Assembly (NCBI RefSeq): GCF_021190955.1 | Contig: NZ_JAIOAO010000005.1 | Span: 186,001-250,000 of the forward strand | Length of the DNA: 64,000 nucleotides | Direction of reading: 5' to 3' | Origin: Parachryseolinea silvisoli | Lineage (GTDB): Bacteria; Bacteroidota; Bacteroidia; Cytophagales; Cyclobacteriaceae | Part shown: in pieces, positions 1 through 64,000 of the stretch | Layout of the letters: each line of letters starts with the position of its first letter | Position numbering within the stretch: the stretch's first letter is position 1 | Notes under the pieces: generated by a model | What the model saw: only the letters and a program-made list of their open reading frames with translations | Told to the model about the DNA's origin: nothing | Database searches by the model: none | Program-made: the position numbers and the translations under genes

Positions 1-76
1 TGTATACATCGACGGCGACGATTATGAGGGCCGCGATCAGCGCCGTATCTAACCTGAAAAGTGCCAGTCCATCCAT
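1..76 (-). CDS. N-terminal fragment of a membrane protein, cut by the window edge
   Basis: An ATG at 76 on the minus strand opens a frame without stops to the window edge. It encodes about 25 residues starting MDGLALFRLDT, followed by a strongly hydrophobic stretch (ALIAALIIVAV) that looks like a first membrane segment and ends in DVY. It lies 45 bases downstream of the metallophosphoesterase gene on the same strand, so it could be the next gene of that transcript. The hydrophobic-then-aspartate-tyrosine pattern loosely resembles the N-terminus of that neighbour (FLLIDYYVFQAV), so a tandem paralogue is possible. The fragment is too short to identify. Confidence 0.35.
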   Translation of the reverse strand, partial: MDGLALFRLDTALIAALIIVAVDVY

Positions 77-121
77 CGCTTACAAATCCATGTACGCGGG
101 GAAGGTACTACTTTCTTTGGT

Positions 122-1384
122 TTATGCGCGCTTCAATTCCACGATCGTGAGTTCCGGCGGCATGCCGATACGGCCTGGATAACCCAGGTAGCCAAAGCCG
201 CGGTTTACATACAAGTACTGCGACCCTTCCTGGTATAACCCACCCCACTGCTTATAGATATACTGCGAAGGGCTCCAGCGAATGTTGCCAATCTCTACGC
301 CCATCTGGAAGCCGTGCGTGTGGCCGGCGAAGGCCACGTTGATATCCGGATACAACGGCCGCACTTGCGCATCCCAGTGGCTGGGGTCGTGCGATAGCAG
401 CAACTTCACGGCGGCATCTTCGGTGCCGTGATAGGCTTTGTCCAACTTGCCATAGCGTGTAAAGCGGCCGGCGCCCCAGTTCTCGATACCCAGCACGGCG
501 ATACGCTCGCCGTCCACCTCGATGAATCGGTGTTCATTCATAAGCAAGTCGAAGCCCATGAGCCGGTGTGCTTCGATCAGGTGCTGAAAGTTCTGTTGTT
601 TGTCTTTCGCTGACGCCCATGCTTTGTAATCGCCATAGTCATGGTTGCCGGTAACGGAGTATACGCCTAGTGGTGCTTTGAGCTTGTCGAAAATATGGAT
701 GTAGTCCTTTACTTCTGAGGATTCGTTGTTGACCAGATCACCTGTGAAAAAGATGACATCCGGTTTTTCACCAAGCATCATGTCAACACCACCTTGCACA
801 GCCGTTTTGTTGAAAAAGCTCCCCGAATGGATGTCTGATACTTGCCCGATCTTAATGCCGTCAAAAGCTTTAGGCAGGTTGGGCAGGTACACCGTTGTGC
901 GCTTGACGCGGTAGTCATGTGCACCCGAAATAATGCCATACGCCATGCCGACAAAGGGCAACGTGCCGGCAACCAGGGCCGTTTTGGCCAGGAACTCCGA
1001 ACGTGTAATGCCTTCGCCCGGTGCGGCGCTTGGCTGATCACTTTTTTGAAAATACGCTATCGCCCAGCGCACGCCGCGTTGAAGGTCGTCGATGAACAAC
1101 ACCAGTACGGCAAAGAGCTTGGAGAGGTACGCGCCGGCCAGTGTCGTGAAGATGAGCGTGCGCACCGTAGCGCTGTATTTATAGGGGTCTGCGAACAGCC
1201 ACCACACCAATGCGACGCCAGCCAATACTGTCGGCACCCAGAATCCATAGCGAATACCGTTTTTCCAGAACGGTGTCCAGTCACGGCTTACCGTTATCAC
1301 CGCCTGAAAGACGTAATAGTCGATCAGAAGGAAAAGCGTGAAGAATAATACCAGCGTCATAATCCGTTGCCTCAGTTGCTTCAT
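122..1384 (-). CDS. membrane-anchored metallophosphoesterase (YkuE-like)
   Basis: This is a calcineurin-like phosphoesterase of 420 residues. The N-terminal 100 residues hold about three membrane segments. The catalytic domain starts near residue 170 and shows the metal-binding motifs in order: GQVSDIHSG, FFTGDLVNN, VTGNHDYG, LLSHDPSHW and FAGHTHGFQMG. Together these build the two-metal site typical of the family. The substrate cannot be told from sequence; YkuE-type relatives are membrane or envelope enzymes. The start follows directly after a strong hairpin (1389-1425) that separates it from the efflux operon upstream on the same strand, so it is either independently transcribed or reached only by readthrough. 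Confidence 0.9.
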   Translation of the reverse strand: MKQLRQRIMTLVLFFTLFLLIDYYVFQAVITVSRDWTPFWKNGIRYGFWVPTVLAGVALVWWLFADPYKYSATVRTLIFTTLAGAYLSKLFAVLVLFIDDLQRGVRWAIAYFQKSDQPSAAPGEGITRSEFLAKTALVAGTLPFVGMAYGIISGAHDYRVKRTTVYLPNLPKAFDGIKIGQVSDIHSGSFFNKTAVQGGVDMMLGEKPDVIFFTGDLVNNESSEVKDYIHIFDKLKAPLGVYSVTGNHDYGDYKAWASAKDKQQNFQHLIEAHRLMGFDLLMNEHRFIEVDGERIAVLGIENWGAGRFTRYGKLDKAYHGTEDAAVKLLLSHDPSHWDAQVRPLYPDINVAFAGHTHGFQMGVEIGNIRWSPSQYIYKQWGGLYQEGSQYLYVNRGFGYLGYPGRIGMPPELTIVELKRA

Positions 1385-1388
1385 AAAT

Positions 1389-1425
1389 GCAAAAGTCGTC
1401 CCACGTTATGTAAGACGACTTTTGC
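1389..1425 (-). terminator. 12-bp perfect hairpin between the efflux operon and the metallophosphoesterase gene
   Basis: The arms GCAAAAGTCGTC (1389-1400) and GACGACTTTTGC (1414-1425) pair perfectly around a 13-base loop. On the minus strand the hairpin follows the stop of the RND transporter gene at 1451 and ends four bases before the metallophosphoesterase start codon. The run of T lies inside the stem base rather than after it. It is most simply an intrinsic terminator. Because it abuts the next start codon, it could also control readthrough or translation of that gene. Confidence 0.65.
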
Positions 1426-1450
1426 GTAAAATTAGTTTATTCGGTTGCGC

Positions 1451-4400
1451 TTATATGGTCGGCAGCGGTTCGGTGCCGTGGCCTTCTTCGTGCGCGTGTT
1501 TGTGATGCGCATCGGCTACATGCACTTTCTTGGGTGCGGTGAGCAGATAGAGCACAGGCACAAAGATCAGTGTCAGGAATGTACCGAAAATAAGACCGAA
1601 GATCATCGTCCATGACAGCGGGCCCCAGAACGCTACGTTATCACCACCAAAGAAAATGTGGGGATTGAGCTCGGTAAACATCGTTACGAAGTCGATGTTA
1701 AAACCAACCGCCAGCGGAATCAGACCGAGTGTAGCGGCCATGGCCGTCAGCAACACAGGCGTCATACGGGTCTGGGCAGCTTCGATGACCGCAGCCTTCG
1801 TTTCCATACCTTGTGCAATGAGCAGGTCGGTAAACTCTACGAGGAGGATACCGTTACGCACCACGATACCGGCCAGCGCAAGAACACCTACCCCCGTCAT
1901 AACAATGGAGATTTCCATTCGGAAAATGGAGAAGCCGAGCAATACACCGATGATACTGAGGAAGATCTCCGACATAATGATCAGCGGTTTGCCTGCCGAG
2001 TTGAATTGAAGCACAAGGATCATGAAGATCAAGCCCAATGCTACACACAAGGCAATTACCAGGAAGGTACCTGTCTCAGCCTGGTCCTCCTGCTCGCCAG
2101 TCATGCGGATTTCCACACCATCGGCCTTGGGAAAATCGGCCAGTGCTGTCTGGATCTGCGCCACAATCTCGTTGGCGTTGTAGCCGCTAAGCACGTTGGA
2201 CGAAATTGATATAACACGTTTCTGATCGATGCGCTTAATACCGGCATAGCTGTTAGTGTATTCAGCCGTGGCAACTGCCGACAGCGGAATCTCACGCACC
2301 ACGCCACCGCGCGCCATGTCGCGAAAGGTAATGGGCAGGTTCATGAGCGCATTCACATCGTTGCGCTGACTGCGGCGCACACGCAGCTCAATGGGGTAGT
2401 CGTCGTTCTCGTCGCGAAATTTGGAAACCTCTAAACCGTGAATCGCTGTATACAAGGCCTGGCCGATAACAGCGCTGGAAATCCCCTCGCGGTTGGCCTT
2501 CTCGCGGTCGATCTTTATCGTAATCTCAGGCTTGTCTGCCTGAAAGTCTGACTTCAGTTCTTCGACACCGGGAATTTGTAACTCCTCCAGGTAACGCTTG
2601 GCTTTCGTAGATGTCTCGATCAGCGCGTCGAAGTCATCGGCCGAAAACTCGATGTTGACAGGCTTACCGGTAGGCGGTCCGCCAGACTCCTGATCGACCG
2701 AAATCTCCGCTCCTTTTATACCTTTTACCGCGTCGCGGATTTTCTGCAGATAATCGCGCGTGCTACGGCTGTCGCGTTTGGCAAATTCCACGAAAGCAAC
2801 GGTTACCTTGCCCAGGTGCGGTACGGCGGCGCTGCCGTTTGCAAAAGGATCTTCGGCGGCGCCTACGGCTACGTTAGAGATAATGGATTTCACGAGTGCT
2901 GTATCTGCCGCTACCACTTTGGTAATACGCTCTTCAACGACGCGGGTAACAGAGTCTGTCACTACCTGGTGTGTACCGATGGGCATGCGCACGTAGGCGT
3001 ATATAAAGTTCGGGTCGCCTTTCGGGAAAAATACCACGGGCGGGTTGCGTACTCCGGTAAACCAGAACGAGAAGAAGAACAAGAAGATCACAAATCCAAC
3101 GACCCACCAGGGGCGCTTGCCGTGTAGGAGCCACGTGATGCGGGCCTTGTACCACGATTGTACTCCCGGCCATGCGTTGGTTTGGAATGAGCTGATGACG
3201 CGCACCAGCAGGAAGTGGTACAGGCAATACACCAGGTACATAAAAACCGTGAAGTTACCCAGGCCGATAATACCTGTGATGTACGATACAAGTGCAATCG
3301 CGCCCATGACGATCGAAGTGATCTTGAAACCACGGGTGAACTTCGAGCCGCTGTGGTCGTGCTCGTGCTCGCCCATAAAGTCGACGGCAAACACCGGGTT
3401 CATGATATAGGCCACCAGCAGTGATGCTACCAGGGCAATGATGAGCGTAACAGGCAGGTAAAACATAAAGCTGCCGATGACGCCGGGCCAGAACATGAGT
3501 GGCACGAACGGCGCAAGTACCACCATGGTACCTGTAAACACAGGCAGGAACACTTCGCCGGCAGCGATCTTGGCGGCCTTCTTGATTGGTACTTTTCCGT
3601 TATCAAAAATACGGTGTGTGTTTTCAATCACCACAATGGCGTCGTCCACCACAATACCGAGCGCTAGCAGGAACGAGAAGAGCGTCATCATATTGAGTGT
3701 AAAGCCCAGGGTCGGCATGACCAGGAAGGCGATAAAGCTCGAGATCGGCACGGACAAGCCCACGAAGATGGCGTTGGTGACGCCCATGAAGAACATCAAA
3801 ATGAGCGTTACCAGTACAAACCCAATGATGATGGTGTTGATCAAATCGTGCAGTGTCATCCGCGTAGTCTCCGATTGGTCGGCAGTGATGGTCACGTCCG
3901 TGCCGGGAGGCAGAATGTTTGTCTCGAAGTCTTTTACAATCTCGGTAATCTGATCGGAAGCCGCGATAAGGTTCTCACCACCACGCTTGATCACGTTGAG
4001 CGTGATTACATTCTTACCCGCCAACCGGGCAAAGCTCTCCTGCTCCTTATTCGTATCAACTACTTCGGCTATATCTTTAAGATAAATCTGACCACCCCGG
4101 ATCGAGGTGATAACCGTGTTGGCAATCCCGTCGGCTGACGCGTACTCGCCGTTCACCGTCAGGGAACGCTTGACACCGTCCATCGACAATTCCCCACCCG
4201 CCAGGATCACGTTTTCGCCTGCGATTGCATTTCTGATGTCGTCGAACGTGACACCGGCCAAAGCCAATCTATACATATCGACGTTGATCTGGATCTCACG
4301 CTCCGGCGCACCAATGATGTCAACCCGGCGAATCTGGCCTACCGATTCGATCCGGTCCTGCATATCTTCGGCATATTCGCGTAGCGTCTCCAGGTCGAAG

Positions 4401-4855
4401 TCGCCTGCAATATTCACGTTCATGATCGGCACCTCGGAAATGTCGATGTCGATCACCTCCGGATCATCCTCCAGATTCGGAAGATCCCTTTCGGCGCGGT
4501 CAACCGCGTCTTTTACATCCTGTTTAGCTTTATCCAGTGATACATCCGTCTCAAATTCGACGATGATGTTGGAAAAGTTCTGTAACGAGTTGCTGGTCAT
4601 CTTCTTCACCCCAGAGATGGATTTCATCTGCTTCTCCAGCTGCTTGGTGACGAGGTTTTCGATATCCGACGGTGCGCCCGGGTGTACCGTTGCCACATAG
4701 ATCTGCGGAAATACCACTTCCGGAAATTGCTCTTTAGGAAGGAATAAATATGTTACAATCCCGCCAAGGCAGATGAACACGGTGGCAATATAAATGCTCA
4801 CCTTGTTGTCGATCGACCAACTCGTGGGTTTAAATTCTTTTTCTAAATCTTGCAT
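1451..4855 (-). CDS. RND family efflux transporter, inner-membrane permease (AcrB-like)
   Basis: This is the proton-driven pump of a tripartite efflux system, exporting small molecules through the outer-membrane channel encoded upstream. It has 1134 residues, somewhat longer than the usual 1000-1050. It shows the RND layout: one N-terminal membrane helix, a large periplasmic porter loop, a membrane bundle with the TM4 motif GIVVDDAIVVIEN (paired aspartates near residue 403), then a second repeat of the same plan. The extra length is an insert of about 80 residues with additional hydrophobic segments between the two halves (about 490-590). The insert begins with a histidine-rich stretch (GEHEHDHSG). 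A second His-rich stretch lies at the C-terminus (HHKHAHEEGHG). The gene is last in the operon tetR, tolC-type, mfp, rnd, and starts 31 bases after the adaptor gene. Substrate unknown. Confidence 0.95.
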   Translation of the reverse strand: MQDLEKEFKPTSWSIDNKVSIYIATVFICLGGIVTYLFLPKEQFPEVVFPQIYVATVHPGAPSDIENLVTKQLEKQMKSISGVKKMTSNSLQNFSNIIVEFETDVSLDKAKQDVKDAVDRAERDLPNLEDDPEVIDIDISEVPIMNVNIAGDFDLETLREYAEDMQDRIESVGQIRRVDIIGAPEREIQINVDMYRLALAGVTFDDIRNAIAGENVILAGGELSMDGVKRSLTVNGEYASADGIANTVITSIRGGQIYLKDIAEVVDTNKEQESFARLAGKNVITLNVIKRGGENLIAASDQITEIVKDFETNILPPGTDVTITADQSETTRMTLHDLINTIIIGFVLVTLILMFFMGVTNAIFVGLSVPISSFIAFLVMPTLGFTLNMMTLFSFLLALGIVVDDAIVVIENTHRIFDNGKVPIKKAAKIAAGEVFLPVFTGTMVVLAPFVPLMFWPGVIGSFMFYLPVTLIIALVASLLVAYIMNPVFAVDFMGEHEHDHSGSKFTRGFKITSIVMGAIALVSYITGIIGLGNFTVFMYLVYCLYHFLLVRVISSFQTNAWPGVQSWYKARITWLLHGKRPWWVVGFVIFLFFFSFWFTGVRNPPVVFFPKGDPNFIYAYVRMPIGTHQVVTDSVTRVVEERITKVVAADTALVKSIISNVAVGAAEDPFANGSAAVPHLGKVTVAFVEFAKRDSRSTRDYLQKIRDAVKGIKGAEISVDQESGGPPTGKPVNIEFSADDFDALIETSTKAKRYLEELQIPGVEELKSDFQADKPEITIKIDREKANREGISSAVIGQALYTAIHGLEVSKFRDENDDYPIELRVRRSQRNDVNALMNLPITFRDMARGGVVREIPLSAVATAEYTNSYAGIKRIDQKRVISISSNVLSGYNANEIVAQIQTALADFPKADGVEIRMTGEQEDQAETGTFLVIALCVALGLIFMILVLQFNSAGKPLIIMSEIFLSIIGVLLGFSIFRMEISIVMTGVGVLALAGIVVRNGILLVEFTDLLIAQGMETKAAVIEAAQTRMTPVLLTAMAATLGLIPLAVGFNIDFVTMFTELNPHIFFGGDNVAFWGPLSWTMIFGLIFGTFLTLIFVPVLYLLTAPKKVHVADAHHKHAHEEGHGTEPLPTI

Positions 4856-4886
4856 ATCTGCTTCAGGTTGAGAAAGGTGTTCAAGA

Positions 4887-6038
4887 TTAAAGTTTTACTA
4901 CCTCGCCGTCGTTGAGACCCTGGTAGCCCGTCGTGATAATTTTATCGCCGCTCTTCAAGCCTTCAATCTGGGCGAGGTTGTCGAATACGCCGGATACTTT
5001 TACCACCTTGCGGCGTGCTACAGTATCTTTTCCATTGGACTCGGCAATATATACTACCTTCTCATTATTGATAGACTGGATTATGTTGGCGGGGATCACC
5101 AGTGTAGAAGCTTCGCTGTGATAGATAACCTTGATCACGGCGGTCATGTTCGGACGAAGATCGGCCTGCGACTTCAGCTTTACTTCTACCGGGAAGGTAC
5201 GCGACAGCGGGTCGATATTTTTACCGACAAAGGTTAGTGTCGCTTCGATCTCTTTGTTCTCGAGATCCGGCAGTACGACGCGTACACGGTTGCCTTTCTT
5301 CACACGGGTAACAAACACTTCCGATACGTTAGCCTTCACTTTGAGATCGCCGGTATTGACAACGCGAACAGCCGGCATGCCCGGGGCAATGTTCTCGCCG
5401 ACCTTTACGGCCACCTCATCAATAGTACCACTGATGGGCGACTTGATGCGGGCCATGTCTTGCTGTTCCTGCATTGCGGCAATCTGACGCTCGAGGCTTT
5501 CCTTGTTGGTCTTGGCTTGCAGGTATTGCACTTCTGTGCCGATCTTCTGATCCCACAGGTTCTTCTGACGCTCGTATACCGTGGTCGCGAGAGCGAGTTG
5601 CGAGCGTTGCGCATCAATGTCACGTTGGATAACGGAATTGTCGATCTGCGCCAGCACCTGTCCTTTCGATACCTGCTGTCCTTCCTTCACATATACCTGG
5701 GTAACCACCCCTGCCGACCTGGCGCTGACCAGGATGTTGTCTTCGGCATCAACCGAACCCTGTGTTTGCACATAGTGGTCGAACGCGCGCGGCGAAACTT
5801 CCTTTACCTCAATCTCTTTGGCCTTCAGCTTCGTCGAGTCAGGGCTCAGCTTGGCCAGCTCAACTTCGAGTTTCTTGATCTCCGCAGTCAAAGCAGCTTG
5901 CTCTTTTTTCTTTTCTGCCAACTCGTCTTTCTTTTTATCGACTTCGTTGCCACCACCACACGCCACCAGCAAGGCCACCAGCGTCAGGGCTCCAATAGAA
6001 GTATATACATTCGGTTTCATAGTACGGATATTTTTCAT
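4887..6038 (-). CDS. efflux RND transporter periplasmic adaptor (MFP/HlyD family)
   Basis: This is the membrane fusion protein that joins the RND pump to the outer-membrane channel. It has 383 residues. A short N-terminal signal ends at a lipobox (LLVACGGG), so the protein is probably a lipoprotein. A lysine/glutamate-rich coiled-coil stretch (about residues 32-70) follows, then a lipoyl-like segment (VYVKEGQQVSKGQVLAQID), an alpha-helical hairpin, and the second lipoyl half (KSPISGTIDEVAVKVGE). Beta-barrel and membrane-proximal domains complete it. It sits 12 bases downstream of the TolC-type gene and 31 bases upstream of the pump gene, so the three are one transcript. Confidence 0.95.
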   Translation of the reverse strand: MKNIRTMKPNVYTSIGALTLVALLVACGGGNEVDKKKDELAEKKKEQAALTAEIKKLEVELAKLSPDSTKLKAKEIEVKEVSPRAFDHYVQTQGSVDAEDNILVSARSAGVVTQVYVKEGQQVSKGQVLAQIDNSVIQRDIDAQRSQLALATTVYERQKNLWDQKIGTEVQYLQAKTNKESLERQIAAMQEQQDMARIKSPISGTIDEVAVKVGENIAPGMPAVRVVNTGDLKVKANVSEVFVTRVKKGNRVRVVLPDLENKEIEATLTFVGKNIDPLSRTFPVEVKLKSQADLRPNMTAVIKVIYHSEASTLVIPANIIQSINNEKVVYIAESNGKDTVARRKVVKVSGVFDNLAQIEGLKSGDKIITTGYQGLNDGEVVKL

Positions 6039-6050
6039 AAGGATTGGTTC

Positions 6051-7508
6051 TTACTTTTGATTGGTGGTGGAAGGGCTATAATTAGCCGGGTTGATTTTAG
6101 CGTACGCTTTATCCAGATCTACTTTCGACACAATCGCGTCGTACAAGGCATTATAGTAATTTACCTGTGCCTCGCGCAAGGCGCTTTCAGCGTCGGTCAC
6201 TTCGATGCTCGACCCCACGCCTTGCTCATACTTGATCTTGGTTACCCGGGCTACCTTGCTGGCTAGGGTCATATTTTCCTGCTGCGACTTGAGCGTCTCC
6301 ACCGCATTCTTATACAGCGTTGTATTTTGCTGAATGCTCAGGTCGATACTTTGCTTCAGCGAGTTATAGTTGTTCTGGATTTTGATTAGCGAAAGCCTGG
6401 ACTGTTGCAGCTGGTAGTTGCGCTGCAGCCCGCTGAAGAGGGGAATATTCAACGTAAGACCTATCATGGAATACGGGTACCATTTGTCCGGACCAAATTC
6501 ATCGGTTGACGGGATGCCGGATTCAGTCTTAAACAATCCACCGATAGTAGGCGACTGTGTCGAATACCCCAGGTTGGCAAACGCCGACAATGTGGGTAGG
6601 GACGTGGAGTATTTGTTTTTGATATCCAGCTCCTGCAGGCGACGCTGCGTGTCCAGTACCTTGTATTCAATGCGATTCTTATGATCCCAGCCCTGCTGGT
6701 ATTCGTTGAACAGGGCATCATCTACCGTCAGTGTCTGTAATGTACCCGATATTTGTAAAGGTTGATCCATCGGGTAATTCATCTGGAACTTCAGCAGCAA
6801 CAGGCCCAGGGCCTGTGAGTTGACGAACTTCAGGCGCTCGGTCTTGAGATTATTCAGCTGTACTTGAACGCGGTCCACGTCTATCTCTTCGGAAAAACCG
6901 TTTTTGTTTAAGGCGCTGGTGGAACGCAGCAATGAATCTACCCTGCCGATATTGTTGTCGAACAGCGCAATCCGTTCGTTGTTGACCAGCACGGCATAGT
7001 ATGCTTTTGTGACCTTCTCGATCACGTCGATCTGTGTCTGCTCTTCGGTTTTATAGGCTAGCTCCTTGTAGGTGCTGGCAGCCTTCAGGCCCACCAGGTA
7101 CGAGCTGCTGAATAACAATTGATTGATCTTGATACCCGCATCGCCAGAGCTCGGCAATTGAAACACGTTCTGAAACGCTACCACGTCCCCACTTTCAATA
7201 CCAGGAACGGTACTGAGATCGACAATGCCAGGCTGGCCCTCGACGTACTGTGAATAGAAACGCGGCAGCTTCGGGTTGTGTGTGAGCTGTACGGTTCCGT
7301 CTACCTGAGGTAAACCCAAGCCTACCGTTTCCTTTACTCTCGCTTCGGAGATCTGGGCGTCGATCCGTGCGTTCCGGACCTCCACGGTGTTCTCCAACGC
7401 ATACCGTATGCAGTCGTCCAGCGAGCGTATCGCCGACGTGTCGGTTTGCGCACGCACGCACAACGGTATGACTAGAGTGAGTAGTAATGTTTGATACAAG
7501 CGTTTCAT
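6051..7508 (-). CDS. TolC-family outer membrane efflux channel
   Basis: This is the outer-membrane factor of the tripartite efflux system, 485 residues, within the normal range for the family. It has an N-terminal signal peptide ending near VRAQTD, then two repeats of long amphipathic helices with barrel strands, as in TolC. Features such as LDDCIRYALENTVEVRNAR near the mature N-terminus and a GVGSSIEVTDAESAL segment in the second repeat are typical of OEP-domain proteins. It starts 8 bases after the tetR stop codon, so it is transcribed with the regulator. Confidence 0.94.
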   Translation of the reverse strand: MKRLYQTLLLTLVIPLCVRAQTDTSAIRSLDDCIRYALENTVEVRNARIDAQISEARVKETVGLGLPQVDGTVQLTHNPKLPRFYSQYVEGQPGIVDLSTVPGIESGDVVAFQNVFQLPSSGDAGIKINQLLFSSSYLVGLKAASTYKELAYKTEEQTQIDVIEKVTKAYYAVLVNNERIALFDNNIGRVDSLLRSTSALNKNGFSEEIDVDRVQVQLNNLKTERLKFVNSQALGLLLLKFQMNYPMDQPLQISGTLQTLTVDDALFNEYQQGWDHKNRIEYKVLDTQRRLQELDIKNKYSTSLPTLSAFANLGYSTQSPTIGGLFKTESGIPSTDEFGPDKWYPYSMIGLTLNIPLFSGLQRNYQLQQSRLSLIKIQNNYNSLKQSIDLSIQQNTTLYKNAVETLKSQQENMTLASKVARVTKIKYEQGVGSSIEVTDAESALREAQVNYYNALYDAIVSKVDLDKAYAKINPANYSPSTTNQK

Positions 7509-7516
7509 AGCGGTTA

Positions 7517-8149
7517 TTAAGGGTTTGATAGTTCTACGGTTTTTTCTTTGTATTGCTGGTATAGCGCCCGGCCTTTATCGGTCAATACTCCTTGCACAAA
7601 GTGCTCGAAGAGCTGCACCTGTACATCGGGTAGGCTATACTTGTCGCGGGGAAAAATATTCTGGTCGAAGCCCATCTGCACGGTCTCCAATCGCATGTTA
7701 GCGATGATGTCCAGGTGCATGTCGGCGCGGAAGTATCCGTCGGCCATGCCGGCCCTGAGGTTGCGGACAATGCTTTCGCGAATTACTTTATTCTTAAAGG
7801 ACAGCCACTCGCCCCACGCACGCGGGTGGTACTTCTGCATGTCGTACAGCACTGTCGGATTTGTATCGCGCATGCTCTCTTTTAAACGGTATGACAACCG
7901 GACCATCTCGTCCACAGCATCTTTCGATACACGGGTAATCTCCTCGAACTGCTCCTGCTCTCGCTCCATGTGCGACTTCACGACGGTGGCCACCATGTCA
8001 TCCTTATCGGTGAAATATTGGTAGATCGTCTTTTTCGATACCCCCAACTGCCGGGCAATGTCGTCCATGGAGACGCTCCGCAGGCCATAGCGCATAAAAA
8101 GCTCCGTGGCCCCTTTTAGCAGTTTTTCCCGTTGTTCAGATTCTTCCAT
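7517..8149 (-). CDS. TetR/AcrR family transcriptional regulator
   Basis: This is a 210-residue one-component repressor that probably controls its own efflux operon. The N-terminal DNA-binding domain is clear: residues about 5-50 contain MRYGLRSVSMDDIARQLGVS followed by KKTIYQYFTDKDDM, the classic TetR helix-turn-helix and recognition helix. The rest is the helical ligand-binding and dimerisation domain. Being first in the tetR-tolC-mfp-rnd operon makes this self-regulated. A perfect 8-bp inverted repeat (8161-8192) lies directly upstream of the start and is the likely operator. The ligand is unknown. Confidence 0.95.
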   Translation of the reverse strand: MEESEQREKLLKGATELFMRYGLRSVSMDDIARQLGVSKKTIYQYFTDKDDMVATVVKSHMEREQEQFEEITRVSKDAVDEMVRLSYRLKESMRDTNPTVLYDMQKYHPRAWGEWLSFKNKVIRESIVRNLRAGMADGYFRADMHLDIIANMRLETVQMGFDQNIFPRDKYSLPDVQVQLFEHFVQGVLTDKGRALYQQYKEKTVELSNP

Positions 8150-8153
8150 GCGA

Positions 8154-8192
8154 CAAAACTATGGAAACGTTATTACTAAAAAAAGTTTCCAT
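8154..8192 (-). promoter_or_regulatory. candidate TetR operator overlapping the efflux operon promoter
   Basis: The inverted repeat ATGGAAAC (8161-8168) and GTTTCCAT (8185-8192) has 8-bp perfect arms 16 bases apart. An extra half-like GTTTCC follows at 8194-8199. On the minus strand TAGTTTTG at 8161-8154 matches the Bacteroidota -7 element TAnnTTTG exactly. The repeat therefore covers the space between the -7 and -33 positions, as expected for a repressor site. The -7 element ends only four bases before the tetR start codon, so the transcript would be leaderless or nearly so. The promoter and operator assignments are inferred from position. Confidence 0.55.
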
Positions 8193-8227
8193 TGTTTCCT
8201 TGAACGCCCGAAAGGTCACTAGGTTTA

Positions 8228-8349
8228 AGTTTTCGGGATATTTTTTCATGAATTCCGGATGAAGCGCCTATTATGTCGTCCGGGGCGCCCGTTCATACCC
8301 TTTGAGTCGGTATGGATGCCGGATTATTGCCCTGACCAGGGCATTTTTC
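8228..8349 (+). ncRNA. candidate small RNA ending in an intrinsic terminator
   Basis: A plus-strand terminator at 8328-8349 has no plus-strand gene upstream; the preceding gene, tetR, is on the other strand. The interval before it is rich in pairing: CCGGA with TCCGG (about 8255-8283) and CATACC with GGTATG (8294-8314). A near-consensus promoter (TTG at 8200-8202, 17 bases, TAGGTTTA at 8220-8227, one mismatch to TAnnTTTG) would start a transcript of about 115 bases. I do not recognise a known RNA family. The call rests on the orphan terminator and the hairpins, and the 5' end is a guess. Confidence 0.3.
8328..8349 (+). terminator. plus-strand intrinsic terminator with no upstream gene
   Basis: The stem TGCCCT (8328-8333) and AGGGCA (8338-8343) closes a GACC loop and is followed by TTTTTCTTTG. 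It is a textbook intrinsic terminator on the plus strand. It may end a small RNA, or stop antisense transcription entering the efflux operon promoter region. Confidence 0.65.
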
Positions 8350-8416
8350 TTTGTTTATTCGTCTGTTTGAACATCTTTTGAGCCATAACACGGCATTTTT
8401 TCAACGGAAAGCCTTT

Positions 8417-8450
8417 AAACAAAACCGGCCCGGACTTACGTCCGAGCCGG
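8417..8450 (-). terminator. minus-strand terminator downstream of the sigma-factor operon
   Basis: The arms CCGGCCCGGAC (8425-8435) and GTCCGAGCCGG (8440-8450) pair along 11 bases with one G-T pair and a four-base loop. On the minus strand the hairpin is followed by TTTTGTTT. It lies about 185 bases past the stop of the small membrane gene at 8634 and would end the sigma-factor transcript. Confidence 0.65.
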
Positions 8451-8633
8451 CACCCCTCCCCTGCAAATCAACTTCTCTAAAGATTTTAGCCAGGTACGTC
8501 CCCGTAACGGATGTAAAGGTAGGAAACTTTTAAATCATTCGGGGTTTCCTTGGTTTTCATACATAAACAAAAAGCCGGCGGGACAGTTCCCTTGTCTCTA
8601 AATCTTTTCCTGAAAAATTCCGGGAATGCCTGT

Positions 8634-9008
8634 CTAATCGTTTGAACGGGTCCGTTCACCCTCCGCCGGATTCTGTTCCCAGCGGCACAGCTTCTCCTTC
8701 ATTTTTTGTTTAAAGGCTTCGCGGTCTTCCGGCTTCATGCTCGAAAACTTCTCCTGGAAACGCTGCTTCCAATACGGTGCATCGTTTGTGGTCTTGCAAT
8801 TATCGGCGCAGCGTTTACCGGCGCCAATGCCGGAAAACAAAATCTTGCTGAGCACCAGCATGCCCAGGGCCTGGGCGTAGGTAATAAACGGCCCGTGGAA
8901 AAGCACCGGCACCAGCCAGTTCCAAAGTGTCTGTACCACCCACCCTACTACCAATACCAGTAGTAGCATGCCCACTGCACATTTCAAAAAATAAGCTCCC
9001 TTGTTCAT
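8634..9008 (-). CDS. small membrane protein partner of the ECF sigma factor
   Basis: This is a 124-residue protein of unknown function. It has two hydrophobic segments (about residues 7-32 and 42-62), then a charged cytoplasmic-looking tail with helical, lysine-rich sequence (QKMKEKLCRWEQ) and cysteines in a KRCADNCK motif near residue 70. It starts 12 bases after the stop of the sigma-factor gene, so it is co-transcribed. Small membrane proteins placed after sigma factors are often their regulators, but there is no recognisable anti-sigma zinc-finger domain, so that role is only inferred from position. Confidence 0.75.
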   Translation of the reverse strand: MNKGAYFLKCAVGMLLLVLVVGWVVQTLWNWLVPVLFHGPFITYAQALGMLVLSKILFSGIGAGKRCADNCKTTNDAPYWKQRFQEKFSSMKPEDREAFKQKMKEKLCRWEQNPAEGERTRSND

Positions 9009-9020
9009 AGCGTCAATCCC

Positions 9021-9578
9021 TTATATATCGTCATACAATCGCTGCAGTTTTTTTCGCAGCGCTAAGATCGCATAGCGTTTGCGTGATAGCAACGTGTTGA
9101 TAGAGACACCGGTTCGCTCGGCTATCTCACGAAAGCTTTGCTCTTCGATCTCGTTTTGAATAAATATCTCCCGCTGCTCGCGAGGTAACTCGTCGAGGGC
9201 GTCCATGATGGCCTCCCAGAGGGCTTCACGCAGGTACGAATCTTCAGGGGTGTTACCCAGATCGGGCAGGATTTCCTGTAACGTAAGGGGCGCATCCTCC
9301 TCGACGCCAGCCTGGCCCCGGAGGTCGGCACGTTTCGGTCGGGCCGCGTCGCGCCGGTAGCGGTCTATGATCTTGTTCCGGGCAACCGAAAACAGCCAGG
9401 AGGTGACACGGTCGATCGACTCGATAGTCTCATAGCCTGCCACAAACTGGTAGAACACGTCCTGCAGAATATCCTCGGCTTCCTCCAGGGAAGAAACCCG
9501 ATTCCGGATAAAACTCAATAGCCGGTCCTTTTCCTTGAGAAAGGTCTGTTCTTTTACTTGTTCCATCGCCAGGTCCAT
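9021..9578 (-). CDS. ECF-type RNA polymerase sigma factor
   Basis: This is a 185-residue sigma-70 family protein with region 2 (SLEEAEDILQDVFYQFV, then a WLFSVARNKIIDRYRR segment) and region 4 (LPREQREIFIQNEIEEQSFREIAERTGVS, whose last part is the helix-turn-helix). The linker between them is longer than usual and acidic, rich in proline and leucine (about residues 85-120). A second in-frame ATG at residue 5 is an equally good start. It heads a two-gene transcript with the small membrane protein. Target genes cannot be seen here. Confidence 0.93.
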   Translation of the reverse strand: MDLAMEQVKEQTFLKEKDRLLSFIRNRVSSLEEAEDILQDVFYQFVAGYETIESIDRVTSWLFSVARNKIIDRYRRDAARPKRADLRGQAGVEEDAPLTLQEILPDLGNTPEDSYLREALWEAIMDALDELPREQREIFIQNEIEEQSFREIAERTGVSINTLLSRKRYAILALRKKLQRLYDDI

Positions 9579-9734
9579 CGCGCTTCCCTAATTTGGATTT
9601 CTTACTGGGAGAGACGCGGCATCAATAGTAATTATTTTATAAAAATAGAAATAAAGCCTGGGGCAGACAGCGTATATCTGTGGTCGGAGGTTGCCATTTA
9701 GGTGTCTAACAGCGTTTTTGGGGCGGAAAACAAT

Positions 9735-9764
9735 GTTTGCAGCCACCGACTTCTTCTATCTTTG
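9735..9764 (+). promoter_or_regulatory. Bacteroidota-type promoter for the alpha/beta hydrolase
   Basis: TTTG at 9735-9738 and TATCTTTG at 9757-9764 are separated by 18 bases and match the -33/-7 consensus. Transcription would begin near 9770. This rules out the longer reading frame beginning at 9691 and supports the ATG at 9790. Confidence 0.65.
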
Positions 9765-9789
9765 CCTCTTAACACCCTGGCCGGTCACC

Positions 9790-10605
9790 ATGTTCATTCC
9801 CTACAAAGGTTCTGCTCTTTTCTACACCCGGCTCGGGCACGGCCCGGAAAACATGCTGTTATTCCACGGTTTCGGCCAGGACCACCGCGCCTTCGATACC
9901 TGGGCTACCGCGCTCGCCAATACCCACACACTTTATGTAATAGATTTGTATTATCACGGTCAAAGCACCTGGCCTTCACCCGACACACCCATTCAAAAAG
10001 CCGATTGGCGCGCCATTTTGGAGTTGTTCTTTACCCAACATCCCCTGGAGCATTTTGCCGTCGCAGGCTACAGCATCGGGGCTCGCTTTGCGCTGGCCAC
10101 AGCCGAAGCCTTTCCGGAACGCACGACGACGGTGTTTCTCGTTGCCCCCGACGGCATTACCGGCAACACATGGTATTCTCTGGCCACTGGCACCGCCCCT
10201 GCCCGCCGACTCTTTCATAGTATGATCGCCCACCACGGCCGTTTTCTGTCCGCCACGCTAGCGCTACGGTCGATGCGGCTGGTGCCTGCCAACCTGGTCA
10301 AATTTGCCAGCTACCACATGAGTACAGAAGAACGCCGCGGCCGTGTGTATGCCGCGTGGGTCGTGTTTCGCAGGCTTACGTTTTCGCTTCGTGCGCTGGC
10401 AGCTGGGTTAAACGCCCACCACGTCGGCGTGGTGATGATCGTGGGTAAGCACGACCCGGTGATACGCGCCGAGGGCATGCCCCGCTTTTTACGGCTGATA
10501 CGACGCCATTATCTCGCCACGCTTGACGCGGGCCATTCCGGGCTCATTGCTCGCAGCCTGTCCCTGGTGCAACAGCCGCCTATCGGGTCTCGACCAACTT
10601 CTTGA
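9790..10605 (+). CDS. alpha/beta hydrolase
   Basis: This is a 271-residue alpha/beta-fold hydrolase. It shows the oxyanion-hole region LLFHGFGQD, the nucleophile elbow GYSIG (serine within VAGYSIGARFAL), a DP pair in VGKHDPVIRAEG that fits the acid residue, and the catalytic histidine in DAGHSGLI. The fold and triad are complete but the substrate is unknown. The reading frame continues upstream to 9691, but a good promoter lies inside that part, and homology-like sequence begins at MFIPYKGSALFY. Its 3' end overlaps the oppositely oriented SRPBCC gene by 26 bases. Confidence 0.88.
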   Translation: MFIPYKGSALFYTRLGHGPENMLLFHGFGQDHRAFDTWATALANTHTLYVIDLYYHGQSTWPSPDTPIQKADWRAILELFFTQHPLEHFAVAGYSIGARFALATAEAFPERTTTVFLVAPDGITGNTWYSLATGTAPARRLFHSMIAHHGRFLSATLALRSMRLVPANLVKFASYHMSTEERRGRVYAAWVVFRRLTFSLRALAAGLNAHHVGVVMIVGKHDPVIRAEGMPRFLRLIRRHYLATLDAGHSGLIARSLSLVQQPPIGSRPTS

Positions 10606-11035
10606 TCTCCATCAGGATCGGGTTCCAGCCTTCGCCGCCATTGAACGCTTCCTGGTAGCGGCGCTCGCCTTCCGCCACGATGGCATAGTCACCTTGCTCG
10701 ACGTGCAACACGGTGTACCCGTTATCAGGCTTCAGGTCGTAGGTTACGCGCAGGTAGTTCTCGGAAACGTCGTCGATAGTGGAATTTGGATCGATGGTGG
10801 TGTATACCAGGCGTTTACCGGGCTGTATTTCCAGAATCTCGCCCTTGACGGCAACCAGCTCCTTGCCATCAAACACACCCGTCCACAACAGTTGACTTCC
10901 TACTTTCCAGTCTGAAACAGTCTCACAACCAAACATATACTGTTTCGTTTTGACAGGGTTGACCAGCGCATCCCAGACTTCTGAAGGAGATGCCTGAATG
11001 GAGATCGTATTTTTAATTACTAGCGGTGCTTTCAT
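10580..11035 (-). CDS. SRPBCC (AHSA1-like) domain protein
   Basis: This is a 151-residue single-domain protein of the START-like superfamily, in the group annotated as activator of Hsp90 ATPase homologue 1-like. The N-terminal strand and helix are typical (TISIQASPSEVWDALVNPVKT), followed by a beta-grip with DWKVGSQLLWTG and LEIQPGKRLVYTT, and a C-terminal helix (GEGWNPILMEIKKLVE). Such proteins bind hydrophobic ligands or respond to stress; the ligand is unknown. It converges with the hydrolase and overlaps its 3' end. A second member of this family is at 52908-53342. Confidence 0.88.
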   Translation of the reverse strand: MKAPLVIKNTISIQASPSEVWDALVNPVKTKQYMFGCETVSDWKVGSQLLWTGVFDGKELVAVKGEILEIQPGKRLVYTTIDPNSTIDDVSENYLRVTYDLKPDNGYTVLHVEQGDYAIVAEGERRYQEAFNGGEGWNPILMEIKKLVETR

Positions 11036-11192
11036 GAGCGTATGATTATAAAGGGTTTAAGAATGACGCAAAGGAAAACAGGGGTACTGACAGGAGTATG
11101 TCAACAGTGATAAAAAATTGCAATTACGTAATTCAGCTTCCAACCCGTAGTCGGGCGAACGACGGCTTTGAGAGCAATTAAAATAAGTAGGG

Positions 11193-11237
11193 CTTTGGTA
11201 CGGCTTTGGTACGGCTTTGATAGGGCTTTAGTAGGGA
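11193..11237. repeat. degenerate 11-bp tandem repeat upstream of purL
   Basis: About four units of CTTTGGTACGG or close variants (CTTTGATAGG, CTTTAGTAGGG) run head to tail, and a lone similar unit lies slightly upstream (GGCTTTGAG near 11164). The repeat ends about 110 bases before the purL start. The function is unknown; the 11-base period is close to one helical turn. Confidence 0.6.
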
Positions 11238-11290
11238 GTAAGCCGGATTATCATCCTCGTCTTACGACCCCAACAGGATGGGGATTTAGC

Positions 11291-11321
11291 TTGCTCCGGA
11301 AGACAGGGTTCTGTAATTTTG
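11291..11321 (+). promoter_or_regulatory. promoter of purL
   Basis: TTG at 11291-11293 and TAATTTTG at 11314-11321 are 20 bases apart and fit the Bacteroidota consensus. The transcript would start near 11328, giving a leader of about 19 bases before the purL ATG. Confidence 0.6.
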
Positions 11322-11346
11322 CGGCTCAAAATCTCAAACATCCGCA

Positions 11347-14300
11347 ATGATCTTATTCTTCCGTACGAAGGCCGACACGCGTTACGCGGTGGGCACGGCA
11401 CAGCCTTTGCAAAAAACTGATGTTCAGAAACTTACTTGGCTTTTTGGCGGTGCCGAACCCCTGACGGAACAAGTTCTGGAAGGACGTTTCCTGGGCCCTC
11501 GCAAGGAAATGATCACTCCCTGGAGCACCAACGCCGTGGAGATCACCCAAACCATGGGCATTGCCGGCATTCTGCGGATTGAAGAGTTCAAGGTCGTAAC
11601 CGAAGTCACACCGGCCTACGACCGTATGCTGCAGGTGCTCTACACACGCCTCGACCAGGACCTGTTTACCATTCACCATACACCGGAAGCCGTCCAGGAA
11701 GTACGCGACATCCGGGAGTATAGCCAACGCGAAGGCCTGGCCCTGAGCCCGGAAGAAATTGAATATCTGGAAGGCGTCAGCCGCGAGCTTGGACGCCCGT
11801 TGACCGACAGCGAGGTCTTCGGATTTTCGCAAGTGAACTCCGAACACTGCCGTCACAAGATCTTCAACGGTACCTTTATCATTGATGGTCAGGAAAAGAC
11901 TTCGACGCTTTTCCAACTTATCAAAAAGACATCGAAAGCCCATCCGAACTACATTGTATCGGCGTACAAAGACAACGTAGCCTTTATCCAGGGCCCTACT
12001 ATTGAACAGTTCGCGCCCGTACGTCACGATGTGGCCGACTTCTTTGCTGTAGAAGATATCAAGTCTGTTATCTCGCTGAAGGCCGAGACACACAACTTCC
12101 CCACTACTGTCGAGCCGTTCAACGGTGCTGCTACAGGAGCGGGCGGAGAGATCCGCGACCGTCTCGCGGGCGGTAAAGGTGCCCTGCCGCTGGCGGGTAC
12201 CGCCGTCTATATAACCTCCTACCCCCGCCTGGAAAATGGCCGGTCATGGGAGAAAAAATTCGAAGCTCGTCCCTGGTTATACCAAACACCTGAGGAGATT
12301 CTCATCAAAGCATCTGACGGTGCTTCCGACTTCGGTAACAAGTTCGGTCAGCCTCTTATCGTCGGCAGCGTGTTGACGTTCGAGCACTTTGAGGGCAACA
12401 AAAAATTCGGCTTCGACAAAGTGATTATGCTCGCCGGCGGTGTCGGCTTTGGCAAAGAGCAAGATAGCCAGAAAGAGCACCTTGCCCCTGGTGATAAGAT
12501 TGTGCTGTTGGGTGGCGACAACTACCGCATCGGCATGGGGGGGAGCGCCGTTTCGTCGGTGGCTACCGGCGAGTATGGCAACGCTATCGAGCTCAACGCC
12601 ATTCAGCGCTCAAACCCTGAGATGCAAAAGCGTGTGATGAATGCCATCCGCGCCATGGTGGAGTCGAATATCAACCCTGTGGTATCTATTCACGATCACG
12701 GCGCGGGGGGCCACTTCAACTGCTTGTCCGAGCTGCTGGAAGAAACCGGTGGTACCATCCATATCGACAAGTTGCCGATCGGCGACCCGACTCTTTCCGA
12801 CAAGGAGATCATTAGCAACGAATCGCAGGAACGTATGGGCCTCGCCATGAAGGCCGCCGACATCGACCTGCTGCAACGCATCGCTGAGCGCGAGCGCTCG
12901 CCCATGTATGTTATCGGAGAAGCTACGGGCGACAACCGCCTGCACTTCGAGAAGAATGGTCAGACACAGAAGCCGATCGACTTTGCCGTGAAGCATCTGC
13001 TGGGCTCATCGCCGAAAACGATCCTCCGCGACGAAACACAAACGACGCAATATGCGCCGGTGCAATACGACGTGACCCGTGTACGCGAATACCTGGACCA
13101 GGTACTGCAACTGGAAGCCGTTGCCTGCAAGGATTGGTTGACAAACAAGGTAGACCGCTCCGTGACCGGCAAGGTGGCGACGCAACAAACGTGCGGCCCG
13201 ATTCAGCTGCCGCTGAACAACCTTGGCGTTATGGCCCTCGACTATCAAAACAACAAGGGTATTGCCACGGCCATCGGCCATGCCCCGGGCGCCGCCCTGG
13301 TGGACGCTGCTGCGGGCAGTAAATTGGCCATTGCCGAATCATTGACGAACATTGTGTGGGCACCGCTCACCCATGGTCTGAAGGGTGTATCCCTCAGCGC
13401 CAACTGGATGTGGCCAGCGAAACAAGCTGGCGAAAATGCACGTCTCTACCAGGCTGTAGAAGCTGTCAGCGCGTTTGCCATCAACCTCGGCATCAACATC
13501 CCGACAGGCAAAGACTCCCTGTCGATGACACAAAAATATCCGAATGGAGATGTAGTATATTCACCAGGCACCGTGATCATCTCTGCCACGGCCGAGGTAT
13601 CCGACGTTACACGCACCGTCACGCCTGCCCTGCAGCCATTGGCGGGTACGTCACTCCTTCATATCGACTTCTCGTCCAGCGCGCGCGCCCTCGGTGGCAG
13701 CAGCCTGGCACAGGTGTTGAACCTGCTGGGCAGCGAAGCCCCTACTGTCGGTGACGACGCCTACTTCGCCCGCGCCTTCGAAGCCGTGCAACAACTGATC
13801 GCACAAGGCCTCATCCTCGCCGGACACGATATTTCCGAAGGTGGTTTGATTACCGCCGTCCTGGAAATGTGCTTTCCTGTACCGCAGACAGGCCTTGCGC
13901 TTACCCTGAACACCGGCGACGACCTGGTTAAAACACTGTTTGCAGAAAACCCCGGTATAGTGGTGCAAGTGGCAAATAACGTTCAGGCAACGGCCGCGCT
14001 CGACAAGCTGAACATTCGGTACACCGTATTGGGTCAGATCACACACGAGCGCACCGTGAAACTGACACACGGCGCCACAACGCTGGAGCTGCCGGTAGAC
14101 GCTCTGCGCGACACCTGGTTTAAGACTTCGTACCTGCTCGACAGTAAACAACGCCCCGCTAATTTTGCTGAGCAGCGCTTCACCCGCTATAAAGATCAAC
14201 CGCTGCATTATACTTTCCCCGGGCAGTTCGATGGCTTGTATAAAACGTATGGCATTGATCCGAAACGCCGTAAGCCCACCGGCCTGAAAGCCGCGATCAT

Positions 14301-15039
14301 GCGCGAGAAAGGTGGCAACGGCGACCGCGAAATGGCCTATGCGCTTTACCTCGCGGGATTTGATGTGAAGGACATTCACATGACCGACCTCATCTCGGGC
14401 CGCGAAGACCTGACGGACGTAAACATGATCGCCTTTATCGGCGGCTTCTCCAACTCTGACGTACTGGGCTCTGCCAAAGGCTGGGCCGGCGCCTTCCTGT
14501 ATAACCCGAAGGCCAAACAAGTACTCGATAACTACTTTGCGCGGCCCGACACGCTCAGCCTGGGCGTCTGCAACGGCTGCCAGCTGGTGATGGAACTGGG
14601 CTTGCTATACCCTTCGCTCGGCGCAGAACACCCCAAAATGCACCACAATGCCTCTGGTCGATTTGAGTCGACGTTTGTGAACGTCACCATTCCCGAGAAC
14701 AATTCCGTGATGCTGAAATCGTTTGCTGGCCACCGGTTGGGCATCTGGGTAGCACACGGTGAAGGACGCTTTATATTACCCGGCGACCGTTCATCCTACC
14801 ATGTTGCCGCTGCTTACTCGTACGCCGAGTATCCGGGCAACCCCAATGGTTCTGACAACGCAGTGGCCGCCCTCAGCTCGGCCGACGGACGTCACCTGGC
14901 TATCATGCCCCACCTGGAGCGTTCGCTGTTCCCGTGGAATTGGGCGCATTACCCGGCGGAACGCAAAGCGGACCAAATATCTCCATGGATCGAGGCATTT
15001 ACCAACGCCCGTGCGTGGGTGGAAAAAAATAACCGATAG
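11347..15039 (+). CDS. purL: phosphoribosylformylglycinamidine synthase (large, single-chain)
   Basis: This enzyme converts FGAR to FGAM with glutamine and ATP in de novo purine synthesis (EC 6.3.5.3). At 1230 residues it is the single-chain form that carries synthetase and glutaminase domains together. The N-terminal linker domain is followed by the characteristic GFSQVNSEHCRHKIF and SLKAETHNFPTTVEPFNGAATG segments, then two AIRS-like halves. The C-terminal class I glutamine amidotransferase has its nucleophile cysteine in LGVCNGCQLV (about residue 1074) and its histidine region in MPHLERSLFPW. A promoter lies just upstream. prs, which makes the PRPP used by this pathway, lies nearby downstream. 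Confidence 0.98.
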   Translation: MILFFRTKADTRYAVGTAQPLQKTDVQKLTWLFGGAEPLTEQVLEGRFLGPRKEMITPWSTNAVEITQTMGIAGILRIEEFKVVTEVTPAYDRMLQVLYTRLDQDLFTIHHTPEAVQEVRDIREYSQREGLALSPEEIEYLEGVSRELGRPLTDSEVFGFSQVNSEHCRHKIFNGTFIIDGQEKTSTLFQLIKKTSKAHPNYIVSAYKDNVAFIQGPTIEQFAPVRHDVADFFAVEDIKSVISLKAETHNFPTTVEPFNGAATGAGGEIRDRLAGGKGALPLAGTAVYITSYPRLENGRSWEKKFEARPWLYQTPEEILIKASDGASDFGNKFGQPLIVGSVLTFEHFEGNKKFGFDKVIMLAGGVGFGKEQDSQKEHLAPGDKIVLLGGDNYRIGMGGSAVSSVATGEYGNAIELNAIQRSNPEMQKRVMNAIRAMVESNINPVVSIHDHGAGGHFNCLSELLEETGGTIHIDKLPIGDPTLSDKEIISNESQERMGLAMKAADIDLLQRIAERERSPMYVIGEATGDNRLHFEKNGQTQKPIDFAVKHLLGSSPKTILRDETQTTQYAPVQYDVTRVREYLDQVLQLEAVACKDWLTNKVDRSVTGKVATQQTCGPIQLPLNNLGVMALDYQNNKGIATAIGHAPGAALVDAAAGSKLAIAESLTNIVWAPLTHGLKGVSLSANWMWPAKQAGENARLYQAVEAVSAFAINLGINIPTGKDSLSMTQKYPNGDVVYSPGTVIISATAEVSDVTRTVTPALQPLAGTSLLHIDFSSSARALGGSSLAQVLNLLGSEAPTVGDDAYFARAFEAVQQLIAQGLILAGHDISEGGLITAVLEMCFPVPQTGLALTLNTGDDLVKTLFAENPGIVVQVANNVQATAALDKLNIRYTVLGQITHERTVKLTHGATTLELPVDALRDTWFKTSYLLDSKQRPANFAEQRFTRYKDQPLHYTFPGQFDGLYKTYGIDPKRRKPTGLKAAIMREKGGNGDREMAYALYLAGFDVKDIHMTDLISGREDLTDVNMIAFIGGFSNSDVLGSAKGWAGAFLYNPKAKQVLDNYFARPDTLSLGVCNGCQLVMELGLLYPSLGAEHPKMHHNASGRFESTFVNVTIPENNSVMLKSFAGHRLGIWVAHGEGRFILPGDRSSYHVAAAYSYAEYPGNPNGSDNAVAALSSADGRHLAIMPHLERSLFPWNWAHYPAERKADQISPWIEAFTNARAWVEKNNR

Positions 15040-15120
15040 TGAACCTAAAAGGTTAAAGCCATCTGTTGTTCTGACGCTTGTTTAGCCTTATATTCAACGT
15101 CACGAATAATGGATGGCTTT

Positions 15121-15696
15121 ATGAAGAAAAATTTCGCTCCGCTACTGTTGGTGCTGTTTCTTTCATCCTGTCTGGGATACAAAGAACTTCCCGTAGAGTA
15201 CGATTACAGTTACAAAGGTAATTTCAAACGCTATCGCACGTTTGACATTATGAAACCCGCTGGTCCGGCTGACTCGACAATGATGAACGAGGTCATTGAG
15301 AAGTCGATTGTAGCCCGAATGAAATTCCTGGGCTATCGGCAATCTTCCAGCAAGCCCCATCTCATTATCGGTTTCAAAATGTTCAACGACAGCCTGCGCT
15401 TCAACGGGTATAATCAACCCGACATCGAAGAGTGGGTGAAATCGCAGAACGATAATATCGACTATAATCCACAAAAGTTCACCCTCAATACCGGTACTCT
15501 GCTGATCCAGTTTTACGACCGTCGGCAGAACCGCTCCATCTGGCAGGGCTATGCTACAACCATGTATGGAAGCATCGACTTTAACAACAGCCGCCACCTA
15601 CGAAACGCCGTCATTTCCATCCTGGATAAATACCGTTTCTGGGCAGAAGGTTTTATTGAAGGTACGACCGCCGCGAATCAGGAAAATGATCTCTAA
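15121..15696 (+). CDS. DUF4136 lipoprotein
   Basis: This is a 191-residue exported protein with a lipoprotein signal: MKKNFAPLLLVLFLSSC, with the cysteine at the end as the lipid site. The rest matches the DUF4136 pattern of Bacteroidota lipoproteins (YDYSYKGNFKRYRTFDI near the mature N-terminus, then SSSKPHLIIGFK and a central RSIWQGYATT). Function unknown. The frame opens at an ATG at 15109, four codons upstream, but the ATG at 15121 gives the canonical signal peptide. It follows purL by about 80 bases. Confidence 0.85.
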   Translation: MKKNFAPLLLVLFLSSCLGYKELPVEYDYSYKGNFKRYRTFDIMKPAGPADSTMMNEVIEKSIVARMKFLGYRQSSSKPHLIIGFKMFNDSLRFNGYNQPDIEEWVKSQNDNIDYNPQKFTLNTGTLLIQFYDRRQNRSIWQGYATTMYGSIDFNNSRHLRNAVISILDKYRFWAEGFIEGTTAANQENDL

Positions 15697-15734
15697 TTTT
15701 TTTACCCAGGAGTTACATTTTTCAAAAATAATTC

Positions 15735-15742
15735 TACCTTTG
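15735..15742 (+). promoter_or_regulatory. -7 element of the tRNA-Gln promoter
   Basis: TACCTTTG matches TAnnTTTG exactly, 51 bases before the tRNA. The -33 element is not clear. Confidence 0.5.
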
Positions 15743-15793
15743 CAATCCCAAATTCAAGGGGCTGAGGCCGTGAAAGCGGTTTTTAGCAAGGAT

Positions 15794-15866
15794 TGTCCGA
15801 TGGTGTAACTGGCAACACGCCTGATTTTGATTCAGGAAAGTCCAGGTTCGAGCCCTGGTCGGACAA
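15794..15866 (+). tRNA. tRNA-Gln (anticodon TTG)
   Basis: The 73-base cloverleaf is complete. The acceptor stem is TGTCCGA with TCGGACA plus discriminator A. The D stem is GTGT with ACAC. The anticodon stem CCTGA with TCAGG encloses the loop TTTTGAT, giving anticodon TTG. The variable loop has 5 bases, and the T arm is CCAGG-TTCGAGC-CCTGG. CCA is not encoded. A bidirectional terminator follows 7 bases later. Confidence 0.97.
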
Positions 15867-15872
15867 CGATAA

Positions 15873-15904
15873 ATAAAGGATCCCGCTCAAGCGGGATTCT
15901 TTAT
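15873..15904 (+). terminator. intrinsic terminator after tRNA-Gln
   Basis: ATCCCGC (15880-15886) and GCGGGAT (15891-15897) pair around TCAA. The stem extends outward through AAATAAAG and the matching T-rich arm CTTTATTT. This ends the tRNA transcript and could work in both directions. Confidence 0.85.
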
Positions 15905-15976
15905 TTAAGTATAAGTGTTGCCAATTTTCTTGTGGCAACCTGAAGGTGGAACGGTTAACGAAAAATGGCATAGCCC

Positions 15977-16906
15977 ATGGCAGTCAAAATTTTCAGTGGA
16001 AGAGCCACAACCTACCTGGCAGAGAAAATCGCCAGCGCCTATGGCGAACGCCTGGGTGAAGTCAACTACCAGCAGTTTAGCGATGGTGAAATGTCCCCGT
16101 TCATTACCGAGTCGGTACGCGGACATGAAGTCTTCCTGATCCAATCTACCTTTCCCCCGTCGGACAACCTCATGGAGCTTCTCCTGATGGTCGACGCAGC
16201 CAAACGCGCAAGCGCTTCCAGCGTAAACGTGGTGATCCCCTACTTTGGCTACGCACGCCAGGACCGGAAGGATAAACCCCGGGTTGCCATTGCCGCCAAG
16301 CTAATTGCAAACCTGATCTCTGCCGCCGGCGCCACCCGCATCATGACATGCGATTTGCACGCCGACCAAATCCAGGGATTCTTTGACATTCCCGTAGATC
16401 ACCTGGATGGCTCCTATATCTTCGTGCCTTACCTCAAGTCGCTGAACTTGCCGAACATCATGTTCGCATCACCCGACGTAGGAGGTATTAAACGTGCCCG
16501 TAGCTTCGCCAAGTTCTTTGATGCCGACCTGGCCGTCTGCGATAAACACCGGAAAGAGGCTAACAAGGTAGATTCCATGCGCCTCATCGGTGAAGTGGAA
16601 GGCAAAGACGTGATCCTCGTAGACGACCTGGTAGACACTGCCGGTACCATCTGCAAGGCCGCTACACTGCTAAAAGAAAAAGGCGCCAGCTCAGTACGCG
16701 CAGTATGTACACACGGCGTATTGTCCGGCAACGCATACCAAAACATCGATAACTCGTTGCTCGAAGAGTTGGTGGTGACCGATACCATCCCGCTGAAGCA
16801 AGACAGCAAGAAGATCAAAGTATTGTCGGTGTCGACCCTGTTTGCCAAGGCGATCCGCAAGATCCACGATAACGAGTCGATCAGCTCCCTCTTTATCAAA
16901 CTATAA
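15977..16906 (+). CDS. prs: ribose-phosphate pyrophosphokinase
   Basis: This enzyme makes PRPP from ribose 5-phosphate and ATP (EC 2.7.6.1), the shared precursor for purines, pyrimidines, histidine and NAD. It has 309 residues, normal for class I. Key segments are the pyrophosphate/ATP region YFGYARQDRKDKPR, the metal-binding DLHADQIQGFFDIP, and the PRPP-binding loop ILVDDLVDTAGTICKAA. It precedes rplY by 32 bases, and the two are probably one transcript, together with pth after a terminator-bearing gap. Confidence 0.97.
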   Translation: MAVKIFSGRATTYLAEKIASAYGERLGEVNYQQFSDGEMSPFITESVRGHEVFLIQSTFPPSDNLMELLLMVDAAKRASASSVNVVIPYFGYARQDRKDKPRVAIAAKLIANLISAAGATRIMTCDLHADQIQGFFDIPVDHLDGSYIFVPYLKSLNLPNIMFASPDVGGIKRARSFAKFFDADLAVCDKHRKEANKVDSMRLIGEVEGKDVILVDDLVDTAGTICKAATLLKEKGASSVRAVCTHGVLSGNAYQNIDNSLLEELVVTDTIPLKQDSKKIKVLSVSTLFAKAIRKIHDNESISSLFIKL

Positions 16907-16938
16907 AAACGAATTTTTAATTAAACTATATAACTATT

Positions 16939-17595
16939 ATGAAAACTGTTGAGATTATAGGGTATCGAAGAGCAAATCTCGGCAAGACGGACTCTCAGCG
17001 TCTACGCGACGAGGGTAACGTGCCGTGTGTACTGTACGGAGGTGACAACCAGGTTCACTTTCATTCACCGATGATCCTGTTCCGTGACCTTGTGTACACA
17101 CAGGAAGCGAAGTTTGTACACGTGAACATTGAAGGCGAAGAATGTCAGGCTATCCTCCAGGAGGTTCAATTCCACCCGGTAAGCGAAGTGATCCTGCACG
17201 CTGACTTCCTGCGTGTTTCTGAAGATCGTAAGATCAAAATGAGCATTCCGGTTCGTCTGGTTGGCCAGGCTCCCGGCGTAGCAAAAGGTGGTACTTTGGT
17301 TCGCAAGCGTGCTTCCCTGAAAGTATACGGCTTCCCGAAAGATATGCCCGATCACATCGACGTAGAAGTATCCGGTCTGGATTTCCACCACGCTGTGAAA
17401 ATTGGTGACATGAACATTGAAGGTCTCGAGTTCCTCGATCCGCACCAGGCTACTATTGCTGCTGTAGAAGTACCGCGCGCTGCTAAATTGGCCGCTGACG
17501 AAGCTGCTGCCGCTCCTGCTGCTGGCGCCGCCGATGCAAAGAAAGCTGAAGCTCCTAAGAAAGAGGCTCCTAAGAAAGAAGAAGGCAAGAAGTAA
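16939..17595 (+). CDS. rplY: 50S ribosomal protein L25 (long TL5/CTC form)
   Basis: This is a 5S rRNA-binding ribosomal protein. It has 218 residues: an N-terminal L25 domain (IGYRRANLGKTDSQRLRDEG, VPCVLYGG) and the C-terminal TL5/CTC beta domain. A low-complexity alanine and lysine/glutamate tail (KKAEAPKKEAPKKEEGKK) ends it, as is common in Bacteroidota homologues. It is placed between prs and pth, the usual prs-rplY-pth order. A strong terminator follows at 17617-17648. Confidence 0.96.
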   Translation: MKTVEIIGYRRANLGKTDSQRLRDEGNVPCVLYGGDNQVHFHSPMILFRDLVYTQEAKFVHVNIEGEECQAILQEVQFHPVSEVILHADFLRVSEDRKIKMSIPVRLVGQAPGVAKGGTLVRKRASLKVYGFPKDMPDHIDVEVSGLDFHHAVKIGDMNIEGLEFLDPHQATIAAVEVPRAAKLAADEAAAAPAAGAADAKKAEAPKKEAPKKEEGKK

Positions 17596-17616
17596 TTCAC
17601 TTCCAACCATTTATAC

Positions 17617-17648
17617 AAAATCCCTCCGACGCTGTCGGGGGGATTTTT
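17617..17648 (+). terminator. intrinsic terminator after rplY
   Basis: AAAATCCCTCCGAC and GTCGGGGGGATTTTT pair around GCT, with the T-run continuing into TTTGTTT. It sits between rplY and pth, so pth needs its own promoter or partial readthrough. Confidence 0.85.
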
Positions 17649-17686
17649 GTTTATCGGGGAATTGTAAACGATATTGATTACACGAT

Positions 17687-18247
17687 ATGAAATACCTCAT
17701 CGCCGGCCTCGGCAACCCCGGGCCAGAATATGAGCTGACACGCCACAATATTGGTTTTCTGGTGCTCGACCAACTCGCCGACGCGCACCAGACTAATTTC
17801 ACCGTGGGCCGTCTGGCCGAGAAAGCCGAGTTCAGACACAAAGGCAAGACGATACACCTCATCAAGCCTAACACATTCATGAACCTGAGCGGCAAGGCCA
17901 TTGCGTATTGGCTGCAAGAGCTGAAGATCCCGAAAGAAAACCTGCTGGTCATTGTCGATGATCTTGCGCTGCCGTTTGGTAGTCTGCGCATGCGTACGCA
18001 AGGCAGCGCGGCAGGACACAACGGCCTCAAGAACATCGAGCTGGTATTAAATGGTCAGGACTATTCCCGTCTGCGGTTTGGTATCGGCAATGACTTTGGC
18101 AAAGGGCAGCAGGTAGACTTTGTACTCAGCAACTTTGCCGCGGAAGAAATGGCACAGTTACCCGAGGTGATGAAAAAGGCGAATGATATGGTTCTTTCAT
18201 TCTGCCTGATCGGCGCGGCCAAAACCATGAGTCAATTCAACAATTAA
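17687..18247 (+). CDS. pth: peptidyl-tRNA hydrolase
   Basis: This enzyme releases tRNA from prematurely dropped peptidyl-tRNA (EC 3.1.1.29). It has 186 residues, the normal size. The signature [18 protein letters not shown] holds the catalytic histidine near residue 22. [23 protein letters not shown] and [11 protein letters not shown] are the other conserved blocks. It follows rplY after a terminator and precedes the thiamine-binding-type gene by 9 bases. Confidence 0.97.
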
Positions 18248-18256
18248 CGCTTCCCC

Positions 18257-18535
18257 ATGAAACACCAGGTACACGTAGCTATACAGATCGTCCCCATCGG
18301 CGGTGGTCACCCCTATCCCATTATCGACACGGCGCTGGAGGTCATTGCACAGTCCGGCGTAGACCATCGCGTGGGCGCGATGGAGACCGTCATGCAAGGG
18401 CCGTACGACGTGCTGATGGATGTAGCCAGGCGCGCACAGGAGGCCTGCCTGGCGGCGGGTGCCGATGACGTTGTCGTGACCATGAAGGTGCATGCACGCC
18501 GCCAGGGCGATATTACCTGGGAAGAAAAAGAATAA
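18257..18535 (+). CDS. thiamine-binding family protein (MTH1187/YqgV type)
   Basis: This is a 92-residue protein of the small alpha/beta family once called DUF77, now thiamine-binding protein. Family-typical features are the N-terminal strand VAIQIVPIGGGHPYPIID, the central GVDHRVGAMETVMQG and a C-terminal strand DDVVVTMKVHAR. Members bind thiamine or related compounds as ferredoxin-like oligomers; the actual ligand here is not shown by the sequence. It is probably co-transcribed with pth and converges with metG with only 5 bases between the ends. Confidence 0.85.
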   Translation: MKHQVHVAIQIVPIGGGHPYPIIDTALEVIAQSGVDHRVGAMETVMQGPYDVLMDVARRAQEACLAAGADDVVVTMKVHARRQGDITWEEKE

Positions 18536-18540
18536 GAGCC

Positions 18541-20637
18541 CTAGCTCACAGTGGAGCCTGGCGCCACATCCTCGGTAGGGCGTATCAAGCGCAGCTTGCC
18601 GTCATTGTCTTCTGCCATCAGGATCATGCCCTGCGACTCGATGCCCATCATTTTACGCGGGGCAAGGTTGGCAATGAAGGTCACTTGCCTGCCGACCATC
18701 TCGTCGGCGCTATAGTGTTTGGCGATGCCGCTGAGGATAGTACGACGACCGAGGCCATCGTCTACAGTCAGCTTAAGCAGTTTGTCAGACTTCTCCATTT
18801 TCTCCGCAGCCACCACTTCGCCTATACGAATGTCGAGCTTCGAAAAATCGTCAAAGGCAATTTCGGGCTTGAGGGCCTTCGTGGCTGCCACGGCATGGGC
18901 TGCTTCGGGTACAGCAGTGAGCGGCGTCTTGCGCAGGCGCTCCATTTGCTTTTCAATGTCGGCATCCTCCACCTTCTTATACATCAATTCCGGCGTGCCC
19001 AGGGCAGCGCCTTGCGCCACAACATGTACCAACTCTTCCTTTTGCCAGAATTGCTTGCGCGCGACTTCAAACAAATCGCTGTTGAGCTGGCGACGAATCG
19101 ACGCAGCGCCATCTGGCAGGAATGGCTCGCATGCCAAACCAATGTTGCCGACAATCGTCAATGAATAGTTCAGGATGGCTGCAACGGCCTCCATATCCTC
19201 TTTCGCCAACTTCCAGGGCTCTGTATCAGCCAGGAATTTATTGCCGATCCGCGCGAGGTTCATCATCTGGAACTGCGCCTCGCGGAAGCGGAAGTTTTTC
19301 AAACAGGCCGTCATTTCTTTTACAGCCTGGTTCAGATCGTTATGTGCTTGTTGGTACAGGGTCAGTATTTTTTTACGGCGATCGTCGGTACCCGGCAGCT
19401 CTTGCTCGGCGGGTACTTTACCATCAAAGTATTTACCTGTCAGCACCATCACGCGGTTTACGAAATTACCCAAAATGGACACCATCTCGCTGTCGACCTT
19501 TTGTTGGTAATCCTTCCAGGTGAAGTCTGCGTCCTTCGCTTCGGGCGAAATCGACGTGAGTACATACCGCAGCTCGTCGCGACGGCCCGGGAAATCGTGC
19601 AAATATTCGTGCAGCCACACCGCATGGTTACGCGATGTAGACAGCTTGTCCCCCTCCAGGTTCAGAAACTCATTAGCCGGTACGTTGTCGGGCAGAATAA
19701 AGTCGCCCGCAGCCTTGAGCATCGAGGGAAAGATGATACAGTGAAATACGATATTGTCTTTCCCTATAAAGTGGATCAACCGTGTTTCCGGATCCTTCCA
19801 GTATTTTTCCCAATCGTTGGGCTTCAACTCTTTGGTAGCCGAGATGTAACCAATGGGCGCATCGAACCACACATACAACACTTTGCCTTCTGCATCCGGC
19901 AGTGGCACCGGAATACCCCAATCGAGGTCGCGTGTAATCGACCGCGGCTGCAACCCCTGGTCGAGCCACGACTTGCACTGGCCGTACACATTGGTCTTCC
20001 AGTCTTTATGGCCTTCGATGAGCCACTCGCGCAGCCAGTTTTCAAACTTATCGAGCGGGAAGTACCAGTGCCGCGTCGGCCGCAGCACCGGCGTATTACC
20101 CGACACCGTGGAGCGCGGGTTGATCAATTGGCGTGGACTGAGGCTCGTACCGCATTTCTCGCACTGATCGCCGTAGGCATTCGGGTTGCCGCAGTTGGGA
20201 CACGTGCCGATGATATAACGGTCTGCCAGAAAGATGCCTTCCTGCTCGTCGTAGTATTGGTCTGACGTCTCTTCGATGAAGAGGTTCTGGTCGTAGATTT
20301 TTTTGAAGAACTCCTGGGCGGTTTCGTAGTGCACCGGGTTGGAGGTGCGGGAATATATGTCAAAGCCGATACCAAAATCCTCAAACGCTTTCTTCATCAT
20401 GTGATGATACTTGTCGACGAAGACACGCGGCGACACCCCCTCTTTCTTGGCGCCGAGGGTAATGGCTACGCCGTGCTCGTCAGAACCACAGATAAAGACC
20501 ACATCTTCGCCCCGCAGGCGCAGGAAGCGCACGTAGGTGTCCGCCGGCAGATAGGCGCCGGCAATGTGACCGATGTGAAGGGGACCGTTTGCATACGGCA
20601 ATGCGGCCGTGATGGTATGACGTTTAAATTGACTCAT
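18541..20637 (-). CDS. metG: methionyl-tRNA synthetase
   Basis: This enzyme charges tRNA-Met (EC 6.1.1.10). From the ATG at 20637 it has 698 residues. Domains in order: the Rossmann catalytic core with the HIGH motif ([11 protein letters not shown]), the zinc knuckle [18 protein letters not shown], the KMSKS-equivalent loop DKLSTSRN, the helical anticodon-binding domain, and a C-terminal tRNA-binding OB domain ([20 protein letters not shown]). The KLSTS version of the loop is normal for this subgroup. The frame extends 12 codons upstream to 20673, but that segment lacks family similarity and overlaps a near-consensus promoter (CATCTTTG). Confidence 0.97.
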
Positions 20638-20715
20638 GGTGCTTTCTAAAACCGTTGACTGAACAACGTGCAAAGATGATAATAGTAAAGGACGTAAAAA
20701 AATTCCCGAAGGTCG

Positions 20716-22917
20716 TCAGATGGACGGCTTTTCGGCGCCTTCATCGAGATTGGGCGGATAGGCCGGGAAGATCACGTAGAACTCGGTGTATCCCTCCGGA
20801 GTCGTTTGCAGTCCTACCCTACCCCCAAGTTTAGCGGTAGCGGTTTTTACAATGTACAAGCCAATACCCCCGGTCTCCGAACGCTCCGACGCCCGGAAGA
20901 ACATCCGAAACAGCTTGCCCGGATTTTCTTCGCTGATGCCGATGCCATTGTCCACCACGCGCATCTTTACGTACCCCTTGTCCATCGGCAGAATGTATAT
21001 CTCCACAAACGACTCGACAGTGGCCGCCTCGTTGTAAAACTTGATGGCATTGTCGATAAGATTTTCCAGTACAATACGAATCAGCTCGCGGTCGGAACGG
21101 ATCATGGCCCGCTCGTCGATCTGCTTGCGAATCACCAACTTTTGGGGCAGGCCCTTTTTCTTTTCAAGCATGAGCACGTCGTTGACGATAGACTCGAAGT
21201 CGACCTGGCTAATGGACAACTTTGAGTTGTTGATCTGGTTAATGATCAACAATCGCGTGAGAATGGTGTTCAGTCGCTCTGCCGTGGTGTCGAGCTTGCG
21301 CAGGTAGTCGAGCGCCACGGGGTCTTTCACATCCAGCAACGCCACGTTGCACATGCCTTTAAGACTGGCCAGCGGCCCGCGAATGTCGTGCGAGGTCTTG
21401 TAGATAAAATTATCAAGCTCGTCGTTCACCTGTTTCAGTGACTGGTTGGCGCGCTCCAGGTCGACGGTCTTGGCCTCCACCTCTTTGTCGAGGTATTTAT
21501 TTTTGCTCTCTAACAATTCATTCTGTGCCTGGATAGTTTCCTTCGCTTCTGAAAGTTGGGCGTTGACACGCTTGATGGTCCGGTTGCTTCGCTGAAGTAC
21601 CAGCACCAGCATACCGGCTAACATCGCAATGATGGCAATGGCAAAGTTGAGATCGCTTTGTTGTTTGATGACCTGCTCCTTGGCGGCAATGATGCTGATG
21701 TTCTCCCGCTCTTCATAGTCCGTCTGGATGTTGGCTACGTTCCTAACAAGCTCTTCGCTGATAACGCTGTCCTTTAGCTGAATGTACTTGTTTTGGTAGA
21801 GAGACGCATTTTGGAAATCGTCTCTGCGGGTATACAGCACGGCAAATTGCTTATACGTATCCAGCAATAGCTGATCGTATCCCAATTCGGAGGAAAGCGC
21901 TTCGGCCCGTCGAAGGCTCAGCTCGGAGGCTTTGAGATCGTTCTCCTCCCGCGCCACCTGGGCCAGGTATACCATATTCTCAATTTGAAAGCGCTTGTCG
22001 TTATCCTGCCGGGCGATCTCCAGGGAGCGTTCAAAATGCCGGCGTGCTTCCTTGAACTCTCCGAGTAGAAAGTTGGACACCCCCAAACCGAAATGTGCTT
22101 CGATAAGAATGCTGAGGCTGCAGTTATCGGCGCAGATCTTCAACGCTTCGCTGATATACTTCTGCGCCTGGTGAAATTCTTCGGCGCCTGCCCCGCCGAT
22201 CTGGTTATAACACAAGCCCAGGTTGATGAGAAGCCTGTCGAGGTCGTACGTATCGTTTGCTTCGCGTTTGATATCCAGTGCCTTGGTGTAGAACTCGATC
22301 GCTTTCCCATAGTGTTTCATCTTGAAGTACACCAGGCCGATGTTGTTCAGCGCAATACTGATCTCGCTTTTTACCCCATCCCGCTCTCGGGCGATCAGCG
22401 TCTCGAAATTATACTCCAGTGCTTTTCCATAATCCGCGCGCAGGGTATATATCAGCGCAATGGAGTTCAGCAGGATTTTATTCTCGGCAGCATAGCCGTT
22501 CCTGCGGGCGATCCCCAACCCTTGTTCGGATTTTCTCAACGCCTCGTCAAGACGCTCCAGGCGTCGCAGCGCTGACGCCTCGAGCATGATGCCTTTCACG
22601 ATTCGAAGGCTATCGCCCTGGTCCCATCCAATGCGTGCGGCCTCCGTTGCGTATGACAGCGCTTCACGTTGACGCGAGTCCAGGATCAGCGCACGCGCCA
22701 GGTCATATAGTATATCAAATTTCTCGCTATCGCTCTTACCGGGCAACAAGCTCTTCAACGAGTCGATCCGCGCCGATCGTTGTTCTTGTCCACTCACATT
22801 TCCCGCTACAATCAGAAGAAGAACAATGGCGGCTAGCTTACGAAAGTTTAAAAAATTTAGGTACACGGGTGAGGTTACAAATTTTAATACGGGAAAAGAT
22901 TCAACTAAACCTGCCAA
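20716..22917 (-). CDS. TPR-containing sensor histidine kinase
   Basis: This is a membrane sensor kinase of about 733 residues. An N-terminal signal-like helix (KLAAIVLLLIVAGNVSGQ) is followed by roughly 370 residues of TPR helices (for example EISIALNNIGLVYFKMKHYGKAIEFYTKAL), probably periplasmic. Next come one membrane segment (FAIAIIAMLAGMLVLVLQ, about 425-445), a coiled coil, the HisKA box KTSHDIRGPLASL (about residue 507) and the HATPase motifs ENLIDNAIKFYNE, VVDNGIGISEE and GGIGLYIVK. It has no receiver domain, and no response regulator lies beside it. The start is uncertain; a GTG at 22866 would give a neater signal peptide. It is divergent from the small-peptide cluster at 23133. Confidence 0.92.
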   Translation of the reverse strand: MAGLVESFPVLKFVTSPVYLNFLNFRKLAAIVLLLIVAGNVSGQEQRSARIDSLKSLLPGKSDSEKFDILYDLARALILDSRQREALSYATEAARIGWDQGDSLRIVKGIMLEASALRRLERLDEALRKSEQGLGIARRNGYAAENKILLNSIALIYTLRADYGKALEYNFETLIARERDGVKSEISIALNNIGLVYFKMKHYGKAIEFYTKALDIKREANDTYDLDRLLINLGLCYNQIGGAGAEEFHQAQKYISEALKICADNCSLSILIEAHFGLGVSNFLLGEFKEARRHFERSLEIARQDNDKRFQIENMVYLAQVAREENDLKASELSLRRAEALSSELGYDQLLLDTYKQFAVLYTRRDDFQNASLYQNKYIQLKDSVISEELVRNVANIQTDYEERENISIIAAKEQVIKQQSDLNFAIAIIAMLAGMLVLVLQRSNRTIKRVNAQLSEAKETIQAQNELLESKNKYLDKEVEAKTVDLERANQSLKQVNDELDNFIYKTSHDIRGPLASLKGMCNVALLDVKDPVALDYLRKLDTTAERLNTILTRLLIINQINNSKLSISQVDFESIVNDVLMLEKKKGLPQKLVIRKQIDERAMIRSDRELIRIVLENLIDNAIKFYNEAATVESFVEIYILPMDKGYVKMRVVDNGIGISEENPGKLFRMFFRASERSETGGIGLYIVKTATAKLGGRVGLQTTPEGYTEFYVIFPAYPPNLDEGAEKPSI

Positions 22918-23132
22918 TTTTGAGGTATCAATTTAATTCTAATAAACCTATTACAAAAACATAAACCCGACAAACTCATGAAAAAGTGGCCCACCTCACA
23001 TGGCTTTCTTTCATGGTTGGCGACCCGACCACACCGACAACACGGTCTCGCAAGCGACCGCCACACAAATTGGGGTCTCCCGGGCTAACACAAACGGAAA
23101 CTATTATCGAACATATCTAACTACTACCTACT

Positions 23133-23267
23133 ATGAGAAAAGCCATTTATATACTGTTGTTTGCCTTCATTTCGAGCATAACAATTTCGGCCTGTACCGA
23201 AGAGGAGATTACGCCGGCCTGCGATGACAACGGTGGCGGTCGTGGATCGACAGATGGCCCCTTCTAA
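23133..23267 (+). CDS. small lipopeptide precursor 1 of a tandem family
   Basis: This is a 44-residue precursor. The signal part (MRKAIYILLFAFISSITISA) ends at a lipobox cysteine. The mature peptide would be a 24-residue lipopeptide beginning CTEEEITPACDD and ending NGGGRGSTDGPF. The acidic residues right after the cysteine resemble the lipoprotein export signal that sends lipoproteins to the cell surface in Bacteroidota. This copy alone has a second cysteine (C30). Its codons differ from copies 2 and 3 mostly at third positions within the conserved tail, which shows it is translated and under selection. I do not recognise the family. It is the first gene of the cluster and is divergent from the sensor kinase. 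Confidence 0.8.
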   Translation: MRKAIYILLFAFISSITISACTEEEITPACDDNGGGRGSTDGPF

Positions 23268-23313
23268 TCCCCATAAAAAAAACCTATTGACCTACTATTA
23301 AACGAATTACCAC

Positions 23314-23445
23314 ATGAAAAAAATCATCTACATCATCCTTTTTGCCCTGGTTTCAAGCGTAGCCATCACAGCCTGCACCGAAGAAGAAGTAGCCCCTACG
23401 TCTTCCAACGGCGGCGGACGCGGATCGGCAGATGGCCCTTTCTAA
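23314..23445 (+). CDS. small lipopeptide precursor 2 of a tandem family
   Basis: This is a 43-residue precursor with signal MKKIIYIILFALVSSVAITA, then the lipobox cysteine. The predicted mature part is a 23-residue lipopeptide: CTEEEVAPTSS followed by NGGGRGSADGPF. The first 77 bases of the gene are identical to those of copy 3, so the two come from a recent duplication or gene conversion, yet the middle (residues 27-31) differs completely. The C-terminal motif is the same as in copy 1. It lies 46 bases after copy 1, in the same orientation. No known family recognised. Confidence 0.82.
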   Translation: MKKIIYIILFALVSSVAITACTEEEVAPTSSNGGGRGSADGPF

Positions 23446-23567
23446 TCCCTTAAACAAAGCTTATTCACCTATACCAAACGACATACTCCCATGAAAAAAA
23501 TCATCTACATCATCCTTTTTGCCCTGGTTTCAAGCGTAGCCATCACAGCCTGCACCGAAGAAGAAGT
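23314..23567 (+). repeat. 77-bp direct repeat within peptide genes 2 and 3
   Basis: Positions 23314-23390 and 23491-23567 are identical over 77 bases, 177 bases apart. They cover the start codon, signal peptide, lipobox and TEEEV. After this the sequences diverge for a few codons and become similar again at the conserved tail. Confidence 0.9.
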
Positions 23568-23625
23568 GACACCTCAGCAGACCTTTAACGGCGGTGGACG
23601 CGGATCTGCAGACGACGCTTTCTAA
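23491..23625 (+). CDS. small lipopeptide precursor 3 of a tandem family
   Basis: This is a 44-residue precursor with the same signal and lipobox as copy 2. The predicted mature part begins CTEEEVTPQQTF and ends NGGGRGSADDAF. The change from DGPF to DDAF makes its end intermediate between copies 1-2 and copy 4 (ADQAF). It lies 45 bases after copy 2, and the spacer resembles the one before copy 2 (CCTA, then AAACGA, then ATG). Function unknown. Confidence 0.82.
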   Translation: MKKIIYIILFALVSSVAITACTEEEVTPQQTFNGGGRGSADDAF

Positions 23626-23674
23626 CCCAACCCTATCCTTATAACCATTTCCCAATATTTTGATTATCAAGACT

Positions 23675-23854
23675 ATGAAAACTAAAGTTATAATCCTCCT
23701 CGCTGCTTCGGCCCTGGTTACGTTATCGTTCACCTTTGTGACTGTACGCGGTAAAGAAGCCCCCCAGGCCGTTAAGACCGAGATCACCAACACAAGCGCT
23801 GCCGAAGCTTCAGCCCCTGCCGGCGGCTTTACCATGGCAGACCAGGCATTCTAA
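23675..23854 (+). CDS. small exported peptide 4, sharing the C-terminal motif
   Basis: This is a 59-residue protein with a hydrophobic N-terminus (KVIILLAASALVTLSFTFV) that acts as signal peptide or membrane anchor. It has no cysteine, so it is not a lipoprotein. A 25-residue low-complexity linker rich in Ala, Thr, Glu and Pro follows. The last ten residues, GGFTMADQAF, align with GGRGSADDAF and GGRGSADGPF of the three upstream lipopeptides. It therefore shares only the tail with its neighbours. The ATG at 23675 is preferred over an in-frame TTG at 23660. It follows copy 3 by 49 bases in the same orientation. Unknown family. Confidence 0.75.
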   Translation: MKTKVIILLAASALVTLSFTFVTVRGKEAPQAVKTEITNTSAAEASAPAGGFTMADQAF

Positions 23855-24437
23855 TGGACGTTCACTCAGACACATCCGTTATGCCATCCTGTATTCCAAC
23901 AACCCCCATGCTACGCTATCATCTCAGCCCGCATTCACTTCCTTGCTGAGCCTCCTGAAGGCCCACAAAGAGGTGAATGCCCGCTGATCCGTTGGTCCGC
24001 TACCCAACCGCTGTTTCCACTGCCTCCCGCAGTTTTTGCCGATATCCGGCCTCTACATTCCATGTTCATCCCCCTTTATCAGAGCCTGTCCGGGCACTCG
24101 AATTCTTATTTTCTGTTTTTTCGGCAACCCACCGGGCCAATCGTCCGTGTAATAGGAAGTAGTTAAACTAATACTTTAACACCGTCTTTTGTAAAAATCA
24201 GACCATTTATTACATGACTAAATCGTAATATTACAATGGTTTTAGTGTCTTTCTGACGTCCAATAATCCCTGTTTTTGCGCTATTCTGCACGGTTGCTTT
24301 GGTAACCGGAAATTTTGCACGGAAACAACACATCCCCAGATTTTAAGTGTAAAACGGTGCATTCGACGAGTGTAATGGGGATTTTTTGCCACAGTTAACG
24401 GCAAATCAACAGAATTAGCGGCAGGCGTAAACCCTAT
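23855..24437. other. non-coding interval after the peptide cluster
   Basis: No convincing gene lies here. The short open frames have unusual composition and no similarity I can see. A weak hairpin followed by T (24019-24037) may end the peptide transcript. The part from about 24160 to 24240 is AT-rich and contains small palindromes (GTTAAA with TTTAAC, and GTAATATTAC), which may be regulatory but face no nearby start codon. Confidence 0.6.
24019..24037 (+). terminator. weak candidate terminator of the peptide cluster
   Basis: ACTGC and GCAGT pair around CTCCC and are followed by TTTTG. The stem has only five pairs, so the call is tentative. It is the best plus-strand candidate in the 600 bases after peptide 4. 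Confidence 0.3.
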
Positions 24438-24464
24438 AGAAAAAGCCCTTGCAAGAGAAGGGCT
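24438..24464 (-). terminator. second of two tandem terminators after bioB
   Basis: AGCCCTT (24444-24450) and AAGGGCT (24458-24464) form a stem. On the minus strand it is followed by TTTTTCTATA. It backs up the stronger hairpin at 24484-24529. Confidence 0.6.
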
Positions 24465-24483
24465 GGTGCCCATAGCGTTGTAA

Positions 24484-24529
24484 AAGAAAAACGCGGGAGG
24501 CCCGTTCCGAAAAACGTGCCTCCCGCGTT
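24484..24529 (-). terminator. first terminator after bioB
   Basis: AACGCGGGAGGC (24490-24501) and GCCTCCCGCGTT (24518-24529) pair perfectly over 12 bases. On the minus strand they are followed by TTTCTTTTA. The hairpin lies about 30 bases past the bioB stop codon. Confidence 0.8.
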
Positions 24530-24557
24530 ATCATGGCGGGTAGACCAACCGGTTTGT

Positions 24558-25526
24558 TTATACTAGCTGCTCCTTGTACGCCTGACGCGGACGTAGTTGA
24601 AGCGTCTGGAACATCTCTTGATCCTTGACGTAACCGGGGTTCGGCGTCGTGAGCAATTTGTCGCCAGCAAAGATACTGTTGGCGCCGGCCATAAAGCATA
24701 GCGCCTGTTCTTCCAGGTTCATGCGAACACGGCCTGCCGACAACCGCACCATGGCATGCGGCATGATGATGCGTGCCGTCGCAATCATGCGCACCATCTC
24801 CCATACAGACACCTTCGGCTGATCTTCCAGCGGCGTGCCCTCTACAGGCACCAGTGCATTGACAGGCACCGACTCTGGGTGCTGCGGCAACGTAGCCAAT
24901 GTATACAGCATACCGATGCGGTCCGCTTCGCCTTCGCCCATCCCAATGATACCCCCCGAACAAACCGAGATGTTCGCATTGCGGACGTGCTCGAGCGTGT
25001 CGAGACGATCCTGGTATGTGCGCGTCGTGATAATATCGTCGTAAAAATTCTCGCTTGTGTCGAGGTTGTGATTGTAGGCATACAACCCGGCATCCTTCAG
25101 CTTCTGTGCCTGCTCGGGTGTGAGCATACCCAGTGTGCAGCACACTTCCAGGCCCAGAGTATTAACACCCTTTACCATTTCGATCACTTTGTCGAAGTCG
25201 CGGTTGTCACGCACCTCGCGCCAGGCAGCGCCCATACAAAAGCGTGTGCTGCCAGACTCCTTGGCTTCTACCGCCTTCTGCAATACCTCCCCTACTTCCA
25301 TCATCTTGTGCGCCTTCACACTGGTATTATACCGGGCTGCCTGCGGGCAGTAAGCACAATCTTCAGGACAGCCGCCGGTCTTTACCGACAGCAGCGTACA
25401 CACTTGTACCTCGCCGGCCTGGTGATACTGCCGGTGCACGGTCGCCGCTTCGTACATCAGGTCGAGTACGGGCTTGTTGTAAATGGCGGCGATCTCTTCC
25501 CGCGTCCAGTTATTGCGTATCGTCAT
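24558..25526 (-). CDS. bioB: biotin synthase
   Basis: This radical SAM enzyme inserts sulfur into dethiobiotin (EC 2.8.1.6). It has 322 residues. The SAM-cluster motif is [12 protein letters not shown] (CxxxCxxC). The other conserved blocks include [14 protein letters not shown], the [13 protein letters not shown] region, the [10 protein letters not shown] block and the RLSAGRV motif that carries the arginine ligand of the second cluster. No other biotin genes are adjacent. It is monocistronic, with a promoter -7 element at 25557-25564 and two terminators after it. It is a normal BioB and shows no sign of being a peptide-modifying enzyme for the neighbouring peptide cluster. Confidence 0.97.
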
Positions 25527-25556
25527 ATTTTCTCAGTTAGAGGATAAATGAATAGA

Positions 25557-25564
25557 CAAAAATA
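25557..25564 (-). promoter_or_regulatory. -7 element of the bioB promoter
   Basis: On the minus strand this reads TATTTTTG, an exact TAnnTTTG match 30 bases before the bioB start, in the short gap after sppA. The -33 element is not evident. Confidence 0.5.
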
Positions 25565-25566
25565 GG

Positions 25567-27333
25567 TTAGTGAAGGCGAAGTTCAAACGGCATGCGCGCC
25601 TGGACGCCTTGATAGCTTTTAAGGTTGTGTACCTGTTGATACCAGCCATACAGGTCACCCAGCTCGGCTTGCAGGGCTTCCGTGCGGGCATCTTCTTCCC
25701 ATTGCGACATCAGTTGTTCGAAGAAGCTCAGCTCCTGCTCCGGATAAAAGCGCAGTTTATAATCGGCAGCAACACCAGCCTTGGCGGCGGCAATATTGAC
25801 AGCGTCGTCAAAGCCGCCCAGTACATCCACCAGTTTGTGGTCAAGGGCCTGTGCGCCCGACCACACCCGGCCGGAAGCTACTTTCTCAATTTCCTCCACC
25901 GGTATATGTCTCCCCTCGGCTGCCTTGCGTGTAAACGAGGCGTAGTGATCATCTAAGTTCTTTTGCCAGTAGTTGCGTTCAGCTTCCGAAAGCGGGCGCG
26001 ACAAGGTATACATGTCGCCAAACTCGCCCGTGCGCACTTCGTCGAAGGTAATGCCAACCTTGTTCGATAAGAATTCGCTCATATCGAACATCATTCCAAA
26101 GATACCGATCGAGCCTGTAATCGTATGGGGTTGCGCCACAATGGTATCACAAGCCATCGCCAGATAATAACCACCCGATGCTGCGTAATCCGACATCGAA
26201 GCAATGACGGGCTTCTGCGCACGCGCCAGTGTAATCTCGCGCCACATCATATCCGACGCACGAAACTCACCACCGGGAGAATTGATACGCAATACAATTG
26301 CCTTAATATTATCGTCCTCACGGGCACGACGAATAGCCTCGACAAACGTATCAGCACCGATGATGCGTTGCTCCGCCTCGGCTTTACCCGGCATGATAGA
26401 ACCATCGGCCACGATCACGGCAATCTCGTTCGAAGCGCTTTTATAATCAGAAACACCACGGCGATATTGATCATACTTCACGAATGTTACCGTATCGGCC
26501 CCGCTCAGCCTCAAACGTGTTTTGAGATGGTCGCGGAACTCGTCGCGGTATAGCAAGCTATCCACCAGGCCAAGCTCGCGGGCCAGGGCAGCGTTGCGAA
26601 CCAACATCTTATCGGAGATTTCTTTCAGACGTTCTACCTGCATATGCCGTGCGTCGGCGATGCGGTTTAACATATGACCGTATACCGAGTTCATGAGCTC
26701 CGTCAGTTGCAACTTGTTCTCGGGGCTCATCTTTTCCAGAAGGAAAGGCTCGACGGCGCTTTTGAAGGCTCCCACGCGGAAGATCTCCGGGCGTATTTCA
26801 AGCTTGTCAAACAGCTTCTTGAAGAACATGATCTCCACGCTCAAACCATTGAACTCGACCTCGCCTTCCGGATTAAGATATATTTTATTTGCAGCAGAAG
26901 CCAGGTAGTAAGCTCCCTCCGTCATCGTCTCCGTATAGGCAACTACCCACTTACCGCTTTCGCGGAATTCAAGAAGCGACTGCCGTACCTCTTCCAGCGA
27001 TGAGAACCCCGCGCGCGGATGGCTGATGTCAAGATAAATACCTTGTATATTATCATCCTCCTGCGCGTGGCGGATGGTTTCTTTTAATTCAATCAGACCG
27101 ATGCGTGGTACATCGGCTTGCCCCACGATCGGTAGGCCGGCCAATGGGTTGCTATACTCTCTTTCCGTAATCTCCGCATCGAGCTTCAGGTGAAGCACCG
27201 TATTGGGATGAATGACGACTGCATCATCACCCGATAAGCCCGCCGCCAGCACGGCGACGAAGAGAATTAACGACAAGGTCGAGAAGATCACCAGCGCCAG
27301 AAAGGCAGCCAGAAGGCTTTTCCAAAAATTCAT
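25567..27333 (-). CDS. sppA: signal peptide peptidase SppA, 67K type
   Basis: This membrane-bound serine protease degrades cleaved signal peptides. It has 588 residues, the long tandem-domain form. An N-terminal membrane helix spans about residues 10-32. The first half supplies the general-base lysine in ESGKWVVAYTE (about residue 129) and the second half the nucleophile serine in DYAASGGYYLAMA (about residue 386), as in the E. coli enzyme. The second-half core ADGSIMPGKAE and LRINSPGGEFRASD is well conserved. It lies upstream of bioB on the same strand and is divergent from folK. Confidence 0.95.
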   Translation of the reverse strand: MNFWKSLLAAFLALVIFSTLSLILFVAVLAAGLSGDDAVVIHPNTVLHLKLDAEITEREYSNPLAGLPIVGQADVPRIGLIELKETIRHAQEDDNIQGIYLDISHPRAGFSSLEEVRQSLLEFRESGKWVVAYTETMTEGAYYLASAANKIYLNPEGEVEFNGLSVEIMFFKKLFDKLEIRPEIFRVGAFKSAVEPFLLEKMSPENKLQLTELMNSVYGHMLNRIADARHMQVERLKEISDKMLVRNAALARELGLVDSLLYRDEFRDHLKTRLRLSGADTVTFVKYDQYRRGVSDYKSASNEIAVIVADGSIMPGKAEAEQRIIGADTFVEAIRRAREDDNIKAIVLRINSPGGEFRASDMMWREITLARAQKPVIASMSDYAASGGYYLAMACDTIVAQPHTITGSIGIFGMMFDMSEFLSNKVGITFDEVRTGEFGDMYTLSRPLSEAERNYWQKNLDDHYASFTRKAAEGRHIPVEEIEKVASGRVWSGAQALDHKLVDVLGGFDDAVNIAAAKAGVAADYKLRFYPEQELSFFEQLMSQWEEDARTEALQAELGDLYGWYQQVHNLKSYQGVQARMPFELRLH

Positions 27334-27416
27334 ATCATTCCTTTAAGCCCCGAAATTAAGCAATACCCCTTCGAATAAAAAAGTATGTTTGTGGGGGCTT
27401 TCGGCCGCATTCCTCC

Positions 27417-27899
27417 ATGACGCACGACATCTTTCTCCTGCTGGGTACAAACCTGGGCGACCGCGCCGGCCACCTGGCAGCAGCCCGCGCCGCGCTGGCG
27501 GCCCGGGCAGGTCACCTGGTCAACACGTCCGCCCTGTACGAAACCGCAGCATGGGGTCGCGCCGACCAGCCCGGCTTTCTAAACCAGGCCTTGGCATTAT
27601 CGTCATCGCTGAACGCCCACGCGCTGCTCGAAGTAATGTTGGACATTGAAAAATCCCTGGGGCGGGAACGCCGGGAACATTGGGGACCGCGTGTAATCGA
27701 CATCGACCTGCTATTGTATAGCGACCAAATCATCGATACCCCTACCCTACAGGTACCGCACCCGCGCATCCCCCTGCGACGGTTTGCACTGATGCCGCTG
27801 GCAGAGATTGCCGGCGATGTGATCCACCCGGTACTCCATAAAAAAATCAGCGAGCTGCTCGCGGAATGTCCCGACCAGCTCGCTGTCAAAAAATTATAA
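27417..27899 (+). CDS. folK: 2-amino-4-hydroxy-6-hydroxymethyldihydropteridine pyrophosphokinase
   Basis: This enzyme transfers pyrophosphate from ATP to the pterin in folate synthesis (EC 2.7.6.3). It has 160 residues, the usual size. Motifs include LLLGTNLGDRAGHLAAA at the N-terminus, the YETAAWG segment, and the signature HWGPRVIDIDLLLY with the metal-binding aspartates, followed by PHPRIPLRRFALMPL. It stands between sppA (divergent) and fabD (convergent), with no other folate gene beside it. Confidence 0.97.
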   Translation: MTHDIFLLLGTNLGDRAGHLAAARAALAARAGHLVNTSALYETAAWGRADQPGFLNQALALSSSLNAHALLEVMLDIEKSLGRERREHWGPRVIDIDLLLYSDQIIDTPTLQVPHPRIPLRRFALMPLAEIAGDVIHPVLHKKISELLAECPDQLAVKKL

Positions 27900-27925
27900 A
27901 TAGTATAGCGTGAAGTAACGGGGGC

Positions 27926-28801
27926 TTAAAGGCTCCGTGCTTCGACGCTGGGGTTGATCTTTTTCACCAACCCTTGCAGTACCTTCTTGGGGCCGCACTC
28001 AATAAAGCTTGCCGCGCCGTCTTTTATCATGTTCTGCACCGATTGATTCCAGCGCACAGGCGCCGTTAACTGGGCAATAAGATTCTTTTTGATCGCTGCA
28101 ATCTCGATGGCCGGAGCTGCTGTGGCATTCTGGTACACCGGGCAGATAGGTTTGCTAAAAGTCGTCGCTTCAATAGCCGCGGCCAACTCTTCGCGCGCAG
28201 GTTCCATCAGCGGCGAGTGAAACGCTCCGCCTACTTGCAAGTGCATCGCGTGCTTTGCGCCGGCGGCGCGAAGTTTTTCACACGCCAGGTCGATACCCTT
28301 TGCCGAACCGGAAATTACCAGCTGTCCGGGGCAGTTATAGTTTGCAGCAACGACGATCTCTCCTTCGATGGAAGCACAGATGTCCTCCACCACTTTATCC
28401 TCCAGACCGAGAATGGCGGCCATCGTAGAGGGGTTCAGCTCACAAGCGCTTTGCATAGCCGCCGCGCGTTTGGATACCAGTCTCAAACCATCTTCGAACG
28501 ACAGGGTTTTGTTAGCGACCAGGGCTGAAAATTCACCCAGCGAATGGCCCGCCACCATGTCGGGGTGGAATGCGTCGCTTGTTAACGCGATCGCTACTGA
28601 ATGCAGGAAGATCGCGGGTTGCGTTACCTTCGTTTGCTTTTGCTCGTCGGCGGTTCCTTCGAACATCACCTGCGAAAGCTTGAAGCCGAGAATTTCGTCG
28701 GCGCGGTCAAACAGGGCCTTGGCCGCCGGGGTAGCCTCATATAAATCCTTGCCCATACCGGTAAACTGCGCGCCCTGTCCGGGAAATACGTATGCCTTCA
28801 T
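27926..28801 (-). CDS. fabD: malonyl CoA-acyl carrier protein transacylase
   Basis: This enzyme loads malonyl groups onto ACP to start fatty acid elongation (EC 2.3.1.39). It has 291 residues from the ATG at 28801. The N-terminus AYVFPGQGAQFTGMG is typical. The active-site serine is in VAGHSLGEFSALV, and the histidine is in GGAFHSPLMEPA. The frame extends 13 codons further upstream, but MKAYVFPGQG is the standard start. A -7 promoter element is at 28881-28888. Confidence 0.97.
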   Translation of the reverse strand: MKAYVFPGQGAQFTGMGKDLYEATPAAKALFDRADEILGFKLSQVMFEGTADEQKQTKVTQPAIFLHSVAIALTSDAFHPDMVAGHSLGEFSALVANKTLSFEDGLRLVSKRAAAMQSACELNPSTMAAILGLEDKVVEDICASIEGEIVVAANYNCPGQLVISGSAKGIDLACEKLRAAGAKHAMHLQVGGAFHSPLMEPAREELAAAIEATTFSKPICPVYQNATAAPAIEIAAIKKNLIAQLTAPVRWNQSVQNMIKDGAASFIECGPKKVLQGLVKKINPSVEARSL

Positions 28802-28880
28802 GTTGTGTTTTTTAGCGGGAAACCAGCACAATCGTGTCAAAAGAACGATTGCAATGGACGCCCCTGGTTAAATCAGCCGC

Positions 28881-28888
28881 CAAAAATA
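28881..28888 (-). promoter_or_regulatory. -7 element of the fabD promoter
   Basis: On the minus strand this reads TATTTTTG, an exact consensus match. It would give a leader of about 75 bases before the fabD start. It lies directly after the terminator of the preceding gene. Confidence 0.45.
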
Positions 28889-28903
28889 GTGAAAAAGTAA
28901 ACA

Positions 28904-28933
28904 GAAGAAAGCGGGGCCGTTCCAGCCGGCCCC
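28904..28933 (-). terminator. terminator after the type IX cargo gene
   Basis: GGGGCC (28913-28918) and GGCCCC (28928-28933) pair around nine bases. On the minus strand the stem is followed by GCTTTCTTCTGTTT. A neighbouring GC-rich repeat may extend the structure. Confidence 0.5.
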
Positions 28934-28976
28934 CGCCGGCATATAATTGGTGGCTGCAGTACGCCTCACGACAGGC

Positions 28977-31910
28977 CTATTGCCCGTCGCCAAGCAGGTG
29001 TACCCAGCCCTTAAATTTCTTCACAGCGTCGTCGGGCTTCAGTACATCGAAGGTCACCTCAGCAACATAATAATAGACAGCAGACGGCAGCAAGGAACCG
29101 TTCTTGTCCTTTCCGTCCCAATCGATATAAATCGATTCGTCATTGGCAACGTCAGCCTCATACGTATATACCTGACGCCCCCAGCGGTTGTACACGTTAA
29201 ACCGCACGCTCTTTACAAATCGCGCACAACCTTCGATCACATATTCCGGACATGGCCCGGTCTCGCCGTTGCAATCCTTGTAGTTGTAGGCACGGAACAC
29301 CGGATTAAATTCGTCGCCGTTCGGGCTAAACACGTTCGGTAACGTATAGGCCGGACAATTATCATTACAAACAGCGTCGCTCATCTCGCTTTCGTTACCC
29401 GAGAAGTCGACCGCCGACACCCGGTAACACCACGCAAGCGACGACAGACCGTTATCTTGAAATGTGGTCGTCGTTGCATCCAGCGAATCGATTCGGATGT
29501 ACTCACCATTATAAGATCCTCTATATACATAGTAGCGTACAATATCCGATTGACATTCGTCCGCCTCGCTACGCGACCAACTAATGATGTTGGAGAAGCT
29601 GCCTGTCGCGGGCAAACACAGGCTTAGCGGATCGCGGCCTTCGCAACCTTGCGTCTCAAGCGCCAGCAAGGGCTTGCACGGCGGAATGCTGTCTCCAGGC
29701 TGTACGCAGATACGCTGCGAGAAGTTTTCCAACGGTTCCGGTATCTTTTTCGGATTACCATAGCCACCATTGGTCAGGATACGATAACAATACGTTCTCC
29801 CGCTCTCCAACTCGGTATCGACAAACTGAAATCCGCTTTCCGTTGCGTTGACCGAATCCACCAGCACAAACTGGGCATCCGTGTCATTTTCGCCACCGCG
29901 AAAAATATAGTGGTAAGGGTGCGCTTCAATCTGGTTCGACCAGGGAACCTCGGCGCGCCAGTCCAGTGTAATCTGATCTTTCTGAGACGACGATCCCAGG
30001 CGTACGGATGACGCGACTTCTGATGCGCCAATCATCTCTGCGTCTGGCCCGTGGCCGTTATAGGCAACAACACTATAATTGAAAACACTCACTTCGGTAT
30101 TCAAACCTCCGTCCAGATAAGTCGTGTCTCCCAACAAAGTAGCAACGAGTGTCGAGTCACCAACCCGGTTAAAACCAGTCGCGCGGTACAGTTCATACTT
30201 CAATGTTTCCTTGGGGTACGCAACCGGGTCGAGATCGAACGGCCGCTTCCAGCTTACTCGCACCAGGCCATCTTGCGCACTGGTACTTTCCACCGACACG
30301 TTTGTTATAATTGGCACATCCGCCGGTATCGGCCCGACGCATGTATCTCTCGTTACATAACTCTCGCCGCCTTGTGGCAATGGATATACCGCCACCAGGC
30401 GGTAACAATACATCGCACCTGGAGCCAGCCCCTTCCCGTCATTATTATCAACATATTGCCCCGTTAGCTGCGAAGGCGGAATCCGGGCCGGCACCGTGGC
30501 GATTCGCTCATACCCCAGTCCGGAAGGCATACCGGTTTCACAGTTGTCGGGTCGGTAAGTCGTACTGTCGACCTTTCGCCAGACTTCTATTAATTCAGCA
30601 TTTTGACATAGGTAACGGTCCCACTTAATCGTGGCCGTTTGCGTGGCCGTGTTCAGTTTAGCGTCGTTCCATATCGGGGCAGGCCCGACCACAGTAATCC
30701 GCCATGTCTTATAGTTCACGAGACCTTTCTCGTCCTCCACTTTAAAGTTTACGGTATACGGCTGCTGGCGAACGTGCTCACAGTCTGTCGCCCAACGATA
30801 TACAACCTGACCGGGCGAAGGCTGAAACACATTCTCTGGCGTAAGCGTAGCCGGCGACTGCTGCGCCGGAAAATCCAAGGTCTCTGAAAATGCCGTGATC
30901 TTGATTCTGTCGCCATCCGGATCGGTACCTTTGATGGTCTCCTCGATCGTAGTACCCGCCGTCACACAAATATCTTCGGGGATAATAAGCTCGGGGCGTT
31001 TATTGTCACACTCCTCGACCAGAATCTGCATATCGCGCCGCACGAATCCCATCTGCCGCCACTGTCCGTTGATCAAACGCCAGTCAATGACGATAAACGC
31101 AATATTGTATTCACCCGCCGTGCCGGGTGCGTTCCACGTGACAGTGCCATCAACCGCATCGATTCCAAATTGCGGGGCGCCCCAGGGCGGGTTGCCACCT
31201 GGGCGAGGTTCCTGTCCGTTGTTGAAGTCTGGATAAAATTTTGCAGCATTAGGGTCTTGATAGTTTAATACTGTCGTAGCCCGGTCGCGGAAGGGAACCA
31301 CCATCTGGTAGCTGAGGCGGTCACCGTCAAGGTCCTTGGCGCCGGGGTTATGAAACCAGGCCACCGTCGTACACGCCCGGTCAACAGGCGGCACTTCCAG
31401 GATGGCCGGCGAGCTACAGCCGAAAAAAGGGTCTATAACAACTTGTGTTTCAAGATAAAACGTGGTGTTCACCGATTGATCCATGTTTACCACGCCGGCA
31501 TTCCGGTTCGGTTCAACATAGCTGACGGTATAGGTGCCGGGGCCGGCAAAAATGTGATCTATTTCGAAGTACGCGCGGGCGGTGCCAGCAGGCAGACCAT
31601 CGGTCGAGTAACCCCAGCTGATTCCCGCGGGGGGCGTGCCGGGATTCGGGCCGATCTCCGGCACCAGCATGCGCCCCGTACGATCGCCAAAGTCCAGGTA
31701 GTCTTGTTCCCCACCAAACAGCACATTCGTGTTCGTGGTGTTAGTATAGACCTCCACACGTATTCTGTAACGGCGCGTTTCACAGTCTAGCAATGTCATT
31801 AAGATATTGCCGGCACGCAGGTGGGTAGCCTGCACAACCTCCGGCAGGAGAAAGACCAACGCGAGCAGGTAGCGCAGGGATCTAATCCGGGAACGTAGAA
31901 GAGCCTTCAT
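28977..31910 (-). CDS. secreted fibronectin type III-rich protein with gliding-motility-associated C-terminal domain
   Basis: This is a 977-residue exported protein. A signal peptide at the N-terminus (YLLALVFLLPEVVQA) is followed by beta-rich domains and several fibronectin III-like or cadherin-like repeats (for example VRVSWKRPFDLDPVAYPKE and ITAFSETLDFPAQQ). The last 95 residues match the CHU_C family (gliding motility-associated C-terminal domain, type B sorting signal of type IX secretion): TLPNVFSPNGDEFNPVF, FNVYNRWGRQVY, YIDWDGKDKNG and AVYYYVAEV. It is therefore likely secreted through type IX and attached to or released from the surface. It carries no recognisable enzymatic domain; adhesion is a reasonable guess. 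It is monocistronic. Confidence 0.9.
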   Translation of the reverse strand: MKALLRSRIRSLRYLLALVFLLPEVVQATHLRAGNILMTLLDCETRRYRIRVEVYTNTTNTNVLFGGEQDYLDFGDRTGRMLVPEIGPNPGTPPAGISWGYSTDGLPAGTARAYFEIDHIFAGPGTYTVSYVEPNRNAGVVNMDQSVNTTFYLETQVVIDPFFGCSSPAILEVPPVDRACTTVAWFHNPGAKDLDGDRLSYQMVVPFRDRATTVLNYQDPNAAKFYPDFNNGQEPRPGGNPPWGAPQFGIDAVDGTVTWNAPGTAGEYNIAFIVIDWRLINGQWRQMGFVRRDMQILVEECDNKRPELIIPEDICVTAGTTIEETIKGTDPDGDRIKITAFSETLDFPAQQSPATLTPENVFQPSPGQVVYRWATDCEHVRQQPYTVNFKVEDEKGLVNYKTWRITVVGPAPIWNDAKLNTATQTATIKWDRYLCQNAELIEVWRKVDSTTYRPDNCETGMPSGLGYERIATVPARIPPSQLTGQYVDNNDGKGLAPGAMYCYRLVAVYPLPQGGESYVTRDTCVGPIPADVPIITNVSVESTSAQDGLVRVSWKRPFDLDPVAYPKETLKYELYRATGFNRVGDSTLVATLLGDTTYLDGGLNTEVSVFNYSVVAYNGHGPDAEMIGASEVASSVRLGSSSQKDQITLDWRAEVPWSNQIEAHPYHYIFRGGENDTDAQFVLVDSVNATESGFQFVDTELESGRTYCYRILTNGGYGNPKKIPEPLENFSQRICVQPGDSIPPCKPLLALETQGCEGRDPLSLCLPATGSFSNIISWSRSEADECQSDIVRYYVYRGSYNGEYIRIDSLDATTTTFQDNGLSSLAWCYRVSAVDFSGNESEMSDAVCNDNCPAYTLPNVFSPNGDEFNPVFRAYNYKDCNGETGPCPEYVIEGCARFVKSVRFNVYNRWGRQVYTYEADVANDESIYIDWDGKDKNGSLLPSAVYYYVAEVTFDVLKPDDAVKKFKGWVHLLGDGQ

Positions 31911-32182
31911 GGGCGTAAATGTATATCCTCGCAGCGTTTAATTACTTGAATACAATAATTTAAATATAAAATGCCAGTGAATGTTATAAAACGGTAACTA
32001 TGTTAACGGTAATTAGCGTTTTTTTATTTTACAGAAACGATTTTTAACTAAAAAAATATGCCGGCGGCCAATTACTACAATGCGCACCCGTGCGCCGGTA
32101 AAAAAAACGCTCGCAGACTTTTACACTAACACATTTTATGTGATCTTCGCCGGACCGACCTAACCTGTCTCGCTAAAGACCC

Positions 32183-32362
32183 ATGAACCCCGACCCCAAG
32201 GCCTTGCGGGCCTCCCTGCTTAAGCGCGAATTGGAGCTTCAACGACTTATCCGTCAGATGAAACTTGACCAGCTACACCAAAGCCCCGTTTATAAAAATC
32301 TGGGACAAGAACTGACGACGCTCAAAAAACAGATCCTCGCATTGGAAGAGGCCTTATACTGA
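32183..32362 (+). CDS. 59-residue helical (coiled-coil) protein
   Basis: An ATG at 32183 opens a 59-codon frame that ends 38 bases before the HD-hydrolase gene. The protein is charged and strongly helical: ALRASLLKRELELQRLIRQM, then a short break with proline (HQSPVYKN), then LGQELTTLKKQILALEEALY. Leucines fall in heptad-like spacing in both helices, so a helical hairpin or coiled coil is likely. It has no signal and no membrane segment. Function unknown; the tight spacing suggests it is co-transcribed with the HD gene. Confidence 0.65.
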   Translation: MNPDPKALRASLLKRELELQRLIRQMKLDQLHQSPVYKNLGQELTTLKKQILALEEALY

Positions 32363-32400
32363 CAAAAGTCGGGTACGGCGGGGGCGTTAAACTGTATGCT

Positions 32401-33627
32401 GTGAACAAAAAGAAAATCATAAACGACCCCATATACGGGTTCGTTCAGCTTCCTTCAGACCTCATTTTCGACGTCATCTCCCACCCCGCCTTTCAGCGGC
32501 TTCGCCACATCCGCCAGCTTGGACTCTCCGACCTGGTTTACCCCGCTGCCCTGCATTCGCGTTTTCAACATGCGCTCGGCGCCCAGCACCTGATGGGACG
32601 CGTGCTCGGCACGCTTCGCCAAAAAGGAACTGACATTTCACCGGAGGAAGAAGAGGCTGCACGACTGGCCGTGCTCCTGCACGACATGGGCCATGGGCCG
32701 TTCTCCCATGCGCTGGAACACGTTTTACTGCCGGGCATCAAACACGAGAGCCTCTCTTATCTGTTCATGGAGCAGCTCAACAAAGAATTTAACGGCGCCC
32801 TGAGCCTGGCCCTTCAGATCTTCCGGAATAGCTATTCACGAAAATTCTTTCATCAACTGGTCTCCAGCCAGCTGGACGTCGATCGCCTCGACTACCTCAA
32901 GCGCGACTGCTTTTTCACCGGCGTGCAAGAGGGCGCCATTGGCGTAGACCGCATTGTCGCGATGCTGAATGTATACCAGGAGCATCTGGTCGTGGAAGAA
33001 AAAGGCATTCTCAACATCGAGAACTTCCTCAACTCCCGGCGTTTTATGTACTGGCAGGTGTATTTGCATAAAACGGCGGTGAGTGCTGAGCGCATGCTGG
33101 TCAACGTCGTACGGCGGGCACAAGCCCTCGTCCGCGCAGGCCATAACGTCACCGCCAGCGACAGCCTGCGCCTGTTCCTGGCGAATGACTATTCGCTCTC
33201 CGACTTCACCGAAAACTCCGCCCTGCTGACAGCCTTCGGCCGGCTCGACGACCACGATCTGTGGGGTGCCATGAAATTCTGGCGTACCCATCCCGACCCC
33301 ATCCTGTCGATGCTCACGGACATGCTCCTGACGCGAAACTTGTTCCAGATCCGTCTTAGCCGGGAACCGATCGGCCGGACAACGGTAGACAGTATCCGCG
33401 AGGCCATCGCGCGCGAGTATAAGACCCTGCGCGCCGAGACGTCCTACCTGTACTCCTATGGCACCGTCACCAACGAAGCCTATGCCGAGGGACAGCACAT
33501 CAACATCCTCATGCGCAATGGCGAACTGCTCGACATTGCCGATGCCTCTGATCTTCCTAACATTAAGGCTATTAGCAAAATCGTCAAAAAAAACTATCTC
33601 TGCTGGCCTAAAAATGTATCTTTGTGA
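32401..33627 (+). CDS. HD-domain phosphohydrolase (dGTPase/SAMHD1-like)
   Basis: This is a 408-residue metal-dependent phosphohydrolase. It starts at a GTG (residues MNKKKIINDPIYGFV); a nearby ATG is closed by a stop. The HD signature is spread as HSRFQHALGAQHL and LLHDMGHGPFSHALEH, giving the H...HD...D metal ligands. A later conserved LDYLKRDCFFTGV block is typical of this family. Relatives hydrolyse dNTPs or other nucleotides; the substrate is unproven here. The end of the gene contains a -7 element (33617-33624) for the lipid A genes that follow. Confidence 0.92.
   Translation: MNKKKIINDPIYGFVQLPSDLIFDVISHPAFQRLRHIRQLGLSDLVYPAALHSRFQHALGAQHLMGRVLGTLRQKGTDISPEEEEAARLAVLLHDMGHGPFSHALEHVLLPGIKHESLSYLFMEQLNKEFNGALSLALQIFRNSYSRKFFHQLVSSQLDVDRLDYLKRDCFFTGVQEGAIGVDRIVAMLNVYQEHLVVEEKGILNIENFLNSRRFMYWQVYLHKTAVSAERMLVNVVRRAQALVRAGHNVTASDSLRLFLANDYSLSDFTENSALLTAFGRLDDHDLWGAMKFWRTHPDPILSMLTDMLLTRNLFQIRLSREPIGRTTVDSIREAIAREYKTLRAETSYLYSYGTVTNEAYAEGQHINILMRNGELLDIADASDLPNIKAISKIVKKNYLCWPKNVSL
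33617..33624 (+). promoter_or_regulatory. -7 element for lpxD, inside the end of the HD gene
   Basis: TATCTTTG matches TAnnTTTG exactly and overlaps the last codons of the preceding gene. It would give a leader of about 70 bases before lpxD. No clear -33 element is seen. Confidence 0.45.
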
Positions 33628-33700
33628 GATTTTTTAACTGTTAGAATGACGGACTGCTACGGAAGACTTTTTATCACGATCCGTTAACAAACAAGCGCCT

Positions 33701-34756
33701 ATGGAATTTACGATCAATCAAATAGCCGCCATGCTAAGCGGTGAAGTGCGGGGAGATGGTCAGGAGAAGATCAACATGTTGGCTAAGATACAGGATGCCA
33801 AAAAAGGCCAGCTTGCTTTTTTATCAAATCCCAAGTACGAACAATATATCTATACTACCCAGGCGACCGCGGTCATCGTCAAGAAAGACTTTGTTCCGCG
33901 CAAGGAAGTAACCAGCTCGCTCATCCTGGTAGACGATCCCTATAGCAGCTTTACCGCATTGCTGGAAGAGTACCACAAAATGGTGAGCTTTCAGAAGACC
34001 GGCATCGAGCAGCCCAGCTATGTTGGCGAAGGAACAACCATCGGCCAGAATATATACCGCGGCGCGTTCTCCTACATCGGCAGTGGTGTCAAAATTGGCG
34101 ACAACGTCAAGATCCACCCACACGCATACATTGGCGACAACGCCGTGATCGGCAACGATACCATCATTCACCCGGGAGTAAAAATCTATGCCGATACGCG
34201 CATTGGCAACAACTGCGTGATCCATGCTGGTACCGTAATTGGCAGCGACGGCTTCGGCTTCGCGCCACAGGAAAATGGCACCTATAAGACCATTCCCCAA
34301 CTGGGCAACGTCATTATTGAAGACAACGTGTCCATCGGTGCCAACACGGTCATTGATTGTGCGACCATGTTTGGCGACGCCACCCTCATACGCCAGGGTG
34401 TGAAGCTCGACAACCTCATCCAGATCGCCCACAACGTCGAGATCGGCAAGAACACCGTCATTGCCGCGCAGGCTGGCATTTCAGGATCGACCAGGATTGG
34501 CGAGAACTGTATTTTCGCAGGACAAGTCGGTATCGCAGGGCACCTGGTCATCGCCAACAACACCGGCATCGGTGCACAGGCGGGCATCCCGAAATCGATC
34601 ACCGAAGAAGGTCAGCGGCTGATCGGCTACCCCGCCATCGACCTCAAGGAGTACTTTCGGTCGTACGCTGTCTTTAAAAGGCTGCCAGACCTCAACAACC
34701 GCCTGCGCGAGCTGGAAAAAAAGGTGGCGGGTCAGGACCTTCCGGCAGGTGCCTGA
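33701..34756 (+). CDS. lpxD: UDP-3-O-acylglucosamine N-acyltransferase
   Basis: This is the third step of lipid A synthesis, adding the second 3-hydroxyacyl chain (EC 2.3.1.191). It has 351 residues. An N-terminal uridine-binding domain (about 1-100) includes [22 protein letters not shown]. It is followed by a left-handed beta helix of hexapeptide repeats, with the conserved SDGFGFAP block that leads to the catalytic region and [16 protein letters not shown]. The lipid A genes that follow are lpxC/fabZ and lpxA. Confidence 0.97.
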
Positions 34757-34806
34757 TACCCGTAAAACACTGACATACAGTACCTATTCGCAAGAAAAAC
34801 GCAGAA

Positions 34807-34837
34807 TTGCATAATCTGGATAATGGGTTTAACTTTG
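34807..34837 (+). promoter_or_regulatory. promoter of lpxC/fabZ-lpxA
   Basis: TTG at 34807-34809 and TAACTTTG at 34830-34837 are 20 bases apart and fit the consensus. The transcript would start about 11 bases before the lpxC/fabZ ATG. Confidence 0.6.
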
Positions 34838-34853
34838 CCCACTTTTCCAGAAC

Positions 34854-36251
34854 ATGCTTAATATAAAACAGCAAACCATCCAGAAGTCTGTGACCCTTTC
34901 CGGGGTCGGCCTGCACACGGGGGTTCAAACCAATATGACCTTCTTGCCGGCGAAGCCGAACCATGGCATTAAGTTCCAACGTATTGATCTTCCTGGGTCT
35001 CCCATCATCGACGCCGACTGTGATAACGTAACCGATGTTTCACGCGGTACAACCATTGAACAAAGCGGTGCCAAGGTCAGCACCATCGAACATACCCTGG
35101 CGGCACTGACCGGCCTGGAGATCGACAATGTTCTGATCCAACTCGACGGTCCCGAGTGTGCCATCATGGACGGAAGCTCCATTCAGTTTGTGGAAATCCT
35201 GAAGGAAGCCGGCATGGAAGAGCAAAATGCGCTGCGCGATTTCTTTGAAGTACAAGCTCCCCTCTTCTACCGCGAGACTGCCCGCAATGTAGAGATCGCG
35301 GCTTTGCCGCTTGACGACTACCGTGTAACGGTCATGGTAGACTATAACTCTCCTGTACTGGGCAGCCAGCATGCGTCGATCACCGACATTCGTCAGTTCG
35401 AGAAGGAAATTGCTTCCTGCCGCACATTCTGCTTCCTGCATGAGCTGGAAATGCTATATAAAAACAACCTGATCCGCGGCGGTGACCTCAACAACGCCAT
35501 TGTGATCGTGGACCGCGTCGTACAAGACGACGAGCTCGACAACATCGCCAAAATGTTGGGCAAGCCCAAAGTGGCTGTGAAGCAGGAAGGCATACTGAAT
35601 AACATTGAATTGCGCTATAAAAACGAGCCCGCCCGCCACAAGCTGCTGGACATCGTCGGCGACCTGACACTGGCGGGCCGCCCGTTGAAAGCGCAGATCC
35701 TGGCAGCACGCCCGGGCCACGCTGCCAACGTAGCGTTCGCCAAGAAGCTCAAGAAAGCCATGGAGCAGGCCGATAAGTCCGGCCGCCCGAAATACAACCC
35801 GTCACTACCGCCCGTGATGGACATCAACAAGATCGCCAGCATTCTACCGCACCGCTATCCGTTCCTGATGATCGATAAGGTCATCTACCTCGACAACGAA
35901 AGCGTCGCCTGCGTGAAGAATGTGACCATGAACGAGCCCCACTTCCAGGGACACTTTCCCGGCAACCCGGTAATGCCCGGCGTAATGCAGGTAGAAGCCA
36001 TGGTACAAACCGGTGGCATCCTGGTACTGAACACGGTACCCGACCCCGAAAACTATTGGACCTATTTTATGGGAATCGAAAACTTCAGATTCCGTAAAAT
36101 GGTATTGCCAGGCGACACATTGGTCATCCAGTGTGACCTGCTGGCCCCCATCAAAAGAGGTATCGCCAAGATGACCGGCCGCGCCTATGTCGGCAACACA
36201 CTCGTCTGCGAAGGAACAATGACCGCCAGTATAGTCCGTAAAGATTCATGA
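34854..36251 (+). CDS. lpxC/fabZ: bifunctional UDP-3-O-acyl-GlcNAc deacetylase / 3-hydroxyacyl-ACP dehydratase
   Basis: This fused enzyme serves lipid A and fatty acid synthesis, a fusion typical of Bacteroidota. It has 465 residues. The N-terminal LpxC part (about 1-305) has GVGLHTG, the zinc-ligand region STIEHTLAAL, VDYNSPVLGSQHA, and the KLLDIVGDLTLAGRP block with further catalytic residues. The C-terminal FabZ part (about 318-465) has LPHRYPFLMIDKV and the active-site histidine and glutamate in HFQGHFPGNPVMPGVMQVEAM. The gene overlaps lpxA by four bases (ATGA), so translation is coupled. Confidence 0.98.
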   Translation: MLNIKQQTIQKSVTLSGVGLHTGVQTNMTFLPAKPNHGIKFQRIDLPGSPIIDADCDNVTDVSRGTTIEQSGAKVSTIEHTLAALTGLEIDNVLIQLDGPECAIMDGSSIQFVEILKEAGMEEQNALRDFFEVQAPLFYRETARNVEIAALPLDDYRVTVMVDYNSPVLGSQHASITDIRQFEKEIASCRTFCFLHELEMLYKNNLIRGGDLNNAIVIVDRVVQDDELDNIAKMLGKPKVAVKQEGILNNIELRYKNEPARHKLLDIVGDLTLAGRPLKAQILAARPGHAANVAFAKKLKKAMEQADKSGRPKYNPSLPPVMDINKIASILPHRYPFLMIDKVIYLDNESVACVKNVTMNEPHFQGHFPGNPVMPGVMQVEAMVQTGGILVLNTVPDPENYWTYFMGIENFRFRKMVLPGDTLVIQCDLLAPIKRGIAKMTGRAYVGNTLVCEGTMTASIVRKDS

Positions 36252-37036
36252 GCCGCTTCCCCCTAGCCAACGTACACCCTGAGGCACAGATTGGTAATAA
36301 TGTTACCATCGAGCCCTTTGCCACCGTACTGCAAGATGTCGTCATCGGCGACAACTGCTGGATCGGCCCGAACGCCGTGATCATGGATGGCGCGCGCATC
36401 GGTAAAGATTGTAAGATCTTTCCAGGTGCCGTAATCTCCGGCATTCCACAAGATCTGAAATTTAAAGGCGAAAAAACCACGACAGAAATTGGTGACCGTA
36501 GCACCATTCGCGAATGTGTAACCATCAACCGTGGTACGGTCGACAAGTATAAAACGGTAGTCGGCACCGACTGCCTCATCATGGCATATGCCCACTTGGG
36601 CCACGACTGCATCGTAGGCAACCACTGCATCTTGGGCAACTCGGTGCAGCTGGCGGGCCACGTACTCATCGACGACTACGCCATTTTCGGCGGAGCCTGC
36701 GCCGTACAGCAGTTCTCCAAGATCGGTTCACACGCCTACATCGGCGGCGGATCGCTGGTGCGCAAAGACGTGCCGCCTTTTACCAAGGCTGCACGCGAGC
36801 CGCTCGCTTATGCCGGTATTAATACCGTGGGCCTTCGTCGCCGCGGCTTTACGTCCGAGAAGATTAACGAGATCCAGGAAATATACCGCTTTATCTTTTT
36901 GAAGGGACTCAACAACTCTAAAGCCATTGATCTGATCGAAAAGGAAATTGCGGGCAGCGAGGAGCGCGACTATATCCTCGACTTCATCCGTAATTCCGAA
37001 CGCGGTATCATGAAAGGCTACGGCGGAATCGACTGA
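36248..37036 (+). CDS. lpxA: acyl-ACP-UDP-N-acetylglucosamine O-acyltransferase
   Basis: This enzyme performs the first step of lipid A synthesis (EC 2.3.1.129). It has 262 residues, the normal size. It is a left-handed beta helix of hexapeptide repeats (ANVHPEAQIGNNVTIEPFA onward), with the catalytic-histidine region MAYAHLGHDCIVGN and the C-terminal helical domain (INTVGLRRRGFTSEKINEIQ). It is translationally coupled to lpxC/fabZ and followed 8 bases later by an ABC ATPase gene. Confidence 0.98.
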   Translation: MSRFPLANVHPEAQIGNNVTIEPFATVLQDVVIGDNCWIGPNAVIMDGARIGKDCKIFPGAVISGIPQDLKFKGEKTTTEIGDRSTIRECVTINRGTVDKYKTVVGTDCLIMAYAHLGHDCIVGNHCILGNSVQLAGHVLIDDYAIFGGACAVQQFSKIGSHAYIGGGSLVRKDVPPFTKAAREPLAYAGINTVGLRRRGFTSEKINEIQEIYRFIFLKGLNNSKAIDLIEKEIAGSEERDYILDFIRNSERGIMKGYGGID

Positions 37037-37044
37037 TCACACCG

Positions 37045-37689
37045 GTGAGCACTCCCTCCTCCACCGGCATTACGATCACCACGGAAGGACTCGGCAAGCG
37101 CTTTAATCGCGAGTGGATCTTTCGCAACCTGGACATTACCCTCATACCGGGGGCCATCTACGCCGTCACGGGACCCAACGGTTCGGGTAAGTCTACCCTG
37201 CTGCAGGTGCTCTGGGGCCAGATGCCGCCCAGCAAAGGCGTTGTGACCTATACCCGCGCCGGCAAGCCCTTGCCCGGCGAAGATGTCTATAGCCATGTGT
37301 CGATAGCCACTCCGTATATGGACCTCATCGAAGAGTTTACACTCGAAGAGCAGCTACAATTCCATTTTTCCCTCAAAAAAGCCCGTTACGACCTTACCCT
37401 GGCCGACATGCTCGAACGCATGTACCTGGCCGATGCCCGTGACAAGATCATTGGCAACTTCTCGTCTGGCATGCGCCAGCGCGTGAAGCTGGCCCTGGCA
37501 TTCTATACACAGGCCGATCTCGTATTCCTGGACGAACCGGGCACCAACCTGGACAACCGTGCTTTTACCTGGTACCTGGACGGGTTACGCCAGCTGCTCA
37601 CGACCGGCTGCACCGTGTTGGTGGCCAGCAATGAACCGTCAGAATATCCGGCCGAAGCCCATAAAGTTGATATAATGCGCTATAAATAG
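37045..37689 (+). CDS. ABC transporter ATP-binding protein
   Basis: This is a 214-residue single ABC ATPase domain. It has Walker A GPNGSGKST, the signature FSSGMRQRVKLALAF (variant of LSGGQ), Walker B LVFLDEPGTNLD, and a switch-region serine near the end (VLVASNEPSEY). The start is a GTG eight bases after lpxA. It is related to the CcmA and lipid-exporter-like ATPase groups, but no permease is next to it, so what it transports is unknown. Its place directly after lpxA suggests envelope work, though this is only context. Confidence 0.92.
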   Translation: MSTPSSTGITITTEGLGKRFNREWIFRNLDITLIPGAIYAVTGPNGSGKSTLLQVLWGQMPPSKGVVTYTRAGKPLPGEDVYSHVSIATPYMDLIEEFTLEEQLQFHFSLKKARYDLTLADMLERMYLADARDKIIGNFSSGMRQRVKLALAFYTQADLVFLDEPGTNLDNRAFTWYLDGLRQLLTTGCTVLVASNEPSEYPAEAHKVDIMRYK

Positions 37690-37807
37690 GGGTTACTTGA
37701 CCTCGTAACACCGTAATTAACAGAACGATAATTGCTGCCGCGGGTGGCAGGAATTTGATTTTTGAATATTTACGTTCATATTCGTATCCTATAATTTTAG
37801 TTTAAAC

Positions 37808-38335
37808 ATGAAACATTCAGCAAGATTTTTATCCCTCCTGTTGCTCGTAGGTGCGGGGTTTGTGGCGTCTAACTGTGGAAGCGATGACGGCGGAGGCACG
37901 TCTCAACAACAAACGCAGTTTACAAAACTTCAAGCCGACTGGACTGTATCCAGCGTAAGCGGTACATCTGGCGGTCCCGATTGGAATGATGAATTTGAGG
38001 GTGGGGTATTAAGCCTTGCAAAATCTCAAACCTTCTCCGAAAACGGCGAGTTCACCTACACATTCTCTGTACCCGATGGCGTCGTGACCAGCCCGTGGCC
38101 GGCCGAAGGCCTCTGGAAATTTGGCTCAAACGCAGCCAGCAATATAACGCGCCTGGATTCAAAACTGAATGGCGGCGTGGGTGCATTTGCTGACGTGCCG
38201 ATGACCTACAAGCTCGAAAACGGTGACAAGACCCTGACGCTTGAATTTACTATACCCGAGGGTACCAGTTATAGCATCGGCGGCAAAACAGCTTCCGTAA
38301 CCGGCAACTGGACCTTTATCTTCACACGCCCGTAA
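37808..38335 (+). CDS. small lipoprotein, lipocalin-like or hypothetical
   Basis: This is a 175-residue exported protein. The signal peptide MKHSARFLSLLLLVGAGF leads to VASNCGSDDGGG, so the cysteine near residue 23 is a likely lipid site, followed by a flexible glycine/acidic spacer. The rest is beta-rich with alternating hydrophobic strands (WTVSSVSG, FTYTFSVPDG, NWTFIFTRP). This resembles lipocalin-like lipoproteins common in Bacteroidota, but I see no signature. It is monocistronic with a strong terminator after it. Confidence 0.75.
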   Translation: MKHSARFLSLLLLVGAGFVASNCGSDDGGGTSQQQTQFTKLQADWTVSSVSGTSGGPDWNDEFEGGVLSLAKSQTFSENGEFTYTFSVPDGVVTSPWPAEGLWKFGSNAASNITRLDSKLNGGVGAFADVPMTYKLENGDKTLTLEFTIPEGTSYSIGGKTASVTGNWTFIFTRP

Positions 38336-38353
38336 TCGAATAATCGATATTGT

Positions 38354-38390
38354 AAAAACGGCTGTCCCGATATCGGGACAGCCGTTTTTT
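38354..38390 (+). terminator. perfect palindromic terminator
   Basis: AAAACGGCTGTCCCGA pairs with TCGGGACAGCCGTTTT with almost no loop, followed by further T. The T-runs on both strands allow it to serve the lipoprotein gene and the convergent mutS2 gene. Confidence 0.88.
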
Positions 38391-38426
38391 TGTTACCGCC
38401 GGATCAAGCGTTGTACAAAGACTGTA

Positions 38427-40793
38427 TTACTTTAAAACAACAACAGTAATACCGTCGCCCCCGCGTTCAACGTGCTCGTCATTCATTGACGCCACCTCTT
38501 TATACCGTTTCAGGTGATCACGTACCACTTTGCGCAGCACGCCTTCGCCTTTGCCATGCAGGATCTTCAGCTCGCCCTGCCCCAGCAAAATAGCCGTATC
38601 GATAAACTGATCCAGCAAAGGCATCACCTCCTCCACACGCTTACCGCGTATGTCGAGTGTATCGTTAAACGTGGAACGCTTCTGAAATACATCCAGCCCG
38701 ACAGAACGCAGGCGTGTGACAATCTCTTTCTCCACGGCAGCCGTGATCTTCTCCAGCTTGTCTATTTTCGTGACCGACTTCAGCTCACCAAATTGCACCG
38801 TCGCATTCTTGCCTTGAATGGATAGCACCCGGCCGCTGCCGTCCTGGCCTATGATGCGCACACGATCGCCTTCCTTCAATTCCTCGGGCGCACGTTTTTG
38901 TGGCTGTTTTACCTCCGGCTCAACACGCTGTGTGATGTCTTGCAGATTCTTGCGTACCTTCTGTGTCTCGCGTTTGTGTGCCTGGTTCTCTCGTATATGA
39001 CGGATTGTCTTTTCAATCTCGCGGTTCGTATCACGCAGTAAGCCCGACGCCTCCTCCTTCGCTTTGTTGATAATCTCCTTGCGCCGGCTTTCGAGCTCGC
39101 CCGATAATGTCTGATACTTGGCCAGCGATTGCCTGAGGTCGCTCTCCTGGCGCTCCGTTTTCTTCAACCGCTCGCTCAGCTCCTGGCGCTCACGCTCCAG
39201 CGAGCGCACCAGTTTTTCAAACCCCGCCAGATCCTTACCCACTAGTTTTTCCGCCTCTTGCAACGTCTCTTGCGGCAAGCCAATCTTGCGCGCTATCTCC
39301 AGTGCAAACGAGCTCCCCGGCTTGCCGATGTCAAGCACATAGAGCGGCATCAGGTGCTGATCGTCAAAACGCATCGCCGCATTGCGTATACCCTGCCGTT
39401 GCCCTGCAAAAAGTTTCAGGTTGTAATAGTGCGTTGTCGCAACACCCCATACACGCTTCTTAAGCAGCGCTTCCAGGATCGCTTGCGCGATTGCCCCGCC
39501 AAAGTCCGGGTCAGTGCCCGAACCTAACTCATCCATCAGCATCAGCGACTTATCGGATGCCGAACGAATAAAAACATCCATGTTGCGCAGGTGGCTGCTA
39601 TACGTACTCAAGTCGTTCTCGATCGACTGCTGGTCGCCAATGTCCAGCAGGATGTCGTGGAAGATGCCTACCCGCGACCGGTCCGATACCGGTATCAACA
39701 GGCCACATTGTAGCATGTACTGCAATAGTCCCACCGTCTTCAGACAAACCGATTTGCCACCGGCGTTGGGACCTGACACGAGCAACATCCGGTCCTGCCG
39801 GTCGAGCTCGATGTTCAGCGGTACAATGTCACGCTTCCCTTTCAAGCTGAGATATAATAGTGGGTGGCGGGCGTTATACCACACCAGTTCCGGTTGCTTT
39901 TCCAGCAAGGGCAGGTCGGCGCCAATCTCTACAGAAAAACGAGCCTTGGCCCGTATAAAGTCTATTTGTGAAAGGAACTGATAGGCTACGCGCAATACTG
40001 GCAGTTGCTGTCGAAACTCGTCGGTAAGCTCGCGCAGAACGCGTACCACCTCGCGTTTCTCGGCGTGTTCCAGGTCACGTATCTCGTTGTTCGCGTCGAG
40101 CATCTCCGTCGGCTCCAGGAACACCGTATGCCCCGTGGCCGACTCGTCGAGGATAAAGCCCTTTAGCTTGCGTTTATGTTCGGCCTGAATGGGAATCACC
40201 ACCCGCCCTTCGCGGATCGTGGGCAACGCTCCTTCAGGCACCCACTTCTGCTCTACCGCCGTACGGTATATTTGGTCCGCTAGCTTGCGCAGGCGTCCCT
40301 GTTCCTCGCGTAGGCGCTTACGCAAGCGACCCAATTCGGGGCTGGCACTATCGCGCACCAGGGCTTTGTCGTCAATGCGGCTGGTGACGGCCTGCACCAG
40401 GGTGCCCGTCACCATCACGGGTTGTGCCAGGCGGTATAGCTCGCGGTAAATATCCTGCGCTTTACTTAAGAACTGGCGGGCGGCCATGACCGTCTCCAGC
40501 GAGTACGCCAGATTCAGGAACTCATCAGCTTCCAGCCAGTTGCCCTCGAGGGCGATCTTCTGCAGCCAGTCGGTCGGATCAAAAAAATAGCGGGACGGAA
40601 ACGCCTCGCTTTTCTCGAGTATCTGGCGGAACTCCAGGTTCTGTTGCAGCTGCGTGCGGATTTCCTCCACCTCGCGACTAAAGCGCATGTCGTCCACCCA
40701 GGCGGCCCCGGCGGCTGACAGGCAGTAGCCCTTTAGCTTCTGACGTATCTGTCCAAATCCAAGTTTATCTTCAAATGTCTCCGGGTAAATCAT
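38427..40793 (-). CDS. mutS2: MutS2 family ATPase with Smr endonuclease domain
   Basis: This MutS-like protein acts on recombination intermediates or collided ribosomes in other bacteria. It has 788 residues. Domains in order: an N-terminal core clamp, the ATPase with Walker A SGPNAGGKSVCLKTVG, LMDELGSGTDPDFGGA (Walker B) and ATTHYYNLKLF, then a long coiled coil (about 520-620, many EKLxxxER repeats), a KOW-like segment, and the C-terminal Smr domain LDIRGKRVEEVMPLL with HGKGEGVLR. The mismatch-recognition domain of MutS is absent, as usual. It overlaps the start of its own upstream neighbour (DUF4296 lipoprotein) by four bases. Confidence 0.96.
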   Translation of the reverse strand: MIYPETFEDKLGFGQIRQKLKGYCLSAAGAAWVDDMRFSREVEEIRTQLQQNLEFRQILEKSEAFPSRYFFDPTDWLQKIALEGNWLEADEFLNLAYSLETVMAARQFLSKAQDIYRELYRLAQPVMVTGTLVQAVTSRIDDKALVRDSASPELGRLRKRLREEQGRLRKLADQIYRTAVEQKWVPEGALPTIREGRVVIPIQAEHKRKLKGFILDESATGHTVFLEPTEMLDANNEIRDLEHAEKREVVRVLRELTDEFRQQLPVLRVAYQFLSQIDFIRAKARFSVEIGADLPLLEKQPELVWYNARHPLLYLSLKGKRDIVPLNIELDRQDRMLLVSGPNAGGKSVCLKTVGLLQYMLQCGLLIPVSDRSRVGIFHDILLDIGDQQSIENDLSTYSSHLRNMDVFIRSASDKSLMLMDELGSGTDPDFGGAIAQAILEALLKKRVWGVATTHYYNLKLFAGQRQGIRNAAMRFDDQHLMPLYVLDIGKPGSSFALEIARKIGLPQETLQEAEKLVGKDLAGFEKLVRSLERERQELSERLKKTERQESDLRQSLAKYQTLSGELESRRKEIINKAKEEASGLLRDTNREIEKTIRHIRENQAHKRETQKVRKNLQDITQRVEPEVKQPQKRAPEELKEGDRVRIIGQDGSGRVLSIQGKNATVQFGELKSVTKIDKLEKITAAVEKEIVTRLRSVGLDVFQKRSTFNDTLDIRGKRVEEVMPLLDQFIDTAILLGQGELKILHGKGEGVLRKVVRDHLKRYKEVASMNDEHVERGGDGITVVVLK

Positions 40794-41155
40794 TTCTTTT
40801 CAGCGGCCACCGAGGCACGCTGCTCACGTAAATTCAGGGAGTCAACCAGGGTCGTATAGATCTGTTGCATCTCCTTGGGATGTTCAATATAATAATTCAT
40901 GGACCGCCGGAAGAGCGAGTCCGTCATGCCTGCTTTTTCAAATATTCGTGCCCGAAACAGGTCCGACACCTCATAGGCCGAGTCACTGGCGATGCCCAGC
41001 TTACTGACTTTGTCTTCCGCTACCAGTATTTCGGTGAGCATCTTCACCATTTCATCCCGGTTTAGCACACCGGGTGGCACCTCCTGCCGGTTAGCACAAG
41101 AGAGCAACACCAACACGGCTACCACCGGGCACCATTTCCGCATCATTTCATTCAT
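40790..41155 (-). CDS. DUF4296 lipoprotein
   Basis: This is a 121-residue exported protein from the ATG at 41155. The signal MMRKWCPVVAVLVLLSC ends at a lipobox cysteine. The mature part is helical (DEMVKMLTEILVAEDKVSKLG, then AYEVSDLFRARIFEKAGMTDSLF) and fits the DUF4296 pattern, in which short lipoproteins resemble the N-terminal part of larger helical domains. It overlaps mutS2 by four bases (ATGA), so the two are coupled. The open frame continues far upstream of 41155, but that part is not signal-like. Confidence 0.82.
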   Translation of the reverse strand: MNEMMRKWCPVVAVLVLLSCANRQEVPPGVLNRDEMVKMLTEILVAEDKVSKLGIASDSAYEVSDLFRARIFEKAGMTDSLFRRSMNYYIEHPKEMQQIYTTLVDSLNLREQRASVAAEKK

Positions 41156-41312
41156 ATCCACCCGCAAAATAATCATAATTGTTCTATTTTTGGCGTTGAC
41201 CCAGGCAAACCACCCAGGCTCAAGCAAACCGCAGGCCTGGTTTTTCAGTGCCTGTGCAGGCCGGCCCCGGCTGGGCATGAACGGCAATTTTTAACGAACG
41301 GCTACCGTATAT

Positions 41313-42191
41313 ATGAAGGAACTTCTAAAAAAGTTACGGAGGTACGAGATACAGATACGCAAGGCGATCAACAGCCAGATGAAAGGAGACTTTCACTCGG
41401 TCTTTAAAGGATCGGGGCTGGAGTTTGACGATGTGCGTCCTTACCAGTATGGCGACGATATTCGAACCATCGACTGGAGCGTATCCGCCAAAGGCCACGG
41501 CACGTTCGTGAAAACCTTCAAGGAAGAAAAAGAGCAAACCGTCTTCTTTATTCTCGACGTATCGGCCTCCGAAGACATCGGCTCCCCCGGACGTACAAAG
41601 GTTGACATTGGCAAAGAGATCTGCGGGGTACTGGCGCTGTCGGCTGTAAAAGAGTCGGGCCACGTCGGGCTGATCTGCTACTCCGACATCAAAGAGCGTT
41701 TCATCAAGCCTACCAAAGGCCAGTCGCAGGCATACGAAATCATTTCGGCCCTGTCCAACCTCAAGCCGCTGTCGACCGGCACCAACTTGTCGAAAGCCAT
41801 CTCGTTTGCACTGAATGCCATTCGTCGCCGCAGCGTGGTCATACTCATCTCCGACTTTATCGACGAAGGGTATGAAGACAACCTCAAGGCACTGGCACGC
41901 CGGCACGACCTGGTCGTAGTTCACATCAGCGACAAACGCGAAACGGCCCTCCCCAGGCTTGGTATCATACCCGTGCTCGACAAAGAGACACAACGTACCG
42001 TGTGGATCAATACATCCTTCGGCGACTTCCGCGAAAAGATCATCCGTCACCACAACGAGCGGAAAGACATGCTGCAGAAATTTAGTCGCAAACACGAGAT
42101 CAACTTCATAACGCTCGATACGGACGAAGACTACGTACCCAAGTTGTTGCGTTTATTCAAGGTGCGGAACAAATCGATGAAGACGACATGA
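41313..42191 (+). CDS. DUF58 family protein
   Basis: This is a 292-residue cytoplasmic protein with a VWA-like fold. The family signature is GLEFDDVRPYQYGDDIRTIDW near residue 30-50, followed by a degenerate MIDAS-like region (FILDVSASEDIGSP) and LISDFIDEGYEDNL. DUF58 proteins usually stand between a MoxR AAA ATPase and Bat proteins. Here no MoxR gene precedes it. It overlaps the next gene by four bases. A possible -7 element (TATTTTTG) lies 120 bases upstream at 41185-41192. Confidence 0.92.
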   Translation: MKELLKKLRRYEIQIRKAINSQMKGDFHSVFKGSGLEFDDVRPYQYGDDIRTIDWSVSAKGHGTFVKTFKEEKEQTVFFILDVSASEDIGSPGRTKVDIGKEICGVLALSAVKESGHVGLICYSDIKERFIKPTKGQSQAYEIISALSNLKPLSTGTNLSKAISFALNAIRRRSVVILISDFIDEGYEDNLKALARRHDLVVVHISDKRETALPRLGIIPVLDKETQRTVWINTSFGDFREKIIRHHNERKDMLQKFSRKHEINFITLDTDEDYVPKLLRLFKVRNKSMKTT

Positions 42192-43102
42192 GGATGAAAA
42201 CGATCGGTTTAGCCGCCTGTATACTATTGTTCTTTCAGCTCGCTGTCCAGGCACAGGACACAAACATCACCGTGCGGGCCGGGTTCATAGAAGACAGCCT
42301 GCGTGTAGGCGACCCCGTACGCTTTTACCTGACCGCACGTTACGCACAAGGTCAACAAGTGCTGTTCCCCGACTCGACCTTTGCCTATGCGCCGTTCGAG
42401 CTCGACCACCGCAGCTATACCCCCACCGACACACGCGACGGCATGAGCTACGACAGCGTGGTGTATCACGTCACCACCTTTGAGCTGGATGAACGGCCAT
42501 CTCTCAGCCTGCCTGTGTACTTGCTTACACCACAGGATTGTACAGCCTTCGAGTCGCCTCGCGACACCATTCGGTTGGCATTGTCGCCCATGCCGGGCCT
42601 TGACAGCATAACCATCGACAAGCTTCCCTTGCGCGAGAACGTCGCCTACCACGATGTACCCCAGGCATTCAATTATATCATCGCCCTGATTGTCGGCGGT
42701 GCCTTCCTGCTGATCGCCATCCTGGTGTGGGTCTTCTTTGGTCGCCGCATTCGCAGATACTTCCGCATCCGCCGCATGTTAAAGATGCACGAACAATTTA
42801 TGATCGCATATGGTGGCTCGCTGGCAGGCATACACAGCAACTTCTCGGCAGCCAACGCAGAACACGTTTTGGCCCAGTGGAAACGTTATATGGAACAACT
42901 GGAGATCCGCCCCTATACAAAAATGACAACGCGCGAAATACAAGCTGCGCTGAAAGACGATGCCGTCACGCGCACCCTGAAGGCCATCGACGGGGCGATC
43001 TATGGACACAGCACACAGGCAGCAACCGAATCGCTCGCGAACCTGCGCGACCTGGCCAACCAACGCTTTGCCGTAAAACTACAGGAGGTGAAAAATGGAT
43101 AA
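42188..43102 (+). CDS. Bat-cluster membrane protein with a single membrane helix
   Basis: This is a 304-residue protein with an N-terminal signal peptide (AACILLFFQLAVQAQ), a beta-rich periplasmic domain of about 140 residues, one membrane segment (FNYIIALIVGGAFLLIAILVW, about 158-178), a basic stretch (FFGRRIRRYFRIRRML), and a helical cytoplasmic tail. The layout matches the middle gene of Bacteroidota DUF58-Bat clusters (BatD or DUF4381-like). It overlaps DUF58 by four bases and batA by eight, so the three form one operon. Function unknown. Confidence 0.75.
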   Translation: MRMKTIGLAACILLFFQLAVQAQDTNITVRAGFIEDSLRVGDPVRFYLTARYAQGQQVLFPDSTFAYAPFELDHRSYTPTDTRDGMSYDSVVYHVTTFELDERPSLSLPVYLLTPQDCTAFESPRDTIRLALSPMPGLDSITIDKLPLRENVAYHDVPQAFNYIIALIVGGAFLLIAILVWVFFGRRIRRYFRIRRMLKMHEQFMIAYGGSLAGIHSNFSAANAEHVLAQWKRYMEQLEIRPYTKMTTREIQAALKDDAVTRTLKAIDGAIYGHSTQAATESLANLRDLANQRFAVKLQEVKNG

Positions 43103-44138
43103 AGACCTCACACCGTGGTACTCGCCGGAGTGGTTCTTTCCCTCCACCCTTCGTTCCTTCACATGGGAAAACAGTTGGATGCTCTGGTTCCTGCTGGCCG
43201 TGCCCGTCGTATTTTTAGTGCGCTGGTTCATTCGCCAGAACACCAACCAAAAGCTCTCCGTCGCAATAACGCGGCAAGACCTGCATGCCTCCCCGCTCGC
43301 GCTGCTACGCCTGATTCCCGACGTATTAATGTTCCTGACACTCGCCTTGCTCATAACCGGCCTGGCACGTCCGCAGAAAAGCAACGAGAAGGTCGAGCAA
43401 TGGACCGAAGGCATCGATATCATGATCGCCCTCGACATTTCTCAATCCATGCTGATCGAAGACTTTGTACCCAATCGGCTCGAAGCCGCGAAAGAGGTAG
43501 CAAAGAACTTCATTGACGGCCGTGTGCAAGACCGTATCGGCCTGGTCGTATTCGCTGGCGACGCATTTTCCATGGCACCCCTCACAACTGACTACGATCT
43601 TTTACGCGCCTACCTTAAGGACATTACCTATGAAATGATCGAAAGTAAAGGCACCGCCATTGGTAGCGCTATGGCCGTCGTGACAAACCGCATGGGCGAG
43701 TCCGACGCCAAATCGAAAGTATGTATTCTCTTGAGTGACGGTGACAACACCGCCGGCAATATCGATCCGATCACAGCCGCTGAATTGGCGACAGCCTACG
43801 GCATTAAGATCTATACCATCGTCGTGGGAAAAGAAGGGATGGTGCCGTATGGCAAAGATTTCTTTGGCCGTCCCAACATGGTCGAGAACACCATCGACGA
43901 AAGCACGATGCGCAAAATGGCAAGCATCGGCGGTGGCGAATTCTTCCGTGCAACCGACAACCGCGCACTGGAACAAGTCTTTGCCCGCATCAATCAATAC
44001 GAAAAGGCCGAGATCAAAGAAACCCGCTTCAAAGACACGTCTGATTATTACTACATCTACGTGAGCTGGGCAGTGGCCTTCTTCCTGCTGTGGTTGTTGT
44101 TGAAATCAACCTTCATCAGCAACATCTTGCAAGACTAG
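43095..44138 (+). CDS. batA: BatA-like VWA domain membrane protein
   Basis: This is a 347-residue protein. Two N-terminal membrane segments precede a von Willebrand A domain with an intact MIDAS: ALDISQSM (DxSxS), a later threonine in SKGTAIGSAMAVV, and the aspartate in LLSDGDNTAG. A C-terminal membrane helix (YYIYVSWAVAFFLLWLLL) ends it. This is the BatA architecture of Bacteroides aerotolerance clusters. batB and the TPR gene that usually follow are absent; the LysE gene lies next on the other strand, with stop codons overlapping. Confidence 0.9.
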   Translation: MDKDLTPWYSPEWFFPSTLRSFTWENSWMLWFLLAVPVVFLVRWFIRQNTNQKLSVAITRQDLHASPLALLRLIPDVLMFLTLALLITGLARPQKSNEKVEQWTEGIDIMIALDISQSMLIEDFVPNRLEAAKEVAKNFIDGRVQDRIGLVVFAGDAFSMAPLTTDYDLLRAYLKDITYEMIESKGTAIGSAMAVVTNRMGESDAKSKVCILLSDGDNTAGNIDPITAAELATAYGIKIYTIVVGKEGMVPYGKDFFGRPNMVENTIDESTMRKMASIGGGEFFRATDNRALEQVFARINQYEKAEIKETRFKDTSDYYYIYVSWAVAFFLLWLLLKSTFISNILQD

Positions 44139-44764
44139 TGCGGTAAGTTATCGGGAAAGAAAATCAAGCGACCGGCAAAGATTACCAGCACAACACCGAG
44201 GACCATGTTCATGACCTGAATAACGCGTGGTGTCATCAGCAAACGCAGTCTGTCGGCCAGTTTCGCCTTGACGACATCCGTCAGAAATACAGTACCTACA
44301 ATGGAGGCAAAGAAAACAAACACCTGCTGATTGGAATGATAGGCCAATTGCGTTGTGGCTACCCCCACCGTGGCAATCCAGAAGAACAATACCATAGGGC
44401 TCAGGCCATTGATGATAAAACCCTTCGCGACCAGGCTCAGCCACCCGCGCGAACGTATATGGCCGGCTTCGGAACGAACCAGCTTACGGCTTTTGACCAG
44501 CAGGTAATACAACCCAAAGAGTAGTAACACACCACCACCAGCGTACGAAAGATAGTGCCGGAATTTTTCCGCTTCCATAAACTGCACCAGCCCCAGGTAC
44601 GAAAAGAAAATATAGCAAGCGTCACTAAACGATACTCCCACCGCGACCAGCACGCCGCTGGTAAACCCCCGTTCGATACTCGTCTGGATGATCGTAAAAA
44701 ATACAGGACCAATAAGAAATGCCAGCACGATGCCGGACACAATTCCATTAATGACGATTTCCAT
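44135..44764 (-). CDS. LysE family translocator
   Basis: This is a 209-residue inner-membrane protein with about six hydrophobic segments, typical for LysE/RhtB amino acid exporters. It begins with VINGIVSGIVLAFLIGPVFF, which includes the conserved GPxFF near residue 20, and has SDACYIFFSYLGL next. The substrate is unknown. It overlaps the end of the GH3 gene by 17 bases and is probably translated from the same message. Its 3' end overlaps the batA stop codon on the other strand. Confidence 0.92.
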   Translation of the reverse strand: MEIVINGIVSGIVLAFLIGPVFFTIIQTSIERGFTSGVLVAVGVSFSDACYIFFSYLGLVQFMEAEKFRHYLSYAGGGVLLLFGLYYLLVKSRKLVRSEAGHIRSRGWLSLVAKGFIINGLSPMVLFFWIATVGVATTQLAYHSNQQVFVFFASIVGTVFLTDVVKAKLADRLRLLMTPRVIQVMNMVLGVVLVIFAGRLIFFPDNLPH

Positions 44765-46304
44765 TCACCTGGTTTTGGAGGAACATTTTCCAGTCATCGA
44801 GCTGTGCATTTTTCATCACCCTCGGAAATTTATTCTGCCCCCCTACTTTCCCTTTTGATTCCATCCAGTCGTAAAATGTCTTGACTGGCAGGACATCGAC
44901 AATAACCTCTTTCAACGCAGCGCTCCGCTCCACAGCATAGTCGTCATTCAGCTCCTTCAAATGCAGGTCGATCTTCTCTTTTAAGGCCTTTGGATCAACC
45001 GTGTCGTCAGTGCCGACAAACCAGTGGTGTGCAAACAATGACCCGTGTGGTATGCCGGCCACCGTAAACTCGGGAACGACGATGTTAAAATCATTGGCCA
45101 CCAACTCGATAGCCTTGTTCATGTTGTCTACCGACAAGTGCTCACCGCACAAGCTCAGGAAGTGTTTGGTGCGCCCCGTAATCACGATCTCCGCTTCTTC
45201 CAGCGAGGTGAACTTAATAACGTCGCCGATCAGATAACGCCAGGCCCCTGCGCACGATGACATCAGAATGGCATATTCTTTACCTTCTTCCACCTCGTCA
45301 ATCATAAAGGTCTCGGCGTCAGGCGAAATTTCGCCGTTCGCATCAAAGTTACGCGCTTCAAACGGCACGAACTCATAGAAGATCCCGTTGTTCAACACCA
45401 GGCGCATAGAGCGCCGGTTGGGAAACGCCTGGAAGGCCAGAAAACCTTCCGAGGCCAGGTATGTCTCAATGTAATAGATGGGACGGCCCAGCAGCTTCTC
45501 AAACCCCTTGCGATACGGATCAATCGAAACGCCACCGTGCACATATACCATCAGGTTGGGCCAGATCTCGTGTATATTCTGCAGACGATGATATTGGATA
45601 ATCTTCTCCATCAGGATTTGGATCCAGGCCGGTACGCCGACAATGATACCGATGTCCCAGTCCCGGGCTTTGCGAGCGATCTCGTCAAGCTTCGCATCCC
45701 AATTGCGGGTTCTGGCGATCTGCTTGCCCGGCTTGTAAAAATGCTGGAACCAGAACGGAATCTTGGCCGCCTGAATACCACTCAAATCACCTTCAAAATA
45801 GCTGCCCTTGTGGTTCAGGTGCGTACTGCCTCCCAGCATCAGAATGCCGGACTCGAAGATCGCCGGCGGCAGATCATACTTCGATAGCGTAAGAATCTGC
45901 CGGACGCTGGTCTTCTGCATCGCCTTGGTCATATCCTTGGTCACCGGTATGTATTTTGACGAAGCCTCCGACGTACCCGAGCTTAACGCAAAATATTTGA
46001 CACGTCCCGGCCAGCATACATTCTTGACACCTTTCAATGCAAGCTTCCACCAATCGCCATAGATTTTGTTATAGCTATGGATCGGCACGTGCGCCTTATA
46101 ACGGCGATAAAATTCCTTGTCTCCCTTGCGAAAGCTGTTCAGTGTATCGGCAAAGTTGTAATACTTACCAAATTCGGTCTGACTGGCAGTGATCAGCAAC
46201 TCTTTGAGCTCTTTTTTCTGCAAGTCGAACGGAGACGTATATTCCTGTTCAAGCATTTCTCGAATGCGTATTCCTTTTTTCAGCAAGGTTCCCAGGATCG
46301 CCAT
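44748..46304 (-). CDS. GH3 auxin-responsive promoter family protein
   Basis: This is a 518-residue protein of the GH3 family, acyl-adenylating enzymes best known from plants, where they join amino acids to hormones. Visible landmarks are the LSSGTSEASSKYIPVT nucleotide-binding loop, the central YIETYLASEGFLAFQ, a YRYLIGD-like block (AWRYLIGDVIKFTS) and ITGRTKHFLSLCGEHLS. Bacterial members are common in Bacteroidota but uncharacterised. It is followed by a LysE-type exporter on the same message, which could export a product; that is inference. Its promoter faces that of yggS. Confidence 0.93.
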   Translation of the reverse strand: MAILGTLLKKGIRIREMLEQEYTSPFDLQKKELKELLITASQTEFGKYYNFADTLNSFRKGDKEFYRRYKAHVPIHSYNKIYGDWWKLALKGVKNVCWPGRVKYFALSSGTSEASSKYIPVTKDMTKAMQKTSVRQILTLSKYDLPPAIFESGILMLGGSTHLNHKGSYFEGDLSGIQAAKIPFWFQHFYKPGKQIARTRNWDAKLDEIARKARDWDIGIIVGVPAWIQILMEKIIQYHRLQNIHEIWPNLMVYVHGGVSIDPYRKGFEKLLGRPIYYIETYLASEGFLAFQAFPNRRSMRLVLNNGIFYEFVPFEARNFDANGEISPDAETFMIDEVEEGKEYAILMSSCAGAWRYLIGDVIKFTSLEEAEIVITGRTKHFLSLCGEHLSVDNMNKAIELVANDFNIVVPEFTVAGIPHGSLFAHHWFVGTDDTVDPKALKEKIDLHLKELNDDYAVERSAALKEVIVDVLPVKTFYDWMESKGKVGGQNKFPRVMKNAQLDDWKMFLQNQVNGNRH

Positions 46305-46314
46305 ATTTTTGCTT

Positions 46315-46344
46315 TAGCTTTGATGGATTTAACGGGCAAAAATA
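46315..46344. promoter_or_regulatory. two overlapping face-to-face promoters (GH3 and yggS)
   Basis: On the plus strand TAGCTTTG (46315-46322) is an exact -7 element for yggS. On the minus strand TATTTTTG (46344-46337) is an exact -7 element for the GH3 gene. Both start sites would fall near 46329-46330. Each promoter's -33 region would lie inside the other gene's first codons. Confidence 0.5.
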
Positions 46345-46347
46345 GGC

Positions 46348-47010
46348 ATGAATATCAAGAATAACATCACGAATCTCCGGCAAACTTTGCCGCCGGGCTG
46401 TCGTTTGGTGGCCGTCAGCAAGACCCAACCCCTGGATAAGATCCAGGAGGCGTACGCTTCCGGACAACGGGACTTTGGCGAGAACCGTGTGCAGGAGCTT
46501 ACCAGCAAGTACGAACAGCTCCCCCAGGACATTCACTGGCACCTGATCGGCCACCTGCAAACGAACAAGGTAAAATACATCGCGCCTTTTGTATCACTCA
46601 TACACTCCGTCGACAGCCCCCGCCTGCTCGAAGAGATCAACAACCAGGCTGGCAAGGCTGGACGTGTCATCGACTGCCTGTTGCAGTTACACATAGCCCA
46701 GGAGGAGACCAAATACGGCCTGACCGAAGAGGAAGCCCGCACGCTGATCACCTCACCGGCATTGCGCAACTATCAACACATTCGCATTCAAGGGCTCATG
46801 GGCATGGCCTCCCTCACCGACAACACGGAACAGGTGCGCCGGGAGTTCCGCTCGCTCAAAACCTTCTTCGATCGCCTGCAGCAGGAAAACCTGCCGCCCA
46901 ATACCACCATGACGATCCTGTCCATGGGCATGAGCAGCGACTATAAAATTGCCATAGAAGAAGGTAGTACGATGCTCCGCATCGGAACATCGCTATTCAA
47001 AACAACCTGA
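46348..47010 (+). CDS. yggS: YggS family pyridoxal phosphate homeostasis protein
   Basis: This is a 220-residue PLP-binding protein of the YggS/PROSC group, which keeps free PLP in balance and has no known enzyme activity. The PLP-binding lysine lies in LVAVSKTQPLDKI near residue 28. Other conserved parts are GENRVQELTSKYEQLP, WHLIGHLQTNKVKYI, GLMGMASL and LSMGMSSDYKIAIEEGSTMLRIGT, which holds the phosphate-binding serine and arginine. It is divergent from GH3 and followed by DUF423. Confidence 0.95.
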   Translation: MNIKNNITNLRQTLPPGCRLVAVSKTQPLDKIQEAYASGQRDFGENRVQELTSKYEQLPQDIHWHLIGHLQTNKVKYIAPFVSLIHSVDSPRLLEEINNQAGKAGRVIDCLLQLHIAQEETKYGLTEEEARTLITSPALRNYQHIRIQGLMGMASLTDNTEQVRREFRSLKTFFDRLQQENLPPNTTMTILSMGMSSDYKIAIEEGSTMLRIGTSLFKTT

Positions 47011-47074
47011 TGCTATCTTTACACCAGCAACGCAGGCGCTAACCGCCGCATACTTTTACATTTACCGACTGTAT

Positions 47075-47464
47075 ATGAATCATCGTACAACCTTACTGGC
47101 CGCCGCCCTGCTCGGTTTCGCCGGCGTCAGCCTGGGCGCCTTCGGAGCGCATGCGCTAAAGCCCTTCCTGGTACAAGCCGGCCGTTTCGACACGTTCGAG
47201 CTGGCCACGCGATACCAGTTTTACCACGCCCTGGCCCTGCTGGGCGTGGGCATCCTGCAACTAACCTACCCAGGCAAGAAGCTGCGCCACGCGGCGCTCT
47301 TCCTGCTCCTCGGCGTATTGCTCTTCAGTGGCAGCCTGTACATGCTGTGCTTCTTCCAGCCCGGTATATTCGGACCAATCACTCCGGTGGGTGGTATCTT
47401 GCTCATCACCGGCTGGGTGTTTGTCTTTCTGGCGGTATACACCCGCGACGGACAAACCCGCTAA
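47075..47464 (+). CDS. DUF423 membrane protein (YgdD type)
   Basis: This is a 129-residue integral membrane protein with four hydrophobic segments. The signature GVSLGAFGAHALK near residue 19 and ATRYQFYHALALL are typical of DUF423. Function unknown. It lies 65 bases after yggS and is followed by a strong terminator. Confidence 0.92.
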   Translation: MNHRTTLLAAALLGFAGVSLGAFGAHALKPFLVQAGRFDTFELATRYQFYHALALLGVGILQLTYPGKKLRHAALFLLLGVLLFSGSLYMLCFFQPGIFGPITPVGGILLITGWVFVFLAVYTRDGQTR

Positions 47465-47500
47465 AAACAGCAGAGGCTCCCATCGGGAGCCTCTGCTTTG
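47465..47500 (+). terminator. bidirectional terminator between DUF423 and DUF1573 genes
   Basis: AGCAGAGGCTCCC (47469-47481) and GGGAGCCTCTGCT (47485-47497) form a 13-pair stem with an ATC loop. A-rich and T-rich flanks on the two sides allow use from both convergent genes. Confidence 0.88.
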
Positions 47501-47522
47501 AATGCTTTTTAGAAACGAGCGC

Positions 47523-47939
47523 TTATTGAGGCTGTTTCTTTTCGGATACCTGTGCGGTAAAGGAGATTTTTGCTTCGTCAGGGTTCGCGGCGTTTGATAC
47601 AACCGTAACAACCTTGTCCTGGCGACCGATTTTACCGGCGCTGTTGAAAGCCACTACAATTTCGCCTTTACCACCCGGTTGAATCGGATCACGAGGCCAG
47701 CCTTTCGGCGTTGTGCAACCGCACGTTACTTGTACGTTGGTAAGGATCAACGGTTCAGTACCCGTGTTGGTGAACTTGAAGGTCTCCTCTACTTTGTCGC
47801 CTTGTACGATCTCACCGAAATCATGCGTTTTCTTCTCAAACGTGATCACGGGGCCGCTTACTTTTTTAGTGCTTGCCTGTTGCGCATAAGCACCGGCGGC
47901 AAAGGCCACCATTACTATCAGAAACAGATACTTCTTCAT
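47523..47939 (-). CDS. DUF1573 periplasmic protein
   Basis: This is a 138-residue exported protein. The signal peptide MKKYLFLIVMVAFAAGAYAQ is cleavable. The domain is an immunoglobulin-like fold of the DUF1573 type: ITFEKKTHDFGEIVQGDKVE, then FTNTGTEPLIL, NVQVTCGCTTPKGWPRDPIQPGGKGEI. Members often occur with peptidases or as stand-alone surface or periplasmic proteins. Function unknown. It has its own promoter (-7 element at 47954-47961). Confidence 0.92.
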   Translation of the reverse strand: MKKYLFLIVMVAFAAGAYAQQASTKKVSGPVITFEKKTHDFGEIVQGDKVEETFKFTNTGTEPLILTNVQVTCGCTTPKGWPRDPIQPGGKGEIVVAFNSAGKIGRQDKVVTVVSNAANPDEAKISFTAQVSEKKQPQ

Positions 47940-47953
47940 ACGCTATTTTTTTT

Positions 47954-47961
47954 CAAATTTA
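47954..47961 (-). promoter_or_regulatory. -7 element of the DUF1573 gene promoter
   Basis: On the minus strand this reads TAAATTTG, an exact TAnnTTTG match 15 bases before the start codon. A TTG lies about 15 bases further upstream. Confidence 0.45.
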
Positions 47962-48058
47962 ACTAGTTCATACCAACAATGCTGCCAGAATGATCGAAAT
48001 TTCTGACTTTCTGCCGTGCTTTGCTACGCGGTAGCGGAAAACACTGAGCGAAATTGTT

Positions 48059-48523
48059 ATGGACGGAGAAATAGCCCGGGTCTACGGAAACCGGCTACGT
48101 GTGCGGGTTTGCGGCCTGTGCTGGCAGGATGACAACCTGCTGGTGGTCTGCCACCGCGGGGTGTCGGCCAACGGCTTCTGGGCTCCACCCGGCGGCGGCC
48201 TCGAAACCGGTGAAACACTGGAAGATGCCCTCGTGCGCGAATTCCTCGAAGAGACCGGCCTGCACGTACTCCCCGGCCGTTTTCTCTTTGGTTGCGAATT
48301 CCTCCACCCACCCCTCCACGCGCTGGAGCTGTTTTTCGAAGCCACGATAACCGGAGGCACCCTGCGCGTAGGCGACGACCCCGAGCTCCCCCTCCTGACC
48401 GATGCCGCTTTCCTGCCGGTCACAACACTTGCAGGTAAAGCCACCCCCGATGCACATGGCATTTTCCGCCTGGCCGGCACGGCCGCCGAAGTGCGTAAAC
48501 TGTGTGGTTTTTACAGGATTTAA
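48059..48523 (+). CDS. NUDIX hydrolase
   Basis: This is a 154-residue hydrolase of nucleoside diphosphate-linked compounds. The Nudix box is complete: GGGLETGETLEDALVREFLE continuing to ETGL, giving GX5EX7REUXEEXGU. The N-terminus VRVCGLCWQDDNLLVVCHRG is typical. The substrate is unknown. The DUF3822 gene follows closely in the same direction. Confidence 0.92.
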   Translation: MDGEIARVYGNRLRVRVCGLCWQDDNLLVVCHRGVSANGFWAPPGGGLETGETLEDALVREFLEETGLHVLPGRFLFGCEFLHPPLHALELFFEATITGGTLRVGDDPELPLLTDAAFLPVTTLAGKATPDAHGIFRLAGTAAEVRKLCGFYRI

Positions 48524-48624
48524 TCGGCGAGCCACCCACCCCAACTTGTGATTTCCCCGCTAAAATCTTTATTATTGCAAAGAACCCATCCCAAAACGCG
48601 CCACAAGCGGAAAACAGGAAGACA

Positions 48625-49512
48625 TTGCAACCATCCACACTTCACTATAAGCTCATAAAAAAAGTCAGGGACGAGCGTTTCGATGAGGAATCTATTCATC
48701 AATACCATCTGCTGATCCAACTGGGCACCCGCGACTTTCAAATCCTTGTGGTCGACCCCTACGATAACCGCGCCTTGTTGCTGGAAGACTTTGTTCTCCC
48801 CAACCTCACCTCACACGAGGCGCTGTTGCAGCTCCTCGATCAACTGTTCGACTCACACGCGGTACTCAAAGCAGGGTTCTGGAAAAAGATCAAAATCTCG
48901 ATCAAGAATCAAAAATTCGTACAAGTACCCGTGGCGTTGTTTGCAGAAGAATCGATGGAAGACTACCTGAAATTCAACGCGCACGTGGATCCCGACCGTG
49001 AAGACCTTCTGGCGACGTACAACCCCACGGCGCAAGCGGTAACCGTTTTTGCCATCAACAAAGACCTGCACCGCTGGCTGCTTAACATGTACCCCAGCAA
49101 CCCGCCCGTGTTCACACACCAGTCGGCCGCGCTGATCGAAGGCACACTGTCATCATCTCAGGACCGCGAAGACACACCCCTCTATATTTACGTAGATCGG
49201 TTCAAGCTCCATATACTCGTCTGCAAAGACGGTAAGTTGATGTACTATAATCAGTTTGCGATTAAGGAGTTTTCCGACTATATCAAATACATCATGCTGG
49301 TCATGAAAGCTCTTAACCTGAACCAGCAAACAAGCCAGGTAATTCTCTGGGGGTACATCGGCAAGAACTCGCCGCATTACCACGAGTTCTACAAGTATAT
49401 CAGCAACGTCTGGTTTGGAAGCCGGCCTGCCACCATGCAGTTCAGCTATATGTTTGACGACATCCAGGACCACCATTACTTTGATCTTTACAGCGTGCAC
49501 CTGATGCCGTAA
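48625..49512 (+). CDS. DUF3822 family protein
   Basis: This is a Bacteroidota protein of about 295 residues. It looks like an actin-like fold protein with repeated strand-turn patterns (YHLLIQLGTRDFQILVVD, then LYIYVDRFKLHILVCKDGKLMYYNQF). The family is called DUF3822 and has no known function; members usually stand near coaD, as here (14 bases upstream of it). The start is uncertain. The frame is open from a GTG at 48502, inside the NUDIX gene, but a promoter-like TATTATTG at 48570-48577 with TTG 21 bases before it favours a downstream start; the TTG at 48625 is the best candidate. Confidence 0.78.
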   Translation: MQPSTLHYKLIKKVRDERFDEESIHQYHLLIQLGTRDFQILVVDPYDNRALLLEDFVLPNLTSHEALLQLLDQLFDSHAVLKAGFWKKIKISIKNQKFVQVPVALFAEESMEDYLKFNAHVDPDREDLLATYNPTAQAVTVFAINKDLHRWLLNMYPSNPPVFTHQSAALIEGTLSSSQDREDTPLYIYVDRFKLHILVCKDGKLMYYNQFAIKEFSDYIKYIMLVMKALNLNQQTSQVILWGYIGKNSPHYHEFYKYISNVWFGSRPATMQFSYMFDDIQDHHYFDLYSVHLMP

Positions 49513-49525
49513 TTTCCGTACCGTT

Positions 49526-49984
49526 ATGAATAAACGCATTGCGCTTTTCCCCGGTTCCTTCGATCCCTTCACCAGGGGCCACGAAGACATCGTCCTCCGC
49601 GGGTTGCAAATGTTTGATGAGATCATCATCGCCATCGGCTACAACAGCCAGAAAAGCAACCGGTATTTCCCGATCGAAAAAATGATCGTCAACATCAACG
49701 AGGCGTTCCAGCAATATCCCAATATCACAGTCCTCACCTATTCCGAGCTCACGGCCGAGTTGGCGCGCAAACACAACGCCCACTTCCTGCTACGTGGCCT
49801 GCGCAACACCACGGACTTCGAATACGAAAACAGCATCTCGCAGGTAAACCGGCAGCTGTACGACGAGCTCGAGTCGGTGTTCCTCATCACCACACCGCAA
49901 TTGGCATGGATCAGCTCGTCCATCATCCGCGAAGTACACAAGTACGGCGGCGATGTATCGCAGTTCCTACCCTATAAATTATAA
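49526..49984 (+). CDS. coaD: phosphopantetheine adenylyltransferase
   Basis: This enzyme makes dephospho-CoA from 4'-phosphopantetheine and ATP (EC 2.7.7.3). It has 152 residues, the normal size. The nucleotidyltransferase motif is FPGSFDPFTRGHEDIV with TxGH. The phosphopantetheine-binding LLRGLRNTTDFEYE block and the C-terminal WISSSIIREV complete it. It lies 13 bases after the DUF3822 gene and is convergent with a NUDIX gene. Confidence 0.97.
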   Translation: MNKRIALFPGSFDPFTRGHEDIVLRGLQMFDEIIIAIGYNSQKSNRYFPIEKMIVNINEAFQQYPNITVLTYSELTAELARKHNAHFLLRGLRNTTDFEYENSISQVNRQLYDELESVFLITTPQLAWISSSIIREVHKYGGDVSQFLPYKL

Positions 49985-50004
49985 GATTCTCCCGGCTCCG
50001 CAAA

Positions 50005-50694
50005 TTAGCGGGGTGTCGACTTTACCTCGAGCGAGGCATAGTATTGTTCAAAGACGTAGTTGATGGACTTATACGAATGCTCCAGCGCGTGGTATACCTC
50101 CTTGCTGTTCATCCAGCGAACCTCTTCAATATCTTCGTCCACTGCCGGGCGCATGCGCGAGTCGTCGACAATATCCATGATAAACCAACGCGTCTTTTTT
50201 AAGAAGGCGTTCTTGTTCATGGTATAGGTGTGCCAGGTCGTGCAGACCTTCGGGCCGAGCTTAACGGATACGTTGCACTCCTCCTCCACTTCGCGTACGG
50301 CAGTTGTACGGTTGCGTTCGCCTTTTTCCTTCTTACCCTTCGGCAAATCCCACTTTTTCATGCGGTAGATCATCAGGAACTTATCTTTCTTCCGGATCAG
50401 TCCGCCGGCGGCTTTTACCACCTTAAACCGGCTGCGCAGATAGTCCTTGATACCCGCATAGTCCGTCACGGAAAGTGCCAGCGAAAGCACATTGGTCGGA
50501 ACCTTCGAATCAAGAAAACCGATGATCGCATCAAAGTCGCGATCGGTAACATTTTTGATCCATACGTGGTGGATCAGATCCGCAGGCGTCAAAGGTCTCA
50601 CAGCGGCATCGGCAGTCGAGTTGATCCGGCCGCCATCGGGCATTTCGTCGCTTTTAAGTATCCGGACGGGAATGTCGTTAATAAAAATGATCAT
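50005..50694 (-). CDS. NUDIX domain protein
   Basis: This is a 229-residue protein from the ATG at 50694 (MIIFINDIPVRIL). The N-terminal 70 residues are a small alpha/beta domain of unknown role. The Nudix fold follows, starting AAGGLIRKKDKFLMIYRMKK, with box GKKEKGERNRTTAVREVEEE. The frame continues 36 codons upstream toward pyrE, but that part does not look like protein and overlaps the pyrE promoter region. It converges with coaD. Substrate unknown. Confidence 0.88.
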   Translation of the reverse strand: MIIFINDIPVRILKSDEMPDGGRINSTADAAVRPLTPADLIHHVWIKNVTDRDFDAIIGFLDSKVPTNVLSLALSVTDYAGIKDYLRSRFKVVKAAGGLIRKKDKFLMIYRMKKWDLPKGKKEKGERNRTTAVREVEEECNVSVKLGPKVCTTWHTYTMNKNAFLKKTRWFIMDIVDDSRMRPAVDEDIEEVRWMNSKEVYHALEHSYKSINYVFEQYYASLEVKSTPR

Positions 50695-50760
50695 GGCCGT
50701 TTCCTTTTTACACCTTCCATTCAGCGCAAAAGAATAAAATATTCGTAAGGAGACAAGCGG

Positions 50761-50790
50761 TTGCGAAAAAGATTTTTGGCAGTACCTTCG
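50761..50790 (+). promoter_or_regulatory. pyrE promoter giving a leaderless or near-leaderless transcript
   Basis: TTG at 50761-50763 and TACCTTCG at 50783-50790 (one mismatch) are 19 bases apart. The -7 element ends five bases before the pyrE ATG, so the transcript would start at or very near the start codon. Confidence 0.5.
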
Positions 50791-50795
50791 CGCCC

Positions 50796-51455
50796 ATGGC
50801 AACGACCGTACACGTACAAGAGCAAACAGCAGCCTCCGTAGCGTCTATGCTGCTGGAAATCCAGGCTATTAAGCTGAACACCGAAAAACCCTTTACCTGG
50901 GCATCAGGCTGGAAATCGCCGATCTATTGCGACAACCGCCTGTCCCTTTCCTTCCCGGCCATCCGCACCGCCATCCGCGACGGCCTCGTACAGGCCATTC
51001 GTGCAAAGTTTCCCAGCGCCGAAGCCGTCGCCGGGGTAGCCACCGCCGGCGTGCCGCAAGGCGCCCTGGTAGCCGACGTGCTGCAGCTGCCATTCGTCTA
51101 TGTGCGTCCGAAGCCAAAAGACCACGGCATGGAAAACCTCATTGAAGGAAAAGTGGTCAAAGGCCAGCGCGTCGTCGTGATCGAAGACCTCATCTCCACC
51201 GGTGGCAGCTCACTCAAAGCCGTACAGGCCCTGCGCGATGCCGGATTTGACGTATTGGGCATGGTGTCCATCTTCACATATGGCTTCGAAGTGGCCGTAA
51301 GCAACTTCCGGGAAGCAAACGTGCCATTGGTAAGCCTTAGCGACTATAGCAGCCTGATTGCATACGCATCCGCCCACAACCTCATTTCCTCGGACCAGAT
51401 CACCTCGCTAAAGGCCTGGCGCGTAGACCCCGCCAACTGGCGTGCCATACCCTAA
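50796..51455 (+). CDS. pyrE: orotate phosphoribosyltransferase
   Basis: This enzyme joins orotate to PRPP to form OMP in pyrimidine synthesis (EC 2.4.2.10). It has 219 residues. Conserved parts are FTWASGWKSPIYCDNR, VAGVATAGVPQGALVADV, the catalytic loop RPKPKDHGMENLIEG and the PRPP motif VVVIEDLISTGGSSLKAV. It has its own promoter and is divergent from the NUDIX gene. Confidence 0.97.
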   Translation: MATTVHVQEQTAASVASMLLEIQAIKLNTEKPFTWASGWKSPIYCDNRLSLSFPAIRTAIRDGLVQAIRAKFPSAEAVAGVATAGVPQGALVADVLQLPFVYVRPKPKDHGMENLIEGKVVKGQRVVVIEDLISTGGSSLKAVQALRDAGFDVLGMVSIFTYGFEVAVSNFREANVPLVSLSDYSSLIAYASAHNLISSDQITSLKAWRVDPANWRAIP

Positions 51456-51480
51456 ACATTATAAAGGCTGCTGACACACC

Positions 51481-51513
51481 TTTGTCACCCCCGGGCATGT
51501 TATTTGACCTTTG
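51481..51513 (+). promoter_or_regulatory. promoter of the NTF2-like gene
   Basis: TTTG at 51481-51484 and GACCTTTG at 51506-51513 (one mismatch) are 21 bases apart. This supports the ATG at 51539 over the in-frame ATG at 51482. Confidence 0.45.
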
Positions 51514-51538
51514 GAATTTAAACCAAAACTCAAATACC

Positions 51539-51898
51539 ATGGAAACAAAAGAAATTGCAAACCGCCTGGCAAGCTACTGCCGCAAAGGTGATTGGGACGG
51601 CGCCCAGAAAGAACTGTACGCCGACAATGCTAAAAGCATCGAGCCGTACGCTACACCTGCTTTTTCCAAAGAAACCGTCGGCTTGAAGGCCATTCTGGAA
51701 AAAGGCAAAAAATTCGATAACATGGTGGAGCAGGTGCACGGCATCGATGTTTCTGATCCGCTGGTCGCCGGCAACACCATTGCCTTTACCATGGCCATGG
51801 ACGTAACCATGAAAAACCAGCCGCGTATGACCACGCCTGAACTATGCGTATACCAGGTAAAAGATGGCAAGATCGTATCCGAAGAGTTCTTCGTATAA
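51539..51898 (+). CDS. SnoaL/NTF2-like protein
   Basis: This is a 119-residue small protein with the cone-like NTF2 fold. The N-terminal helix (EIANRLASYCRKGDWDGAQK) leads to YADNAKSIEP, and beta strands follow (NTIAFTMAMDVTM, ELCVYQVKDGKIVSEEFF). Members are ligand-binding proteins or small enzymes. The ligand is unknown. The gene stands alone between pyrE and a strong terminator. Confidence 0.85.
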   Translation: METKEIANRLASYCRKGDWDGAQKELYADNAKSIEPYATPAFSKETVGLKAILEKGKKFDNMVEQVHGIDVSDPLVAGNTIAFTMAMDVTMKNQPRMTTPELCVYQVKDGKIVSEEFFV

Positions 51899-51918
51899 CG
51901 TACTTCCAACAATAGCAA

Positions 51919-51957
51919 CAAAGCGCTTCCCGGCAATACCGGGAAGCGCTTTGTATT
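51919..51957 (+). terminator. terminator after the NTF2-like gene
   Basis: CAAAGCGCTTCCCGG (51919-51933) and CCGGGAAGCGCTTTG (51939-51953) pair perfectly around CAATA, followed by TATTTTC. It could serve the convergent hydrolase gene as well. Confidence 0.88.
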
Positions 51958-51966
51958 TTCACGGGA

Positions 51967-52752
51967 TCAACGTTGTCGTGCGAGCCACGCCAGAATATAG
52001 TCGGCATCTTCCTGCCACGTAGGCTGCCCTAATACAAAATGATTCCGCCCGGCAAATTCTTTATACTCCGTTACCGATCCGTTCTGCGCATAGCGTTTGA
52101 AGTTGCGATAGTTCAGGTGTGCCGGTATGATCGTATCTTCCGATCCCGACGTGAGCAGCAGCGGTGCATGCGGCTTGTCAAAATCTACTTTCGCCACGCG
52201 CGTCAGACCACCACGCGCCGCAGTCTTCGACTCGGGAATAACGTTTGCCTGATATGCCCTTTGCTGCTCGGCCAACGGCATGCCATTAACAAAAGCATAC
52301 TGCCAATCTTTGAACGACATCAGGTAAGTCTCGCGCAAAGAGGTGAACAGACCCAACGCTTTCCATCCTGCACGCAAAAAAGAAAACTCATAGGGAATCA
52401 CACCCAACGGTGGCACGGGGTGAATAGCAACACCGGCAGCCGCCAGCCCGCGATTCACGATCACTTGCGTGATCAGTCCCCCCAGCGAATGACCGATTAC
52501 AATGGGCCTTTCTTGTAAGCTTTGTACAATGGCCGCATAGTGATCAATCACTTCGCCCAGCGTCAGCGTTGCCAGCTCGACATCGTGCGGATGTCGTTGC
52601 CGCAATACATCGGGCGGCCCATCTTTAAAAGGCCACGGGGGGGCCAGGCACATAAACCCCTTGCTTTCAAAATAATCTTTCCAGGGATCCCAGCCGAGAT
52701 GCGTAACAAAAGCACCGGTGATAAAAACAACGGTTCTCGCATGAATATTCAT
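51967..52752 (-). CDS. alpha/beta hydrolase
   Basis: This is a 261-residue alpha/beta-fold hydrolase. It has the nucleophile elbow GHSLG (serine in PIVIGHSLGGLITQ), an acid residue in LTSGSEDTIIPAHL and a catalytic histidine in FAGRNHFVLGQ. The N-terminal VVFITGAFVTHLGWDPW is the usual oxyanion-hole region. No signal peptide is seen. The substrate is unknown. It converges with the NTF2-like gene. Confidence 0.9.
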   Translation of the reverse strand: MNIHARTVVFITGAFVTHLGWDPWKDYFESKGFMCLAPPWPFKDGPPDVLRQRHPHDVELATLTLGEVIDHYAAIVQSLQERPIVIGHSLGGLITQVIVNRGLAAAGVAIHPVPPLGVIPYEFSFLRAGWKALGLFTSLRETYLMSFKDWQYAFVNGMPLAEQQRAYQANVIPESKTAARGGLTRVAKVDFDKPHAPLLLTSGSEDTIIPAHLNYRNFKRYAQNGSVTEYKEFAGRNHFVLGQPTWQEDADYILAWLARQR

Positions 52753-52907
52753 AACACGTAGGTAGATAGGTTCTGCTAAATGTAAGCAGTTAATCTCTTT
52801 CTTTCCTACAGGCTTATGCCCTCGATACGATCATCGGTGCGCAGTTCTTTTCTTCAATCGTTTACAACGACAACAATACCGTATATATCCGGTGTTGCAT
52901 AAGCGCA

Positions 52908-53342
52908 TTACTTCTCCACGTATTGCTGAAGCAGCTTGCCGATAAGCTCCGTCCATCCTCCGGCAAAGCTCTCTTTGGCAAAGTCCGGGTTGTTTTGGGG
53001 AAACGACTCGAGCCCTGCATGAGTCAGTTTCACACGCGTCTGCTTCCCCTCGGAAAAAAGCTCAAACGTAACGGTCGAATAACCGGGATAATTCTCGTAT
53101 GTCCACGTGTGCGTGAGCTTCTTCTGTGGAATTACTTCCAGAATCTTGCAGCGATGAATGTACTGCTCGCCTTTGTGACCTTTGCCGGCAAAGGTGAACT
53201 CAAACCCTACCTCGGGCTTGAACTCATCCAACACAAAGTACCATTCCTTCATTTGATCTTTATCCGTAAGCGCCCTCCAAACCTTCTCCACGGGCGCGTT
53301 GTAAGTACGTTCAATAATAAAAGGCTGATCGTTTTTTTCCAT
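52908..53342 (-). CDS. SRPBCC (AHSA1-like) domain protein
   Basis: This is a 144-residue START-like protein with the AHSA1 pattern: IIERTYNAPVEKVWRALTDK near the N-terminus, GFEFTFAGKGHKGEQYIHRC in the middle, and a C-terminal helix FAGGWTELIGKLLQQYVEK. It is the second member of this family in the window (the first is at 10580). The ligand is unknown. A possible -7 element (TATTTTCG on the minus strand) lies about 40 bases upstream. Confidence 0.9.
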   Translation of the reverse strand: MEKNDQPFIIERTYNAPVEKVWRALTDKDQMKEWYFVLDEFKPEVGFEFTFAGKGHKGEQYIHRCKILEVIPQKKLTHTWTYENYPGYSTVTFELFSEGKQTRVKLTHAGLESFPQNNPDFAKESFAGGWTELIGKLLQQYVEK

Positions 53343-53417
53343 AACAGACGCGTTAATGATTTAGTCGATTCAATAACGAAAATATATGAAACTATTCGGT
53401 TACACAAATAAAGTGAT

Positions 53418-53454
53418 AAAAAAAACGGCAACCTGAAACAAACCCAGGCTGCCG
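53418..53454 (-). terminator. terminator after the susCD pair
   Basis: CGGCAACCTG (53426-53435) and CAGGCTGCCG (53445-53454) pair with one mismatch. On the minus strand the hairpin is followed by eight T. It ends the susC-susD message before the SRPBCC gene. Confidence 0.85.
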
Positions 53455-53476
53455 CGCATAATTTGGTAGGAAGGAC

Positions 53477-55006
53477 CTACTTATCCCACCAAACAGCTGT
53501 GTTGATATTGTCCTCACCCTGGGTGGTAACGGTCGCGCGCCAGTTCACCCCATTTACAGATTGCTCGATCTGGGGATACGCAAACCGCACTGGAATTTTA
53601 TCATCGTTCAGGTTACTTACACCCGGCTGTAACGCCGGGATACCCGTACGACGCCAGTCGTACCAGGCCTCCAGACCGTTGAAAAACAAGGCAATCCACT
53701 TTTGCGTACCGATCTTCCGAAGCTTCTCCTCCTGCGTGCCGGTATACGCAACCGCCGTCTGCGTGAAATAACCCGCTGGCAACGTCAGGTCGGTGCCGTA
53801 AGAAGCTGGAACCGTCTCCGCATAATAATCCACATTGGCTTGTATCCCGGCGGTATAGTAAGCCTCGGCATCACCCGTAGTGATCATGTTGCGCTCCCGC
53901 GCTTCCGCCAGAATGAACTGCAACTCGGCATAAGTCATCAGTAGACCCCGCGCCACATTCGCCAGCGGCGCAGCCTCGCCCTCGTCGTTACACAACAGGC
54001 ACGCATACGCAAGGCCCAGACGCGAAACGCCCAACGGACCACCGTTGTAATCCAGTGCTTTGGTATCTTCCAACCCATTGGGAATACCCGCAATCACGGG
54101 CGCACCCGCCTTGACAGACTTCTCCGTAGGACGCGCAAATACCTCCAACCGGGGATCGTTCGTCGCGGCAAGCACATCGCCCAGCGTTTTGCTCAACCTA
54201 AACTCATCAAATGATCCCACACGCGCGTTGTACAGCGGCCACTGATTCGGTGGCGACTCCAGATATTCCAGCACCGCATGGTCGGCGTTCGATTCAAATA
54301 CCGGGTAGGAAACCGGATCGTTCACAATGGCCGCCATCTCTTCGTTCACGTCGAGCTTCCCCGACAACCGTAGCAGATAGCGCAGCCGCAGAGAATTGGC
54401 AAGCTTCCGCCACGACAGGATAGCGTCGCCGCCACCGCCATACAGAATGTCTCCCGCCAGAATTTCTTTACTGGTACCTAGAATCCCGTTCGCCATACGC
54501 AAGTCGGCCAGAATAGCCGCATAAACATCCTCTTGGCTATCGTACACCGGCTGGTATAAAGCCTGCTTCCCTTGCAACGACTGGGTATACGGCACATCGC
54601 CGTAGGCGTCAGTCACCAGCGAATACATCCATGCCCGCAGTACCAAAGCGACCCCAAGGTAATTGTTCTGTACAGGTTCCGACTCCTCCGCTGATTGGAT
54701 GATATTTTGTAAATCGCGCAGGTTGCCATACACGCTGTTCCAGATCCGCGTGCGGTCGCCCCACAGGTAACGGTCTTCATTCACAAACTGTACCTTGGCG
54801 GTGTGTTGTACCACGATGTTGCCAATGCTCCACGCCTCGTTTACCTGGTCGTTCATGGTGTTACGAATCACGCCCGACAGCAGAAGCTCCGGCGGTACCG
54901 CAGCGGGTACATTGTTGTTCGTATTGACCTCTTCAAAATCTTTCGTACAGGCTGCCGCGGCCAACAGGCAGACAAAGAACAAAGTTACTTTTGCAATGTT
55001 TCTCAT
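53477..55006 (-). CDS. susD: SusD/RagB family nutrient-binding outer membrane lipoprotein
   Basis: This is the surface lipoprotein that binds the substrate for the SusC channel next to it. It has 509 residues. The signal MRNIAKVTLFFVCLLAAAAC ends at the lipid cysteine, followed by TKDFEEVN, an acidic stretch that fits the surface export signal. The helical TPR-like core includes LVTDAYGDVPYTQSLQG, and the C-terminal part has QKWIALFFNGLEAWYDWRRTG, typical of the SusD-like_2 group. The substrate is unknown. No glycoside hydrolase or sensor gene is beside the pair, so this is a minimal locus. Confidence 0.95.
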   Translation of the reverse strand: MRNIAKVTLFFVCLLAAAACTKDFEEVNTNNNVPAAVPPELLLSGVIRNTMNDQVNEAWSIGNIVVQHTAKVQFVNEDRYLWGDRTRIWNSVYGNLRDLQNIIQSAEESEPVQNNYLGVALVLRAWMYSLVTDAYGDVPYTQSLQGKQALYQPVYDSQEDVYAAILADLRMANGILGTSKEILAGDILYGGGGDAILSWRKLANSLRLRYLLRLSGKLDVNEEMAAIVNDPVSYPVFESNADHAVLEYLESPPNQWPLYNARVGSFDEFRLSKTLGDVLAATNDPRLEVFARPTEKSVKAGAPVIAGIPNGLEDTKALDYNGGPLGVSRLGLAYACLLCNDEGEAAPLANVARGLLMTYAELQFILAEARERNMITTGDAEAYYTAGIQANVDYYAETVPASYGTDLTLPAGYFTQTAVAYTGTQEEKLRKIGTQKWIALFFNGLEAWYDWRRTGIPALQPGVSNLNDDKIPVRFAYPQIEQSVNGVNWRATVTTQGEDNINTAVWWDK

Positions 55007-55030
55007 AACTAATATTGAAAATGCCGTGAG

Positions 55031-58000
55031 TTAAAACGTAATACCGATGTTGACACCATAGCTCCGCGAAGATGGGATAGACATGTATTCAATGCCCGGC
55101 AAAGCTGTGCCGCCAGAATACGACATGACCTCCGGATCGACATGCGGAACATCCGTCCACAATGCCAGATTTCTGCCCACCAGTGCAACACTCACTTTCC
55201 GGAAAGGGGTATTCTTGAAAAGACGATCCGGCAGCTGGTAACCCAGTTGCAATTCGCGCAGCTTCACAAACGACGCATCGTAGACCACGCCTTCCGCAAT
55301 GGTTCTCCCGCCCGTCCAGGCCGAATGCCACTGACGAGGCTGGATGCGGTTGTCGTTCGGACGAAAGCTGCCGTCCGAGTTTTGCTCGACGCCCTTGCCC
55401 ACCACATACGTGCCCTCAGGCGCGTTCAACAACTCGGGATCGTTGTCGACAGCCGACTGCGGATAATAACCGTTCTCGCGACCTTCCAGGGTCTCTTCAA
55501 TGATACCACCCTCACGTCCCACGACCTGCGTCTGTGAATATAACTCGCCACCATGGCGGATGTCGAATAGAAAGCTCAACCGCAGACCCTTAAACGTAAA
55601 CGTGTTGTTTATACCAGCCAGCCAGTCGGGATTATAGTTACCGAGTTTGATCTTGTCGGTCGTGGCAACCGGACGGCCCTTCTCGAATACCATTTGACCA
55701 GTATACGTGCCCGTAGCATCGTAGTAGGGTTTGGTATCGTCCGTACTCTGTACACGCGCAAAGCCGAGACCGTACAAGTCACCCATCCGCTCACCTACAC
55801 GGGCTTCGATCGTTACGCCGCGGTCGGCCATGACCAGGTTCGTCAAACCGTCCGAGAGAGAGCCGATACGGCTTCGGTTAACGGAGAAGTTTAAATCCAG
55901 ATTCCACTGAAACCCATTATTAAGTTTCACCGGCGTGGTGTTGAGCATAATTTCGACGCCGTAGTTCTTTATTTCTCCGGCGTTGACACCACGCTTCGCA
56001 TAACCCGTCGCCATGGAGATCGGAATGTCGATAATCTGGTTCTTGGTAACCGTGCGATAGTACGTAACGTCAAGGCCTATACGCCCGCCAAAAAAACGCA
56101 CATCCACGCCTGTTTCGTACGACGTGCTGATCTCGGGCTTCAGGCTATAGTTCGCCAGACGATCTGTTTCGCCATACACCTGCGTAGACCCGAACGGGTC
56201 AGACGGATTGAACGATTGCGAAAAAGTGAACGCATCCGTGTCATTGCCGATCTGCGAAAGTGCCACGCGTGCCTTGGCAAAAGAAATAAAGTCAGGAAGC
56301 TCCACCATGTCTGAAATCACACCGCTCAGCGCCGCCGAAGGATAGAAATACGAGTTGTCCTCCGACCCGATGCCGGCAGCTTTCAATACTTCCGGAAGCG
56401 TAAGCGCACTGGACCAATCGTTGCGGGCGGTCAAATCCAGGAAGAGCACACTACGGTAGCCCAACTGCACGGAAGCATATAAGCTGTTGATATACTTTTT
56501 GGTGTCCGTCTGCGATGTTTGCAACGGCGCCCGAAAGTTGGTTAAATTATAGATGCCCGGAATGTTCAGCTGCGGGGCATTCACCTCTAGAAATTCAGAC
56601 TTCTGACGAAGTTGGTTTCCACCCGCCGTCACCGTCAGGCTCAGCTGCGAAGGAATGATATCGCGATTCATCGTCAGCAGGAAGTCGGAGTTCCGCTCTT
56701 CCGTAACAACCTTCTGCTCACGATACTGCCCGAACGGAAAACGCTGTGTGCTGAACGCCCGACGGAATTGCCGGCGCTCATTGGCATAATCTGTAGCCGT
56801 GCGAAGCTGCAGACTCAGCCAGGGCGTAAAGTCGTACTTCAGTGAAACATTGCCGATCAGCCTATCGACATCTTGCCCGTTCGTATTTTCATACATCGTG
56901 AAGTAGGGATTGTCATGGTAATTGTAGTTCCAGTTATATTGCTTCAGCCCCTCCTGGCCGGGCATCCAATAATCCCGCAGCGATGACATGTTGACCGAAC
57001 GTGGAAACCAGCAATTAAACAGGTACATGATATTCTCCGTACCATAACTGATGGACGGCCGGTTGTCGCTCTCACTTTTAATATAGCTCACAAAGGCGCG
57101 GGCCGAAAACTTCTCGGTTAGATGATAGCCACCACCAAAAGAAATCGTGCTCCGGCGCAAATCCGTATTCGGAACAATACCCGTCTGATCCAGGTTGGTA
57201 TAGGACAACCGAAAATCACCTTTATCGTTACTGCCGACAAGCGCAACGTTGTTCGTCAGCGTCCTCCCAGTCTCGAAAAAATTCTTGATGCCGTCCTTGT
57301 CGTTCAACCACGGCGTCGCCGTGATAACGCTGCCGTCAGGCGCATTCAAATCGCCTCCGCGACTGTCAATCGGCTGCCCGTTCAGCGTACGTGGCGAATT
57401 GAACTGCGGGTACAACTGGCCGTTAAACGCCGGTCCCCAGCTTTCATCCGTGCCATCGGTATTGCCGGCGCCGCCACCGTTGACGAAAGCGAAGTCGCCG
57501 CCATTGCCGTTACCCTGCCCATACACGTTTTGGTAGTCAGGCAGTCGCAGCACCGACTCAAACGTGGTGTTGGAATTCAACTCCACACCAATACCCTTCG
57601 TACCCTTCCCAGACTTTGTTTTGATAAGAATCACACCGTTAGCCGAACGGCTTCCATACAGTGCCGCAGCCGCCGCACCTTTTAGAACCGTCATCGATTC
57701 AATATCATCCGGATTAATAAATCCTGCGCCGTTGCCGAAATCCACTTCCAGGTTGCCCTTGCCAGACGCACCCGTAAACCCGTTGCTGATCGGCACGCCG
57801 TCTACAACGTAGAGCGGCTGGTTCTTGTCCAGCAATACCGAGCGCTCGCCACGAATGGTCACACGAGCCGACCCACCAATACCCGACGGACTGCCAATCA
57901 CCGTAACCCCAGCTACCTTACCGGCAAGCTGATTGACAACGTTTGTCTCCCGCGCGGTCGTCAGCGATTCTGAACCGATACTTTGCACGGAATACCCGAG

Positions 58001-58387
58001 GGCCTTTTTATCTTTCTCGATACCGAGTGCCGTCACCACAATCTCCGTAAGTTGCTCCGCATCCGGGGCCAGCACAACATCGATAGAAGCCCGGCCGTTC
58101 AGTGCAACCTCCTGAGACTGAAAACCGACAAATGAAAAAATCAGGATATCTTGTTCACCGGCCGTCACGGTATAATTTCCACTAGCATCAGAAACAGTGC
58201 CTTGCCCGGCACCCTTCACCAAAACATTAACACCCGGTAACGGCGATTGATCTTCTCCTGAAACAATTTTTCCGGACACAGTACGCTGTGCAAAAGTGGT
58301 GTGCGTCACCGCGACCATCGCAAAAAACAGAAGCGGAAAGACAAATCGCTTCCACACAATAAATTCTTTCGATATAGATCTAAACAT
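55031..58387 (-). CDS. susC: SusC/RagA family TonB-dependent outer membrane receptor
   Basis: This is a 1118-residue outer-membrane transporter driven by TonB. It has a signal peptide (FPLLFFAMVAVTHTTFAQ), then a carboxypeptidase-regulatory-like domain (RTVSGKIVSGEDQSPLPGVNV), a plug (TARETNVVNQLAGKVAGVTV, and GAAAAALYGSRSANGVI, the SusC signature) and the barrel that ends in YGVNIGITF. It works with the SusD lipoprotein, whose gene follows 24 bases later. Substrate unknown. A hairpin covers the 5' end of the message (58392-58414). Confidence 0.96.
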   Translation of the reverse strand: MFRSISKEFIVWKRFVFPLLFFAMVAVTHTTFAQRTVSGKIVSGEDQSPLPGVNVLVKGAGQGTVSDASGNYTVTAGEQDILIFSFVGFQSQEVALNGRASIDVVLAPDAEQLTEIVVTALGIEKDKKALGYSVQSIGSESLTTARETNVVNQLAGKVAGVTVIGSPSGIGGSARVTIRGERSVLLDKNQPLYVVDGVPISNGFTGASGKGNLEVDFGNGAGFINPDDIESMTVLKGAAAAALYGSRSANGVILIKTKSGKGTKGIGVELNSNTTFESVLRLPDYQNVYGQGNGNGGDFAFVNGGGAGNTDGTDESWGPAFNGQLYPQFNSPRTLNGQPIDSRGGDLNAPDGSVITATPWLNDKDGIKNFFETGRTLTNNVALVGSNDKGDFRLSYTNLDQTGIVPNTDLRRSTISFGGGYHLTEKFSARAFVSYIKSESDNRPSISYGTENIMYLFNCWFPRSVNMSSLRDYWMPGQEGLKQYNWNYNYHDNPYFTMYENTNGQDVDRLIGNVSLKYDFTPWLSLQLRTATDYANERRQFRRAFSTQRFPFGQYREQKVVTEERNSDFLLTMNRDIIPSQLSLTVTAGGNQLRQKSEFLEVNAPQLNIPGIYNLTNFRAPLQTSQTDTKKYINSLYASVQLGYRSVLFLDLTARNDWSSALTLPEVLKAAGIGSEDNSYFYPSAALSGVISDMVELPDFISFAKARVALSQIGNDTDAFTFSQSFNPSDPFGSTQVYGETDRLANYSLKPEISTSYETGVDVRFFGGRIGLDVTYYRTVTKNQIIDIPISMATGYAKRGVNAGEIKNYGVEIMLNTTPVKLNNGFQWNLDLNFSVNRSRIGSLSDGLTNLVMADRGVTIEARVGERMGDLYGLGFARVQSTDDTKPYYDATGTYTGQMVFEKGRPVATTDKIKLGNYNPDWLAGINNTFTFKGLRLSFLFDIRHGGELYSQTQVVGREGGIIEETLEGRENGYYPQSAVDNDPELLNAPEGTYVVGKGVEQNSDGSFRPNDNRIQPRQWHSAWTGGRTIAEGVVYDASFVKLRELQLGYQLPDRLFKNTPFRKVSVALVGRNLALWTDVPHVDPEVMSYSGGTALPGIEYMSIPSSRSYGVNIGITF

Positions 58388-58391
58388 ACGG

Positions 58392-58421
58392 GGGGTTTAA
58401 GAGATGTAAACCCCAAAGATC
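58392..58421 (-). promoter_or_regulatory. hairpin and promoter at the start of the susCD message
   Basis: GGGGTTTA (58392-58399) and TAAACCCC (58407-58414) pair perfectly around seven bases. On the minus strand a -7-like GATCTTTG (58421-58414, one mismatch) lies directly upstream. The hairpin therefore covers the predicted start site and leader, ending five bases before the susC start codon. It may be an operator or an RNA element affecting translation. Confidence 0.5.
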
Positions 58422-58534
58422 AACGATAACTTTGATGAAGCCTTTAGCCCAACGTTACCGAAGAATTAACAAGTACACCACATCGACCTCGTCCTTTCAC
58501 GATTCTATAATCTGTGCGCCGTGTGATATATAGT

Positions 58535-59020
58535 TTATCCGCACAACCGGGTATCATCCGGAAGCGAGCTGCGATCGATCGCGATAGGCAGCGGTCCGTC
58601 GATATAGTGTTGCACAACTGCCAGCAACCGCTTCACATCAATCGGTTTCTCCAGGTAACAATCCACACCCGCAGCTTTCGCACGCGCCTGGCTGTCACTG
58701 CCCGAGATCATCACGATCGGCACACGCCGTCCGCCTGACTTCAGTCGTAAATACTTGCTGACGGCAATGCCGTCGATCACGTCCATATTTTTATCCAATA
58801 TAAAAAGGTCGGGGTCTCCATGCAGGCCGTCGACGATGGCCATGGCGCTGGGCAGCCCCAGCACTTCGTAGCCCTTGTCTTGCAAGACCTTGCATAAGAT
58901 CGAGAGCATATCCTGGTCATCCTCCACAATCAGGATCTTTTTCTTCCGGGAGGTACCGGCATCTGCCGGGCTAGGTTCCGGTGAAGTTGTTACAGAGAGT
59001 TTTCGTTCGCGCATAATCAT
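58535..59020 (-). CDS. single-domain response regulator
   Basis: This is a 161-residue protein. After a 30-residue basic, serine-rich N-terminus comes a receiver domain: KILIVEDDQDMLSIL with the acidic pair, the phosphoacceptor aspartate in LFILDKNMDVIDG, the serine in VMISGSDSQAR and the lysine in CYLEKPI. There is no output domain, so it acts through another protein. Its partner kinase is not adjacent; the orphan kinase at 20716-22917 is far away. Confidence 0.93.
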   Translation of the reverse strand: MIMRERKLSVTTSPEPSPADAGTSRKKKILIVEDDQDMLSILCKVLQDKGYEVLGLPSAMAIVDGLHGDPDLFILDKNMDVIDGIAVSKYLRLKSGGRRVPIVMISGSDSQARAKAAGVDCYLEKPIDVKRLLAVVQHYIDGPLPIAIDRSSLPDDTRLCG

Positions 59021-59115
59021 TTTCGCCGGCGTAACATTTATAAATACCCTGCCACCGGGACAACCGCCCTAAGACACAACACGCACGATCAAATTGGGTA
59101 AACGAAGGGACAGAA

Positions 59116-59472
59116 TCAATTCAATGCAGCCTCCACATAAGGCCAGAAAACAATCACCCCCATAACGACAGCCATTGCCGATGCCACCACCACCGCGCCC
59201 GCCGCCAGGTCTTTCACCTTGCCGGCCAGTGGATGCCGCTCACGCGTCACGAGGTCAACTAAATTTTCGAGGGACGAATTGACAACTTCCAGACTCAACA
59301 CCAACGCTATATTGAACAATAAGACACACCACTCCAGTCGCGTGATGGAAAAATAAAAGCCAGCCGCCAGCACCAGCAACGCCATGCCCAGCTGTAGGCG
59401 AAAGTTCCGGCCGACAAAAGCAGCCTGGAGCCCTTGCAGCGCATACCGTACACTTTGTAGAAAGGTATTCAT
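59116..59472 (-). CDS. dgkA: diacylglycerol kinase family protein (DgkA type)
   Basis: This is a 118-residue inner-membrane kinase with three hydrophobic helices. The signature ending in LEVVNSSLENLVDLV holds the catalytic glutamates and asparagine, and LAGKVKDLAAGAV follows. In many bacteria such proteins phosphorylate undecaprenol or diacylglycerol. It is the last gene of a five-gene operon with glycosyltransferases, and its start overlaps the preceding stop by four bases. Confidence 0.92.
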   Translation of the reverse strand: MNTFLQSVRYALQGLQAAFVGRNFRLQLGMALLVLAAGFYFSITRLEWCVLLFNIALVLSLEVVNSSLENLVDLVTRERHPLAGKVKDLAAGAVVVASAMAVVMGVIVFWPYVEAALN

Positions 59473-60554
59473 GATAACATCAGTGCTTCCTCAATCGCCC
59501 GGTCCAGCAATATACCGCGCGCACCCGTAACCGGCGCAAAACCGCTATACTGCGATGCTTGCTGCCAGGCCGTCTCCAGGTGGAAATCCTGCTGCGCCAC
59601 GCTGTAGGCAATTCTCTTTTCCATCAACCTGGCCGCCAGATATTCTTGTTCCGTCTGCCCGGGCGTCGGAACAAAAATAGCATTCCCCCCAACATGTGCC
59701 AGATCCATCACCGTGCTAAAACCACAGCGCGCCAACACGCAACGAGATGCCTCCAATGCCTCTTGTAAACCGTCACTTGCCAGGAAGTCCACCACCGCTG
59801 CCCGCGTTTCCAACGGCGGCATCTTTCGCCCACCTGGCAACCCGCGTACAATCAATACGCGCAGCGCGCTGCGATTTATTTGCTCCGTAACCGTCTGCTC
59901 CAGCAACGTACGCTGCGGCTCAGGCCCGGAGAACACACACACGAGGTCATAACGTTTCTCCCGCGGCACGGCCGGCGACAGTCGTGACAGCGCACCAATA
60001 TAACGATGCGTGGTATCGCGGATGGGCTCACCACACTCCACCAGCTTTCCCGCCAGGCTCGCCTCACCCGGGTAATCCGGCAACCAGCAACGCGTGAACC
60101 GTTTTATGCTCCGCTGATTCATACGCGCCACGATAGAGGCCAGCCATCCAAAGCGACGCGGCATGAGGATCGTACATTGATGCGTAATAAAGATACTGGG
60201 CACCAATGCCGACCAGCATCCATACCGGTTGTCGGCAATGACCAGGTCCACCGACTGCTCGCGCACGAGCCGCTCCACGGCCACATGCTCGCGGCGAATC
60301 ACGGTGAGAAATTTGGGAAGCTGTAGCGCCATCGCCCGAACCATCGAGCCACCCGTTGCCGGATAGCGAGGTTGATAAGCCGGCAACACTGCATAAAATA
60401 AGGAAGGAAACTCCTGCCGTAGCAGCTGCAGGGAATCACCGCTGCCGGCCAACAACACCGTACAACCCCTGGCCTGCAGCGCGCGGATAATCGGAATGCA
60501 ACGCGTGGCATGTCCCAGGCCCCAATCCAGCGGTGCAACCAGCACACGCTTCAT
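59469..60554 (-). CDS. GT-B glycosyltransferase (MurG-like)
   Basis: This is a 361-residue protein of the two-domain GT-B fold. The N-terminal VLVAPLDWGLGHATRCIPI is the glycine-rich loop typical of MurG and MGT-like enzymes. The C-terminal domain has RCGFSTVMDLAHVGGNAIFV and PTPGQTEQEYLAARL, the nucleotide-sugar binding region. The donor and acceptor are unknown. It overlaps its neighbours on both sides by four bases, so it is translated together with the deacetylase and the kinase. Confidence 0.88.
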   Translation of the reverse strand: MKRVLVAPLDWGLGHATRCIPIIRALQARGCTVLLAGSGDSLQLLRQEFPSLFYAVLPAYQPRYPATGGSMVRAMALQLPKFLTVIRREHVAVERLVREQSVDLVIADNRYGCWSALVPSIFITHQCTILMPRRFGWLASIVARMNQRSIKRFTRCWLPDYPGEASLAGKLVECGEPIRDTTHRYIGALSRLSPAVPREKRYDLVCVFSGPEPQRTLLEQTVTEQINRSALRVLIVRGLPGGRKMPPLETRAAVVDFLASDGLQEALEASRCVLARCGFSTVMDLAHVGGNAIFVPTPGQTEQEYLAARLMEKRIAYSVAQQDFHLETAWQQASQYSGFAPVTGARGILLDRAIEEALMLS

Positions 60555-61180
60555 TCGTTCAACGATTTAAAACTATACCCCTCCCCTGCCAACTGCTCCA
60601 GCAGGCGCGGCAATGCGTAGGTCATATTCTTCTCAGCCTTCAGGCTGTCGTGAAATACTACAATCGAGCCCGGGCGAACAGCCCCCAACGTATTGCGCAG
60701 GCAACGCTCCGCAGGCAGTGACTTGTCATAGTCCACCGACAGCACATCCCACATAATAATGCGATAGTCGCGCAGGTGTTGAATCTGGCTCCGTGTAATA
60801 CGGCCATACGGCGGCCGGAACAAATGCTTCGCAGCCTGCATGCTGCCGGGCGCAAGAGCCTCCGCGCAAGCCTGTATATTTTGCAGGTAGTGATGCGTGG
60901 GAGTCTTCCAGCCGTTCAGGTGATTGAAGGTATGATTACCAACAGCATGTCCAGCCGCGACCAATTGGCTAAAGACAGCGGCATGCCGGCGCACATTGTC
61001 GCCGATGCAAAAAAACGTAGCCTTGGCGCGGGCGGCCGCCAACGTATCTAAAACAAACTCGGTGGGTCCTGGCACGGGGCCATCGTCGAAGGTAAGATAT
61101 ATCTCTTTCGCCTGCGTGGGCACGCGCCACTCCAGCGAAGGATATAACATCGGCAGAATAAACGGTGTGCGGTGTATCAT
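60551..61180 (-). CDS. polysaccharide deacetylase family protein
   Basis: This is a 209-residue NodB-type deacetylase. Motif 1 is YLTFDDGPVPGPTEF with the catalytic and metal aspartates, motif 2 is GNHTFNHLNG with the metal histidines, motif 3 is FRPPYGRIT, and the last motif is SIVVFHDSLKAEKN. No signal peptide or membrane anchor is visible, so it may act on a cytoplasmic or membrane-linked sugar. The start is taken at the ATG at 61180, two bases after the phosphatase stop; a GTG at 61198 is also possible. It overlaps the glycosyltransferase gene by four bases. Confidence 0.9.
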   Translation of the reverse strand: MIHRTPFILPMLYPSLEWRVPTQAKEIYLTFDDGPVPGPTEFVLDTLAAARAKATFFCIGDNVRRHAAVFSQLVAAGHAVGNHTFNHLNGWKTPTHHYLQNIQACAEALAPGSMQAAKHLFRPPYGRITRSQIQHLRDYRIIMWDVLSVDYDKSLPAERCLRNTLGAVRPGSIVVFHDSLKAEKNMTYALPRLLEQLAGEGYSFKSLNE

Positions 61181-61182
61181 GA

Positions 61183-62409
61183 CTACCCCACGCGGCACGA
61201 CAGGATCGTGATGTCGTCGTGGTATCCTTTGTTACCCTTAAACTCGTCCAGCGCTACGATAATGTCCTCGTGGATCTTCTTCAGATCACGCGTGTAGATA
61301 TGATCGCTCTGGAAGTATTTCAGCAACGTCTCGACGCCAAATTCGCGGCCCGCTTCATTGGTGGTTTCCGTCAGGCCGTCGGTATAACAGAAGATCAGGA
61401 AGTCGTCGATGTCGGTCAGAAACCCTTCGTTGAGGAAGGGCAACGGGTCCATCGCGCCCAGTACCGTCGAGCCATCTTCCAACAGGCGAATACCATGCTG
61501 GCGATCCCACAGAATGGGCGGGTTGTGCCCGGCGTTCACATACACCATCGTCTTGAGCCGGATGTCATAGATGGCCGCAAAGAACGTGATAAACTTTTCG
61601 CCCTTGGTATTTTCGAGTACCTGGTAGTTAAGCGCTTCCACGATATCGGTCAGGTTCGGTGTTTGCCGCACCAGCGTACGCAACGATGCCTGGAAGTTCG
61701 ACATCATCAACGCCGCCGGTATACCTTTACCACTCACATCCGCCACGCAAATCAGGAACTGATTTTTATTCATGGGAATGTAGTCGTAGTAATCGCCACC
61801 AATGCGGTCGTGCGGCAAATAGCTCGCCTCCACTTTCAGTACATCCGTGTTGGGTAGTTTCTTAGGAAACAAGAACTGCTGCACATCGCGCGCAATTTCC
61901 AGCTCCTTGCGCAGTGCCTCCTGCTCGAGCTGCTTGCGGGCCAGCTTCTTATTTTCAATGGCTACAATAATGATATTGCTCAGCGCCTGAATAAACCGGA
62001 TACCGTCTTCGCTTTCATAACGCACATCGTACTGGTCGAGCCCACCCACAAACACCAGCGCCAGCGTTGTAGTCTTGTGCGCTACCGGCACGATAATATC
62101 AAACTCCGTAAACTCACAGTGCTTAAACTCGCGCAGGTGCGTAATGTCCTGAATGGTCTTGAACTCCGGCAGCAGCTTGATCTTGTAGTACGGATGTTTC
62201 GTGCCGAAGTGGGCCTTGCACTGCCAGTCTTCGTCGAACACAAACAACGCCAGTTTGGTAATATTGAGATTCGACCGGAGCGTGAAGTTATAGATCTTGT
62301 AAAGCGATTCTTCGGGCAGGTTGCTATTGATTGCCTGCGTGATTTCGAGCAGAGCATTCAGCTCCAGCTCCTTGATCTCAAATTGCTTCCGTATCTCGAG
62401 TTCCTCCAT
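61183..62409 (-). CDS. SpoIIE-type PP2C phosphatase with GAF-like sensor domain
   Basis: This is a 408-residue protein. It starts with a coiled-coil stretch, followed by a GAF-like domain (about 20-170). A linker helix leads to the PP2C/SpoIIE domain, with the metal-binding motifs RIGGDYYDYIPM, CVADVSGKGIPAALMMS, VYVNAGHNPPILWD and FLIFCYTDGLTETTN. Such phosphatases usually act on anti-sigma factor antagonists. No partner switch genes are next to it, and it sits inside an envelope operon. The next gene begins directly at its stop codon. Confidence 0.93.
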   Translation of the reverse strand: MEELEIRKQFEIKELELNALLEITQAINSNLPEESLYKIYNFTLRSNLNITKLALFVFDEDWQCKAHFGTKHPYYKIKLLPEFKTIQDITHLREFKHCEFTEFDIIVPVAHKTTTLALVFVGGLDQYDVRYESEDGIRFIQALSNIIIVAIENKKLARKQLEQEALRKELEIARDVQQFLFPKKLPNTDVLKVEASYLPHDRIGGDYYDYIPMNKNQFLICVADVSGKGIPAALMMSNFQASLRTLVRQTPNLTDIVEALNYQVLENTKGEKFITFFAAIYDIRLKTMVYVNAGHNPPILWDRQHGIRLLEDGSTVLGAMDPLPFLNEGFLTDIDDFLIFCYTDGLTETTNEAGREFGVETLLKYFQSDHIYTRDLKKIHEDIIVALDEFKGNKGYHDDITILSCRVG

Positions 62410-62463
62410 AACGTGTTGTACCGGTAAAGGTAAAGAATCCCATCAGCAATGCCCGTAAAAACT

Positions 62464-63564
62464 TCACATCTTTCTGCCCTTCCAGGTGTTCGGTAGGATG
62501 TTCGACAACAAGCCTGTGGCGATCACATACAAAGGGTACAATAGTTGTAATAACAGGAACGCCGGCCAATGCCAACGCACTCCCACGAACCGGGCTACCG
62601 GCCAGAGGAACCACGCATCCGCCAGGCACTTGCCCACCAGAAAGATTGCCGCAACACCTTGCAGTGTTCCTCCTGTCAGGACCAACACCAGGCTCGCACA
62701 CGTCGTTACCTGAATCGCCCATACATACAACGCCACCAGCACTGTATACGCCGATGGATTATGCCGCCACTTACCCGCCCACCGCAGCCGCTGACGGGCA
62801 AAAGCACCCAGCGTCCGCGCCGCACGGGTAGTCACAACTGATTGAGGATGAGTGATAAAATACAGCGACCCGGGATAACGGGCGCCGATCTTGCGCAACA
62901 GAAATTCGTCATCGCCCGACGCCACATGAAAGTTGCCCGTATACCCGCCTACTTCCTGAAAAGTCACCTTACGGAAACCCAGGTTCGCGCCGTTGCACAT
63001 GATGGGAAATCCCAACGCCATCGCCGCACCCGCCGAGCCGATCAAACTAAGAAACTCGATGGATTGTAACGTGGCGAAAAAAGTATCGGCCCGAATGGCC
63101 ACCCCACCACACACCAGTTGCGTATGCGAGTCGGCAAACCGCGCCGTCAGCATCTGCAGCCACCCCGGCTGCACCCGGCAGTCCGCATCGGTGGTAACAA
63201 TGATGCTCCCCGTGGCATGAAGGACGCCCGTCGTCAACGCAGACTTCTTCCCTTCTCCCGAGGCCGGAATACACCGGAACCGACTGTCTGCCTGTGCGAT
63301 ACTATCGGCAATGGCCACGGTCGCATCGTCAGAATGGTCGTCAACGACGATCACTTCAAAGTTCGTAGCCGTCTGGCGGGTTAAGTCTTGCAGCAGCATT
63401 TCCAGGCACCCCTGCTCGTTGCGGGCCGCAATCACCACCGACACCCGGTGTATGAGCGGCCGCGCCGGCCCCGGCGGAAGCGAAAACAACCGCCGCCACC
63501 CGAGGCAAAGCCCCAGGATGAAGCTCACATAGCTTCCCGCGAGGAATGCCAAAAGGTAAACCAT
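62464..63564 (-). CDS. family 2 glycosyltransferase, membrane-bound
   Basis: This is a 366-residue enzyme with one N-terminal membrane helix, a GT-A catalytic domain and about three C-terminal membrane helices. The catalytic domain has SVVIAARNEQGCLEMLLQDL, VVDDHSDD, a DXD-like VTTDADC, GDDEFLLRK and the processive-type motif RQRLRWAGKW. The product is unknown. It is the first gene of the operon and lies 54 bases before the phosphatase gene; ruvC is divergent from it. Confidence 0.93.
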   Translation of the reverse strand: MVYLLAFLAGSYVSFILGLCLGWRRLFSLPPGPARPLIHRVSVVIAARNEQGCLEMLLQDLTRQTATNFEVIVVDDHSDDATVAIADSIAQADSRFRCIPASGEGKKSALTTGVLHATGSIIVTTDADCRVQPGWLQMLTARFADSHTQLVCGGVAIRADTFFATLQSIEFLSLIGSAGAAMALGFPIMCNGANLGFRKVTFQEVGGYTGNFHVASGDDEFLLRKIGARYPGSLYFITHPQSVVTTRAARTLGAFARQRLRWAGKWRHNPSAYTVLVALYVWAIQVTTCASLVLVLTGGTLQGVAAIFLVGKCLADAWFLWPVARFVGVRWHWPAFLLLQLLYPLYVIATGLLSNILPNTWKGRKM

Positions 63565-63608
63565 GACGCAATTTCAATAATTTCCGGATTGCTGCCTATC
63601 TTGTCCCC

Positions 63609-64000
63609 GTGGGAAATATTATCACGGACAAAGTCATCTTAGGTGTCGATCCCGGCACAACCATCATGGGTTATGGCCTGATCGCCGTGCGTCGCCCCAA
63701 AGTTGAGCTAATTCAATTCGGTGTCATTCACCTGAGCAAATACGGAGACCACGCCCTCAAGCTTCAAAAGATCTTCGAGCGGGTGTCGAGCCTTATCGAC
63801 GAGTACAACCCCGACGAGGTAGCCCTCGAAGCACCCTTCTTTGGCAAAAACGTGCAGTCGATGCTCAAGCTGGGCCGTGCCCAGGGCGTTGCCATGGCTG
63901 CAGCGTTGTCACGCTCCATTCCCATTGCCGAATACGCCCCCCGCAAGATCAAACAATCCGTCACGGGCAACGGTAATGCCTCCAAAGAGCAGGTCGCCAA
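63609..64000 (+). CDS. ruvC: Holliday junction endodeoxyribonuclease RuvC (5' part, cut by window end)
   Basis: This enzyme resolves Holliday junctions during recombination (EC 3.1.22.4, now 3.1.21.10). The first 130 residues are visible, starting at a GTG at 63609 (residues [17 protein letters not shown]). The catalytic aspartate is in GVDPGTT and the glutamate in [27 protein letters not shown] and [20 protein letters not shown] match RuvC. The rest lies beyond the window edge. It is divergent from the glycosyltransferase operon. Confidence 0.95.

Follow-up and report, generated by a model that had tools for sequence, protein, structure and literature searches.

The window, i.e. the entire 64,000-nucleotide stretch of DNA from the 7.9 Mb genome of Parachryseolinea silvisoli that was analyzed here, contains a compact locus in which a histidine kinase gene and four tiny genes are transcribed divergently from a shared intergenic region. 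The locus consists of the following features:

20716..22866, minus strand: histidine kinase with TPRs, divergent from A and B; signal helix, TPR superhelix, transmembrane helix, HisKA and HATPase are predicted
22867..23132, no strand: intergenic region between the two divergent transcription units
23133..23267, plus strand: A1, tiny lipopeptide precursor, 44 aa (24 residues from Cys21), end RGSTDGPF
23314..23445, plus strand: A2, tiny lipopeptide precursor, 43 aa, end RGSADGPF
23491..23625, plus strand: A3, tiny lipopeptide precursor, 44 aa, end RGSADDAF
23675..23854, plus strand: B, second tiny, probably exported peptide, 59 aa, end GGFTMADQAF, kept directly 3' of A

An earlier note on this DNA described the A genes as three frames of 43-44 residues with a signal peptide, a lipobox cysteine, TEEE and a common tail, and this description holds for positions 23133-23625: each of A1-A3 has a hydrophobic N-terminal stretch followed by AC and TEEE and terminates in NGGGRGS[AT]D[GD][PA]F, and, counted from the cysteine, A1, A2 and A3 comprise 24, 23 and 24 residues, respectively, in line with the 23-24 residues that had been given. 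The span assigned to this family, 23133-23854, also covers, however, a fourth gene that went undescribed, namely B, which is separated from A3 by 49 bases; the note lacked both B and the other partner, the divergent TPR histidine kinase. Downstream of the peptide genes, on the opposite strand, lies a gene that we take, from the look of its sequence, to be bioB, and the strong inverted repeat between the peptide cluster and this gene (24490-24529, 17-nt arms, 94%) is possibly the bioB terminator.

All 7 genomes searched from the genus, the window's own included, contain matches to A, and matches were also detected in other genera. At E ≤ 0.01, 14 of 59 genomes (own included) match, among which the matches in G019 and G056 sit inside frames of 280 and 361 aa and look spurious. 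Tandem copies are present in other genomes as well, and the nearest relative of the window's genome, G002, carries a counterpart of A1 at the equivalent place (dN.051, dS.558). Pooled over five genome pairs, in one of which (G198/L081) the A peptides are identical, the dN/dS ratio is about 0.17 (0.063/0.375). Given the matches throughout the genus and in other genera, the tandem copies and this ratio, the three A frames are real genes that are conserved and evolve under purifying selection. The 67 distinct A peptides are 41-57 aa long and show, by a simple rule, a basic N-terminus and a hydrophobic core together with a lipobox-like site. In 65 of the 67, at least two acidic residues occupy positions +2 to +5, which corresponds to a lipoprotein export signal; the CTEEE start, which the earlier note had read as a signal for surface export, fits the Bacteroidota rule of a polar or positive residue followed by two acidic ones, as given in PMC5080379. 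An extra cysteine after the lipobox is found in 8 of the 67 distinct peptides, including A1 of the window (23133-23267). As in the earlier note, this family could not be matched to a described one: no Pfam or NCBIfam model reached its cut-off with either A or B, and A2 scored 13.5 of 94 bits, below the curated cut-off, against a model of entericidin-like tiny lipoproteins, over residues 2-32, mostly the signal peptide. A-like tiny lipoproteins located away from the kinase were seen in two places (L025, at G004:C3:198942-199034, and G010:C151:39293-39403).

The C-terminus that had been reported as conserved is so in the window's genome and in G002, where Y replaces F; elsewhere the A peptides end in DPK, TGGH, TNGI, SERI, DDPGF, PIKE and others, and a family-wide C-terminal motif in A was accordingly rejected. 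The search for homologs in other genomes bore out the conservation of the family, also beyond the genus, but not that of its tail, which diversifies, with a tendency for the B tail to change along with it. Even within a locus, the last six residues differ among the A copies in 5 of the 15 multi-copy loci (G000, the window's genome, as well as G162, G188, G206 and G111).

The second peptide, B (49-59 aa; 48 distinct sequences), has a hydrophobic N-terminal stretch similar to that of A, without a lipobox, and by the same kind of simple rule shows a basic N-terminus and a hydrophobic core. It is conserved in the window's genus and beyond (dN.11 and dS.91 in the comparison with G002; dN/dS = 0.068/0.489 when pooled over five genome pairs). 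In 45 of the 46 loci read, B lies downstream of A, mostly less than 100 bases away; the gap exceeds 100 bases in G207, G142 and G210, where in the last case it consists of A copies missed by the filter, and in G184 the pair is duplicated in the order A-B-A-B. The motif G-G-[FL] ahead of the B tail is common in the family and might, as a guess, represent a release site.

A profile built from 36 of these same kinase-locus B peptides matched 100 of the 245 genomes of the family at E ≤ 0.01 and 43 at E ≤ 1e-7, the weaker matches (above 1e-7) being mostly inside longer frames. In 42 of the 43 genomes, compared by eye, B is on the contig of the kinase and beside it; in G252, B is on a different contig and the kinase is near a contig start. 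No match at E ≤ 1e-7 away from the kinase was seen elsewhere in the 245 genomes and, because the profile was made from kinase loci, this absence is the informative part of the result. A kinase-TPR match at E ≤ 1e-40 is present in 46 genomes, and in 42 of them the profile detected B; the four others are G120, with a frame of 449 aa, G168 and G227, where the place is at a contig edge, and G025, which has only a lipoprotein. The B peptides of G009, G184, G189 and G237 fall short of 1e-7. Three relatives of the kinase, in G025, G094 and L083, have A and no recognized B.

The kinase consists of about 716 aa when read from a GTG start at 22866, a position taken from an alignment to congeners starting with VYQ (as called mechanically, the open reading frame begins at 22917), and matches the Pfam models for TPRs (TPR_12, 3.4e-24), HisKA and HATPase. 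The sensor is located between the signal helix and the transmembrane helix and therefore probably faces the periplasm. In the structure model it forms a TPR superhelix (pLDDT 89), and the solved structures closest to this model in fold are LGN and KLC1, each complexed with a peptide, the TPR domain of OGT and the quorum sensor NprR (apo); the sequence profile of the sensor yields a similar list, with the addition of Rap proteins. Many long TPR arrays would match LGN, KLC and OGT, so this likeness of fold points to a plausible groove rather than to binding. Arrays of sensor paralogs without a kinase adjoin the peptide locus in three genomes (L043 9630-17735 in G006, L333 5913-11552 in G185 and L334 8282-13015 in G158) and are found on another contig in a fourth (G021:C12:671669-681275). 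By Pfam, the five paralogs of G006 contain TPRs and no HisKA, with a signal-like N-terminus, a stretch resembling a transmembrane segment and about 100 more residues, whereas those of G185, G158 and G021 are classed as kinase-less by a search for the H-box motif. These paralogs are possible decoy or alternative receptors. Genes that, by eye, we take to be response-regulator-like adjoin the arrays (L333 12408-13064 and 14118-14783 in G185; L334 5968-6597 in G158) and are candidates for the output partner.

With the TPR part of the kinase as the query, 86 of the 245 family genomes (own included) matched at E ≤ 1e-20. Upstream DNA was examined at 110 such places, which do not include the 7 weakest matches listed, G009 and G010 (viewed separately) and the contig-edge fragments G203 and G072:C385, and divergently transcribed tiny lipoproteins were counted by a single rule that was written after the family had been seen. 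Such a lipoprotein is present at all 39 close kinases (E ≤ 1e-40, classed as full-length, at least 450 bp upstream), of which 38 have frames of at least 683 aa and one, G001, is cut by a contig end (440 aa); for the 30 best loci, the frame length was set by hand as full, G120 excepted. The fraction is 7 of 21 for full-length kinases from 1e-40 to 1e-25, 0 of 18 for weaker ones and 2 of 15 for short frames at E ≤ 1e-40 (G072 and G208, cut or interrupted in the assemblies). As background, 2 of 143 other open reading frames of at least 200 aa in 32 fetched loci are preceded by a divergent tiny lipoprotein. The kinase and the peptides stay together in G006, G009 and G010, where much of the remaining neighborhood differs.

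Close kinases were seen almost exclusively in the family. A sample of 390 genomes of the order, own family included, yielded 15 genomes with a match to the kinase at E ≤ 1e-25, 14 of them within the family and the single one outside it, G281, weak. A contig scan with generic kinase patterns returned at least 80 loci, and among the 31 viewed the best four kinases (L080-L083) are accompanied by the lipoprotein, and L084, L091, L099 and L104 (TPR part at 22-24%) are not; the locus is thereby also found in metagenome genomes of Cytophagales and Cyclobacteriaceae (L080, L081), and the A peptide of L081 is the same as that of G198 in the window's family. A divergent lipoprotein as a rule for TPR kinases in general is unsupported: none of 30 FimS-like TPR kinases fetched from the phylum, all of which score below the 600-bit FimS cut-off, has one, although two (L372, L377) have another tiny hydrophobic frame. 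The best FimS-like TPR kinase of the window's genome (G000:C7:1220684-1222399), which is distinct from the window kinase, has no tiny lipoprotein upstream (L366).

Comparison of 27 loci shows recurring flanks that look like housekeeping genes, presumably metG, bioB, sppA and typA as recognized from their sequences, and much of this flank is also conserved in the window's genus and in several others. No modifying enzyme, protease or dedicated transporter was seen to recur beside the module in the 27 loci, in agreement with what the earlier note had stated for the peptide genes; the sppA gene, by name presumably a signal-peptide peptidase, is two genes away in the window and is taken as an ordinary neighbor. 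The kinase is the only recurring neighbor of a suitable kind in these loci. Where the earlier note left the choice between display and signaling, the presence of a divergent TPR histidine kinase as the constant neighbor tips the reading towards signaling.

The tails of A and B, while differing between species, are often alike within a locus: SEKI/SEKI (G245), SERV/SERI (G149), SERI/SERI (G218), FERI/LERI (G093), KDDPGF/KDDTTF (G239) and KDDGTF/KEDASF (G134) are examples of A/B pairs, the window's genome has DGPF and DDAF in A and DQAF in B, and in G002 the pair is DGPY/DQAY. This likeness was first spotted by eye and then tested, with B assigned by position, not by tail. Over 47 loci, the identity of the last four residues between A and B is 1.05, compared to 0.46 with B shuffled (p = 5e-5), and at the level of the 13 genus labels p = 3.5e-4; with shuffling within genera only, the values are 1.08 and 0.67 (42 loci, p = 5e-5). 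This set leaves out G168, G163, G025, G094, G157, G113, G091, G116, G222, G106, G252, L083 and G010, with no usable B in view, and L082, a duplicate of G208. After removal of five near-duplicates (42 loci), the similarity over residues -1 to -6 is 2.85, compared to -2.71 in permutations (z = 7.4, p = 1e-4; z = 5.0 and p = 1e-4 for 37 loci shuffled within genera). Residues -7 to -12 show a marginal excess over all genomes (z = 1.8, p = 0.04) and none within genera (z = 0.35, p = 0.36), and residues -13 to -18 show no A-B matching (p = 0.92 overall and 0.85 within genera), so that a genome-wide residue bias as the source of the matching is unsupported.

The signal over residues -1 to -6 persists without the ERI clade and G000/G002 (p = 1e-4 overall, 2e-4 within genera), and the use of all four A copies of G210, instead of the one in the set, gives the same result. 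A weaker signal than that of the full set is also given by the 15 loci that were listed only once the pattern was known (p = 0.004; p = 0.018 for the last four residues; p = 0.0035 without G166 and G208); their control region, -13 to -18, again shows no matching (p = 0.91). The A and B tails are unlike in several genomes (G198, G258 and G030). Gene conversion as the cause was rejected because about half of the shared tail residues (50 of 94) are encoded by different codons, including all four of SERI in G218. Thus, the last six residues of A and B tend to be held alike at the amino acid level while both diverge between species, which suggests that a single partner, perhaps the TPR sensor, reads both tails as a signal; the earlier proposal that the function of A resides in its tail appears probable.

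Co-divergence with the kinase itself is only suggestive. In partial Mantel tests on 41 genomes, the B tail distances correlate with the TPR distances given those of the kinase domain and of the peptide N-termini (r = 0.32, p = 0.001), and the A tail does so with all controls at r = 0.084 (p = 0.035); however, once the kinase domain is controlled for, the N-termini of A and B track the TPR distance as well (0.34 and 0.31), so we attach little weight to these values. The plain Mantel correlation between the A and B tails is 0.128 and drops to near zero given the TPR distances.

Taken together, these observations are best accounted for, we believe with somewhat better than even confidence, by the locus being a peptide-sensing module in which A and B are putative ligands of the TPR sensor and binding of their tails sets the activity of the kinase. 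The kinase would carry its superhelical TPR domain outside the inner membrane, with A, lipid-anchored, and B, secreted or held by its N-terminal helix, as small exported peptides. The groove of the periplasmic TPR domain would be the tail reader, recognizing the free C-terminus, the last six residues or so, of either peptide, and binding would alter kinase activity. The tail would then serve as a lineage-specific address common to A and B, presented in different places: by A at the outer membrane and perhaps, given that 65 of the 67 A peptides start acidic like exported lipoproteins, at the surface, and by B in the periplasm. The same acidic start also counts against this ligand reading because surface export would take A away from a periplasmic sensor. 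So do the genomes in which the two tails are unlike, the loci whose A copies differ in their last six residues and the kinase relatives that have A and no recognized B. A bolder version, in which the module mediates Gram-negative peptide communication, with a periplasmic TPR kinase reading a free six-residue C-terminal tag in two forms (lipid-anchored and possibly surface- or vesicle-borne; soluble or in the inner membrane), pherotype-like tags and kinase-less TPR copies as decoys, is conceivable, and we hold it only tentatively.

The same data can be read in other ways. The kinase might switch on the peptide genes, A and B being its outputs, with the tails read by some other common machine, for instance a protease specific for such tails, a factor for export or sorting, or a target located on other cells. 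The divergent arrangement would allow the kinase to regulate the peptides, and tail matching calls for one shared reader that need not be the kinase; nevertheless, we consider this rather unlikely given that no protease or exporter recurs beside the module, where the recurring flanks look like housekeeping genes, that the B tail diverges with the TPR region and not with the kinase domain (a weak test), and that the sensor fold resembles peptide-binding TPR proteins. Less likely still, A could report on the state of the envelope in the manner of RcsF or NlpE: A would normally be cleared from the periplasmic face through the surface-export route, and when lipoprotein traffic stalls, A would pile up in the periplasm and its tails would trip the TPR kinase, with B as an antagonist or reference ligand. 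The two or more acidic residues at +2 to +5 in 65 of the 67 distinct A peptides fit the export signal outlined in PMC5080379, and the position of the sensor between the signal helix and the transmembrane helix makes it probably periplasmic, but such a mechanism alone leaves unexplained both a non-lipidated peptide with a similar tail and the diversification of the tails between species.

Finally, the A genes could encode lipopeptides with a plain display role at the surface or a structural one, and the kinase could be adjacent through ancestry only. Conservation of much of the flank in the window's genus and several others is what common ancestry would give; yet the linkage outlasts the changes of flank in G006, G009 and G010 and holds in genera with other neighbors, the 30 FimS-like TPR kinases have no such genes, and display alone does not predict the matching of the A and B tails. 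The linkage and tail data thus already disfavor this explanation, which we regard as very improbable. 

The putative module in which A and B are ligands of the TPR sensor resembles, without duplicating, several known systems. The RRNPP systems of Firmicutes (Rap, Rgg, NprR, PlcR, PrgX) likewise couple a gene for a small exported propeptide with an adjacent gene for a TPR receptor, and their codes differ between lineages. The five criteria used to recognize them in PMC10075063 are propeptide size, export, a TPR receptor, receptor size and cytoplasmic location, and adjacency. Both A (41-57 aa) and B (49-59 aa) are within the 10-100 aa range, their export is probable from sequence, the window kinase contains TPRs (Pfam TPR_12, 3.4e-24; model), and the genes are adjacent in 39 of the 39 close kinases with enough upstream DNA; in contrast, the receptor is not a cytoplasmic protein of 250-500 aa; it is a histidine kinase, comprises about 716 aa and has both a signal helix and a transmembrane helix. 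With size, TPRs and adjacency in agreement and the size and location of the receptor at odds, the module is RRNPP-like rather than a member of RRNPP; it further differs in having a membrane histidine kinase with probably periplasmic TPRs, a Gram-negative host, and two kinds of peptides with similar tails, one of them lipid-anchored.

The architecture of the kinase, i.e. a periplasmic TPR sensor (predicted as such in the window), transmembrane helices and a histidine kinase, is that of FimS from Porphyromonas gingivalis, the signal of which was, according to PMC11053733, still unknown in 2024, with the suggestion that its TPRs may bind a polypeptide. The window kinase is not itself a FimS by the model NF053520 (142 bits, cut-off 600). 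In ComCDE and Agr, as in the present proposal, a histidine kinase in the membrane reads an exported peptide and there is a pherotype-like diversity, but their receptors are polytopic membrane sensors and their peptides undergo dedicated processing, whereas here the sensor is predicted as a TPR superhelix and no gene for processing was seen to recur beside the module in the 27 loci. With its 49-59 aa, probable export, single hydrophobic stretch and short outer tail, and with a kinase next to it, B also resembles small protein regulators of sensor kinases such as MgrB of PhoQ; however, MgrB is not known to be tail-matched to a lipopeptide and is not always beside its kinase. A literature search that covered few subscription papers found no description of such a module, with peptides as ligands of a TPR kinase, from Bacteroidota.

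Histidine kinases with a TPR sensor are found across Bacteroidota, and for the one described here evolution suggests candidate ligands: two tiny, probably exported peptides of unlike build that are always beside the kinase in the genomes examined and the last six residues of which tend to vary together. If the proposal is correct, the module would correspond, in Gram-negative bacteria, to the pairs of propeptide and TPR receptor known from Firmicutes, the natural matched and mismatched tails would be available for tests of specificity, and there would be a route to the ligands of other TPR kinases and hence to what these kinases sense.
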